A stretch of DNA of 64,000 nt from positions 53,165-117,164 of the forward strand of contig CAJXQJ010000012.1 of NCBI GenBank assembly GCA_913058245.1. Reading direction: 5' to 3'. The notes below the pieces were generated by a model. The model did not search any database. It worked only from the letters and a program-made list of their open reading frames with translations, and was not told the DNA's origin. Positions 1 to 64,000 of this stretch are shown piece by piece. Every line of letters begins with the position of its first letter. The first letter of the stretch is position 1. Origin of the DNA: an uncultured Colwellia sp. (GTDB taxonomy: Bacteria > Pseudomonadota > Gammaproteobacteria > Enterobacterales > Alteromonadaceae). Both the position numbers and the translations under genes were made by a program.

Positions 1-620
1 CCTTCTTGATGACACGCAGCAATAATATCAGTTAAATAATATTCACCTTGCGCATTGTCACTAGATAAGTTTGATAACCAACGTTTTAAATCACCGCCAT
101 TTGCTAACAAAATACCGGTATTCGCTTCGTTAACTAATAATTGTTCCGCGTTAGCATCTTTTTGCTCAACAATGCCAACAACAGTATTGTCTGCATCACG
201 TATAATACGGCCATAACCTGTAGGATTTGCTAAGTGTACCGTTAATAACGCCATACCGTTGTCTGGTTTCGCGGCAATTAAACGTTGTAATGTGCTTACT
301 TTCGTTAAAGGCACGTCACCGTAAAGAACTAAAACATCTTCATCATCGCTTAAAAATGGTGACGCCATATCGACAGCGTGACCCGTACCTAATTGTTCTT
401 TTTGTTCGACAAAGGTTAAATCGTCACCGATAATTTTACTCTTTAAAATATCACCACCAAAGCCGTAAACCACATAAGTATTTTCAGCCGAAACTTGGCG
501 CGCGGCATCAATAACATGAGCAACCATAGGCTTTTCAGCAACAGGGTGAAGAACTTTTGGTAAAGCAGAACGCATACGAGTACCTTTACCCGCAGCTAAG
601 ATAACAACAGAGAGAGCCAT
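1..620 (-). CDS. glmU: Bifunctional UDP-N-acetylglucosamine pyrophosphorylase/glucosamine-1-phosphate N-acetyltransferase, N-terminal part (truncated by window edge)
   Basis: Minus-strand translation from ATG at 620 gives [39 protein letters not shown], a GlmU N-terminus; open to the window edge. Confidence 0.95.
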
Positions 621-829
621 AAAATTTCCGGTTATTTTTATTAAATTAAACGATAGACGCCAGCATTGTAGCGCTATTTTAACCACGGCACTATTAAAAT
701 TATATGAATGAAAATTATCTTATTTTTATAGCAACTACAGCTGCTTGTATATCGCATATACCTTAGATTTAGGTATATACTATGCGCCAGATATTCTCTC
801 ACTTGATAAAGAATTAGGATCACAGCTAA

Positions 830-3154
830 ATGACACCCATTGCTGAGCAAATTGCTAAAGAACTTGCGGTACAAACCAGCCAAATAACGACTGCGATAAA
901 TTTATTAGATGAAGGGGCAACAGTTCCTTTTATTGCTCGTTATCGTAAAGAAGCAACGCAAGGCCTTGATGATAACCATTTACGCCACTTAGCACAGCGC
1001 CTAACTTATTTACGAGATTTAGCGGCACGTAGAAAAGTTATTATTGCCAATATTGAGCAGCAAGGAAAATTAACGCCAGCATTAACATCCGAGCTTAATA
1101 ATGCCGACAATAAAACTCGCCTTGAAGATTTATACTTACCGTTTAAGCCAAAAAGAAAAACTAAAGGGCAAATAGCCATTGCCGCTGGGCTTGAGCCATT
1201 AGCCAATAAAATTTATAACAATTGGCAAACAAATCCAGAGCAAGAAGCTAGCGCATTTATCAATAAAGAGCAGGGCTTTACTGATGAAAAATCAGTACTT
1301 GAGGGCGCACACTTTATTTTAGTTGAGCGCTTTGCTGAAGATGCCAACCTAATTCAGAAATTACGCCGCCATTTACTAAAACAAGCGCACTTGTGCAGTA
1401 AAGTAATCAAAGGAAAAACCGCAGAAGCGGGGAAATATCGCGACTATTTTGAGCATTCAGAATTACTAAGAACTGTACCTTCACATCGAATGCTGGCTAT
1501 GTTGCGCGGCCGAAATGACGGTTTACTTTCACTAAGTATTGACGCTGATCCACAGCAAGATGGTTCATTTTCAAGTGCCCAGCAACTGATTACCGAACAT
1601 TTTAATTTGCGTTTAACCGGGCAAGCTGCCGCACAGTTCTTAACCAAAGTGGTCAATTCAACTTGGAAAGTTAAACTCAGCCAAAGCTTAGAAACTGAGT
1701 TATTGGGTTCATTGCGTGAACAAGCAGAAATAGAAGCAATAAAAGTATTTTCACGTAACTTGAACGATTTGCTTATGGCAGCGCCTGCTGGCGCAAAAAC
1801 AACTTTAGGCCTAGATCCTGGCATGCGAACAGGGTGTAAAATTGCTATTGTAGATGCAACAGGAAAATTGCTGCAAACCGCAACTATTTTCCCACACGCA
1901 CCACAGAATCATTGGGATAAATCACTACGCACTATAGTCAACCTTTGCCAACAACATAAAGTAGAACTTATTGCCATTGGTAATGGCACTGGCTCACGTG
2001 AAAGTGACAAATTAGTCGCTGAAGTAATCAGCAAAATAGAAAATAACAAGCCAACAAAAATGATCGTGAGCGAAGCAGGTGCTTCGGTTTATTCCGCATC
2101 AGAATTAGCCGCTAATGAATTTCCGGAATTGGATGTTTCAATACGTGGTGCGGTTTCTATTGCTCGTCGCTTACAAGACCCATTAGCAGAGCTGGTTAAA
2201 ATTGATCCCAAAGCCATTGGCGTTGGTCAATACCAACATGATGTTAGCCAAAGCCAGCTTAGCCTTACCTTAGACAATGTTATTGAAGATTGTGTTAACG
2301 CTGTTGGCGTTAATTTAAATAGTGCTTCCGCACCATTGCTTGCTAGAGTGTCAGGTTTGAATAAAACCATGGCAAATAATGTCGTTAATTACCGTAATGA
2401 AAATGGCCGCTTCAACAACCGAAATGAACTTAAAAAAGTTGCTCGCCTTGGACCAAAAGCATTTGAACAAGCTGCTGGTTTCTTGCGTATCACAAACGGT
2501 AATAATCCGCTTGACTGTTCAGGTGTTCACCCAGAAACCTATGCAATTGTTGAACAAATATTAGCCCAAACAACTCAAAATATTAATGAACTGATTGGCA
2601 ATAAAACTGTGCTTAACGCCATTAACATTGAGACATTCACTGACGAGAGTTTTGGTGAAATTACCGTTAAGGGTATTATTAATGAATTAGAAAAGCCGGG
2701 ACGAGACCCTCGACCTGAGTTTAAAACGGCGACTTTTAAAGAAGGGGTAAATACAATAGCCGATTTAAAAGTGGGCATGATTTTAGAAGGCGTTATTTCT
2801 AATGTCGCTAACTTCGGCGCTTTTGTTGATGTTGGCGTTCACCAAGACGGCCTAGTGCATATATCATCATTAACGAATAAGTTTGTTAGCGATCCACATG
2901 AAATAGTAAAAGCTGGCGATGTTGTTAAGGTTAAAGTAACCGAAGTTGACCCTCAACGTAAGCGTATTAGCTTAACCATGCGCTTAGATGAAACACCAAA
3001 ACAGTCTAAAGCTCAAGCTACTGAAAAAGCGCCAAAAGCAGCACCTCATAACAATAAAAATAAGCGTCCATCAAAACCACAGCAAGCTAAGCCAGCCAAC
3101 AATGCAGCCATGGGTAACGCCTTTGCTGATGCTTTTGCTAAATTAAAAAAATAA
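830..3154 (+). CDS. tex: Tex family RNA-binding transcriptional accessory protein
   Basis: 774 aa; Tex N-terminal motif, YqgF-like core ([13 protein letters not shown]), helix-hairpin-helix, C-terminal S1 domain ([17 protein letters not shown]). Confidence 0.96.
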
Positions 3155-3191
3155 CACTGGCATGCAGTGCTGATAAGTAAATTAAAAAGTT

Positions 3192-3232
3192 AAACTAAAA
3201 ATTCGCAATAGTCATATTGCGGGTTTTAGTTT
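3192..3232 (+). terminator. Rho-independent-like hairpin after tex
   Basis: AACTAAAA..CGCAATA..TATTGCG..TTTTAGTTT dyad. Confidence 0.6.
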
Positions 3233-3351
3233 GCTATAAAGTGATTACTATCAAATAACTCGCCACCATTACACTCTATAACTTGTACTTTTGGCGCAAC
3301 TCGTTACTATGGCGGCCTTTAAATCATCAGCACAGTATTAACAGCCGTTTT

Positions 3352-3966
3352 ATGGATCTCAGCAGTTACTCTCTTTATTTTAGTATTTCACTTCTTGCTT
3401 CTATCAGTATTGGACCATCTGTTATTTTAGCGGCCAGTAATGGCATTAATTTTGGTCGAAAAAAGGCATTAGCCGGCGTTTTAGGCCACGTTAGCGCGGT
3501 GATGATTTTAGCGCTAATATCTGCATCAGGCTTAGGGCTTATTTTAATGGCTTCTGATCTTGCATTTACTATCATTAAATATGTAGGTACTGCTTACCTA
3601 ATTTATATTGGTATCGCTATTTGGCGTAATAAGGGCAGCTGGTCTTTTACCGATAAAGGGGCGATAACACCACAAAAAAGAGCATTATATAAACAGAGCT
3701 TATTACTTGGATTAAGCAATCCAAAAGCTTTAGTGTTTTTCTCAGCATTATTTCCACAGTTTATCCAACCAGAGTATGCGGTTTTGCCACAGTTTTTATT
3801 ACTTGCCGGCACCAGTTTATGTAATGCTTTTATTTTTACCTCTGTTTATGTTTTAGTTGCCTTTCGCTTTCGCCAATATTTCTTATCTTCCGTTAGCCAA
3901 CGCTGGGTAGGAAAAACAACTGGCAGTATATTCGTTGGCTTTGCCGCAGCACTTGCTGCTAACTAA
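3352..3966 (+). CDS. LysE/RhtB family amino-acid exporter
   Basis: Hydrophobic ~205 aa protein with LysE signatures (GPSVILAASNGINFGRKKALAGVLGH; GLSNPKALVFFSALFPQF). ATG at 3352 preferred over upstream TTG at 3283. Confidence 0.88.
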   Translation: MDLSSYSLYFSISLLASISIGPSVILAASNGINFGRKKALAGVLGHVSAVMILALISASGLGLILMASDLAFTIIKYVGTAYLIYIGIAIWRNKGSWSFTDKGAITPQKRALYKQSLLLGLSNPKALVFFSALFPQFIQPEYAVLPQFLLLAGTSLCNAFIFTSVYVLVAFRFRQYFLSSVSQRWVGKTTGSIFVGFAAALAAN

Positions 3967-3968
3967 GT

Positions 3969-4082
3969 ATACCTACTGAGGTGCATCGACAGCTACGAAC
4001 GACCATGTGATCACGACATACCATTCATCGACGTACAGGGAAGTACTAATGCCGTGAAGCCATGGATGACTTTCAACGGTCT
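3969..4082. repeat. Candidate non-coding intergenic repeat element with palindromic modules
   Basis: Contains GTGATCAC, GTACagggaaGTAC and AAGcCATGGatgaCTT dyads; no ORF. Confidence 0.4.
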
Positions 4083-4095
4083 GAATATAAAAAAA

Positions 4096-4137
4096 GGGAA
4101 GCTAATGCTTCCCCAAAAAACCTCGGTTGGGAGGTTA
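4096..4137 (-). terminator. Two tandem hairpins downstream of the porin gene
   Basis: GGGAAGC-taat-GCTTCCC with flanking A/T tracts, then AACCTC-ggttgg-GAGGTT. Confidence 0.6.
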
Positions 4138-4193
4138 ACTAACGCAAAACGCTATAGAGCAATATGAACTTAGCATATTACTCCCAATGTAAA

Positions 4194-5228
4194 CTAAAGC
4201 ACGTACTTAGCAGAAAGTTGAACGTAATCAGAATCTGCATTTTGGTCAGCTGATTCAAAGTTACCTACTTCAAAACCAAATGAAAGTTCTTTAGTGTAAT
4301 TTTTAAAGATATTTACACCCCAATGCCTTCTGTCTGCATCCGCAACTTCTGTGGTGGTTTTACCATAGAATGCGGTACTACGAATGTCATCTGTCCAGAA
4401 GTGACGGTAAGCAACAGAGTATGATGTTGTTTCTTCAACTTCTTCACCTACTAAATCACGTGCGGCTACTACACCTACGTAACGGCCTGTCTCTCCACCA
4501 TGGTATTGAAAACGAAAGTCATCTTTACCAAATGTTTTAATTCTACCTGCAACACCGTAACCAAAGGCTGATTCAGAGTTGCCACCCACTGTATTTAACT
4601 GACGTGCTAAACCAGCAACGGAAACGTTACCCCAGTCCCCTTTAAAGGTATATTTAGCGATAACGTCTGGCACTGAATCTTGGCTTGGGTCCCCTTTATC
4701 TGACTCAGGGTTCTCAATCGCTACTTGAAAGTTTCCTTGGCTATAACGAATTTGCCCCTGTCGAATAAAGGCTGCGGCATTTAACGTACCACCGAAATCA
4801 GCTGCTTCTGCCAAAGCACTAGTATTAACAAAGGTTGACCATGTTTGACCGACTAGGATATTTTTATATTTAATAAATGCGTGACGAATTCTTGGATTTG
4901 ATGAATTTGAAACAATTTCATTACCACCACCACCATGAAAATCCATTTCGATAAAACCAGTAACATCACCATGAACATATTTAGTATTAAAACGAGACTC
5001 AGTGGCACGGAAACTAAACTGTGAGATGTCACCAACATTACCTGCACCTACCCAGTAATCTTTAGTGATACTGTTGATATTACCGTCAACGTAGCGAGTA
5101 TCGAGTTTAATATAGCCACCAAAGGTAATGGTGTCTTTATCAGACAACTTAATTTCATAACCAGCATTTGCACCGCCAGCCATTGCTAACAAACCTGACG
5201 CTAATAAAAGCTTTTTCTTATTCAACAT
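4194..5228 (-). CDS. DcaP-like outer-membrane porin
   Basis: 344 aa with signal peptide (MLNKKKLLLASGLLAMAGGANA), N-terminal DTITFGGYIKLDTRY and C-terminal aromatic beta strand typical of trimeric porins. Confidence 0.75.
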   Translation of the reverse strand: MLNKKKLLLASGLLAMAGGANAGYEIKLSDKDTITFGGYIKLDTRYVDGNINSITKDYWVGAGNVGDISQFSFRATESRFNTKYVHGDVTGFIEMDFHGGGGNEIVSNSSNPRIRHAFIKYKNILVGQTWSTFVNTSALAEAADFGGTLNAAAFIRQGQIRYSQGNFQVAIENPESDKGDPSQDSVPDVIAKYTFKGDWGNVSVAGLARQLNTVGGNSESAFGYGVAGRIKTFGKDDFRFQYHGGETGRYVGVVAARDLVGEEVEETTSYSVAYRHFWTDDIRSTAFYGKTTTEVADADRRHWGVNIFKNYTKELSFGFEVGNFESADQNADSDYVQLSAKYVL

Positions 5229-5358
5229 TTTACTTTCCCCATGTGTTATTTACCTTAGAGCAACAACATCAATACTCTGATTTTTATCGTTTTAATTATT
5301 TAATTAACGTTTTCACTTATTATTTTTTTGCTGAAAATCGTACCTTTTTGTTGTGCTT

Positions 5359-5862
5359 TTAAGCTGCACAATAGCTATTCATTACCTGTGTTTTTAATCT
5401 TTGTCTGCATAGCGGTTTATTTACTAAGTGCGGCAACTCATCAACAAAAGTGATCGCTTCTGGTAGAGCAAATTCTCCGTAACAACCAGCTAATTTTGCA
5501 TTGATCGCTTGTGATACCTTTGCCGAATGAATATTTCCACGATTAAGTTGCGCATAAACGTGTAGGCCATTACCTTTATGCTCGTGAGGCACACCAAATA
5601 CAGCAACATGCTCAACAGCAGCTAATTGCTCAATCAAAGTTTCCAAAATATGATTTTCAATTCGATAACCGCTAACGTTGTGCGTATTTTCTGCCTGAGA
5701 TACTAACCAGATATAATCAGAATCAATGCTTTCTTGTGACTGACTATCAACAGTATCAGCGTCAAAAAAATAGAACCATTCGCCTGAAGATGACTGCAAC
5801 CACGATAACTGGAGTTGTTGTCCAATTTTGCTCACCAAAGTGTTCGCTAATTTACTCATCAT
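5359..5862 (-). CDS. Stand-alone AMP-binding-enzyme C-terminal-domain-like protein (acetyl/acyl-CoA synthetase C-domain homologue, probably non-catalytic)
   Basis: NVSGYRIENHILETLIEQLAAVEHVAVFGVPHEHKGNGLHVYAQL..LPEAITFVDELPHLVNKPLCRQRLK resembles the Acs C-terminal lid (NVSGHRLGT.EIES.L..H..V.EAAVVG.PH..KG) but has no N-terminal adenylation domain. Confidence 0.65.
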   Translation of the reverse strand: MMSKLANTLVSKIGQQLQLSWLQSSSGEWFYFFDADTVDSQSQESIDSDYIWLVSQAENTHNVSGYRIENHILETLIEQLAAVEHVAVFGVPHEHKGNGLHVYAQLNRGNIHSAKVSQAINAKLAGCYGEFALPEAITFVDELPHLVNKPLCRQRLKTQVMNSYCAA

Positions 5863-5949
5863 CTGCTCTTTTATGCTTGGCTGTTCGAAAACTATGCAAA
5901 TATATTTACTGTGCTGTTAACACTAGAGAGTAAGTAAAAATTTAGAAAT

Positions 5950-5963
5950 TAGACCTAAGTCTA
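5950..5963. promoter_or_regulatory. Operator-like dyad TAGAC-CTAA-GTCTA
   Basis: Inverted repeat TAGACN4GTCTA in a divergent intergenic region. Confidence 0.5.
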
Positions 5964-5982
5964 CATTGCTGTAAAATCCGGG

Positions 5983-5996
5983 TAGACTTTAGTCTA
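5983..5996. promoter_or_regulatory. Operator-like dyad TAGAC-TTTA-GTCTA
   Basis: Second exact TAGACN4GTCTA, centre 33 bp from the first. Confidence 0.5.
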
Positions 5997-6100
5997 AATC
6001 AGCAAAAAAATAGCTGTTAAAGAGGGTTATATTGTTAATTACCGCAGGTGTTAATCACTTAGTCGAATAGTACAACGAAGAACTCAAAAGAAGTGTTAGA

Positions 6101-8437
6101 ATGCTAAAAATTGAATTTTTATCGCTGATAAATAAAAGGTTATGCATGATTGCTAAAATGAAAATTGTCACCTCAACTATGCTATTAGCTTGCTTAGCAA
6201 CGGTAGCTAGTGCGAATAATAAAACCCTTGATATTGAAAAGTATCAAAAAGCTGAACATCAATTAAGTAAGTTTACGGATAAATTAGTTACAGGTACCGT
6301 AGATTACCCACACTGGAGCGATAACGAACAGTTGCTTTATCGCAGCCACACATTGCAGGGCGAACAGTTTTTTATTCTTGACGCTAAAAGCAAACAAAAG
6401 AAATTGGCGTTCGATCACCAAAAACTTTCCGAAGCACTTGCCCGCGTTACGGAGCAAGAAGTTAATAAAGAAAAACTACCTTTTAGCAGCTTTGACCTTA
6501 TCAGTGAAATGCAAATAGCTGTGAAAGTAAAAGGTAAGCATTATCAATGTAATATTGAAAACTACCTATGTAAGCAAAGTAAAAGTGCTGTTAAGAAAAA
6601 CGAACTAGTTGCGCCAAACGGCAAACAGGCAGTATTTATAAAACAACATAATTTATGGTTAAGAAATTTACAGGACAATAGCGAAAAGCAATTAACCACA
6701 GATGGTATTAAAGATTTCGGTTACGCCACCAACAATGCAGGATGGATCAGAAGTGAAAAACCGGTTGTAAAATGGTCACCTGATTCTAAAAAGTTAACTA
6801 CATTTAAACATGATGGCCGCAAAGTTGGTGAAATGGGGATAGTGTCAACGGAAGTTGGTCACCCCAAAATTGATGTGTGGAAATACCCATTACCAGGTGA
6901 TGAAAATATTTTCAAAATTCACCGAGTTGTGATTGATGTTGAAAGTGCCGTAGTTACTCCACTTGCAATGCCTGCGGATGATCATAGATCAACCATTACC
7001 GATCACGTTGCTGGTCGCGATGGCAGCCTACTTGATGTTGACTGGTCAACTGATAGCCAACATTTTGCCTTTGTTTCATCAACGCGTGATCACAAAAAGG
7101 CAACATTAAAAATTGCCGATGCCGATACTGGCAAAGTTAACACCATATTTACCGAAACAGAACAAAGTTTTTTCGAATCTGGTGTTAGTGGCATTAGCTG
7201 GAAGTACCTTGATAAAAGCAATGAAATCATTTGGTTTTCACAACGTTCAAACTGGGGACATTTGTACCTTATTGATGCAAATACAGGGGAAATAAAAAAC
7301 CAAATTACCCAAGGTGATTGGACGGTACTTGAACTACTAAATGTCGATCAAAACACTGGCAAACTTATTTTTACTGGTGCTGGCAAAGAGGGTGGTGATC
7401 CTTACTTTCATTACCTTTATAGCATCAATAAAGACGGCTCAAACTTAACTTTACTAACTCCAGAGAAAAAGCATCACCGCATTACTTTAAGTAAAAATGC
7501 TGAATACTTTTTAGATAGAGTATCAACACCAAACCAAGCGGAAGTTAGTTTTATTCGCAGCACTCAAGATAAATCTGGTTTCGTTGTTGAACAAATGGAC
7601 ATTAGCAAGCTTACCGCAACCGGCTGGCAAGCTCCTACACCATTTATAGTTAAAGACCGTAATGGTGAACAAGATATTTACGGCTTGCTATATAAGCCTA
7701 GCGATTTTGACGCTAGCAAATCTTACCCTGTAGTGAATTATTTATACCCAGGGCCACAAGTCGGCAGTATTCGTGGTCGTCACTTTAGAACGGCACGTGG
7801 CGATAACCAAGCTATTGCCGAGCTAGGTTTTATTGTGATTGAAATTGACGCATTAGGCACACCAGGACGCTCAAAAAGTTTTCATGAATTTTATTATCAA
7901 AATATGGGCGACAGTGGTATTCCAGACCAAGTTGCGGCAATTAAACAGCTAGCAAAACAGCATAGTTGGATTGATAGCTCTCGCGTTGGTATCTGGGGTC
8001 ATTCAGGTGGTGGCTTTGCTTCAACACGCGCGCTATTAACATACCCAGACTTCTACTCTGTTGCCGTGTCACAAGCAGGCAATCACGATAACCGAAACTA
8101 TGCCGATGAATGGGGCGAAAAATACCACGGCGTATTAGTTAAAAATGAAGATGGCACGACAAACTACGACAGCCAAGCAAATCAACTAATTGTCGAAAAC
8201 TTAAAAGGTAAGTTATTAATTGCGCATGGCACAACAGATACTAACGTACCGCCTTACAACACATTAGTTGTAGTAGAAGCCCTTATTAAAGCCAACAAAG
8301 ATTTTGATATGCTAATGCTACCAAATCGTGGCCATGGCTTCGCAAGAGAGCCATACATGATGCGTAAGCGTTGGGACTACTTTGTTGAACACTTACAAGC
8401 CGTAACTCCGCCTAAAGAGTTTATTTTTAGTAAATAG
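6101..8437 (+). CDS. S9 family (dipeptidyl-peptidase IV-like) serine peptidase, secreted
   Basis: 778 aa; beta-propeller N-domain plus alpha/beta hydrolase with GIWGHSGGGFAS nucleophile motif, AHGTTDTNVPP and NRGHGF; start may be ATG at 6146. Confidence 0.92.
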   Translation: MLKIEFLSLINKRLCMIAKMKIVTSTMLLACLATVASANNKTLDIEKYQKAEHQLSKFTDKLVTGTVDYPHWSDNEQLLYRSHTLQGEQFFILDAKSKQKKLAFDHQKLSEALARVTEQEVNKEKLPFSSFDLISEMQIAVKVKGKHYQCNIENYLCKQSKSAVKKNELVAPNGKQAVFIKQHNLWLRNLQDNSEKQLTTDGIKDFGYATNNAGWIRSEKPVVKWSPDSKKLTTFKHDGRKVGEMGIVSTEVGHPKIDVWKYPLPGDENIFKIHRVVIDVESAVVTPLAMPADDHRSTITDHVAGRDGSLLDVDWSTDSQHFAFVSSTRDHKKATLKIADADTGKVNTIFTETEQSFFESGVSGISWKYLDKSNEIIWFSQRSNWGHLYLIDANTGEIKNQITQGDWTVLELLNVDQNTGKLIFTGAGKEGGDPYFHYLYSINKDGSNLTLLTPEKKHHRITLSKNAEYFLDRVSTPNQAEVSFIRSTQDKSGFVVEQMDISKLTATGWQAPTPFIVKDRNGEQDIYGLLYKPSDFDASKSYPVVNYLYPGPQVGSIRGRHFRTARGDNQAIAELGFIVIEIDALGTPGRSKSFHEFYYQNMGDSGIPDQVAAIKQLAKQHSWIDSSRVGIWGHSGGGFASTRALLTYPDFYSVAVSQAGNHDNRNYADEWGEKYHGVLVKNEDGTTNYDSQANQLIVENLKGKLLIAHGTTDTNVPPYNTLVVVEALIKANKDFDMLMLPNRGHGFAREPYMMRKRWDYFVEHLQAVTPPKEFIFSK

Positions 8438-8457
8438 CTTTAATTGGTGACAAAACA

Positions 8458-8493
8458 AAAATGCCAGCATTCGTAACGACTACTGGCATTTTT
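8458..8493 (+). terminator. Hairpin terminator after S9 peptidase
   Basis: AAATGCCAG...CTGGCATTTTT. Confidence 0.7.
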
Positions 8494-8560
8494 ATTAGAA
8501 AAAATAAGGGATTACTAAGTATTTAATATTTGTGATCGTACATAAAATATCATCAATGAT

Positions 8561-9415
8561 TTATTTACTACGCACGTAAACATTACCACTATAAGTTGCT
8601 AAGGTAATATCTTGGCCGCCACCATTAATACTGGCACTCATCATGCCCCCAATAACTATTTTCTGTTTACCACCTTTATTTTCCCGTGTTGCATCTTCTG
8701 TGGTCACAAACTCAGTGGCAAGACCCGAAAGTATTTCACCTTTATAGTTTTGTACGTTAATTTTCGCTGCCGTTTCTTTTCCGACACTAATATCGATATT
8801 GCCACTATGGGTGGTTAACGACGTTGGGTTTTCTTGTGCTAACTTATCAAAAGCGACAACAATATCTGTACTATGAGTTTCCGCCACCATAGGGCCGGAA
8901 ACGCCATTAGCAATAATGCTGCCTTTAAAGGCTGAAACCTCTATTGCGCCAGCGATATTATTAATTTCGATATCACCACCTTGATATAGCTCGATATCTA
9001 AACTGGTATTTTTAGGAACCTGAATACGTAGAACAACTTTTTGCGTGCTATATTCGCTTGAAATATCAATTTCGTTATCTTCTTCTTCAATAGAAAGCTG
9101 CAGCATATTATTTTTAACTGACTTCAATCCTTCAGATGATCGTGGCTTACTTTTATTAACCCGTTGGTAATTTCCATTCTGACGATGAGGTTTATGATGA
9201 TCGGCATCGTTAAATTCTTCAACCTTCGCTGTAACTTTCACTTCAGTGCCATCGTAACCCTCAATCCAAATAGCTCCTGTATGTATTTCAGCACTTAAGC
9301 TTGCAGGTTGCTCAGGGTTTGACAAAGGCAAACTATAAATTCGCTCAAGAGCATATGCGTTTTGCATTAACGCCGGCAGTAATAATACGGCTAATACTGA
9401 GGTAAGTTTATTCAT
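8561..9415 (-). CDS. DUF4097-like beta-strand repeat secreted protein
   Basis: Signal peptide plus repetitive beta-rich segments (SLDIELYQGGDIEINNIAGAIEVSAFKGSI). Confidence 0.7.
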   Translation of the reverse strand: MNKLTSVLAVLLLPALMQNAYALERIYSLPLSNPEQPASLSAEIHTGAIWIEGYDGTEVKVTAKVEEFNDADHHKPHRQNGNYQRVNKSKPRSSEGLKSVKNNMLQLSIEEEDNEIDISSEYSTQKVVLRIQVPKNTSLDIELYQGGDIEINNIAGAIEVSAFKGSIIANGVSGPMVAETHSTDIVVAFDKLAQENPTSLTTHSGNIDISVGKETAAKINVQNYKGEILSGLATEFVTTEDATRENKGGKQKIVIGGMMSASINGGGQDITLATYSGNVYVRSK

Positions 9416-9438
9416 AATAATGACTCCAATAAATTTTA

Positions 9439-10284
9439 TTAAATATGGGTAATAGCGTTAACTTTCTTTAAAAATTCAGCCATATCAGGACTTAACGTAC
9501 TGGCATTTAACTGCCTAATTAACTGAGACTGAGTTTGTTGGCTACCAACATTAAGTAGCAAACTCGATAATTCAATTTTTACTAAGGTATTTTGTTCGTT
9601 TTCAATAAGCGTTAATAATGTTGGCTCATACTCTGTAATATCTGACAAAGTGCTAAAGGTATTGATAATGGCTAACTTAACCGCGGTTGAGCGATCATTT
9701 GCTAGGGTAGTCATTAAGGTTTTCATCAAAATGGGGTTGGTTAAACCTGTTTCCTGACTGTAAGCAACGCCAGTAAGACGTTCAGCCGCTGATGATTTTT
9801 CTAACATAGATAAGGCAAGCATGGTGCTTAATGATGAAACTTCTTGCTGTAACTTCGACAAGCCCACATCCGCACTTAATTGTTCCGGTTGGCTATTATT
9901 GTCGTTAGCATTAAAGCCAATAATAAACACTAGAGCTAACGCAGCTACTTGAGCAAACGGCTTAACAGGGGCAACAGTAAAAAGTTCGCCTAGTTTCGCT
10001 AATATTCCTGACTTACCTTTAGCTACCGGCTTGGCATCTGTAACGATATTTTTTTGCGCCGCTTGCGCTTGTGAAAGCATTTGATAAAAGCGCTTATCCA
10101 TTTCACTTGTCGGCATTTCGTATTTGCCTTGTTGCCAAAATGCATCAATAAACGCTAACTCGGTTAACAACTCAGGGTGTTTATCCAAATACAACTGCAT
10201 TTCATCAGTAAGCACTAACTCTGAGCTAATATCGCCATTAAGCGTTGCTAGTTTCCAATCAATAATAGTTTGATGATTAATCAT
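9439..10284 (-). CDS. Putative anti-sigma factor / membrane protein with HEAT-like C-terminus
   Basis: Overlaps the sigma factor CDS by 4 bp, cytoplasmic N-domain, one TM segment (FAQVAALALVFIIGFNA), helical C-terminus. Confidence 0.6.
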   Translation of the reverse strand: MINHQTIIDWKLATLNGDISSELVLTDEMQLYLDKHPELLTELAFIDAFWQQGKYEMPTSEMDKRFYQMLSQAQAAQKNIVTDAKPVAKGKSGILAKLGELFTVAPVKPFAQVAALALVFIIGFNANDNNSQPEQLSADVGLSKLQQEVSSLSTMLALSMLEKSSAAERLTGVAYSQETGLTNPILMKTLMTTLANDRSTAVKLAIINTFSTLSDITEYEPTLLTLIENEQNTLVKIELSSLLLNVGSQQTQSQLIRQLNASTLSPDMAEFLKKVNAITHI

Positions 10285-10829
10285 TGTGCCTCACCTGATA
10301 ACTTACTGTATTGCTGATGTAACTTACTTATCGCATTTCGCATTTTTGACTTTAACGTATTCAAATTACAGTCAAGTAACGCCGATATTTCATGATAATT
10401 AAGTTGCTGAAAGCGGCTTAAAATAATTATTTCTCTATGTTCGGCTGAAATATTCGCGAGGGATTGATCAAACATATCTTGTTGCTGCACAGATACCGCT
10501 TGCTCTGTTATGCAGTGCTCAGACGGTACTTCATGTTCGTCGATATCTTCATGCTCAACATTGCCTTTATTTTTTCGGTAAATATCGGCAGCAGTATTTC
10601 TGGCAATCCCATACATCCAGCTACTAAAAGTACTAGAGCCATTAAAACTGCTGCGATATGCCAATATCTTCATAAAGGTTTCTTGCACCAAGTCTTCACT
10701 TTGCGCTTGATTGTTACCCTTTTTCCGAAAATAGTTAAACAACTTAACCTTGTTGTTTTCGTACAGAATAGCGAGTTTATCTAGCTGTCCTGCCTGCACT
10801 TGCAGCATTATGTCCTTTTCATTCACCAT
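10281..10829 (-). CDS. ECF-type RNA polymerase sigma factor
   Basis: Region 2 (EDLVQETFMKILAYRSSFNGSSTFSSWMYGIARNTAADIYRK) and region 4 (HREIIILSRFQQLNYHEISALLDCNLNTLKSKMRNA). Confidence 0.93.
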   Translation of the reverse strand: MVNEKDIMLQVQAGQLDKLAILYENNKVKLFNYFRKKGNNQAQSEDLVQETFMKILAYRSSFNGSSTFSSWMYGIARNTAADIYRKNKGNVEHEDIDEHEVPSEHCITEQAVSVQQQDMFDQSLANISAEHREIIILSRFQQLNYHEISALLDCNLNTLKSKMRNAISKLHQQYSKLSGEAQ

Positions 10830-10967
10830 CGCTGATTTTGTTTCCCATCATCACCCACGTTGCTCTGGGTGAATTTGATGTTATTTACTTTTCGTTATAA
10901 TTATTAATACCTGAGATTTATTAAAAGGTTTATAAACTTTTTAATTAATTTCTTATAGCTATAAAAA

Positions 10968-10984
10968 AAGGGCTTAACGCCCTT
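10968..10984 (-). terminator. Terminator hairpin downstream of the YceI gene
   Basis: AAGGGC-ttaac-GCCCTT with A tract (T tract on minus strand). Confidence 0.7.
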
Positions 10985-11013
10985 AATTATTTTCTATCTG
11001 TAGTCTATTCGTG

Positions 11014-11574
11014 CTACTTACGAATACCTTCAATGTGTAATTCTAAATCAACTTTACCGAAATCTTTTTTAAAACCAAAATCCCCCATAGAAATTGAAGC
11101 TGTACCATTAAAGCCTGCACGGTAACCACCCCACGGATCTTTACCTTCACCAACTTTAACAGCGTCAATAACTAAAGGCTTCGTTACACCATGCATAGTA
11201 AAATCACCGCTAATAGCTAGTTTACCATTGCCTTTATCTTCTACTTTTGTACTTACAAATGTCGCTTGTGCATATTTACTAACATCTAAAAAGTCATCTG
11301 AACGTACATGTTTATCACGCTTAGCATGGTTAGAATCAAAACTTGAAGTGTCAATTATTACCGAGATTTTCGAAGCAGATACATTATCTTTATCGTATGA
11401 AAAGTTACCTGAAAATTTATTAAAGCGACCCGTTAAAACGCTAAAACCCATATGGCTCGTTTTAAAGTTAATTGATGCATGAGCACCTTTAGTATCGATA
11501 ACGTAATCTGCAGCGAATGCTGGCATTAATGCGCTTGCTGTTAGCAGGGCGCTTGCAAGAAGTAATTTCTTCAT
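11014..11574 (-). CDS. YceI family protein
   Basis: Signal peptide; YVIDTKGAHASINFKTSHMGFSVLTGRFNKFSGNF; GDFTMHGVTKPLVIDA. Confidence 0.94.
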   Translation of the reverse strand: MKKLLLASALLTASALMPAFAADYVIDTKGAHASINFKTSHMGFSVLTGRFNKFSGNFSYDKDNVSASKISVIIDTSSFDSNHAKRDKHVRSDDFLDVSKYAQATFVSTKVEDKGNGKLAISGDFTMHGVTKPLVIDAVKVGEGKDPWGGYRAGFNGTASISMGDFGFKKDFGKVDLELHIEGIRK

Positions 11575-11615
11575 TTCCTTTCCTTAATTTACTTATTATT
11601 TTTAATAAATTATGT

Positions 11616-12185
11616 TTATTTAATCATACGCATAAGCGTAGTGTCTTTATCAATAAAATGATGTTTTAAAGCAGCGAATGCATGGAGTAATGCTAGAATT
11701 AACACACCATATGCTAAGTAGTAATGTACAGTACCAGCAACATCTTCTTGGTTATCAATCGGCAACTGCAGAGCAGTAAACGTAAACCAATCAAAAATAG
11801 CGATAGCTTTGCCATCAGCGCTAGTAATTAAATATCCTGATAGTAATACAACAACTAAAGCTATATATAAAAAGAATATTGCCACTTTTGCCGCTTTCTT
11901 CTCAATATTGCTATGCGACGCTATGGTGTCAGGAGAGCCTTCTATATAGCGCCAAGCTAACCTGAAACCGGTAGCAAATAACAATAATATTCCAATACTT
12001 TCATGCCAATGTGGTGCTTGTTGATACCACTGGCTGTAGTAATCAAGATCAACCATCCAATAACCTAGGCCAAACAAACCAAAAACGGCAATGGCTGAAA
12101 GCCAATGTAACGACTTGCTAATGAGCCCGTATTGATTCTGGTTATTCTTCCATATGAGTTTATTGCGAATCATTTTCTTTCTCAA
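11616..12185 (-). CDS. Cytochrome b561 family protein
   Basis: Four TM helices, SKSLHWLSAIAVFGLFGLGYWM and HYYLAYGVLILALLHAFAALKHHFIDKDTTLMRM. Confidence 0.9.
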   Translation of the reverse strand: MRKKMIRNKLIWKNNQNQYGLISKSLHWLSAIAVFGLFGLGYWMVDLDYYSQWYQQAPHWHESIGILLLFATGFRLAWRYIEGSPDTIASHSNIEKKAAKVAIFFLYIALVVVLLSGYLITSADGKAIAIFDWFTFTALQLPIDNQEDVAGTVHYYLAYGVLILALLHAFAALKHHFIDKDTTLMRMIK

Positions 12186-12319
12186 CTGCCCGCGATTTAA
12201 AGAGTTTACCTATTCAACGGTAATAAACCTAGTCGTTTAAGCGCAAATATGCGTACTTTGTCGCAATTCATGCACTTTAAAAACCTTGCCAAAACAAGTT
12301 AGAAAACTCGAACTAGTTA

Positions 12320-12333
12320 TTGCGCTAGATCAA
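12320..12333. promoter_or_regulatory. FNR/CRP-family-like site TTGCGCTAGATCAA
   Basis: Identical 14-mer at 61250-61263; resembles TTGAT-N4-ATCAA with a degenerate left half. Confidence 0.45.
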
Positions 12334-12386
12334 CACAATGTCAAAGCAGAGGCATAAAATGAAATTAAGCCAAAGGAGAAATGCAA

Positions 12387-12698
12387 ATGAACAAAGCAAT
12401 CTTAGATAGTTTATTAGAGAAGAAAGTGGAGTTGAAACAACGCATTAACGCAATAGAAGCAGACTTTAAAAAAGGGCGTTCACAAGACTTTTCAGAACAA
12501 ACCAGTGAAAACGAAAATAATGAAGTGCTTAATGAAATTCATCACGAGGCAAAAATAGAGCTTGATCTTGTAACGCAAGCCATCAGCCGTTTTGAAAAGG
12601 ATGAATATGGACTTTGCAGCCAATGCACAGCGCCTATAAACCCTGAACGATTGCGTATATTACCTTATATCGATACCTGTATTAATTGTGCTAAATAG
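12387..12698 (+). CDS. TraR/DksA family C4 zinc-finger protein
   Basis: Coiled coil then CSQCTAPINPERLRILPYIDTCINC; RBS AAAGGAG upstream; ATG at 12387 spaced better than 12381. Confidence 0.85.
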   Translation: MNKAILDSLLEKKVELKQRINAIEADFKKGRSQDFSEQTSENENNEVLNEIHHEAKIELDLVTQAISRFEKDEYGLCSQCTAPINPERLRILPYIDTCINCAK

Positions 12699-12709
12699 GA
12701 GCAATAAAA

Positions 12710-12958
12710 ATGCTAGAGAAACACGACTTACACCATGAGTTCCCTGAGTTTGAACAAGAAATTCGTCACTTAAAAATGTCTGACGCTCATTTTTCTCGAT
12801 TATTCAAAGAGTATCACGAGTTAGATCAAGAGGTGCATCGTATTGAAGTGGGAGTTGAAACAACCTCTGATGAATACTTAGAGACAAAGAAATTAGCAAG
12901 GCTGCACCTTAAAGACGAGTTATTTAACATGCTTAAAAAAACACAAATACCAGCGTAA
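12710..12958 (+). CDS. YdcH/DUF465 family protein
   Basis: HHEFPEFEQEIRHLKMSDAHFSRLFKEYHELDQEVHRIE. Confidence 0.88.
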   Translation: MLEKHDLHHEFPEFEQEIRHLKMSDAHFSRLFKEYHELDQEVHRIEVGVETTSDEYLETKKLARLHLKDELFNMLKKTQIPA

Positions 12959-12973
12959 CACACGAAATTAGGC

Positions 12974-13012
12974 AATAAAAAAGCGACTATTTACCGAAGT
13001 AAAAGTCGCTTT
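12974..13012. repeat. 39-bp direct repeat copy A (terminator hairpin)
   Basis: aataaaaaagcgactatttaccgaagtaaaagtcgcttt, identical to 15614-15652. Confidence 0.9.
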
Positions 13013-13031
13013 ATTACCATAGATAGCCAAA

Positions 13032-15503
13032 TTAATGAATAGAATCTTGGGGTGACATTTTTGTTTTAATATCGACAGAGTTCGTTGTGGCTGCAGCACC
13101 TAAATCCAATGTATTTTGCCATGCTTTTTGCCAACGACTTAAATCATCTTGTTTGATAATTTGTACACGCGGACGAATAAACTGACCAATCTCATTGTTA
13201 TCGATTACGCCATCATCATTAACATCATAGCCGCGTATTGATTGCTCAAGCACCATGGTATAGCCATTTTCATTTGTGGATATTACTTGCCATGTTCTGT
13301 GGGCAGATACATTATCAAGCTTAAGCGTTAAGTTAATAAGATTATTGTCCTTACTCCATTTCCATCGTTCATCGCCTAAGTGAAAATGGTCGAACTGATG
13401 ATCTCTAATTCCTTCACCTGCATAAAAGCCCTGTATTCCTCGTTTTAGATCACCATTATCAGAAAATTGATAACCATAAGTGTAGTCCAATTTTAATTTT
13501 TCCCCTTGCCAAGCATCAGATAAACTGCCATTTAAGTAAGCTAATTGAACTTTAGGTAATTCCGTTGAAATATTATCGGCAAATTGTGTTTGGTCACCAT
13601 TCAATTTCGCTATTTGCCTAGCATGGGCATATTCAAGCTTGCCATTGAGCCATTTTTCTACGATTGCTAAGTAAGCATTAGAAGAACTTTGAATAGGTTT
13701 AATCCTATAATTCTCATTGCCGTTAGTTAGCGATAGAACACCATCTGTCAAGCTAGTACTATATTCCTTTTCATCAGCAATGGCTGAAGCCGAAGATGGA
13801 CTTAATGCGGTTATAGTTGCGAATGGAGCCGTTGATTGTTCAAAGTTATTCAAATAATTTTTAAAATTACCATCAAAATAGAACAACCATTTACCAGATA
13901 ATTCGTTTAATAACTTATTTTTCCATAACTTTTCCGGGTTATGAATTAGGGAACCATTAGAGTTGTTAGTAAAAATTTCTGATTTGGCAATGTCAACACT
14001 CCAATCTAGTCCTGTAGGCATATCAAATTGATAGTAACTTTTGGTTTCAATTGCCACTTGATAGTTAATATCATTGCTACTAATCAGCGTATAATCAATG
14101 TATTCATCGTAAATCATAATATCGACATTTACGCCATTTGCTAGCTTCCCCTCAGCTAAAGCCATCACCAGTTCATCTTCTAAGCTTTGAGAGAATCCAA
14201 ATTGCTCTACTAACGAATCAAATACTGAAGAGTGTATTGTTATGTAATCTCTCCTATACTCATTAGTTTTCAACCTTAATTTGCCATCAACAATTGAACG
14301 TGTATAAACAATCTCTGGATTATCAGCAAATGAGTTGGCATCGTAAAAGACGGTGTAATCATTATCGGAAAACACAAAAGCATCGCCTGTATACGGTAAC
14401 CATCCTTCCTTCGTTGCAGGTAATTTTATCATGGTTTTACTAGTAAACATTTCTGCGGTAAATTGCTCAACAACATCAGGATCTGCGACGGTTTCATTAA
14501 TGGCAACAGATAGCGCCTCACTATACGCAGCAGTAGGCTGTCCACTTTCATCGAGTAAATTATTCTCTGTTAAATAACTATTGATAGCATCATAAGTATT
14601 TAATGGCTCATTATTATTCTCTGTTAAAAGCGATAAAGTTGTTTCGCCATTAGGGATATCAAAGTCATCGTTATCAACTAAAAGTTTGATGAAACCTGCG
14701 GTAGACATGAGTTCATTGCTATCAAGGCCGCCAGCAAGTTGTTTAAATTCAGCCATAGAGGTAACAGCTTCATTGTCATTTCTATCAGCCGTTAATAAGT
14801 AGCTTGCTGTAGTTACATGCGTAACGTTAAGTCTATTGCCGTCAATCTCTAAGTCTCTATTGTCGTTTACAAGGGGTAGTAAATTTGTTGTCTCATCAAT
14901 AACGGCTATCAACTCTACACCTTGTTGACTATTAGCTTCACTACCCACTGCTGAAATAACAACTAGCTGGGGTGCCATAGAGTTAATCGTTAAAGCTAAC
15001 GTATAATTACCTTCATTGTCAGCTGTAGCTGTAAACACTTCATTACCAAGCGTAGTAGTAACTTCAGCATCAGCAACAGGGGAATCTGTAACTTTGCCAT
15101 GAATATTTAACGTATGGTTAACCGTAACTTCTACAGTTGCCGTTGCCGTTAATTCACCATCAGAGAGCTCATATTCCAACGAATCTTTTAATGCTACATC
15201 CTTATTCGGAGTGTAGACTAATGTGTTGTTAACGATTGCAACACTACCCATGGTTGGCATTGATACAATTTTTGAAATTGAAAGTTCGTTATTTTCAGCA
15301 TCAGTATCATTACTTAAAACATCAATAACAACAGCTTGATTATTTTGTGCAAGTCCAACATCATTATTTGCGGTAGGTGCTGTATTTACCGGAGGAGGTG
15401 TTGGTGTAGGAGCTGGTGTAGTTGATTGATTGCTAGAACCGCCGCCACATGCTGACAAAGCAACGATAGCGAGTATTGAAATTATTCTTTTCACTTTTAT
15501 CAT
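13032..15503 (-). CDS. Large secreted lipoprotein with N-terminal Ig/cadherin-like domain
   Basis: Lipobox LSACGGGSS, Pro/Thr linker, Ig-like NTAPTANNDVGLAQNNQAVVIDVLSNDTDAENNEL, EF-hand-like DVNDDGVIDNNE. Confidence 0.75.
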   Translation of the reverse strand: MIKVKRIISILAIVALSACGGGSSNQSTTPAPTPTPPPVNTAPTANNDVGLAQNNQAVVIDVLSNDTDAENNELSISKIVSMPTMGSVAIVNNTLVYTPNKDVALKDSLEYELSDGELTATATVEVTVNHTLNIHGKVTDSPVADAEVTTTLGNEVFTATADNEGNYTLALTINSMAPQLVVISAVGSEANSQQGVELIAVIDETTNLLPLVNDNRDLEIDGNRLNVTHVTTASYLLTADRNDNEAVTSMAEFKQLAGGLDSNELMSTAGFIKLLVDNDDFDIPNGETTLSLLTENNNEPLNTYDAINSYLTENNLLDESGQPTAAYSEALSVAINETVADPDVVEQFTAEMFTSKTMIKLPATKEGWLPYTGDAFVFSDNDYTVFYDANSFADNPEIVYTRSIVDGKLRLKTNEYRRDYITIHSSVFDSLVEQFGFSQSLEDELVMALAEGKLANGVNVDIMIYDEYIDYTLISSNDINYQVAIETKSYYQFDMPTGLDWSVDIAKSEIFTNNSNGSLIHNPEKLWKNKLLNELSGKWLFYFDGNFKNYLNNFEQSTAPFATITALSPSSASAIADEKEYSTSLTDGVLSLTNGNENYRIKPIQSSSNAYLAIVEKWLNGKLEYAHARQIAKLNGDQTQFADNISTELPKVQLAYLNGSLSDAWQGEKLKLDYTYGYQFSDNGDLKRGIQGFYAGEGIRDHQFDHFHLGDERWKWSKDNNLINLTLKLDNVSAHRTWQVISTNENGYTMVLEQSIRGYDVNDDGVIDNNEIGQFIRPRVQIIKQDDLSRWQKAWQNTLDLGAAATTNSVDIKTKMSPQDSIH

Positions 15504-15613
15504 CCATTATTTTTATTTTTAATGGAAGTCCAGATTTAACGTTTGCTATTGAATTCCATCTCTTTTTATAAGCGACAGCATTATTAACATTTTTATTACA
15601 TTATTCAAGCAGA

Positions 15614-15652
15614 AATAAAAAAGCGACTATTTACCGAAGTAAAAGTCGCTTT
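15614..15652. repeat. 39-bp direct repeat copy B (terminator hairpin, downstream of atpC)
   Basis: Identical to 12974-13012; followed by T7 run. Confidence 0.9.
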
Positions 15653-15691
15653 TTTTGTCACTAAAACTTAGTGTAATTTCTATATAGCTTG

Positions 15692-16111
15692 TTACTTTTT
15701 GCTTGTCGCTTGAATAACACGTAATTGTGCAACAGCACGTGCTAATTCAGCAGCAGCTTCAGCATAATCAACACCGTCGCCGTGAGCGTTTAACTTCTCT
15801 TCAGCACGTTGTTTAGCTTCTTCAGCAGCTTGTTCATCCAAATCACCGCCACGTACTGCGATATCCGCTAGTACAGTTACGTTATTTGGCTGAACTTCAA
15901 GCATACCGCCAGAAAGGTAGATAACTTCTTCTACGCCACCTTTCTTAACGATTCTAGCCATACCAGGTTTTAGTGAGGTCAGCAAAGGTGCGTGACCAGG
16001 CATAATACCTAATTCACCTTCGCTACCTGTGATCTGTAATGATTCAATGCTACCAGAAAATAACTCTTCTTCAGCACTTACTACATTAAGATTTACAGAA
16101 AGTATTGCCAT
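15692..16111 (-). CDS. atpC: ATP synthase F1 epsilon subunit
   Basis: 139 aa; [27 protein letters not shown]; operon position. Confidence 0.98.
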
Positions 16112-16166
16112 GTTGACCTCCTAATTGGCGACTGTCTACTTAAAAGCAGTTAGCCGCCAGCCTTCA

Positions 16167-17579
<1,413 letters not shown>

Positions 17580-17609
17580 TTACTAATAAAATAAATCAAG
17601 AACCTTTGC

Positions 17610-18470
17610 TTATACCGCTGCTGCGCCGGCACAAATCTCACTCAACTCTTGAGTAATACTTGCTTGACGAGCTTTGTTATATACCAATTGTAAATCATCG
17701 ATTAAGTCGCCAGCATTATCAGTTGCAGCTTTCATTGCAACCATACGAGCGGCTTGTTCACATGCGAGATTTTCAACTACACCTTGATATACTTGCGACT
17801 CTGTATAACGAACTAATAATTGATCAAGCAATGCTTGAGCATCAGGTTCGTATATAAAGTCCCAGCGATGCTTAATAGCGTCATCATCTGACTTAGGCAA
17901 AGGTAAAAGTTGATCAATCGTTGGCTGTTGCGTCATTGTGTTAACAAATTTGTTGTACACAATAAACAATCTATCAATCTCGCCATTATCATAGGCGTTT
18001 AACATAACACGTACACTACCAATTAAATCGGTAAGTGACGGATTATCACCTAAACCTGAAACTTGTGAGACGACTTTAGCACCCATATTGTTAAAAAATG
18101 CTGTGGCTTTAGAGCCAACTACAGCAAATTCAACTTCGGCGCCCGCTGCTTGCTGTTTACCAGCATCAGCAAGTACTTGCTTAAATAAGTTAATATTTAA
18201 GCCGCCACACAAACCACGGTCTGTTGAGACAACGATATAGCCTACACGCTTAGCTTCACGTTCTTCCATATAAGGATGACGATATTCTAAATTACCAAGC
18301 GCGATGTGACCGATCACATTTCGCATATTTTCAGCGTATGGACGAGAAGCAGCCATGCTATCTTGCGCTCTGCGCATTTTACTAGCTGCAACCATTTCCA
18401 TCGCGCTGGTGATTTTCTGTGTATTTTGTACACTTCCAATCTTTGATTTAATCTCTTTACCACCAGCCAT
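17610..18470 (-). CDS. atpG: ATP synthase F1 gamma subunit
   Basis: [36 protein letters not shown]. Confidence 0.99.
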
Positions 18471-18498
18471 GACTATTCTCCGCGAAAAGGTTAACTAA

Positions 18499-20040
18499 TT
18501 ACCAAGTTTGGGTAGCTTTGAAAGCTTCAATCGCTTTCGCTAAACCAGACTCGATATCTTTGTTATAGTCGCCTTTTTCGTTGATAGTAGCCATCAACTC
18601 AGCGTGTTCATTGTTTACGTATGAACGTAATGCTTCTTCAAAATCAACAACTTTGTTGATTTCAACATCGTTTAAAAAGCCTTTTTCTGCGGCAAATAAC
18701 GATACTGCTGTTTCAGCAATTGACAATGGGCTGTACTGTTTTTGCTTCATCAATTCAGTTACACGTTGACCATGCTCTAATTGAGCACGAGTAGCATCGT
18801 CTAAGTCTGAAGCGAATTGAGCAAAGGCTGCAAGCTCGGCGTACTGTGCAAGTGCTAAACGAATACCACCACCAAGTTTCTTGATGATTTTAGTCTGAGC
18901 AGCACCACCAACACGTGATACAGAAATACCAGCGTTAACAGCAGGACGAATACCTGAGTTAAATAGGTTAGATTCTAAGAAGATCTGACCATCGGTAATT
19001 GAGATTACGTTAGTTGGAACAAATGCAGATACGTCACCAGCTTGAGTTTCAATAATTGGTAAGGCAGTTAATGAACCTGTTTTACCTTTAACTTCACCGT
19101 TAGTGAACTTTTCAACGTATGCTTCGTTTACACGAGCAGCACGTTCTAGTAAACGACTGTGAAGATAGAAAACGTCACCTGGGTATGCTTCACGACCTGG
19201 CGGACGACGTAAAAGCAATGAGATTTGACGGTAAGCAACTGCTTGCTTAGACAAATCATCATATACGATTAGTGCATCTTCACCGCGATCACGGAAGTAT
19301 TCACCCATAGTACAACCAGAGTAAGCTGATAAGTACTGTAGTGCAGCAGCTTCAGAAGCAGAAGCAACAACAACGATAGTATTATCTAACGCGCCGTGCT
19401 CTTCTAATGAACGAACTAAGTTCGCAACAGTAGAAGCTTTCTGACCGATTGCTACATATACACACTTAATACCAGTGTTTTTCTGGTTAATAATTGCATC
19501 TAGTGCGATCGCTGATTTACCGATTTGGCGGTCACCAATGATAAGTTCACGTTGACCACGACCGATTGGAATCATAGAGTCAATTGATTTGATACCAGTT
19601 TGTACTGGTTCATCAACTGATTTACGATCGATAACACCAGGTGCTACTACTTCAACAGGAGCGAAACCATCGTTGTCGATAGGTCCTTTTCCGTCAATAG
19701 GCTCACCTAGAGTGTTTACAACACGACCTAAAAGGCCACGTCCTACTGGTACTTCCAAAATACGGCCAGTACCTTTAACTTTTACGCCTTCAGCTAGATC
19801 CGCATAAGGACCCATTACTACCGCACCTACCGAATCACGGTCTAGGTTCAACGCGATAGCGAAGCGATTGCCAGGAAGTTCGATCATTTCACCTTGCATT
19901 ACATCGGCAAGGCCATGGATACGAATGATACCGTCTGTTACAGAAACGATAGTACCTTCGTTACGAGCTTCACTAACTACGTCAAACTGTTCAATACGAT
20001 TTTTGATCAGTTCAGCGATTTCAGTGGAATTCAGTTGCAT
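18499..20040 (-). CDS. atpA: ATP synthase F1 alpha subunit
   Basis: [18 protein letters not shown]; 513 aa. Confidence 0.99.
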
Positions 20041-20053
20041 GCTCTGTTCCCCG

Positions 20054-20587
20054 TTAAGATTGCATTGTTGTTGCTAAGCGGTTCAATTTACCTCGTACTG
20101 AACCATCTATTACCATGTCACCAGCTTTAATTAATAAGCCAGAAACTACGTTTGCGTCTACAACACAATTGAGCTTTACTTTTCGAGCCAAACGCTTTTC
20201 AAGCGCGGCGCTTAATGTAGTTACTTGTTCTGCTGCTAATTCAACAGCAGACGTTACATCCACGTTAATTTCTTTTTCATATTCAGCTTTTAATTCGCTA
20301 AATTGAGAAAGAACTTGTGGTAGCACCAACAAACGTTGATTTTCAGCCATCACCTTAATTAGGTTTTGGGCATTGCCATTGAGTTGGTCGTCACAAACTT
20401 TTAAGAAAAGTTCTGTGGCTTGCTCAACTGACGCACCACCTGATAGGTAGCTAGTCATAGTTTCATTTTCAGAAACTTCAGCGGCAAATACTAACATTGA
20501 TAACCAGTTATCAACGGCATTTGCTTCAATAGCAAAATCAAACGCTGCTTTAGCGTAGGGACGAGCGACGGTTGTCAATTCAGACAT
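20054..20587 (-). CDS. atpH: ATP synthase F1 delta subunit
   Basis: 177 aa; [14 protein letters not shown]; operon position. Confidence 0.98.
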
Positions 20588-20601
20588 AGCTCTATTCCCT
20601 C

Positions 20602-21072
20602 TTAAAGTTCAGCTACAAGTTTATCTAAGATATCGCTGTGTGCAGCGGCATCAATTGAACGCTCGAGAATTTTCTCAGCACCAGCTACTGCAAGAACCGC
20701 TACTTGTTGGCGTAGTTCTTCTTTCGCTTGGTTACGTTCCGTTTCTATTTCTGCATGGCCTGAGGCTAAGATTTTTTCTTTCTCAGCTTGAGCTTTAGCA
20801 GCAGCTTCTTCAACTATTTGCGTTTCACGCTTTTTAGCAGCTTCTACAATTTCAGCTGCTTGCGCTTTTGCATCTTTAAGTTGAGCCGTGGCTTTTTCTT
20901 GAGCAAGCTCAAGATCTTTAGCAGCACGGTCGGAAGCAGCAAGTCCATCAGCAATAGTTGCTTGACGAGCTTCGATAGCACCAATAATTGGTGGCCATAC
21001 GTACTTCATACAAAATATTACAAATACGACAAATGCGATCATTTCACCGATAAAAGTGGCATTAACGTTCAT
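20602..21072 (-). CDS. atpF: ATP synthase F0 b subunit
   Basis: N-terminal TM then long charged helix; 156 aa. Confidence 0.98.
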
Positions 21073-21122
21073 TTGTGTACCTCCTATTAAATATTACAGT
21101 TAAAAAAGACTTAATTACTTAA

Positions 21123-21371
<249 letters not shown>

Positions 21372-21468
21372 TTATTTAAAGTAAAGTTTAAAGTTAAAAT
21401 TTTTCTTCGGGCTTCCTGCCCTAAACCCTTCGGGCCGGCTTATGCCGTACTAACTTAATCCCGAAAAG

Positions 21469-22263
<795 letters not shown>

Positions 22264-22270
22264 TTAAATT

Positions 22271-22663
22271 TCAATGTTTCAAAAAAAAGGGGGTTACTAA
22301 TGGCAATGCCACTACTAAACAAAAACTGCTGAAAAAAGCTAATGGCTCTATCGCTAAAAATTTGAAGGCTAGCGCAAACAAAACGGCCGTTAATACTAAT
22401 TTCATTTTTACGCCACTGTAAAAGGAATCTAAAACCTTTCTAGAGGCTCTTGCTCCAGCATATTTAAATGCTTTATGAGCAAAGACAAAATTAGGGATTA
22501 TACTTATCGCTCCACCCGCTAATACTGAGTATGCGAAAGATAATCCCCAAATAAAATATGTTGCTACACTGCAAGCTAAAACGAATATTATTGCGACCAA
22601 AATTTGCATAAAAGCAAACTTTCTTCCTGGTTTAGCTAACTCATTGTGAATGTATAAACTCAC
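22271..22663 (-). CDS. atpI: ATP synthase subunit I
   Basis: 130 aa hydrophobic protein heading the atp operon. Confidence 0.92.
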   Translation of the reverse strand: MSLYIHNELAKPGRKFAFMQILVAIIFVLACSVATYFIWGLSFAYSVLAGGAISIIPNFVFAHKAFKYAGARASRKVLDSFYSGVKMKLVLTAVLFALAFKFLAIEPLAFFSSFCLVVALPLVTPFFLKH

Positions 22664-22989
22664 CAGAAACTCCGTACGATAAATTTCGTAATCCTTACAG
22701 TTTTTTAAAGATGAAATTTACTCTTTAAAAAGCCGACGCAAGTATACTGAATTACAGCGCTAATGCAACAAAAGAGGGCGCTCATTGCCCAGATAATGTG
22801 CGAAATGTAACGGTAAACGAACAAAATACGACTAATGTATAATCGATTGTGAAAACTTTCGCTTTTTATCACTTAGATGGGAAAAGATAAGGCTGATATT
22901 TTGAAAATCATTTGAATGTGTAAGCTAAAATACATTAGGCAACGACAATAGTTACATTACCTAATGATATTCGACATTTTATTGCCTAT

Positions 22990-23880
22990 TTAAAACGAAT
23001 TAAAGCGAGAAACGATACCGTCTAATTCAGATAAGTCACTATATGAAATCACCAACTTACCTTTACCTTTTTTATTGTGATTTATCGCAACTTGTGAACC
23101 TAATTTTTCAGATAAGTTTTGCTCTAACATTTTAGTATTTGGATCAATTACTTTTTCTTTTGGTTCTTTAGGTGGTTGTTGAACCTTTTTAATCAGTGCT
23201 TCTGTCTCACGTACCGTCAGCTCTTTTGCAACAACAACGCGAGCAGTGTTAGTTTGAATATCACTATCCAGAGCAAGTAATGCACGGGCATGACCCATTT
23301 CAATATCACCATGCTCTAATAAGGTTTTTACTTCACTATTTAAGTTATTCAAACGTAATAAATTGGTAACCGTTGTTCGAGACTTACCAACCGCATCGGC
23401 TACTTCTTGATGTGTTAATTCAAATTCAATTAATAGTCGTTCAAGCGCAATAGCCTCTTCCATGGCATTAAGATCTTCACGCTGAATGTTTTCAATTAAA
23501 GCAATAGCGACAGCTGCTTCGTCAGGCACTTGTTTAATTAAACAAGGAACCATATCAAGTTCTGCTATTTGCGCTGCGCGCCAACGTCGTTCACCGGCAA
23601 TAATTTCATAGCTGTGTTCACTTATTGGACGCACAACAATAGGTTGAATAATGCCTTGTGATTTAATTGAATTTGATAAGTCATCAAGTGCTTCTGCCGA
23701 CATATCTTTACGAGGCTGATACTTTCCTGGGTGTAATTGCTCAATCGGTAAATTTTGCAATTCAGTATCTTTGTTAGCAACGTCAGTCTTACTAGTTGCT
23801 TCTTCAGAAGTATTGCTTGCTGGTGTTGTTAATAAAGCATCAAGACCGCGACCTAGACCTCTGCGTTTACTTTGACTCAT
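22990..23880 (-). CDS. parB: Chromosome partitioning protein ParB
   Basis: RRGLGRGLDALL; ELQNLPIEQLHPGKYQPRK; IAGERRWRAAQIAEL; ENIQREDLNAMEEA. Confidence 0.98.
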   Translation of the reverse strand: MSQSKRRGLGRGLDALLTTPASNTSEEATSKTDVANKDTELQNLPIEQLHPGKYQPRKDMSAEALDDLSNSIKSQGIIQPIVVRPISEHSYEIIAGERRWRAAQIAELDMVPCLIKQVPDEAAVAIALIENIQREDLNAMEEAIALERLLIEFELTHQEVADAVGKSRTTVTNLLRLNNLNSEVKTLLEHGDIEMGHARALLALDSDIQTNTARVVVAKELTVRETEALIKKVQQPPKEPKEKVIDPNTKMLEQNLSEKLGSQVAINHNKKGKGKLVISYSDLSELDGIVSRFNSF

Positions 23881-24695
23881 AATGTTCCTTGCTCTTGCTC
23901 GGTTGTTGCTTGCGGTTTTGTTTGTTTATTTTGTTCTGCGCGTCGTAATATTTCACCGGCCAATGCAAGATATGCTTTTGCACCAGTTGACGATTTATCG
24001 TAATACATTGCTGGGGCACCGAAACTTGGCGCTTCTGCTAAGCGAACATTACGTGGAATAACGGTACGATAAACTTTGTCGCCAAAATGACGTTTTAATT
24101 GCTCTGAAACATCGTTTGCTAAACGATTACGCGGGTCGTACATGGTACGTAAAATACCTTCAATATGAAGCTTTCCATTAACCACAGAAGTAAGTTGGGA
24201 AATAGTATCCATTAGCGCTGTTAAACCTTCTAGCGCATAATATTCACATTGCATTGGCACTAAAACAGAGTCAGCTGCAGTCATAGCATTGACTGTCAGC
24301 ATATTTAAAGATGGTGGACAATCAATAATAATAAAATCGTAATCTTTTCTTACTTTCGATAAAGCATTTTTCAATCTATGTTCGCGAGAATAAACTTCCA
24401 TCAACTTAATTTCAGCAGCCGTTACATCACTATTAGCCGCGATAAGATCATAAACACCTGCGGTATTTTTACAAACAACTTGCTCGAAAGGACGTTCTTC
24501 AATAAGCAACTCAAAACAGGTTGCTGGAACTTCATATTTATCAATTCCGCTGCCCATAGTGGCATTGCCTTGAGGATCAAGATCAATCAATAATACTTTG
24601 CGCTTTGTTGCCGCAAGTGAAGCAGCTAAATTGACTGAGGTTGTTGTTTTGCCAACACCACCTTTTTGATTTGCAACCGCAATTATTTTTCCCAC
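23877..24695 (-). CDS. parA: Chromosome partitioning ATPase ParA/Soj
   Basis: MGKIIAVANQKGGVGKTTTSVNLAASLA; 4-bp overlap with parB. Confidence 0.98.
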   Translation of the reverse strand: MGKIIAVANQKGGVGKTTTSVNLAASLAATKRKVLLIDLDPQGNATMGSGIDKYEVPATCFELLIEERPFEQVVCKNTAGVYDLIAANSDVTAAEIKLMEVYSREHRLKNALSKVRKDYDFIIIDCPPSLNMLTVNAMTAADSVLVPMQCEYYALEGLTALMDTISQLTSVVNGKLHIEGILRTMYDPRNRLANDVSEQLKRHFGDKVYRTVIPRNVRLAEAPSFGAPAMYYDKSSTGAKAYLALAGEILRRAEQNKQTKPQATTEQEQGTL

Positions 24696-24735
24696 AAGAT
24701 CCTCAAATACTTTCTGATCAAAAGCTTATTATTAT

Positions 24736-25362
24736 TTATGATTTAACCAATTCAATCAAATGACGTTCACCTTCTAATCGAGGAACGGCAATAATGTGAC
24801 TTTTTGCAACACTAATATTGCTTGGTAACGCTGCCACTTCATCGTTAGGGTAAATACCTTTTAAGGCTAAAAAACGACCATGTTCAACACTAACAAGATG
24901 ATCACACCAAGTCACCATATCAAGTAATGACGAGAACGCGCGACTTAACACACCGTCAAATGGTGTTTCTGGTTGATATTGCTCTACACGGGCTTTCACA
25001 GGCGTTACATTTTCAAGTTTTAATTGAAAAACCACTTGTCGTAAAAACGTAACTCTTTTACCTAAGCTGTCTAATAATACAAAATTACGTTCAGGATACA
25101 AGATAGCAAGTGGAATTCCAGGTAGGCCAGGGCCAGTACCTACATCAATAAATGATTGGCCATTTAGTAGTGGGCCAACCATTAAGCTATCCATAATATG
25201 CTTAATAACCATATCCTTTGGATCACGAATTGAGGTTAAATTATAAGCTTTATTCCACTTATGCAATAGTTCAACATATTGGATAAGTAATGCTACTTGC
25301 TGATCAGAAACTTCAAGTGAAGTTTCTTTTATCAAAACAACTAGCTGATCAGATAATGTCAT
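24736..25362 (-). CDS. rsmG: 16S rRNA (guanine527-N7)-methyltransferase
   Basis: [42 protein letters not shown]. Confidence 0.98.
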
Positions 25363-25393
25363 TAGGCTAAATCTTAATTAATATGCTGGTTTA

Positions 25394-27283
25394 TTATGCG
25401 CTTTTGCGTAATAAACCATGTTTTTTCAGATAGACTAATAATAACGAAATTGCAGCAGGAGTAATACCAGAAATACGCGAAGCTTTACCAATAGTTTCAG
25501 GACGAGCGTCTGTTAGCTTAGCGACAACTTCATTCGACAGCCCTGAAATTTGCGTAAAATCGAAGTCACCAGGGATCTGTGTATTTTCATGACGTTTCTT
25601 TTTGGCAATATCATCTAGCTGACGATCAATATAGCCTGCGTACTTTATTTGAATTTCAACCTGCTCAGCTGCTTGTTTGTCAGCTAATTTTGGACCTAAA
25701 CCTTCAATTGACATTAATTCGCCATATTTAACTTCAGGTCGACGGACAAGATCTTCCAAGCTATTTTCACGACTCAACGGAGTTTTAAGTAAAGTATTCA
25801 CTTCTGCTGCGGCACTATGATCTTTTTGTACCCACACAGATCGTAGACGTTGACGTTCAAGCTCAATATTTTCCATTTTTTCATTAAAACGTTGCCAACG
25901 TTGATCGTCAACTAAACCAAGTTCGCGACCTTTCTCCGTTAAACGAATATCGGCATTGTCTTCACGCAATAATAAGCGGTATTCCGCACGAGACGTAAAC
26001 ATACGATAAGGTTCTTTGGTACCTAATGTTGCTAGATCGTCAACGAGTACGCCCATATAGGCTTGATCACGTGTTAGAACTAATTCTTCTTTACCTTGAA
26101 CACGGGCAGCGGCATTTGTCGCTGCAATTAAACCTTGTGCACCGGCTTCTTCATAACCAGTAGTACCGTTAATTTGCCCAGCAAAATATAAATTCTCAAT
26201 GAATTTGCTTTCAAGGGTTTGTTTTAAATCTCGCGGATCAAAAAAGTCATATTCAATCGCATAACCTGGGCGAGTAATATGGGCATTTTCAAAACCTTTG
26301 ATCGAGCGGACAAGATCCATTTGCACATCAAATGGTAAGCTGGTTGAAATACCATTAGGATAAATTTCGTGGGTTGTTAAACCTTCTGGCTCAACAAAAA
26401 TTTGGTGACTGTCTTTTTCAGCAAAACGATGTATTTTATCTTCAATTGATGGGCAGTATCTTGGACCTACACCTTCAATAACGCCAGTGTACATTGGTGA
26501 TCTATCTAAACCTGATTGAATAATTTCATGCGTTTTTTTATTGGTGTGGGTAATAAAACATGAAATTTGCTCTGGGTGATCTTTACCTGATCCCATAAAT
26601 GAAAATACTGGACGAGGATCGTCACCTGGTTGCTCTTCCATCACAGAAAAATCAAGTGTTCTAGCGTCTAAGCGTGGTGGGGTGCCTGTTTTCAAGCGAT
26701 CCATTCTAAATGGCATATCACGTAAACGTGCCGCTAAATTGACACTTGCCGGATCACCCGCTCGGCCACCTTGATAATTATTCAAGCCAATATGAATTTG
26801 TCCAGCAAGGAAAGTTCCAACCGTTAAAACAACGCTTTTAGCTTTAAACTTTAAGCCCATTTGTGTAGAAACACCGACGATCTTGTCATTTTCAAGAATA
26901 AGATCATCACAAGGTTGCTGAAATATCGTTAGGTTTTCTTGGTTTTCTAAGAAGTGACGAACAAAGTTTCGGTATAAACTACGATCCGCTTGAATACGTG
27001 TTGCACGAACGGCAGGGCCTTTACTGGCATTAAGTGTTCTAAACTGAATTGCAGAATGATCAGCTGCGGTAGCCATTAAGCCACCTAGTGCGTCAATCTC
27101 TTTAACTAAATGTCCTTTACCAATGCCACCTATGGCTGGATTACAAGACATTTGTCCTAGCGTATCAATGTTATGAGTCAGCAGTAGAGTTTTACACCCC
27201 ATACGTGCTGCAGCCAGTGATGCTTCTGTACCAGCATGACCACCACCAACAACAATTACGTCATAAGACTCTTGATACCACAT
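25394..27283 (-). CDS. mnmG: tRNA uridine-5-carboxymethylaminomethyl(34) synthesis enzyme MnmG (GidA)
   Basis: [44 protein letters not shown]. Confidence 0.99.
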
Positions 27284-27299
27284 AAATTATTGACCCTAG

Positions 27300-27720
27300 T
27301 TCGATTCATCTTGAAAAATTAAGAGCGGTATTTTAACGCTTTTTTTCACGTAGGGGAATGATCAAATCACTTAAAAGATCTTAGCTCGATCATTAAATAA
27401 TATATAAAGATCTTTAAATAGATCTTGTTATTATTACTTATTAGGATCCTCTTTTTCTGTTGATAAGTGATTTTTCAATATATAAAACAATATATTAGTT
27501 AATGATAAACCTTGTGATCAAACCTTGATCAATTAACTTATAAGCTTTGATCAAAACAGCTAGTTATCCACATATGTTTTTAGTGTTAATTATGTCTACT
27601 GAATAATAATAGAAAATTAATAGCTTTTACCCAAAGTTATACACATATCTATATTTTTACAACAGTTTCTGTGAATAACTTATGGGTAATTGCCTTATAG
27701 ATGATCTTTATTCACAGTTA
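27300..27720. other. oriC: Chromosomal replication origin oriC
   Basis: AT-rich mnmG-mioC intergenic region; nine GATC sites from 27360 to 27552; DnaA boxes TTATCCACA (27564-27572), TTATACACA (27637-27645), TGTGAATAA (27670-27678), TTATTCACA (27708-27716); E. coli-like CTTATTAGGATC. Confidence 0.93.
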
Positions 27721-28138
27721 ACCACTGTTGTGATTGCTCTTCTGGATCGATATCTTCACTCATATCAAGTGTCATTAATGGTAATGATTCTTGGCAACCT
27801 CTTGATAATAGTAGTTTATTTATGTTTTTTGCTGCGAAGCAAAAAGTATCATAGCTAGAGTCACCGACACCGATCGTTAAAAACTTAACTGAGGATAGAT
27901 CTTGAACGCTATTTTCAAGATCCGTGACAAAAGCTTGAATGTTGTCAGGATAGTCACCGGCACCATGAGTTGAGGTACACACTAACCAAGTTTGATTTTC
28001 GTGCTTTATTTCAGCGAAATTTGGTTGGAAATGTAGTTCTACATCGTGACCAAGTTCGGATAATGTCTCTTCGCAGGCTTCTGCAACGTATTCTGAACCG
28101 CCCAACATGCTGCCAACGATAATTTGAAATGAGCTCAT
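27695..28138 (-). CDS. mioC: Flavodoxin-like MioC
   Basis: 147 aa flavodoxin fold, CTSTHGAGDYPDN; position next to oriC. Confidence 0.93.
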   Translation of the reverse strand: MSSFQIIVGSMLGGSEYVAEACEETLSELGHDVELHFQPNFAEIKHENQTWLVCTSTHGAGDYPDNIQAFVTDLENSVQDLSSVKFLTIGVGDSSYDTFCFAAKNINKLLLSRGCQESLPLMTLDMSEDIDPEEQSQQWLTVNKDHL

Positions 28139-28189
28139 TTATTGCTCCATATATGTTATTTAATTTGAAAAAATAAGGGGTTTTTAAGT

Positions 28190-29575
28190 TTATTTACCGA
28201 TACAAAATGATGAAAAAATTTGGCTTAAAAGATCATTATTAGTAAATTCACCGGTTATTTTATTAAGCTCTTCTTGGCAGAATCTTAATTCTTCTGCCAG
28301 TATTTCTCCGGCTACATAAGACTCGAGTTGCTCTAACCCTATGATCAAGTGTTGATGGGCTTGCTCTAGCGCAACAAGATGACGTCGACGCGCCATAAAG
28401 CCGCCCTCAGTACTGCCTTGATAGCCCATAATATGCTTTAAGTGCTCTGTTAAAGCATTTACACCTGCGTTGGTTTTAGCTGACAAGGTAACGGTAGGCG
28501 TACCGTTTATTTCGCTGTAACCCGTGTTGGCTTGGCTAATGTCGGCTTTATTTCTAATGATTGTTAAACCAATGTTTTCTGGAAGTTTTTCAAAAAACTC
28601 TGGCCAAACAGTTTTTGGATCTATGCTAGTGTCATTTGACGAGTCAACCATAAGCAAAACTCGATCAGCCTGATGTATTTCCTGCCAGGCGCGCTCTATA
28701 CCAATTTGTTCAACTTTATCAGCACTTTCACGTAAACCAGCAGTGTCAATTATGTGCAGTGGCATACCATCAATGTGAATTTGCTCTGATAGTACGTCAC
28801 GGGTTGTTCCTTCAATATCCGTTACAATCGCGCTTTCTTTGCCACTTAACGCGTTTAATAAACTTGATTTACCGGCATTTGGACGACCCGCGATAACAAC
28901 CCGCATACCTTCACGAATTATGCTGCCTTGCTGGGCTTTATTTTTCACTTCTGCCACTTGCGCAATAATGGCTTTTAGGTCGTTAACGACTTTTTCGTCC
29001 GCAAGAAAGTCTATTTCTTCTTCTGGGAAGTCTATTGCAGCTTCAACATACATACGCAAATGTATGGTGTCATTAACCATTTGATGTACGAGTTTTGAAA
29101 AGTCACCTTGTAGAGAGTGTAATGCGCAACGTGCGGCTTGCTCTGAGCTTGAGTTAATTAAGTCAGCAATTGCTTCTGCTTGTGTTAAATCGAGCTTATC
29201 ATTTAGAAAGGCTTGTTCACTAAATTCACCGGGGCCTGCCATACGGATGTTAGGGAGGGCGAGTATTTCTTTTAGTAGCATGTCGAGTAATACTGGGCCG
29301 CCGTGTCCTTGTAGTTCAAGAATATCTTCGCCCGTGAAAGAACTTGGTCCTTTAAAATAAATAGCGATGCCTTGATCTAACGCTTGGCCTTGTTGATCTT
29401 TAAACGTTAAATATTCTGCTTTTCTAAGCTCTGGCAATTTTCCTAAAATGGCTTTAGCAACATTTTCAACTTCTGGCCCTGAAACCCTAATAATACCGAC
29501 GCCACCGCGTCCTGGTGCTGTCGCTTGTGCAGCTATGGTTTCTTTTTGGCTAGATGAAAATGCTTGCTTGGTCAT
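28190..29575 (-). CDS. mnmE: tRNA modification GTPase MnmE
   Basis: [17 protein letters not shown]-terminal FCIGK. Confidence 0.99.
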
Positions 29576-29750
29576 ATCGAAATCTCAATTAACGTTAATT
29601 TTTTAATTGTCGATATTATAAACCGTTACGTACTGGCTGGAAATGAACAGTTAATTTTTGTTGCTGTTAAGTGTTGTATTTTTTAGAGCGGATTAAATGT
29701 GGGGAGTTAGAATTTTAGCTAAAGGTAAAAATTAGTTTCTGGTATTAATA

Positions 29751-29776
29751 AAAAAGGTAGCCGTAGCTACCTTTTT
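29751..29776 (-). terminator. Terminator downstream of yidC
   Basis: AAAAAGGTAGC-cgta-GCTACCTTTTT perfect hairpin. Confidence 0.85.
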
Positions 29777-29796
29777 AGTTTCATTAGTAAAAGTTA

Positions 29797-31425
29797 TTAG
29801 TTAGATTTTGCTTTTTCCATGCCTGAGAAAATAATTTTCATTTGCACGATAGAAATAATGTTACTCACTAACCAGTATAATACTAGACCTGATGGGAACC
29901 AGAAAAAGAATACGGTAAACATAACTGGCATATACTGCATTATTTTTTGCTGCATTGGATCTTGTACTGTCATAGGCTGCATTTTTTGCATTATGAACAT
30001 ACTGATACCCATTAGCACAGGTAAAATATAGAAAGGATCTTGTGCTGAAAGATCTTGAATCCATAACATAAATGGCGCATGGCGAAGTTCAACACTTTCT
30101 AAAAATACCCAGTAAAGTGCTAGGAAAATCGGCATTTGAATAAGTAATGGCAAACAACCGCCGGCTGGGTTTACTTTTTCTTTACGATAAAGTTCCATCA
30201 TAGCTTGTGACATTTTTTGTCTGTCGTCACCAAAACGTTCTTTAAGCTGCGTCATTTTCGGCTGTAAATTACGCATTTTAGCCATTGATGTGTACTGTGC
30301 TTTTGTTAATGGGTACATACCACCTTTAACAATCAAGGTGATGATGATGATAGCAACACCCCAGTTAGCAACAACTGACTGAATTTTGATTAGCAACCAG
30401 AATAAAGGTTGGCTGATCATAAATAAGAAACCGTAATCAATCGTTAAATCTAAGTTCTCTTCGATACTTTCTAATACATCTTGATCTTTAGGGCCGACAT
30501 AAAATGTTGCAGCCGTTGTTGCTGTATTATTCGGCTCTACAGTGATTGCAGGTGCTTTGAAGCCGATAATGGCATCTTTATTCGCAGAGTACAGGCTATA
30601 AAGTTGGTTAGTGGCTGATTTCTCAGGTACCCAAGAAGACACAAAGTAGTGTTGTAGCATAGCCACCCAGCCACCTTGTGTTGATACATTTAGGTTTTTC
30701 TCTTCAATGTCATCGAAGTCATATTTTTCGTATACATCTTCGGTAGTTGAATATGCAGTACCTTTATAGGTTGGAATTAAACCACTTGAGGTATCAATTA
30801 AAGTTGTTTGCTTTAATTGACCATACATTTGCACGCTAGCAGGTGTACTAGCATTGTTTTTAATGATGTATTCAACGTTAATAGCATAGCTGTCATGATT
30901 GAATGTAAAACGTTTGGTTACTGATAATGCATCACTATCAATATAGGTTAAATCAACCATTAAAGGTGAATCAGCAGAAGTTTGATAAGCGGTTGCTGAG
31001 GTTTGGTAAACAGGGCGGCCTTGAATGACTCTATCTAAACCTTGTGCACCTGTTAATCCACTTTGAGCAACATAACGGTTAATATCACTACGTAAAATAG
31101 TAAATGGAACGCCATTGCCTTGTTCGGTATCAAACTTTAAAAGTTTGGCTTCAATAATATCGCCGCCATTGGTATCAATTTTTAATGCCAAGACATCGCT
31201 TGTAATAGAAATTATTGTTGCAGAAGCGGTTGTTGTTTCATTATTAATAGGTGATGCTGTCGCTGAAGACTCAGGAACAAAATCGCCGTTACTTGATGTT
31301 GTGGTTGCTTGTTGAGTTACTGCTGGTTGCTCAATTACAGGAGCATTGTCCATTTGCCATTGATTAAATAGCAAATAGGTAACAACCATAAGCGCAATAA
31401 AAAGAAAACCGCGTTGAGATTCCAT
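29797..31425 (-). CDS. yidC: Membrane protein insertase YidC
   Basis: MESQRGFLFIALMVVTYLLFNQWQ; C-terminal insertase domain. Confidence 0.99.
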   Translation of the reverse strand: MESQRGFLFIALMVVTYLLFNQWQMDNAPVIEQPAVTQQATTTSSNGDFVPESSATASPINNETTTASATIISITSDVLALKIDTNGGDIIEAKLLKFDTEQGNGVPFTILRSDINRYVAQSGLTGAQGLDRVIQGRPVYQTSATAYQTSADSPLMVDLTYIDSDALSVTKRFTFNHDSYAINVEYIIKNNASTPASVQMYGQLKQTTLIDTSSGLIPTYKGTAYSTTEDVYEKYDFDDIEEKNLNVSTQGGWVAMLQHYFVSSWVPEKSATNQLYSLYSANKDAIIGFKAPAITVEPNNTATTAATFYVGPKDQDVLESIEENLDLTIDYGFLFMISQPLFWLLIKIQSVVANWGVAIIIITLIVKGGMYPLTKAQYTSMAKMRNLQPKMTQLKERFGDDRQKMSQAMMELYRKEKVNPAGGCLPLLIQMPIFLALYWVFLESVELRHAPFMLWIQDLSAQDPFYILPVLMGISMFIMQKMQPMTVQDPMQQKIMQYMPVMFTVFFFWFPSGLVLYWLVSNIISIVQMKIIFSGMEKAKSN

Positions 31426-31431
31426 AATGTC

Positions 31432-31680
31432 TTATTTCTCTTTTTTTGATAGTGGCACGGGATCATGTCCTCCCGCATTTAATGGATGGCATTTTAGTAT
31501 ACGTTTGCCTGCTAACCAACAACCTTTTATCACACCGAAGCGATTAATTGCTTCAATAGCGTAAAATGAACAAGTTGGATCAAATCGACAATTGGGGCCA
31601 AGCAGTGGACTAAGCCAACGCTGGTAAGCTTTTACAAAAGTAATTGCTATTTTTTGTGGCGCTGAATTATTTTTCGCCAT
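31432..31680 (-). CDS. yidD: Membrane protein insertion efficiency factor YidD
   Basis: [30 protein letters not shown]. Confidence 0.98.
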
Positions 31681-32015
31681 ATTTTTTCCAATTGCTGATT
31701 AATTTCTTTATTTTCGAGTTTGTCAGTTCCCGATTTTACCATAACAACTATATCTATATGGGGGAGATTGTGTTGATTTAAACGGAAACTTTCACGAATT
31801 TGTCGTTTAATACGATTTCGTTGAACAGCAAGTTTTACCCGCTTTTTAGCTATGGCTAGACCTAAGCGATTATTATTATCAGAATTTGGTGTGGCGAGAA
31901 TCGTGATATGGCTAGAGCCAAAACGAAGAGGTTTTGAGAATACAGCTTGAAATTGACCGGGAGTCAAAAGACGAGACTCCCGATTAAATTCATAAGTAAC
32001 CATGTTGGTTACCAA
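31647..32015 (-). CDS. rnpA: Ribonuclease P protein component
   Basis: [29 protein letters not shown]; start may be an internal ATG. Confidence 0.97.
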
Positions 32016-32044
32016 TTTTTTAACTTAAACTACGAGTTAAAAAA

Positions 32045-32179
32045 TTAAGCACTAAGGCTTGCGCGGCCTTTAGCACGACGACGTGCAATTACAGCACGAC
32101 CGTTTTTCGTAGCCATGCGAGCACGGAAGCCATGGTTGCGCTTACGCTTTAATACACTAGGTTGAAATGTTCTTTTCAT
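32045..32179 (-). CDS. rpmH: 50S ribosomal protein L34
   Basis: Manual translation: [44 protein letters not shown] (44 aa); absent from the supplied ORF track because of its length. Confidence 0.98.
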
Positions 32180-32532
32180 TACGCTAATCCGTCTGTTGTT
32201 GTTGCCCTGGCAAAACAGCCTTCATGAGCACACTGGGTCTAAAAATGAGGCGAAATTCTATATAGAGAAGCAAGCTTTGTCAATGTTTATTCTTTAGCTA
32301 TTTTAAAAAGATCGTTAACGGATCGTACTGATCGAAAAAGTATCCACAGTTTTATAACAAAATATTGAAAAATGCTAAGGATCATTTCATTTAACTGATC
32401 ATAATTAAATCGTATATTTAAATTTTTTTAGCACTTTTTTGCTATTAAAAGTGGGTGCAAGGTTTGAGTTTATTGAGTTTGTGAAAAAAAAATGAAAATA
32501 AAATGGCTTTATTGAAAAGTCAATATTGATGT

Positions 32533-32541
32533 TGTGGATAA
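32533..32541 (-). promoter_or_regulatory. Consensus DnaA box upstream of dnaA
   Basis: TGTGGATAA (TTATCCACA on minus). Confidence 0.75.
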
Positions 32542-32643
32542 CTATAGTGATAATAGTGCCAATATAAAAATTATTATCTTTTTCTCTATTATTTTTTGCG
32601 ACTAAATAATGCAAGAAGCATAGTTATTATCAGGAGTCGGTTG

Positions 32644-34005
32644 TTGGATCATTCACTTTGGCAAAAATGTTTGTCTGTTCTTCAAGAAGAATTACCCGCA
32701 CAGCAATTTAGTATGTGGATTCGTCCACTGCAATGTGTGGTTACTGATAATATTATGACCTTATACGCGCCTAATAGGTTTGTTTTAGATTGGGTCAGAG
32801 ATAAATATGTTAATCGTATTAACGAATTAGTTGGTATGCATGATAGCGCTAATCCACCTTTATTGCGTTTTGATGTTGGTAGCATTCCCGATCAAGCAAC
32901 AAATATTCAAGATAGTATTAGTCAGGTGCAACCTAATCCTAAAGCTGCAAGCAAAGAGGCTAGTGCTCCTGAAAGTAACTTGCCAAAAACAACAAATGTC
33001 AGAGTAAAATATACTTTCGATAACTTTGTTGAAGGTAAATCAAACCAGCTAGCCCGTGCGGCAGCATCACAGGTTGCGGATAACCCAGGTGCAGCATATA
33101 ACCCATTATTTATTTATGGCGGTACTGGTTTAGGCAAAACCCATTTATTGCATGCGGTTGGTAATGGTATTTTACTGAATAAACCAAATGCTAAAATTGC
33201 TTACATGCATTCCGAACGCTTTGTTCAAGACATGGTAAGAGCGTTGCAGAACAATGCCATGGAAAAGTTTAAGCAATATTATCGCTCGGTTGATGCTTTG
33301 CTTATTGATGATATTCAATTCTTTGCTGGTAAAGATCGAACACAAGAAGAGTTCTTCCACACTTTTAATGCCTTACTAGAAGGTAATCAACAAATCATCT
33401 TGACCAGTGATCGTTACCCTAAAGAGGTTGATGTTGAAGATCGACTAAAATCTCGCTTTGGTTGGGGCCTTACTATTGCCATAGAGCCTCCTGAATTAGA
33501 AACACGTGTAGCGATATTGAAGCGTAAAGCTGAAGAGAGTCATATCAACTTGGCGGATGAAGTAGCATTTTTTATTGCTAAACGTTTACGCTCTAATGTA
33601 CGTGAGCTTGAAGGGGCATTAAATCGCGTTATCGCCAATGCTAATTTTACTGGTCGCGCCATTACTATTGATTTTGTTCGTGAAGCACTTCGAGATTTAT
33701 TGGCTTTACAAGACAAGCTAGTTACTATTGATAATATTCAACGTACAGTAGCGGAATACTATAAAATAAAAGTTGCTGATTTACTTTCTAAAAGAAGAAA
33801 TAGATCTGTTGCTAGACCTCGTCAAATTGCAATGGCATTATCTAAAGAGTTAACTAACCATAGTTTGCCTGAAATTGGTGATGCTTTTGGTGGTAGAGAT
33901 CATACAACAGTGTTGCATGCTTGTCGGAAGGTAAAAGATTTGCGTGAAGAGTCACATGATATAAAAGAAGATTATTCAAATTTAACCAGAACATTGTCAT
34001 CATAA
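32644..34005 (+). CDS. dnaA: Chromosomal replication initiator DnaA (non-ATG start)
   Basis: [49 protein letters not shown] at 32632-32636 before TTG TTG GAT CAT. Confidence 0.97.
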
Positions 34006-34033
34006 TAATAAGTAAGTTAAAAGTGGGTCAAAA

Positions 34034-35137
34034 ATGAAATTTTCATTAAATAGAGAATTACTTCTGAAACCTTTATTGTTGGTTTCAGGCGCTGTTGAAA
34101 GAAAAAGTACACTACCTATTTTAGGTAATATTCTTTTTGATGTAAGTGGGCAATCACTTACCCTAACCGCCACGGATTTAGAGCTAGAAATGGTTGCGTA
34201 TGCGTCAATTGACAATCATGCTGAAGACGGAAAAGTTACCATTCCAGCACGTAAACTTTTAGATATTTGTAAAAGTTTACCGGACGATTCAACACTGACG
34301 TTTGAATCTCATAACGATATTATAAAAATTAGTACTGGTCGTAGTAAATACTCCCTTTCAACGTTGCCAGCGAGTGACTTCCCTAATATTGAACAATGGC
34401 AGGGAGACGTAGAATTTAAGCTATTAAAGTCAGAGTTATTGCGCTTAATTGAAAGTACACATTTTTCAATGGCAAACCAAGACGTTCGCTATTACCTAAA
34501 TGGTATGTCGATAGAAACAGAAGGAAAGGAGATTCGCTCTGTTGCAACAGATGGTCATCGTTTAGCTATATGTAAAATTTCTAATGAAGATCTTGAGCTA
34601 CCTTCTCGACAAGTAATTGTACCGCGTAAAGGTATTTTAGAAATTATTCGTTTACTTGATCCTGTTGATGAAAGCGTGCAGGTATTTTTGGGTTCTAATC
34701 ATGTTCGCATAATTGACAGTGAATTTTCATTTACCAGTAAACTTGTTGATGGTCGTTTCCCTGACTATCGTCGTGTGTTACCTCGAAATGGCGATAAAAT
34801 TCTTAATGCAAATAAGGACGAGTTAAGGCAAGTACTTTCTCGCGCTTCAATATTGTCGAACGAAAAATTTAAAGGTGTTCGCCTAAACTTTGCTGCCACT
34901 GAATTGAAAATAACGGCTAATAACCCAGAGCAAGAGCAAGCAGAAGAAGTTATTGAAATTGACTTCCCATACGAAGAAGTCGAAATTGGTTTTAACGTGA
35001 GTTACGTATTAGACGTTTTAAATGCTATTAAAGAAACCGATGTTAAATTTACTCTAGCTGATGCCAACAGTAGTGTTGTTATTGAAGGTGGAGAGTCAGG
35101 CGAAGCTTTATATGTAGTAATGCCAATGCGATTGTAA
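34034..35137 (+). CDS. dnaN: DNA polymerase III beta sliding clamp
   Basis: MKFSLNRELLLKPLLLVSGAVERKSTLPILGNIL; C-term YVVMPMRL. Confidence 0.99.
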   Translation: MKFSLNRELLLKPLLLVSGAVERKSTLPILGNILFDVSGQSLTLTATDLELEMVAYASIDNHAEDGKVTIPARKLLDICKSLPDDSTLTFESHNDIIKISTGRSKYSLSTLPASDFPNIEQWQGDVEFKLLKSELLRLIESTHFSMANQDVRYYLNGMSIETEGKEIRSVATDGHRLAICKISNEDLELPSRQVIVPRKGILEIIRLLDPVDESVQVFLGSNHVRIIDSEFSFTSKLVDGRFPDYRRVLPRNGDKILNANKDELRQVLSRASILSNEKFKGVRLNFAATELKITANNPEQEQAEEVIEIDFPYEEVEIGFNVSYVLDVLNAIKETDVKFTLADANSSVVIEGGESGEALYVVMPMRL

Positions 35138-36231
35138 TGGCTATTGGTAAATTATTTGTACAAGATTTTCGTAATATAGAAAGTGTATCAGTAAATTTTC
35201 ATGCAGATGTAAATTTTATTATTGGTGATAACGGCAGTGGTAAAAGTAGTTTATTGGAAGCTATTTTTTATTTAGGACACGGTAAGTCGTTTCGTAGCGC
35301 CAAAGTAGACAATTTACTTCAGCACGAAAAACTTGCATTTACCGTTAGTGCTAAAACGGATAAAGACTGCCAGTTAGGTGTTCGTAAAACATTTGACTCT
35401 AGCTTAGGTAATACAGAAATAAGAATTGACGGAGAAAAGCAAGCAAAACTTTCTTCGCTTGCTAAAAACGTTGCTGTGCAGGTAATTACTCCAGAAAGTT
35501 TCAAATTGTTTTTTGGTGGTCCTAAGCAAAGGCGTCGATTTATAGATTTAGGATTGTTTCACGTGAAACATTCCTTTTCTGAACATTGGCGAGAGTTTTC
35601 TAGAGTGCTAAAACAGCGCAATGCCTGTTTAAGAAATAAGACGGATTTAAAAACCTTAGAGTACTGGAGTGAAGTTTTTGCTGAGCGCTCACAACAAATT
35701 GCAGACTTAAGATCTGACTATGTTGATGAGTTGACTAAAGAGTTAAGTTTTTGGTTAAAAACCATGTTACCGTCTGTATCTGATGATATAGTGATTCAAT
35801 ACCTGCAAGGATGGAATTCAAAGAAAAACTTACTCGATGTATTAAGCCAATATCGAGAAAAAGAATTGTCAACTGGGTATAGTTTATTTGGAGCACAAAA
35901 ATTTGATGTTCGTTTTGTTTTAAATGGCACGTCATTAGATAATCAATTATCACGTGGTCAACAGAAGTTGTTTTTACTGGCATTAACTTTTGCACAAGCA
36001 AAATTAATTGAAAGAGTTAATCGAGTAAAACCAATTTTATTAATAGATGATGTTGGTGCTGAATTAGATAGCAATTCTAGAGCATTATTAAATAATGCAA
36101 TAGCGGCGATAGATTGCCAAGTTATCGTAACAGCAATTGATAAAACAGCAGTGGAACAGTTAGTTCCACTAGAAAAAAACTACAGAATGTTTCACGTGAA
36201 ACATGGCAAACTATCAGTAATGAGTGAGTAG
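35137..36231 (+). CDS. recF: DNA replication and repair protein RecF
   Basis: IIGDNGSGKSSLLEAIFYLGHGKSFR; LLIDDVGAELD. Confidence 0.98.
   Translation: MAIGKLFVQDFRNIESVSVNFHADVNFIIGDNGSGKSSLLEAIFYLGHGKSFRSAKVDNLLQHEKLAFTVSAKTDKDCQLGVRKTFDSSLGNTEIRIDGEKQAKLSSLAKNVAVQVITPESFKLFFGGPKQRRRFIDLGLFHVKHSFSEHWREFSRVLKQRNACLRNKTDLKTLEYWSEVFAERSQQIADLRSDYVDELTKELSFWLKTMLPSVSDDIVIQYLQGWNSKKNLLDVLSQYREKELSTGYSLFGAQKFDVRFVLNGTSLDNQLSRGQQKLFLLALTFAQAKLIERVNRVKPILLIDDVGAELDSNSRALLNNAIAAIDCQVIVTAIDKTAVEQLVPLEKNYRMFHVKHGKLSVMSE
35555..35570. promoter_or_regulatory. parS: parS centromere site (within recF)
   Basis: Exact TGTTTCACGTGAAACA palindrome. Confidence 0.95.
36188..36203. promoter_or_regulatory. parS: parS centromere site (3' end of recF)
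   Basis: Exact TGTTTCACGTGAAACA palindrome. Confidence 0.95.
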
Positions 36232-36238
36232 GCTATAA

Positions 36239-38686
<2,448 letters not shown>

Positions 38687-38703
38687 TTGCTAAACGCATC
38701 AAT

Positions 38704-38737
38704 AAAAAATGCCCGGTCATCTAATCGGGCATTTTTT
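38704..38737 (+). terminator. Terminator after gyrB
   Basis: AAAAAATGCCCG...CGGGCATTTTTT. Confidence 0.85.
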
Positions 38738-38861
38738 GTTTCTAACCTTGTAAATAGTTTTGAATAAAATTCAAACATCTAGACAAGGACACTAGGCTAA
38801 TAAAGTGACAGTAGGTATAATTAGCCTTATTTGACAAATATAACTAAAGATTCGGATTCTC

Positions 38862-39797
38862 ATGAGTACGTTTAATATAAAGACCTTTCAAGGACTAATA
38901 TTGCAATTGCAAGATTATTGGTCACGCCAGGGCTGTGTCATTGTTCAGCCATTAGATTTAGAAGTAGGGGCTGGTACCTTTCATCCCATGACATTTTTAC
39001 GCTCTATTGGTCCTGAGCCAATGAGCAGCGCCTACGTTCAGCCATGTCGTCGTCCGACAGATGGTCGTTATGGTGAGAACCCAAATAGATTACAACACTA
39101 CTATCAGTTCCAGGTTATGTTAAAACCATCACCTGACAATATCCAAGAGTTATACCTTAACTCGTTAAAAGAGATGGGCATTGACCCGCTTGTTCATGAT
39201 ATTCGTTTTGTTGAAGATAACTGGGAATCACCAACATTAGGTGCTTGGGGTCTTGGTTGGGAAATTTGGCTAAACGGCATGGAAATTACTCAATTTACAT
39301 ATTTCCAGCAAGTTGGTGGACTAGAATGTGCTCCTGTAACTGGTGAGATCACATACGGTTTAGAGCGCTTAGCTATGTATATCCAAAATGTTGATAGTAT
39401 TTACGACCTCGTTTGGACTGATGGCCCTATGGGTAAAGTTTTATATCGCGATGTTTTCCATCAAAATGAAGTTGAGCAATCGACATATAATTTTGAACAT
39501 GCTGATGTTGATGATTTATTTAAAACCTTTGACCAATGTGAAGCGGTGAGTGAAAAATTAATTGCAGAAGGGTTAGCATTGCCAGCATACGAGCAAGTAA
39601 TGAAAGCATCGCATGCATTTAACTTATTAGATGCACGTCATGCTATTTCCGTTACCGAACGTCAACGTTATATCTTACGAGTAAGAGCGTTATCGAAAGC
39701 TTGTGCGGAAGCATATTATGCGAAAAGAGAAGAACTTGGCTTCCCTCTTTGTAAAAACAATAATGCTAATGGTAGTTCAGCAGAGGGACAATCATAA
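38862..39797 (+). CDS. glyQ: Glycyl-tRNA synthetase alpha subunit
   Basis: [40 protein letters not shown]. Confidence 0.99.
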
Positions 39798-41863
39798 TGA
39801 CAACTGAAACGTTATTAATTGAATTAGGTACTGAAGAGTTACCACCAAAATCCCTTAAAACTTTAGCAACGACTTTCTTTGAACAAATTAAGCTACAGCT
39901 AGATACTGCTAAATTGTCATATAGTGACATTCAATGGTTTGCTACACCGAGACGTTTGGCTGTTAAAGTTGAAGGTTTAGTCGCTAGTCAAGCTGACAAA
40001 GCAATTGAAAAACGTGGTCCAGCAGTTAACGTAGCTTTTGATGCTGACGGTAATCCTAGTAGAGCAGCTGAAGGTTGGGCACGCTCAAACGGAATCACCG
40101 TTGCTGACGCAGAACGCTTAGTTACTGATAAAGGTGAATGGTTATTACACAAAACTGTTGAAACAGGTAAGCATATTGAACAGCTTATTCCTGATATGGT
40201 TAACCAAGCAGTTAGTAAGTTGCCTGTGCCTAAACCAATGCGCTGGGGTACAGGTAGAACACAGTTTATTCGTCCTGTGCATACATTGACTATGCTTTAT
40301 GGCGATCAAATTATCGCCGGTGAAACATTGAATGTTGCTGCTAATAACTTAGTAACAGGGCATCGTTTTCATCACCATGGTTTAGTGGCAATTAATCATG
40401 CTGACAATTATGAGTCGATTTTGCGTGAAGCTCATGTTGTTGTTGATTACCAAGAACGTAAGCAAACCATTCTTGAACAAATTAACGTAGCCGCCAAAGA
40501 GCTTGGTGGCGTTGCTTTACCTGATGAAGAATTACTTGATGAAGTTACATCTATTGTAGAGTGGCCTGTTGTTTTAGTTGGCAGCTTCGACGAAGATTTC
40601 CTTAATGTACCTGCAGAACCGCTTATTTATTCAATGAAAGATCACCAAAAGTACTTTCCTGTTACTGATACTGAAGGTAACTTGTTGAATAAATTCATTT
40701 TTGTGTCAAATATAGCCAGCAAAGATCCAAGTCAGGTTATAAAAGGCAACGAAAAAGTTATTCGTCCACGCTTAGCTGATGCTGAATTTTTCTTTAAAAC
40801 AGATAAAAAACAATCACTTGAGTCTAGGTTGTCGAGCTTAGAGTCAGTTTTATTCCAAAAACAGCTAGGAACTGTAAAAGCTAAGTCGGAACGAATTGCT
40901 AGTTTAAGTGAGTTTGTTGCTGAGAAAATTGGTGATGATAAAGCGCTAGCGTATCGTGCTGGCTTATTAAGTAAAACAGATTTACTGTCTGATATGGTGC
41001 TAGAGTTTCCACAAGTACAGGGTACTATGGGTAAATACTACGCCCAACATGACGGTGAACCTGAAGCTGTGGCGCAAGCATTAGAAGACCAATATCGCCC
41101 TCGTTATGCTGGTGATGCCTTACCAGAGCAAACAATAGGTTGTGCAGTGGCGATAGCTGATAAAATCGACTCATTAGTGGGGATTTTTGGTATTAATCAG
41201 CCACCAAAAGGTGATAAAGACCCATTTGCACTTCGCCGCGCTGCTATTGGTTTAATTCGTATTATTATCGAGAAACAACTTAACCTTGATATTGCTGAGC
41301 TAATTGCGAAAAGTGTTGAGTTATACCAAGATAAGTTATCTAACCAAAATGTTGAACAACAAGTTATAGAGTTCGTTCTAGGGCGTTATCGTGCATATTA
41401 TCAAGATCAAAATATTGCTATTGATGTTATTTTAGCTGTGTTGGCTAATGCGCCGTCAGCGCCATTGGATTTTGATAAACGTATTCATGCGGTAGCTCAC
41501 TTTAAAACACTAGAAGAGTCGGCAACATTGGCGGCAGCGAATAAGCGTGTTGGTAATATTTTAGTTAAATTTAAAGGTGAATTATTCACTGAATTTAACG
41601 TTACATTAGCAACAGAATATGCGGAAAAAGAACTCGCGTCTATCTTCTCAGATGTAAAAGTTAAAGTATTACCACTTATGGCAAATAAAGATTATCAAAG
41701 CGCATTAACCGAGCTGGCGACACTTAAACAGCCAATTGATAACTTTTTTGATAATGTAATGGTTATGGCAGACGATGAACAAGTAAAAACTAACCGTTTA
41801 ACTTTGTTAAGTGAAATTCGTAATAGCTTTTTTGCCATTGCTGATATTTCTTTATTACAATAA
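39797..41863 (+). CDS. glyS: Glycyl-tRNA synthetase beta subunit
   Basis: LLIELGTEELPPKSL; DHQKYFPV; 1-bp overlap with glyQ. Confidence 0.99.
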   Translation: MTTETLLIELGTEELPPKSLKTLATTFFEQIKLQLDTAKLSYSDIQWFATPRRLAVKVEGLVASQADKAIEKRGPAVNVAFDADGNPSRAAEGWARSNGITVADAERLVTDKGEWLLHKTVETGKHIEQLIPDMVNQAVSKLPVPKPMRWGTGRTQFIRPVHTLTMLYGDQIIAGETLNVAANNLVTGHRFHHHGLVAINHADNYESILREAHVVVDYQERKQTILEQINVAAKELGGVALPDEELLDEVTSIVEWPVVLVGSFDEDFLNVPAEPLIYSMKDHQKYFPVTDTEGNLLNKFIFVSNIASKDPSQVIKGNEKVIRPRLADAEFFFKTDKKQSLESRLSSLESVLFQKQLGTVKAKSERIASLSEFVAEKIGDDKALAYRAGLLSKTDLLSDMVLEFPQVQGTMGKYYAQHDGEPEAVAQALEDQYRPRYAGDALPEQTIGCAVAIADKIDSLVGIFGINQPPKGDKDPFALRRAAIGLIRIIIEKQLNLDIAELIAKSVELYQDKLSNQNVEQQVIEFVLGRYRAYYQDQNIAIDVILAVLANAPSAPLDFDKRIHAVAHFKTLEESATLAAANKRVGNILVKFKGELFTEFNVTLATEYAEKELASIFSDVKVKVLPLMANKDYQSALTELATLKQPIDNFFDNVMVMADDEQVKTNRLTLLSEIRNSFFAIADISLLQ

Positions 41864-41888
41864 AAAGTGAATATTTTGTTTTAAAAGT

Positions 41889-41917
41889 AAAAAGGAATGC
41901 ATTTGCATTCCTTTTTT
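41889..41917. terminator. Bidirectional terminator between glyS and tusA
   Basis: AAAAAGGAATGC-attt-GCATTCCTTTTT. Confidence 0.85.
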
Positions 41918-41937
41918 GTTTCTAGCTCTCTCGTACC

Positions 41938-42186
41938 TTACAAGCCTTTTTTAATAATGTATTGAAAGGGCATTTCATTGGTTTGCTGTTCTATAAGTTG
42001 ATGTTCCATAAAGCGGCAAAAACTTGGAATATCGCGCGCTGTTGATGGATCATCAGCAGTAACCAATAAGGTTTCTCCAGCTTCAATTTTTCTAATTTTT
42101 TGTCGTAGCATCATCACTGGCTCTGGGCAGCGAAGGCCAATGGCGTCTAATTCATGATCTGTTTCGGGTAATGAAGTTGAGTTCAT
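41938..42186 (-). CDS. tusA: Sulfurtransferase TusA
   Basis: [37 protein letters not shown]. Confidence 0.97.
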
Positions 42187-42438
42187 TGTTCACCTAAGTT
42201 AGCTAATACTGCTTTTATGTGGAAAGCTATATTGCTATTTCTGCCTGTAATATTGCGCCAAGTTTATCTGTTCATTTAAATGACGCAACATTAATTGTGT
42301 AATTTATCGTACTTAATTAACAGGTGACTCATTAATATCAATATTTACAACTATTTTAACAATTATTTTTGATTAAACTTGCTTTGTTTTGGTAGGAATG
42401 AATAATTGAAGCATGCATCTTTTTTCCAAGGTTAACTA

Positions 42439-44373
42439 ATGCCGCTAATCCGTTTTGCTTATATTACTAAATATGCAAAAGCCGTTTTACTCAGTAGTAT
42501 TCTTACGAGCTATTTGTCGCAAGCAAGTGACGAAAATTTGCAGCGAAAAAACTTTCTACAAGCTGAGAAACAAATATGGAACGCTAAATCTTCCACTTAT
42601 CAAAATTTATATAACCAGTTACATTACTATCCACTGCAACCTTATTTAGATCAAAAACGTTTGATGAGCAAAATGAGGCTATCATCGGCAACTGAGATAG
42701 CAGAGTTCCTCAATGAGTACGAGGGAACACCTTTAGATTGGCCGCTACGAAAAAAGTGGCTTAACTATTTAGCCAAACGTAAAAAAGCTATACTTTTTCA
42801 AAGCTACTTTAAGCCAACAAGTAATGTTGAATTAACTTGCCTTAATTATCGCTTTCAATTACAAACAGGCGTAGCACCGTCAAGAGTTTTGCCTAAGGTT
42901 ACACAACTATGGCTAGCTGGAAAGTCACAGCCAAAAGTTTGTGATCCGCTTTTTAAACAGTGGCAAAAGGCCGGCTATCGAACTTCAGATCTTGTTTGGC
43001 AACGTATAGCACTCGCTGCTGACGGCGGTAAACATACATTGATTCCTTATTTAACTAAGCTATTACCGGCAAAAGAGCAATATTTAGCTAAGTTGTGGCA
43101 TAAAGTAAGGCGTGACCCGAGTTATGTTAAGCAGTTATCAAAGTTTAAGAATAAATCGGAGAAGGCTGCCACTATTGTCTCCTATGGCCTTAAACGCTTA
43201 ATTTGGCGTACACCAAAGCAAGCGCTAAATACCTATGAAGTTGCTAAGACCTTATTGCCTTTTACTGCTAAGCAGCATCAACAAATAACACAAAAATTTG
43301 CCTTAGCTTTAGCGAGTAAGAATCACCCTCAAGCTCATGCTTGGTTAGATAAAGTTGACGAGAAGTCTTTTAGCAGTAATTTAACGCAATGGTATATTAC
43401 TGACCTATTACGAGAACAAAACTGGCAGCATATTAAGACTAAGTTGTTAAAATTACCGAAAACGGCACATGAAAGTCTACAATGGCAATATTGGTATAGC
43501 CGCAGTTTACTGGAAACTGATGAAGTTGAAGCAGGTAACAAACAATTAAATGAATTGGCAAAAAGTCGTCACTATTATGGTTTCCTAGCGGCAAGTTATT
43601 TAAAGAAGCCAGCTAACTTTCAAAATAAGCCGCTAAAAATAACCGAGCAGGAAAAGGCACTAATTCTAAAGAGTCCGGCAGCGAAAAGGGCATTTGAGTT
43701 ATTTGCCATTGGTCGTTTCCATCATGCTCGTAAAGAGTGGAATTATTGGCTATCGAAATTAGATAACCGTGATAAGCTCGTCGCATCCAAAGTAGCGAAT
43801 GAGCAACACTGGTATGATCGCGCTATTTTCACCTTAGCAAATGTCGGTTATCTTGATGACGTTAATTTACGTTTTCCGTTAGGCTTTGAAAAAGAAATCA
43901 AACGTTATGCCGGCCATCAAAAAATAAATCCTGCTTGGGCATTTGCTATTACTCGCCGTGAAAGTTCGTTTATGCCTGATGCTAACTCATCAGCTGGCGC
44001 CAAAGGCTTAATGCAAGTTATGCCGGCCACAGCAAAACAATTAGCGCGTAAAAAAGTTTCTAACCGAGAGCTATTCGATGCCAAAAGTAATATTAAATTG
44101 GGTACTAAATACTTACGTAACTTACTAGATCGACATAAAGGTAATCAAATCCTTGCTACAGCTGCTTATAACGCAGGCCCTTACCGCGTAAAGAGCTGGC
44201 TAAAAGACAGTAAACCATTACCCGCTGATGTCTGGATAGAAACCATTCCATTTAAAGAAACACGTGAATACGTCAAAAGTGTTTTAGCATATCAGCAGAT
44301 ATATCAACAAAAGGTTGGTTTAGATGAGTCATTATTTGAACAAATTATTGCCATGAATATCAGCAATAAATAA
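42439..44373 (+). CDS. slt: Soluble lytic murein transglycosylase
   Basis: SLT domain AFAITRRESSFMPDANSSAGAKGLMQVMPATAKQLA; helical N-terminal domain. Confidence 0.95.
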   Translation: MPLIRFAYITKYAKAVLLSSILTSYLSQASDENLQRKNFLQAEKQIWNAKSSTYQNLYNQLHYYPLQPYLDQKRLMSKMRLSSATEIAEFLNEYEGTPLDWPLRKKWLNYLAKRKKAILFQSYFKPTSNVELTCLNYRFQLQTGVAPSRVLPKVTQLWLAGKSQPKVCDPLFKQWQKAGYRTSDLVWQRIALAADGGKHTLIPYLTKLLPAKEQYLAKLWHKVRRDPSYVKQLSKFKNKSEKAATIVSYGLKRLIWRTPKQALNTYEVAKTLLPFTAKQHQQITQKFALALASKNHPQAHAWLDKVDEKSFSSNLTQWYITDLLREQNWQHIKTKLLKLPKTAHESLQWQYWYSRSLLETDEVEAGNKQLNELAKSRHYYGFLAASYLKKPANFQNKPLKITEQEKALILKSPAAKRAFELFAIGRFHHARKEWNYWLSKLDNRDKLVASKVANEQHWYDRAIFTLANVGYLDDVNLRFPLGFEKEIKRYAGHQKINPAWAFAITRRESSFMPDANSSAGAKGLMQVMPATAKQLARKKVSNRELFDAKSNIKLGTKYLRNLLDRHKGNQILATAAYNAGPYRVKSWLKDSKPLPADVWIETIPFKETREYVKSVLAYQQIYQQKVGLDESLFEQIIAMNISNK

Positions 44374-44435
44374 ATATCATCAGTAAGCCACTAATAGCGT
44401 TATAATATAGTAATAGAAATACAGAGATAAATTAA

Positions 44436-45755
<1,320 letters not shown>

Positions 45756-45766
45756 ACGATTTCACT

Positions 45767-46384
45767 GTGGCAACACCATATATCATTGCGGCTGACGAGA
45801 TTATCGATGAATCGATAGTAACTCGCAGTCGCTTTATCTGCTATTTAACTCCTTGTAGCAGTGCCGAACATGCAAAGGCGTTTATTAAAGAATTACAAGC
45901 CTTACACCCACAAGCAAATCATCATTGTTATGCTTTTATTGCTGGTCGATCAGAAAATAGCCAGTTATATGGCTTTTCTGATGATGGCGAACCATCGGGT
46001 ACTGCTGGAAAACCTATGTTAGCTATGTTGATGGGCAGTGGTATTGGAGAGCTATGTGCTGTGGTTGTTCGTTATTTTGGTGGTACTAAGTTGGGGCCTG
46101 GAGGCTTACAGCGTGCTTATGGTGGTAGTGTTAAGCAAGCACTAGCGCTTTTACCGACAAAACTGAAAATTCCTATGGTGCGCAAAACTTTAGCGTGTCA
46201 ATATACACAAGTGAATGATGTTTTATACTTTCTTGAGCAGTTAGGTGGAGAAGTTATCCAGCAAGACTACAATGAAAATGTACATCTAACGCTTGCGTTA
46301 CCCGAAGAGAAGCTTGAAGACTTTCAACAGCATTTACAAACATTGTCGTCAGGTCAACTACAATTAAAAGCGATTACACCATAA
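45767..46384 (+). CDS. yigZ: YigZ/IMPACT family protein (GTG start)
   Basis: FSDDGEPSGTAGKPMLAML; VVVRYFGGTKLGPGGLQRAYG. Confidence 0.96.
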   Translation: MATPYIIAADEIIDESIVTRSRFICYLTPCSSAEHAKAFIKELQALHPQANHHCYAFIAGRSENSQLYGFSDDGEPSGTAGKPMLAMLMGSGIGELCAVVVRYFGGTKLGPGGLQRAYGGSVKQALALLPTKLKIPMVRKTLACQYTQVNDVLYFLEQLGGEVIQQDYNENVHLTLALPEEKLEDFQQHLQTLSSGQLQLKAITP

Positions 46385-46413
46385 TCATTAACTGAAAATA
46401 ATAATAAACCGCT

Positions 46414-47880
46414 GTGCAAATTAAAAATATAATTCGAATACTTGGACTGTTAGTTGCGTTGTTAAGCGTGACTATGTTGCCGCCTGCATTTATTTCTATG
46501 ATCTACCGCGATGGTGGTGGCGTTTCATTTTTAATGGCTTTTGTTTTTTGCCTTTTTGCTGGTTTGTTATCTTGGTACCCAAACCGAGCAGAGAAAGGTG
46601 ATTTAAGAGCACGAGAAGGTTTTCTAATTGTTGTATTGTTTTGGACGGTATTGGCTAGCTTCTCGGCGGTACCGCTCTTATTGCTTGACGAGCCAAATCT
46701 ATCAGTTGCTGATGCTTTTTTTGAATCATTTTCTGGCCTAACAACAACGGGGGCCACCATACTTACCCAAATAGACGGCTTACCGCATGCGGTGTTGTGG
46801 TATAGACAACAGCTGCAATGGCTTGGTGGTATGGGGATAATCGTACTCGCGGTGGCAATATTACCTATGTTAGGTATAGGTGGTATGCAATTGTATCGAG
46901 CGGAAACCCCTGGTCCAGTAAAAGACTCTAAGATGACTCCGCGTATCGCTGATACTGCTAAACACTTGTGGTTAATCTATGTGACATTAACCATTGCTTG
47001 TGCGCTAAGCTACTGGGCGGCAGGGATGAATTTATTTGATGCCATTTGTCATTCCTTTTCAACAATTGCGATCGGTGGCTTCTCAACGCATGACTTAAGT
47101 ATGGGGTATTTTAATAGCCCACTAATTAACTTTATTTGTGTGTTTTTCCTGATTGTTGCCGGAGTGAACTTTGCTTTACATTTTGCGGTAGTAAATAGCC
47201 GTTCTTTGCGTAGCTATTTTTATGACTCTGAATTTAAGGCCTTTTTGGGTATTCAGTTAGTGCTTACTTTAGTGTGTTTTACCGTGCTTATGAGCTTTAA
47301 TGTTTATCAATCTGGCTTTGATAACTTTGAGCAAGCAATATTTCATGCGGTATCAATAAGCACTACAGCTGGTTTTGCTGCAACTTCGTCAGGGGAAGTG
47401 GCATTTTCTAATTGGCCAACTTTGTTACCTATTTTATTGATATTTTCTAGTTTTATTGGTGGTTGTGCCGGTAGTACCGGTGGTGGCATGAAAGTTATTC
47501 GTGTGTTGTTGCTTTATTTACAAGGTATTCGAGAACTCAATAAACTTGTACATCCAAAAGCCGTATTTACCATTAAGTTAGGAAAAAAAGCACTGCCTAA
47601 CCATGTTGTTGAAGCCATTTGGGGCTTCTTTTCTGCCTATGCTGCAGTATTTGTTATTTGTATGTTGCTGTTACTTGCCGCTGGTATGGAAGATATTTCA
47701 GCCTTTACCGCAGTAGCAGCATGTTTGAATAACTTAGGCCCAGGGTTGGGACAAGTAGCAGCAAACTTTGCTGACATAAATGATTTCAGTAAATGGGTAT
47801 TAGTTGTTGCTATGTTGTTTGGTCGTTTAGAGATATTTACGTTGCTGGTGCTATTCACACCAGCATTTTGGCGTACCTAA
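46414..47880 (+). CDS. trkH: Trk potassium uptake system permease (GTG start)
   Basis: SGLTTTGATI; GGFSTHD; GGCAGSTGGGMKVIR. Confidence 0.97.
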   Translation: MQIKNIIRILGLLVALLSVTMLPPAFISMIYRDGGGVSFLMAFVFCLFAGLLSWYPNRAEKGDLRAREGFLIVVLFWTVLASFSAVPLLLLDEPNLSVADAFFESFSGLTTTGATILTQIDGLPHAVLWYRQQLQWLGGMGIIVLAVAILPMLGIGGMQLYRAETPGPVKDSKMTPRIADTAKHLWLIYVTLTIACALSYWAAGMNLFDAICHSFSTIAIGGFSTHDLSMGYFNSPLINFICVFFLIVAGVNFALHFAVVNSRSLRSYFYDSEFKAFLGIQLVLTLVCFTVLMSFNVYQSGFDNFEQAIFHAVSISTTAGFAATSSGEVAFSNWPTLLPILLIFSSFIGGCAGSTGGGMKVIRVLLLYLQGIRELNKLVHPKAVFTIKLGKKALPNHVVEAIWGFFSAYAAVFVICMLLLLAAGMEDISAFTAVAACLNNLGPGLGQVAANFADINDFSKWVLVVAMLFGRLEIFTLLVLFTPAFWRT

Positions 47881-47905
47881 GCGTATTTACTTAAGCTTTT
47901 TAATG

Positions 47906-49285
47906 TTAGAAGAAGGCAAGTGGGTCTAATTGGAATAAACTTTCTACATCATTGATATAACGTTTATTCACTAAAAACAGCACAACATGGTCTTCAGCTT
48001 CAATTTTAGTGTTCGAATGAGCAATTAACACTTCTTCGTTTCGAACTATCGCGCCAATTGTTGTCCCCGGCGGTAATTTGATTTCTTGAATAGTTTTGCC
48101 AATGACCTTAGAAGATTTTTCATCGCCTTTGGCTACTATTTCAATCGCTTCTGCGGCACCGCCACGTAAACTATAAACATTGTCGATATTACCACGGCGA
48201 ACATGAGTTAATAATGCCGAAATGGTGGCATGTTGCGGTGATACTGCAATATCAATATTACTACCGTGCACTATATCAATATAGGCACTACGCTGTATCA
48301 ACACCATAGCTTTGCGAACACCTAAGCGTTTGGCGAGCAATGACGACATAATATTGGCTTCATCATCGTTGGTTACGGCAATAAAGACATCAAATTGATC
48401 AATATGTTCTTCCATCAACAGTTCTTGATCAGAAGAGTCACCAGTAAAGACTAAGGTATCATTTAGCTCTGAAGCTAAATATGCCGCACGTTTTGCAGAA
48501 TGCTCAATAAGTTTAACTTGATGATTCTTTTCTAATAAACGCGCTAAACCAGCACCTATATTACCACCACCAGCGATCATGATTTTTTGATATGGCGCTT
48601 CTAGTTTTTGTAACTCATTCATTACCGCACGAATATGTATGGTTGCGGCAATAAAGAACACTTCATCGTCGGCTTCGATGACCGTTGTGCCTAAAGGGCG
48701 AATAGGTCGACCGTTACGATAAATAGCAGCAACCCGGGTATCAATATTCGGTATATGCTCGCGCAGTGTTGATAGCGCATGACCAACTAACAAGCCGCCA
48801 TAATAAGCTTTTACCGCAACTAAGCTGACTTTACCTTTAGCAAACTCTAATACCTGTAATGCGCCTGGATAATCAATTAAACGAGCAATATCTCGGGTAA
48901 CTAGTTGCTCAGGGGCAATAATGTGATCGACAGGGATATTTTTATTTTGAAATAATTCTTTTTGATATTTTAAAATTTTACCTGAACGAATACGGGCAAT
49001 TTTATTTGCGGTATTAAACAATGAATAACAAATTTGGCAAGCGATCATATTGGTTGCGTCATCACTTGTTACGGCAATAACAAGCTCTGCGTCTTCTGCG
49101 CCGGCTTGTTTCAATACATCAGGGTGAGAGCCTTGCCCCGTGACAACTTGCAAGTCCATTTTATCTTGCAGTTCACGTAAGGTTTCACTATTCGTGTCGA
49201 TTAGCGTGATGTCGTTTTGTTCACCGACTAAGTTTTCCGCTAATGTGCCACCAACTTGTCCTGCACCAATAATTATTATTTTCAT
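47906..49285 (-). CDS. trkA: Trk potassium uptake regulatory NAD-binding protein
   Basis: Two RCK_N/RCK_C repeats: [37 protein letters not shown]. Confidence 0.98.
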
Positions 49286-49300
49286 TTTTAATAGCTTTTA

Positions 49301-50602
49301 TTATTGTTTTTTAATGAGTTTTGCGTAGTAAAACCCATCCATCGAATTATCATTCGGTAATATCTGCCAGCCAATCTCTGTTGTATTTTCAGTAATCGAA
49401 ATTAACTCAACATCTGAATTTTTCTCAATAAAACGCTGAACTTGTTGGCTATTTTCTTCCGGTAATATACTGCATGTTGCATATAGCAAAGTACCACCAG
49501 GTTTTAATAATGACCATATATTTTTTAAGATATCTTGCTGTAAGTCAGTTAAAACATCGATATCTTGGCTTTTGCGCAACCACTTGATGTCAGGGTGTCG
49601 GCGAATTACACCGGTGCCAGAGCAGGGAGCATCCAGCAAAATACGATCATATAATTGTCCGTCCCACCACTTTTCAGGTGTAGCCGCATCAGCAGCAATA
49701 ACATCGGCTGTTAATTGTAAGCGTTCTAAATTCTCATTTACTCTTACTAGCCTTGACGCTTCAATATCGATTGCGGTCATCGCTTTTATATTGGGGCTGT
49801 ACTCGAGAATATGACAGGTTTTTCCGCCCGGAGCTGCGCAGCAATCAAGCACATTGTCTTGAGGCTGGCAGTCAAGTAGTCGTGCAGCTTGTTGTGCTGC
49901 GCCATCTTGAATAGATACCCAACCTTGTTGAAAACCAGGTAATTTATTAACGTCAACCGCTTCAGTTAAACGAATCGCTGATGATTTTTTATCCACTAAA
50001 GTATATTCAATATTTTCTGCAGCTAGTAATATTAAATATTCTTCCAACGTATGATGGAGCTGATTCACTCGAAGCCACATTGGTGGGCGCTGCATATTGG
50101 CGTTTAACACACTCAGCCAGGCTTCTGGATACGCTGCCTTTACCTTTTTAATAAACCAAGAAGGGTGGTTATAAGCTATAGCGTCGGGTAGTTCTGTACT
50201 AGTAGATGAGTCATCGCTTGCTTGTCGGCGCTGAAAGTTTCTTAATACACCATTGATAAGCCCTTTTAAGTGATCACACTTTAGTGGCTTACATGCGGAA
50301 ACAGTTTCATTAAACGCAGCATGATCAGGAATACGGGTATATTTTATTTGGTAAATGCCCACTAACATTAAAAAGTGACCAACACGTTGCTTACCGGTTA
50401 GTGGCTTTTTAATAAATTCGCGTACGTCGTTCTCAAGTTCTGGCAAGTGCCTCAGTACGCCGTAGCATAGTTCTTGTAATAGGCCTTTGTCTTTACTTTC
50501 AATTTTTGCCAACTGTTGTGGCAACTCATCAGCTAAACTGCGGCCTTTATCAACAACAGCAAAGGTACAACGAGCTGCTAATGCTCTTAAGTTTGCTGCC
50601 AT
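49301..50602 (-). CDS. rsmB: 16S rRNA (cytosine967-C5)-methyltransferase
   Basis: DCCAAPGGKTCHILE; DAPCSGTGVIRRHPDIKW. Confidence 0.98.
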   Translation of the reverse strand: MAANLRALAARCTFAVVDKGRSLADELPQQLAKIESKDKGLLQELCYGVLRHLPELENDVREFIKKPLTGKQRVGHFLMLVGIYQIKYTRIPDHAAFNETVSACKPLKCDHLKGLINGVLRNFQRRQASDDSSTSTELPDAIAYNHPSWFIKKVKAAYPEAWLSVLNANMQRPPMWLRVNQLHHTLEEYLILLAAENIEYTLVDKKSSAIRLTEAVDVNKLPGFQQGWVSIQDGAAQQAARLLDCQPQDNVLDCCAAPGGKTCHILEYSPNIKAMTAIDIEASRLVRVNENLERLQLTADVIAADAATPEKWWDGQLYDRILLDAPCSGTGVIRRHPDIKWLRKSQDIDVLTDLQQDILKNIWSLLKPGGTLLYATCSILPEENSQQVQRFIEKNSDVELISITENTTEIGWQILPNDNSMDGFYYAKLIKKQ

Positions 50603-50604
50603 AG

Positions 50605-51612
50605 TTAGCTTTGCTCTTGTGTTTCGGTATTAACACCATTAATAGAAAGGCCAGCGGCGAACCAATCTGCCTTACCATTCAAAATATCAGCCACAGCTAA
50701 AGCTTTTTTACCCGGAAGCTGAATAACTTCAAGGCGCAGCGCGCCATCATTCGTAGCCACTAAAATACCTTGCTTGTCAGCACTAATAATTTCACCGTGA
50801 GCTTGGTTATGTTTCATTTCAATCGCACTTGCTTGCCAAACTCGAATGCGATGCTGTTTGTTGCTCTCACTAAAAGTAAATTGTGCAACAGGCCATGGGA
50901 TATAGGCACGTACTTTACGATCTAACTCTTGTGCAGGTAATCGCCAATTAAGTTCTGCTTCCACTTTATCAAGTTTAGCAGCGTGTGTTGCTAAATGATT
51001 ATCTTGTGGTTGGCGTGGGTAAACACCTGTCGCCATTAAGGTTAAGGTGTCGAGTAAGGCCACAGGACCTAATTTAGCAAGCTTTTCGTATAAGCTGGCA
51101 CTAGTGTCCTTAATGGTAATTTCACATGTCGACGTTAATATCATATCGCCGGTGTCTAAGCCTTTATCCATTTGCATAATGGTGACACCCGTTTCTTTGT
51201 CGCCAGCTTCTAACGAGCGCTGAATAGGAGCAGCACCACGCCATTTAGGCAAAATTGAGCCATGAACATTAATACAGCCTAATCGTGGTGTTTCTAAAAT
51301 TACCGTTGGCAACAATAAACCATAGGCTACAACCACCATAACATCGGCTTGATAGCTGGCTAGTGTTTCTTGTGTAGCTTCCGATTTAAAGTTTTCTGGT
51401 TGCTCTACTGGAATTCCATGCTCCAAGGCCAGTACTTTAGTGGCGCATGCCGTTAGCTTTTTGCCGCGACCCGCAGGTTTGTCTGGTGGGCAATAAACGG
51501 CAACAATGTTGTGCTGAGATTGAATCAATGCGGCTAAATGCTGGGCAGCAAAATCAGGTGTACCGGCAAAAATAATATTTAAAGGTGTAGCTAAAGCGTT
51601 CGACAAGGGCAT
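50605..51612 (-). CDS. fmt: Methionyl-tRNA formyltransferase
   Basis: IIFAGTPDFAAQHLAAL; NVHGSILPKWRGAAPIQRS. Confidence 0.98.
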   Translation of the reverse strand: MPLSNALATPLNIIFAGTPDFAAQHLAALIQSQHNIVAVYCPPDKPAGRGKKLTACATKVLALEHGIPVEQPENFKSEATQETLASYQADVMVVVAYGLLLPTVILETPRLGCINVHGSILPKWRGAAPIQRSLEAGDKETGVTIMQMDKGLDTGDMILTSTCEITIKDTSASLYEKLAKLGPVALLDTLTLMATGVYPRQPQDNHLATHAAKLDKVEAELNWRLPAQELDRKVRAYIPWPVAQFTFSESNKQHRIRVWQASAIEMKHNQAHGEIISADKQGILVATNDGALRLEVIQLPGKKALAVADILNGKADWFAAGLSINGVNTETQEQS

Positions 51613-51645
51613 TTCCTGGATACGTGTTAATCTAAGTTATGGAGT

Positions 51646-52161
51646 TTAAGCATTGGCTTTATCTAAGCGCGCTTCTTTTTCCAGTTTCTTTTTAATGCGT
51701 TGGCGTTTCAGTGGCGATAGGTAATCAACAAATAAAATACCGTTTAAATGGTCAAGTTCATGCTGAATACAAATAGCGAGAAGTTCTTCACCATCTAATG
51801 AAAACTCTTTACCGTTCTCATCTAATGCTTTAACTGTAACATTAACACTGCGATCAACTTTTGCATAACAGCCTGGCACTGATAAACAGCCTTCTTCGTT
51901 GATTAAGGTGTCATCGCTCTTGCGAACAATTTCAGGGTTAATTAATACATATGGGTGTTCTTTGTTTTCTGAAACATCAATCACCACAATGCGTTGATGA
52001 ATATCAACTTGGGTTGCTGCCAAACCGACACCGTTTTCAGCATACATAGTTTCAAACATGTTACTGATAATAGTGCGAATTTCATCATTCACTTCAGTTA
52101 CAGGTTGTGCTTTTGTTCTTAATCTCTCATCAGGAAATCGTAATACAGGTAAAATAGCCAT
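51646..52161 (-). CDS. def: Peptide deformylase
   Basis: [27 protein letters not shown]. Confidence 0.99.
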
Positions 52162-52277
52162 AATTTTTCAAAAGAATTCGCGAAAAGTCGCATAGAGTGT
52201 TATGTTTCAATTTTAGCCATTAATTAAAATTAATCATAGTGGTTTAGGATAAAACCTATAAGAATAGGCAGATTAAC

Positions 52278-53363
52278 ATGCTAATAAGAACTATTTCATT
52301 AATACTTGGCCTCGCTATGTCAGTAGCATTATTGGCCGATGAGCTAACTTTAAATCCCAATGCACCGAAATCTTATATTGTGAAGAAAGGTGATACTTTG
52401 TGGGATATTTCTGGAATTTTCCTTAAACAACCATGGCTGTGGCCGAAATTGTGGCGCCTCAACCCTGAAATTAATAATCCTCATTTAATTTATCCAGGTG
52501 ATGAATTACGCCTGGTTTTTGATGCCCAAGGCCAACCAATGCTGGTTAAAGGCAAACCAGAATTGAAATGGTCGCCAAGAATTCGTAAGCAATTAAAAGA
52601 TCAAAACCCTGTTAGTACCATACCGCTAGAAGTTATTGCACCATTTATTCATTACGATAGTGTTAAAAATGAAGAAGAACTAGCTTTGCTACCTTATGTT
52701 ATTGGCAGTGATGAAGGTCATAAATCAAGTATTGATGGCTTTAAAGTTTATGTAAATAGTGATTTAGTTGTTGGACAAAGCTATGCCATGTATCACAAAG
52801 GCTCTGCGATTGTTGACCCAGAAAGTAGTGATGTTTTAGGTTATAACGTAAGGCTTGTTGGTACAGGTAAGGCAATACGTAGTGGCAACATGAGTGCAAA
52901 GCAGCCGGGTACTATTTATGTGGATGGTGCAAAACGCGAAATTCGTTCCGGTGCTTATGTTGCTCCTGTTAACAATGATCAACAATACCCATCAATTTTT
53001 ACTATGCGCGCTGGCAATACATCACAAGGTTTAATTGTAAGCTCAGCCATTGAGTTAAGAGAGTTTGCCAAATACGATATTGTTATGATCAATAAAGGCA
53101 AAGAGCAGAATGTGCGAACAGGTGATGTATTAACTGTAAATCGTAAAGGTCCTTCGGTAGTTGAAACTGATAACGGCCCTCAATATATTAGCGATAGTTC
53201 CCGTTGGAATCGTATGTCGAGTGCTAACCATTTAGACTATGACATACCTGCTGAACTTATCGGGAGAGTTATGGTATTTAAGGTTTACGACAAGGTTAGT
53301 ATGGCGCTAATTTTAAGCTCAGAAAAGCCATTACGCGTGCTTGATGGAGTAACTGCACCGTAA
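52278..53363 (+). CDS. LysM peptidoglycan-binding domain protein
   Basis: YIVKKGDTLWDISGIFLKQPWLWPKLWRLNPEINNPHLIYPGDEL; position before dprA. Confidence 0.93.
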   Translation: MLIRTISLILGLAMSVALLADELTLNPNAPKSYIVKKGDTLWDISGIFLKQPWLWPKLWRLNPEINNPHLIYPGDELRLVFDAQGQPMLVKGKPELKWSPRIRKQLKDQNPVSTIPLEVIAPFIHYDSVKNEEELALLPYVIGSDEGHKSSIDGFKVYVNSDLVVGQSYAMYHKGSAIVDPESSDVLGYNVRLVGTGKAIRSGNMSAKQPGTIYVDGAKREIRSGAYVAPVNNDQQYPSIFTMRAGNTSQGLIVSSAIELREFAKYDIVMINKGKEQNVRTGDVLTVNRKGPSVVETDNGPQYISDSSRWNRMSSANHLDYDIPAELIGRVMVFKVYDKVSMALILSSEKPLRVLDGVTAP

Positions 53364-53395
53364 TTTATTTTTAAGCCACTCTTAAGGAGAAGCAA

Positions 53396-54517
53396 GTGGC
53401 CGACAGAAACAATGCAGAAGCGTTAACTCCTGTTCATTATTGGCTAGCTGTGAAGCTTATTCCACGGCTAGCAACTCCTAAAAAACTACTTTTAGTTGAT
53501 AAGTTTGGTTTAGTAAACTTATTTGACAAAACGGCTGACTTCTCATCATCAGGTTTAACTAAACCGCAAATTACCGCAATAACCCAGCCAAACTGGCAAA
53601 AAATTAATAAAATAATCGCTGACAGTGCTCGTTATCAAATTGAGACTATTCCATTTGATGACGAGCAATACCCCAAATTATTAAAGCAGATTTATGATCC
53701 GCCATTAGTGCTCTTCGCCCGTGGTAATCTAGCGCTATTAAATCAGCCTCAAATTGCTATTGTTGGCAGTCGCAATGCGAGCAAGGCAGGGCGAGAATCA
53801 GCACTACAACTTAGCGAAAAACTGGCCGAACATTTTGTTATCACCAGTGGTATGGCATTAGGAATTGATGCTTATGCACATCGTAGTGCATTGCAATCAG
53901 GAGGTTATACAATAGCAGTAGTTGCGACAGGATTAGACATAACATATCCAGCACGACATAAAAAATTACAAAAAGATATTTTGCAAAATAACGGTCTTAT
54001 TCTTAGTGAGTTTTTTCCAGGTGTTGCTCCGAAGCCTGGTCATTTTCCAAAACGTAATCGCTTAATCAGTGGTTTAAGTTTAGGTGTGTTGGTTGTTGAA
54101 GCGTCGTTAAAAAGTGGCTCTCTAATCACTGCACGATGTGCTTTAGAGCAGGGCAGAGAAGTGTTTGCCGTGCCAAGTTCTATTTATAATCAACAGGCGA
54201 AAGGGTGTCATTGGTTAATTAAACAAGGCGCTAAACTTGTTGAGGAATTTAACGATATAGTAGAAGAGCTGCAAAATTTTTCTTTAGATAGTCTAAACTT
54301 AAGTAGAAACAAAGAGAAAGATAACTCAACTGTAAAAAGTGAAAAACAGGACTTGTGTAACGATCCAATGTTAGCTAGTGTGGGATATGAAACCACTCCC
54401 GTAGATATGGTGGTTTCTCGAAGTAAACTACCCATAGATGTAGTGCTAACTCGATTAACAGTACTTGAGCTTAGAGGTCTGGTGTCTGCGGTGCCAGGAG
54501 GCTACCTTAAATTATAG
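53396..54517 (+). CDS. dprA: DNA-processing protein DprA/Smf (GTG start)
   Basis: [53 protein letters not shown]. Confidence 0.97.
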
Positions 54518-54528
54518 AGGGGCTAGTT

Positions 54529-55002
54529 ATGTTTGATATCTTGATGTACCTTTTTGAAAACTATATTCATAGTGAAGCCGAAGTCATGGTTGATCATGAT
54601 GTGCTTACTGATGAATTAACCCGTGCTGGATTTCACCAAGATGAAATTTATAAAGCATTAGCCTGGTTAGAAAAGCTTGCTGCCTTGCAAGATACCGAAA
54701 CTTACCCTTATTTAACCCGTGTTGGCAACCGCTCAGTTCGTATTTATACAGCGGAAGAGAACCAAATTCTTGACGTGGAATGTCGAGGCTTTTTAATGTT
54801 TTTAGAGCAAGTTAATTTGCTCGACTTTACGACCCGAGAAATGGTGATCGATCGAGTGATGGAGTTAGACACCAAGTTCTTCTCAATTGATGATTTAAAG
54901 TGGGTGGTATTGATGGTTTTATTCAATGTTCCTGGCAAAGAAACCGCTTATTCACAAATGGAAGATTTAATATTTGATGAACAAGATGGGCCTCTACATT
55001 AA
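54529..55002 (+). CDS. smg: Smg family protein
   Basis: [22 protein letters not shown]; 157 aa; downstream of dprA. Confidence 0.96.
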
Positions 55003-55047
55003 GCTGGTTTATAGCACCTAAGTTTGCAGCAACTTATTGGTATTTAG

Positions 55048-55206
55048 GTAAGGCATTGCGATTGATATGTGGTTATTCCACATGATAAAGCAATAACGAA
55101 ATATAAATGACAAAAAAACGCAGCCTTTTGGGTTCAACTAAAGGCCATTTCTTCTGCGTTGTTCGCAATTTACATGGAATAACCATGCTACATTGCTCGC
55201 TCCTTG
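55048..55206. repeat. MITE-like/foldback non-coding element
   Basis: Outer imperfect inverted arms with hairpins ATGTGG-ttatt-CCACAT (55067-55083) and CATGG-aataa-CCATG (55173-55187), and a central nested stem AACGCAG...CTGCGTT (55117-55160) enclosing GCCTTT...AAAGGC. Confidence 0.6.
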
Positions 55207-55307
55207 AATAAAAAATATTTAGTTTGAACAAAATCTAATCTCGAAAGGCCAACAGACCCTATTAAACTATGTCATAATATGCACCTAATTGTTTAGGTGC
55301 ATTCGCT

Positions 55308-55865
55308 ATGTCTGATTCGGAAAAACCCTTATTTTCACGCCATGAACACGCGCTAGAAAAAGCTTATGAAGTTTGCCCTGAATGTGGCAGCGAACTAGCG
55401 ATAAAGCATAGTAAGTCAGGCGCTTTTTGGGGCTGTGTAAATTATCCTAATTGCCAATATACTCGCCCAGTTGTTGAACATGAACGCGTTGAAGATAAAG
55501 TGCTAGTCGGCAGTGAGTGCCCTGAGTGTGGTAATGAGCTGGCGGTTAAACAAGGGCGTTATGGTATGTTTATTGGCTGTACTAACTTTCCTGATTGCCA
55601 TCATATCGAACATGAAGAAGGAAATGCCAGCGCTGATATTACTTGTCCTAGTTGTAATACTGGGCAGTTAGTTGAACGACAAAGCCGTTTTGGTAAAAGC
55701 TTTTATGCCTGTGACGCTTACCCTAAATGCAAATATGCCGTTAATCACCAACCCGTTGAAGGACAATGCCAAAAATGTAATTTCGGCTTGTTGTTAAAGC
55801 GAAATATGGCTGCTGGCGAAAAACTACAATGCGCCCAAAAGAAGTGCGGTCATTTTCAAACATAA
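55308..55865 (+). CDS. yrdD: Topoisomerase I-type zinc-ribbon repeat protein
   Basis: Repeated CPECGSELAIKHSKSGAFWGCVNYPNCQYT-type C4 fingers; 185 aa. Confidence 0.94.
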   Translation: MSDSEKPLFSRHEHALEKAYEVCPECGSELAIKHSKSGAFWGCVNYPNCQYTRPVVEHERVEDKVLVGSECPECGNELAVKQGRYGMFIGCTNFPDCHHIEHEEGNASADITCPSCNTGQLVERQSRFGKSFYACDAYPKCKYAVNHQPVEGQCQKCNFGLLLKRNMAAGEKLQCAQKKCGHFQT

Positions 55866-55892
55866 AAAAAGCGAGATAAAACTCGCTTTTTA
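55865..55892. terminator. Bidirectional terminator between yrdD and purK
   Basis: AAAAAGCGAG-ataaaa-CTCGCTTTTT. Confidence 0.8.
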
Positions 55893-55913
55893 AAATCATA
55901 ACATGTCGAGATA

Positions 55914-57071
55914 TTAACTCACCTTTGCTAAATATTTACTAGCAAACTCGGCTAAATCTGGGAAAGCTTGTTTATCTAATAGTTGTGCTAGTTGAGTTAA
56001 TCGTTGAGCAAGCATCAATTCAGTATCACCACTAATGTTTATGTGGCCCATTTTTCTACCAGCACGTTTCTCTTTGGCATACCAATGAACACTTAAACTT
56101 GGAATTGCTAATGTTTCAACAGGTAAAGTATCTTCACCTAAAATATTAACCATAGCGGTTGGACGAATGAGTTGTGTGCTGCCTAATGGTAAGCCTGAAA
56201 TCGCTCGTAAGTGATTTTCAAACTGGCAGGTATCAGCGCCTTGCTGTGTCCAATGGCCTGAGTTATGAACACGAGGAGCTATTTCATTTACCAACAATTG
56301 TTCGCCAACTTGGAAAAACTCAATCGCTAATATACCGACATAATCTAACGCTTCAGCCATTTTCTTAAATGCTTGACCCGCTTGTGCTTGTAGCGCATCA
56401 TTAATTGGTGCTGCCACCGAAACACTTAATACACCATTGGTATGATGATTTTCTGTTAACGGATAAACAGAAATTTCACCATGGATATTACGAGCACCGA
56501 CAAGAGATACTTCGCGATCAAAAGGCACCATTTTCTCCGCAACAATACCTTGCGGTACCGAAGATGTTGCTGCGTCAATAAATGCCGACATTTCCTGCCA
56601 AATAGCTTCTGCTTGTTCTGCAGACTTCAAGCGCCATTGGCCTTTACCGTCATAACCTTCAAGTGCACTTTTAAAAATTAGTGGTAATTCCAACTGAGTT
56701 AATGCACGCTCAAAATCAGCTTTATTTTCAATGATGATATGCTTGGCGTTAGCAACATTGCTTGACTCAAGTAAAGCTTTCTCTAAGCGACGGTCACCAC
56801 CCACTTTAATTGCCTGGCTATTTGGTAGTAATTTTCCTGAAGCTTGGCATTGCGCAAGAACATCATGTGCGACATGTTCAAACTCAGCCGTAATAACGTC
56901 AGCATTAGCTATGCCCTGAGCTAAACCACCGTATTTATGCTCAGGTGTAATTGGGTGAACAACATTATTTGTGCGCACATCAAATGCTTTTACATCCATA
57001 TTTAGTGGTGAACCCGCTAAATCCATCATGCGAGCTAATTGACCTGCACCTAATACCAATACTTTCTTCAT
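55914..57071 (-). CDS. purK: 5-(carboxyamino)imidazole ribonucleotide synthase
   Basis: VLVLGAGQLARMMDLAGSPL; EIAPRVHNSGHWTQQG. Confidence 0.98.
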   Translation of the reverse strand: MKKVLVLGAGQLARMMDLAGSPLNMDVKAFDVRTNNVVHPITPEHKYGGLAQGIANADVITAEFEHVAHDVLAQCQASGKLLPNSQAIKVGGDRRLEKALLESSNVANAKHIIIENKADFERALTQLELPLIFKSALEGYDGKGQWRLKSAEQAEAIWQEMSAFIDAATSSVPQGIVAEKMVPFDREVSLVGARNIHGEISVYPLTENHHTNGVLSVSVAAPINDALQAQAGQAFKKMAEALDYVGILAIEFFQVGEQLLVNEIAPRVHNSGHWTQQGADTCQFENHLRAISGLPLGSTQLIRPTAMVNILGEDTLPVETLAIPSLSVHWYAKEKRAGRKMGHINISGDTELMLAQRLTQLAQLLDKQAFPDLAEFASKYLAKVS

Positions 57072-57084
57072 GAAATATTTACAC

Positions 57085-57570
57085 CTACTCTGCTGGGTTA
57101 GGGTTATTTAAAATATTCTCAGTTTGCTCTGTTCTAAACTTCTCAATATTAGTCATAATTTCTTGATCGTGAGTGGCTAGTATTTGCGCGGCAAGTAAAC
57201 CGGCATTAGCGGCACCAGCTGTGCCGATGGCCAATGTACCAACAGCAATCCCTTTTGGCATTTGTACAATCGATAGTAATGAGTCTTGGCCACTTAGTGC
57301 TTTTGATTGCACAGGAACGCCTAAAACAGGTAATGGAGTGAAAGCCGCAGCCATGCCAGGCAAGTGCGCCGCGCCGCCTGCGCCAGCAATAATTACTTTG
57401 ATGCCGCGATCTTTTGCGCCTTCAGCATATTCAGCTAATAAGTGTGGAGTGCGGTGGGCTGAAACAACTTTTGTTTCATAGGCAACGTTAAGTAAATCTA
57501 GCATATCTGTCGCATGCTTCATTGTTGGCCAATCTGACTTTGACCCCATGATAATACCCACTTTCATCAT
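57085..57570 (-). CDS. purE: 5-(carboxyamino)imidazole ribonucleotide mutase
   Basis: [44 protein letters not shown]. Confidence 0.99.
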
Positions 57571-57882
57571 TTTTCACCTTGATAATTAGTTACTAAATAT
57601 GAGGCATTGAACCTCAAAAAATAAGCCGCGCATTATACCTATGTTTCCCGCAATACGGAAACATTCTCTGAAAAATGTGTTTAAAAAAACAGCTGTCACG
57701 GCTGTTTATACTTTAGTCGATAATAGACTAAAGACGCATAGGTTAAAAATAATAATTAGGTAAACTGTCAGTATGAATATACCTGTATCACTTGAAGCTA
57801 CGTCATCAAATGAAACAGGTTTAAGTGGCCGGCAACTCAATTAATACATAAGCCAAAAGCGCCATTGTTACCATGAGGAAAA

Positions 57883-59517
57883 GTGATGAATAATATATAT
57901 AACCAAGGTTTAGATAAGGTTGCTGCCAATAGCCAACCACTGACACCAATCAATTTTTTGAATCGAACTGCCGATGTTTACCCTGAAAAAATTGCAATTA
58001 TTCATGGTAAACAAAAAATTACTTACGATGAATACCGTAAAAATGTACGTCGTTTAGCATCAGGCCTTATAAAGTATGGTGTAAAACCCGGGCAAACAGT
58101 GAGTATCATGGCGGCCAATATACCAGCCTTTCTTGATGCTCATTACGGTGTGCCGTTAACGGGTGCTGTACTAAATGCTATAAACATCCGTCTTGATGCA
58201 GAGAATATTGCATTTATTCTCGATCATGGAGAATGTGATGTTCTGCTTACTGATACAGCGTTTTCTGGTGTTATTAAGCAAGCATTGGCGATATCAAAAC
58301 GAAAGCCGTTAGTGATTGATATTGACGATGTTGAAGGCCCGGGCGGTGAACATTTGGGTAATATTGAGTATCAAGAATTATTAAACCAAGGTGATGAAAA
58401 CTTCCAAGGTTCACTAATTCATGATGAATGGCAAGCATTAGCACTTAATTATACTTCGGGCACAACTGGAAATCCTAAAGGTGTGGTGTACTCACATCGC
58501 GGTGCGTACTTGAATGCAATTGGTCATAACTTTATTTGGCCGACGGATAATAAAACCGTTTATTTATGGACATTACCCTTATTTCATTGCAACGGTTGGT
58601 GTTTTCCTTGGACGATAGTGGCGGTTGGCGGCACACAAGTTTGTTTAAGGCAGGTCGAAGTAGGGGCTATTGTTAATTCGATGATTGAAAATAAGGTTTC
58701 CCATTTTTGTGGTGCGCCAATTGTACTCAATATGATTCTTAATGCTGAGCAACAACTTCTAAGCCAATTACCTAACAATATTAAAGCGATGACTGCTGGT
58801 GCTCCACCTCCTGCTGCGGTAATAAAAGGAATAGAAAAGCTAGGTATAGAAATCACTCAAAGCTATGGATTAACAGAAGTCTATGGACCTTGTGTTGTTA
58901 GCGAATGGAAAGATGAGTGGGACAACAAGAGTGCTGATGAACGAGCAGCACTAAAAGCCCGACAAGGCGTTCGCTACCCAACTCAAGAGGAGGTCGATGT
59001 ACTTAACCCTGATACCATGGAGCCTGTGCGAGCTGATGGCGAAACGATAGGGGAAATTATGTTTCGCGGTAACACCACTATGAAAGGGTATTTGAAAAAT
59101 GACAAAGCAACCTATGAAGCGTTTGCTCATGGTTGGTTTCATTCTGGTGACTTAGCAGTTAAACACCCTGATGGCTATATTGAGATACGTGATCGCTCAA
59201 AAGATATCATTATTTCTGGTGGTGAGAATATTTCTTCTGTGGAAGTAGAAGGGGTGCTATACAAACATCCAGCAATTCTAGAAGCGGCAGTGGTTGCAAA
59301 AAAAGATGAAAAATGGGGAGAAACTCCTTGTGCATTTGTTGGGCTAAAAAGAGATCAGCAGTTATCAGAGCAAGATGTTATTGAGCACTGTCGAGCGCAT
59401 ATGGCGGGTTTTAAAGTACCTAAAACTATTATCTTTAGTGAGTTACCTAAAACGTCGACAGGTAAAGTACAAAAATTTGTATTACGACAAAAAATTAAAG
59501 AGCTGTTCGAAGTTTAG
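57883..59517 (+). CDS. AMP-dependent acyl-CoA synthetase/ligase
   Basis: LNYTSGTTGNPKGVVYSHRG; GWFHSGDLAVKHPDGYIEIRDRSKDIIISGGENISSVEVE; KTSTGKVQKFVLR. Confidence 0.95.
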   Translation: MMNNIYNQGLDKVAANSQPLTPINFLNRTADVYPEKIAIIHGKQKITYDEYRKNVRRLASGLIKYGVKPGQTVSIMAANIPAFLDAHYGVPLTGAVLNAINIRLDAENIAFILDHGECDVLLTDTAFSGVIKQALAISKRKPLVIDIDDVEGPGGEHLGNIEYQELLNQGDENFQGSLIHDEWQALALNYTSGTTGNPKGVVYSHRGAYLNAIGHNFIWPTDNKTVYLWTLPLFHCNGWCFPWTIVAVGGTQVCLRQVEVGAIVNSMIENKVSHFCGAPIVLNMILNAEQQLLSQLPNNIKAMTAGAPPPAAVIKGIEKLGIEITQSYGLTEVYGPCVVSEWKDEWDNKSADERAALKARQGVRYPTQEEVDVLNPDTMEPVRADGETIGEIMFRGNTTMKGYLKNDKATYEAFAHGWFHSGDLAVKHPDGYIEIRDRSKDIIISGGENISSVEVEGVLYKHPAILEAAVVAKKDEKWGETPCAFVGLKRDQQLSEQDVIEHCRAHMAGFKVPKTIIFSELPKTSTGKVQKFVLRQKIKELFEV

Positions 59518-59533
59518 AGCTTTAACATTTATT

Positions 59534-59570
59534 AAAACGGTAATTGCTTACAGCTGTTACCGTTTTTTTT
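59534..59570 (+). terminator. Terminator after acyl-CoA ligase
   Basis: AAAACGGTAA...TTACCGTTTTTTTT. Confidence 0.8.
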
Positions 59571-59651
59571 TACTAATTATGTTGTTTTTCGTTTAAAAAC
59601 GTATAATCCCCGATAAGTTATCTTTTTACTTATTAGCGAAAATAGAATTCA

Positions 59652-61102
<1,451 letters not shown>

Positions 61103-61249
61103 CCTCGCTGTATTCTTATAACGTACAAGCAATGCAAAGAATAAAAGTCTTTATTTTAAGTTGTTGTTTGTGCGTTTAGTCACAAAACCTAAGCATTTTT
61201 TATTACTTTCAATATAAAACCACAATTATTTTGCGGTTTCTCACAAACC

Positions 61250-61263
61250 TTGCGCTAGATCAA
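61250..61263. promoter_or_regulatory. FNR/CRP-family-like site TTGCGCTAGATCAA upstream of ompW-like gene
   Basis: Identical to 12320-12333. Confidence 0.5.
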
Positions 61264-61345
61264 TTACTCTATTAATTCGCAGGCGTAAAATTACCTCATT
61301 AACGAAATCCAATATTCTTTATATTTAACAAAAGGTAATGCGCTC

Positions 61346-62023
61346 ATGAAAACTTCAGTAATTAATGGATTAATTCTTTCCGCTCTTACATTATCTCCAC
61401 TTGCTTTAGCTAACCAAGCTGGCGATTTTATTGTTCGTGGTGGTGCAACGAACATCACGCCTGATAGTGGCAAATCTAACATTATGTTAGCGGGCGCTGA
61501 TTCTACAATGACGCTAACTGTTGATGACAACACTCAGTTAGGTTTGAACTTTGTTTATTTCTACGATAGCAACTGGGCAGTAGAGCTTTTAGCTGCTACA
61601 CCTTTTACGCACGATATTACCATTCAAGACCCTAACGCTGTTTTAGGTGTTGATGGCGCGAATTTAGGTGAAGTATCACACTTACCACCGACATTAAGTG
61701 CTTTGTACTATTTTGACACGAACTCAGCACTTAAGCCTTATGTAGGTGTTGGTATTAACTATACGGTTTTCTTTGATGAAGAATTTGCTGCTGCACCTAA
61801 GTCTTTAGGTTTAAGCAACTTAGAACTAGACGGTTCATTCGGCTTATCGGCGCAAGTTGGCGCTGATTATCACTTAGATGATAAATGGTCGTTAAATGCA
61901 TCAATTCGTTATATTGATATTGACTCTGACGCAACATTCGATGTTGGCGGTAACAATATAGGTAAAGCGGAAGTTAATGTTGACCCTATGGTTTATTCAC
62001 TAATGTTAGGCTACAAATTTTAA
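61346..62023 (+). CDS. ompW: OmpW family outer-membrane protein
   Basis: 225 aa; signal peptide; GDFIVRGGATNITPD; WAVELLAATPFTHDI; C-terminal YSLMLGYKF. Confidence 0.93.
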   Translation: MKTSVINGLILSALTLSPLALANQAGDFIVRGGATNITPDSGKSNIMLAGADSTMTLTVDDNTQLGLNFVYFYDSNWAVELLAATPFTHDITIQDPNAVLGVDGANLGEVSHLPPTLSALYYFDTNSALKPYVGVGINYTVFFDEEFAAAPKSLGLSNLELDGSFGLSAQVGADYHLDDKWSLNASIRYIDIDSDATFDVGGNNIGKAEVNVDPMVYSLMLGYKF

Positions 62024-62051
62024 TAAATTCTTAGCCAGATATTAATGATAT

Positions 62052-62080
62052 AAAAAGCAGTAATTTAGTTACTGCTTTTT
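62052..62080 (+). terminator. Terminator after ompW
   Basis: AAAAAGCAGTAA-tttag-TTACTGCTTTTT. Confidence 0.85.
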
Positions 62081-62139
62081 TGTTTTCATCTTTTCATAAC
62101 TGAGTTAGTCTACATTTAAACATTCAAGCCAGTAAACTT

Positions 62140-62958
62140 ATGGATCAATTTCGCGTTTTCGGTAATCCAATTGCCCAATCAAAATCCCCATCTATTCATC
62201 AACAATTTGCCATACAAACGAAGCAATCAATGAATTATCAAAGTGAATTAGTCGAATTAGATAAGTTTGATTTAGCGGTTCAAAACTTAATTGCTAATAA
62301 TGGTAAAGGTGCCAATGTTACAGCACCTTTTAAAGAACAAGCTTTTGCTTTGTGTGATCAGCTCAGTAAAAAAGCTAAACTTGCTGGAGCAGTCAATACT
62401 TTAATATTTTCTCAAGGCGTTATTTACGGTGATACGACTGATGGTATAGGCTTAGTGCATGACTTACTTAGGCATAGAGTTAAATTACGCGACAGTAAAA
62501 TTTTACTATTGGGGGCTGGTGGTGCAGCTAAAGGTGTTGTACAAGCGTTAATTGAGCAAGCGCCGCAATCATTAACCATTGCCAATAGAACATTAAGTAA
62601 AGCGAAGAATATTGCTGACCAATATCCTAAGTTCGACGTTAGGGCACTTACCTTTGAAGAAACTGAACATTTAAGCTTTGATGTTATAATTAATGCAACA
62701 TCAGCAGGGCTTTCAGGTGCAAGTTTACCTATATCATCACAAACATTGGCAAGTGCGAACACCTGTTATGATATGGTTTATGGTAAAAAGCCAACAGTAT
62801 TTTTAAAACAAGCAAAGCAGTTGGGTGTTGAGTGTGTACTTGATGGTCTGGGCATGTTGGTGGGGCAGGCGGCAGAAAGTTATTATTTATGGACAAATAT
62901 ACGCCCTGATGTTGAACCAGTTTTAACTATGCTAAGAGCAGAGCTTAACAATAACTAG
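62140..62958 (+). CDS. aroE: Shikimate dehydrogenase
   Basis: RVFGNPIAQSKSPSIHQQFA; GANVTAPFKEQAF; LLLGAGGAAKGVVQALI. Confidence 0.98.
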   Translation: MDQFRVFGNPIAQSKSPSIHQQFAIQTKQSMNYQSELVELDKFDLAVQNLIANNGKGANVTAPFKEQAFALCDQLSKKAKLAGAVNTLIFSQGVIYGDTTDGIGLVHDLLRHRVKLRDSKILLLGAGGAAKGVVQALIEQAPQSLTIANRTLSKAKNIADQYPKFDVRALTFEETEHLSFDVIINATSAGLSGASLPISSQTLASANTCYDMVYGKKPTVFLKQAKQLGVECVLDGLGMLVGQAAESYYLWTNIRPDVEPVLTMLRAELNNN

Positions 62959-62972
62959 AGAGAGTTACATTA

Positions 62973-63206
62973 ATGAACCAAGCCATCTTATTTAATGATG
63001 ATTTGAACTTTAGTCAAGAGCATGATGCTTGGTCTTTTACCGGGCAAATTTCAGGGCAAAGAATGACAATTTATTTTCATTCAATGCAACTAAAACAATT
63101 GGCTTCAATTGATCGTTGCTTAAAATATGATTTAGAAGAGGTAGCTGAACTCTGGCTCGAAAAAAATGAGCCAGAAGGAAACGAAATACATATCAATATG
63201 AGGTAA
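62973..63206 (+). CDS. yrdB: DUF1488/YrdB family protein
   Basis: 77 aa between aroE and yrdA, as in E. coli. Confidence 0.85.
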   Translation: MNQAILFNDDLNFSQEHDAWSFTGQISGQRMTIYFHSMQLKQLASIDRCLKYDLEEVAELWLEKNEPEGNEIHINMR

Positions 63207-63225
63207 AGCAATTCATTATTTCTAA

Positions 63226-63771
63226 CTAATAATTCTCTGATAAATATTCATCTTTTAATTCGACGTAGTTAATTGCAGATTGGAGAAGGAAGTTAGACTC
63301 GCTTTCTTTTAGCTTTCTTACTTGTTTTACAGGGTTGCCGACATATAAATATCCACTCTTTAATACTTTATTAGGCGGCACTAAACTACCTGCACCAATA
63401 AATACGTCATCTTCGATAATTGCACCATCCATAATAATAGCGCCCATCCCAACTAAAATCCTATTGCCGAGTTCACAGCCATGTAACATACATTTATGCC
63501 CGATCGTTACATTATCCCCAATGATAAGTGGGTTACCCTTAGGGTTATTGGTAGACTTCCTTGTAACATGCAGTACTGTGCCATCTTGAATGTTAGTATT
63601 TTCACCTATAGTAATAGTGTTGACATCACCTCTAGCAGCAACAAGAGGCCAAATACTTGAATGTTCTCCAATCGTAATGTCACCAACTAATACCGAAGAG
63701 TCGTCAATATAGACAGTTTTTGTAAAATTAGGGGTAATACCGCGATAACTACGTAAATCGTTTTTATACAT
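63226..63771 (-). CDS. yrdA: Gamma-carbonic-anhydrase-like hexapeptide-repeat protein
   Basis: Left-handed beta-helix repeats: SSIWPLVAARGDVNTITIGENTNIQDGTVLH. Confidence 0.95.
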   Translation of the reverse strand: MYKNDLRSYRGITPNFTKTVYIDDSSVLVGDITIGEHSSIWPLVAARGDVNTITIGENTNIQDGTVLHVTRKSTNNPKGNPLIIGDNVTIGHKCMLHGCELGNRILVGMGAIIMDGAIIEDDVFIGAGSLVPPNKVLKSGYLYVGNPVKQVRKLKESESNFLLQSAINYVELKDEYLSENY

Positions 63772-63939
63772 AAAGGTAAAATAATAGATAAATGATATTG
63801 GTATAATAGCAAAACTGAATTTAAGCAGAAAACTTGTTGCTAATAAAATATAGTTTCACCTATCAAATAGCCGTTAATTATCGTTATATATGATCCGAAA
63901 GCTCATATAGCACTCGCTTTGATTAATAAATCTTCAAAC

Positions 63940-64000
63940 AAACAGTTTTCTGCAAATTAAATGCATTTAGCTGTTGACGGCGGGCCAAAAATCTCTAAAA
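63940..64000 (+). promoter_or_regulatory. Probable rRNA operon promoter (truncated by window edge)
   Basis: AT-rich upstream region, TTGACG at 63974-63979, candidate -10 beginning TAAAA at 63996 (16-nt spacer); yrdA-rrn adjacency as in E. coli rrnD. Confidence 0.55.

Follow-up and report, generated by a model that had tools for sequence, protein, structure and literature searches.

The window, which is the whole 64-kb stretch of DNA that was analyzed, contains the gene order dnaA-dnaN-recF-gyrB. The recF gene lies at 35137-36231 on the forward strand and was recognized by Pfam PF02463 and by TIGR00611, with a score of 328 bits against a cut-off of 172. It is flanked on the same strand by dnaN upstream (34034-35137) and gyrB downstream (36242-38686). 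Inside recF there are two exact copies of TGTTTCACGTGAAACA, a 16-bp palindrome with the parS consensus TGTTYCACGTGRAACA. Site 1, at 35555-35570, covers recF codons 140-145 (L-FHVKH), and site 2, at 36188-36203, covers codons 351-356 (M-FHVKH). Together with its flanks, site 2 makes up an 18-bp palindrome, ATGTTTCACGTGAAACAT. The initial annotation had described two perfect palindromes 633 bp apart, both in recF and in one frame, with the RecF peptides GLFHVKHSF and RMFHVKHGK, and a sequence search of the window bore this out. No third copy of TGTTTCACGTGAAACA was found in the window, even with up to three mismatches allowed.

The window also encodes a ParA and a ParB protein. The parB gene (22990-23880, reverse strand) matched PF02195, PF17762 and PF23552, and its product could be aligned to Caulobacter ParB (6t1f). 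The parA gene (23877-24695, reverse strand) encodes a Walker ATPase with the motif QKGGVGKTT (PF13614, 1.7e-66). In ParB, the CTP motif GERRWRA is at residue 96. The residues R173 and G201 (Caulobacter numbering), whose roles in specifying parS have been described (PMC7383237), are conserved in the 6t1f alignment, the first in GKSR as R168 and the second in MGHAR. The parAB pair (22990-24695) adjoins an mnmG-type gene at 25394-27283, and this gene matches the mnmG-like loci of relatives. A probable oriC was placed at 27564-27716, where four DnaA-box-like 9-mers occur in 153 bp, on the basis of this motif cluster and of the GC skew, the sign of which switches near 28-29 kb. Since the DnaA-box cluster and the GC-skew switch map between parAB and the recF sites, oriC separates the two, and the earlier claim that parAB lies about 11 kb off, across oriC from the sites, held up. 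The parS pair is 8 kb from the cluster and the skew switch and, thus, in the origin-proximal domain. The cluster is beside the mnmG-type gene and about 5 kb from dnaA, which suggests that oriC is at 27564-27716 rather than adjoining dnaA.

A genome-wide exact search, which had been proposed as a check, found TGTTTCACGTGAAACA only at the two recF sites in this genome (2.96 Mb, 67% complete). The next-nearest matches had two mismatches and were background-like. Also, no further GTTYCACGTGRAAC core was detected beyond the recF pair genome-wide in this 67% complete assembly. From base composition, the number of exact copies expected by chance is 4e-7 per 1.1-kb gene and 0.001 in 2.96 Mb. This expectation, taken with the exact matches, ruled out a chance origin of the palindromes. 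A RecF scan of named genomes, which returned close relatives only, identified the genus as Cognaticolwellia. The same pair is found in all genomes of this genus that were compared: each of 17 (16 of them near complete) has exactly two GTTYCACGTGRAAC sites genome-wide, and their positions and 633-bp spacing are identical. Only 21% of the invariant residues in recF of the genus have an invariant codon, and the longest two runs of invariant codons, 351-361 and 140-145, are the two sites. The recF-gyrB junction (36187-36277) is near-invariant in the 17 congeners far past site 2, and the conserved stretch takes in GGCAAACTATCAGTA, the stop codon of recF and the initial codons of gyrB. Because this conservation extends beyond the parS site, it suggests a further DNA- or RNA-level element at the junction, perhaps for gyrB expression.

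The recF comparison was then widened to a sample of 244 genes, which covered the family, the order and the class and included ten outgroups that belong to the phylum but not to this class. In most of the Gammaproteobacteria sampled, both homologous recF positions (codons about 140 and about 352) carry a parS-like 16-mer, read in one frame. The initial annotation was, therefore, right in what it observed but too narrow in its local framing, as the codons are homologous across the class, beyond this genome or the Alteromonadales. Exact palindromy is local, and most class members have TGTTTCACGTGGAACA or TGTTCCACGTGGAACA. The variation is centered on four parS bases, namely 1, 5 (T/C, the free Phe wobble), 12 (A/G, Lys/Glu) and 16. 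Of these, bases 5 and 12 vary together in the fashion of a palindrome: TTT goes with AAA, and TTC goes with GAA (for the class sample, Fisher p 9e-4, uncorrected for relatedness). In the 193 genomes with ParB or presumed to have it, site 1 was present in 152 recF genes and site 2 in 174, and all 326 core matches in these genes were at the two positions. Genome-wide searches of the 33 genomes that had both a recF and a whole-genome count, mostly from different families and skewed toward those with good RecF matches, placed 62 of 66 core sites inside recF; in 30 of the 33, recF contained every core site. One class member with 6.2 Mb (G535) has both sites, at codons 141 and 351. These results point to a class-wide pattern of recF codons carrying parS, with a pair that would have been inherited from an early gammaproteobacterial ancestor. 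Three genomes (G216, G197 and G237) have an additional parS core 31-41 bp past site 2, directly after recF, and for G217 an additional parS site is listed directly past the recF end.

Synonymous constraint was tested on 114 recF codon columns in 45 class genomes, which came mostly from the best RecF matches. The six lowest p-values among the 114 columns were those of the H, V and E codons of the two sites, with log10 p values from -15.9 to -5.9, and the seventh-ranked column had a log10 p of -3.9. Since these p-values take the genomes as independent, the result to be relied on is how these columns rank among all the recF columns tested. In these genomes, V143 was encoded by GTG in 41 of 41 cases and V354 in 40 of 41, H142 by CAC in 42 of 43 and H353 in 40 of 41, and E144 by GAA in 37 of 37 and E355 in 33 of 35. 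The Phe wobbles were mixed at both sites (24:21 and 21:23), in line with the degeneracy of the corresponding parS base. A RecF alignment had been suggested in order to see whether FHVKH is constrained at the DNA level beyond amino-acid need, and the frozen synonymous positions show that it is, class-wide. The proposal that a centromere was selected within a coding sequence and constrains RecF agrees with this test and with the loss of the sites in families without ParB. The expectation that the copy near the C-terminus would be under lower constraint was not borne out, as site 2 was kept more often than site 1 (in 174 and 152 of the 193 genes, respectively). Site 2 also overlaps a separate protein motif, [MLVI]F.V..G, which mostly persists without ParB. 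A PDB search gave RecF structures of distant species, and the reported alignments end before site 2.

In the order and class samples, each genome was scored for ParB individually. In the bacterium's own family, about 15 members were tested and all were ParB-positive; the remainder, together with G535, G594, G602 and G604, were presumed positive. At least one core site was present in 178 of the 193 genomes with or presumed with ParB, and in 71 of the 85 ParB-positive genomes that were tested individually in the order and class samples, a count that leaves out the bacterium's own family. None of the 39 confident ParB-less genomes retained a core site; with two fragmented assemblies added, the count becomes 2 of 41. 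These two (G237 and G316) were not accepted as cases of a site without ParB, since the absence of ParB from a fragmented assembly was not trusted. Without ParB, site 1 mostly reads FHH or FHN, and site 2 reads MFRVEHG, MFTVEKG, IFHIKSG and others. By their genome size and relationship, two of the ParB-less families are probably the Enterobacteriaceae and the Pasteurellaceae, which have been described as having no par genes (PMC4368675). A contrast was also seen within one genus, where the genome in which ParB was found (G158) has both sites and the genome in which it was not found (G275) has neither, with codons TTC CAT GCG GAA CCT at site 1 and ATG TTC CAC GTA AAA CGT at site 2. The ten outgroups had neither site. 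On a RecF tree built with the site columns removed, ParB changed about five times, and three of these changes were robust. Independent contrasts of ParB loss against site loss gave three to five losses, with two to three in the expected direction and none clearly opposed. Since ParB losses are so few on the tree, the association cannot reach significance by independent contrasts.

Both core sites were missing in 15 of the 193 genomes: eight from the Vibrio-like family f21, four from family f6, and G392, G289 and G604. The initial annotation had named freely varying codons with parS clustered elsewhere as evidence against its reading. Such drift was seen only in these few ParB lineages, which do carry parS elsewhere: parS-type sites were located at other places in the searched genomes of the site-less ParB groups, including G289. 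The relocated sites are within about 25 kb of the oriC-side coordinates in f6 and G604, and about 60-70 kb from the origin end in f21, with one at about 130 kb. The eight f21 and four f6 genomes keep FHVE[HQ]G and GTG at site 2 and share a change of CAC to CAT there, as in TGTTTCATGTGGAACA. This sequence may be a relic, a weak site or the result of protein constraint. In family f169, two genomes (G604 and G596) have a parS core within another coding gene, a 459-aa ORF; therefore, parS can embed in other genes. Finally, four genomes (G200, G182, G248 and G261) have no detectable recF but carry parS between dnaN and gyrB, in the place that recF would occupy, either as a single site or as two sites 36-43 bp apart.

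One alternative explanation is that FHVKH is needed twice by RecF itself, in which case the palindrome would simply follow from conservation of the protein. The match does rest partly on protein need, as the F and H of site 1 and the F..G of site 2 are mostly retained even without ParB, and this partial compatibility of each palindrome with the protein may be why these spots were usable. However, the synonymous positions are frozen (GTG in 81 of 82 cases and CAC in 82 of 84), and the K/E, H/P/Q and F wobble positions vary as parS allows. Also, ParB-less families and outgroups outside the Gammaproteobacteria have other residues in place of the V and those that follow it at site 1, and in place of the H at site 2. 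A need of the protein for the peptide at both places is, thus, very unlikely, and a constraint by protein alone was ruled out by the codon test. We give just as little credence to another DNA signal in recF in place of parS, for example one bound by a regulator of the CACGTG type or one that controls gyrB. Such an element would fit the position of site 2, 39 bp upstream of gyrB, and the conservation of the recF-gyrB junction in the genus, which reaches far past the 16 bp, but site 1 is inside recF, 0.67 kb upstream of gyrB. Moreover, the full parS consensus is kept, including its degenerate positions, the sites are gone in ParB-less families, parS-type sites occur elsewhere in ParB lineages without the recF sites, and recF sites have been proven to be parS in Pseudomonas aeruginosa, as discussed below.

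A recent internal copying event (gene conversion) between the two recF spots, with no class-wide history, would explain why both 16-mers are identical in this genome. The flanks differ, however, and both positions have homologues of their own in other members of the class. The two sites are also often unlike within one gene, for example in G017, G020 and G028, and this explanation has next to nothing to recommend it.

We therefore consider it highly probable, judging from sequence comparison, that this bacterium has its chromosomal centromere (parS) in the two 16-bp palindromes, which share their bases with the coding sequence of recF. Sequence identity, positional homology, codon constraint, genome-wide uniqueness and the association with ParB were each observed directly. 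For this organism, we infer that ParB, made 11 kb away across oriC, would bind both sites and be loaded on each as a CTP-dependent clamp. The clamp would slide onto flanking DNA to give a partition complex, and ParA would move this complex and so separate the origins early in segregation. CTP-dependent loading and sliding of the clamp are established for other ParB proteins. The same bases would have a double reading, as DNA by ParB and as protein via x(TG)-TTY-CAC-GTG-RAA-CA, which gives [LMV]FHV[EK]H. Selection for parS beside oriC would freeze the recF codons; if ParB were lost, or if parS arose elsewhere, the codons would drift, and if recF were lost, parS could remain in the dnaN-gyrB gap. 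As to the direction of evolution, it seems reasonably likely, with less assurance than for this genome, that the gammaproteobacterial centromere has stayed in the dnaN-recF-gyrB interval from near the class root onward, as two sites at the same two codons of recF. In most lineages these would be the whole centromere; they would impose FHV[EK]H on RecF in every lineage that retains ParB along with the sites, and they could outlive recF. Since parS can outlive recF, the selected thing under this broader reading would be the position, not the gene.

The recF sites offer a clean case from nature of a single DNA segment that has long been under two codes, one for a protein and one for a centromere. 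Comparison groups are at hand in the ParB-less families, the ParB lineages with moved sites and the genomes without recF. A conserved RecF peptide could be explained without a requirement of protein function, and the centromere of most Gammaproteobacteria could be predicted from recF. Also, a minimal centromere of two sites (one in some lineages) would allow spacing and copy number to be tested through silent recoding. A caution is that deleting recF in these bacteria may take the centromere with it.

The presence of parS in recF is of a kind already known, because the recF parS of P. aeruginosa are functional and silent mutants lose ParB binding. In P. aeruginosa, recF contains parS1 and parS2 and is about 4 kb from oriC (PMC4368675, PMC5521831, PMC3909081), so that two of four functional parS are in this gene, and proper segregation requires that at least one of parS1-4 be present (PMC4368675, PMC5521831). 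Silent recF mutations that left RecF unchanged lowered ParB binding (PMC4368675, PMC5521831); the changes listed are at bases 2, 5, 8, 11 and 14 of parS1 and bases 5, 8, 11 and 14 of parS2 (PMC4368675 Table 1). P. aeruginosa ParB binds half-sites GTTCCAC or GTTTCAC (PMC7022226), in line with the free Phe wobble. In the accessible parts of the P. aeruginosa parS papers (PMC4368675, PMC5521831, PMC3909081), no comparative or codon-level analysis was found. No prior report of class-wide homology, codon evidence, near-exclusive use of recF or survival after recF loss was found in the available literature, a scope outside which the main 2007 parS survey (Livny et al.) falls.

The P. aeruginosa system is the closest in kind to the one described here. 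Its published silent changes fit xTG-TTC-CAC-GTG-GAA-CC and ATG-TTC-CAC-GTG-GAA-CA, i.e. FHVEP and MFHVEH, in a frame that would follow from the mutation positions and would correspond to that of sites 1 and 2 here. It differs in that two more functional sites lie beyond recF and six others are weak, whereas only the recF pair was found here. Bacillus subtilis Spo0J/parS and other chromosomal ParABS systems are alike in having a 16-bp palindrome, mostly near oriC, and a ParB with R173/G201, but they have several dispersed sites (PMC4368675) and no fixed pair in one gene. The repABC parS of Alphaproteobacteria are likewise centromere-like sites that have been studied for their position relative to replication genes (PMC9040568), but they belong to secondary replicons and to another parS/ParB pair.
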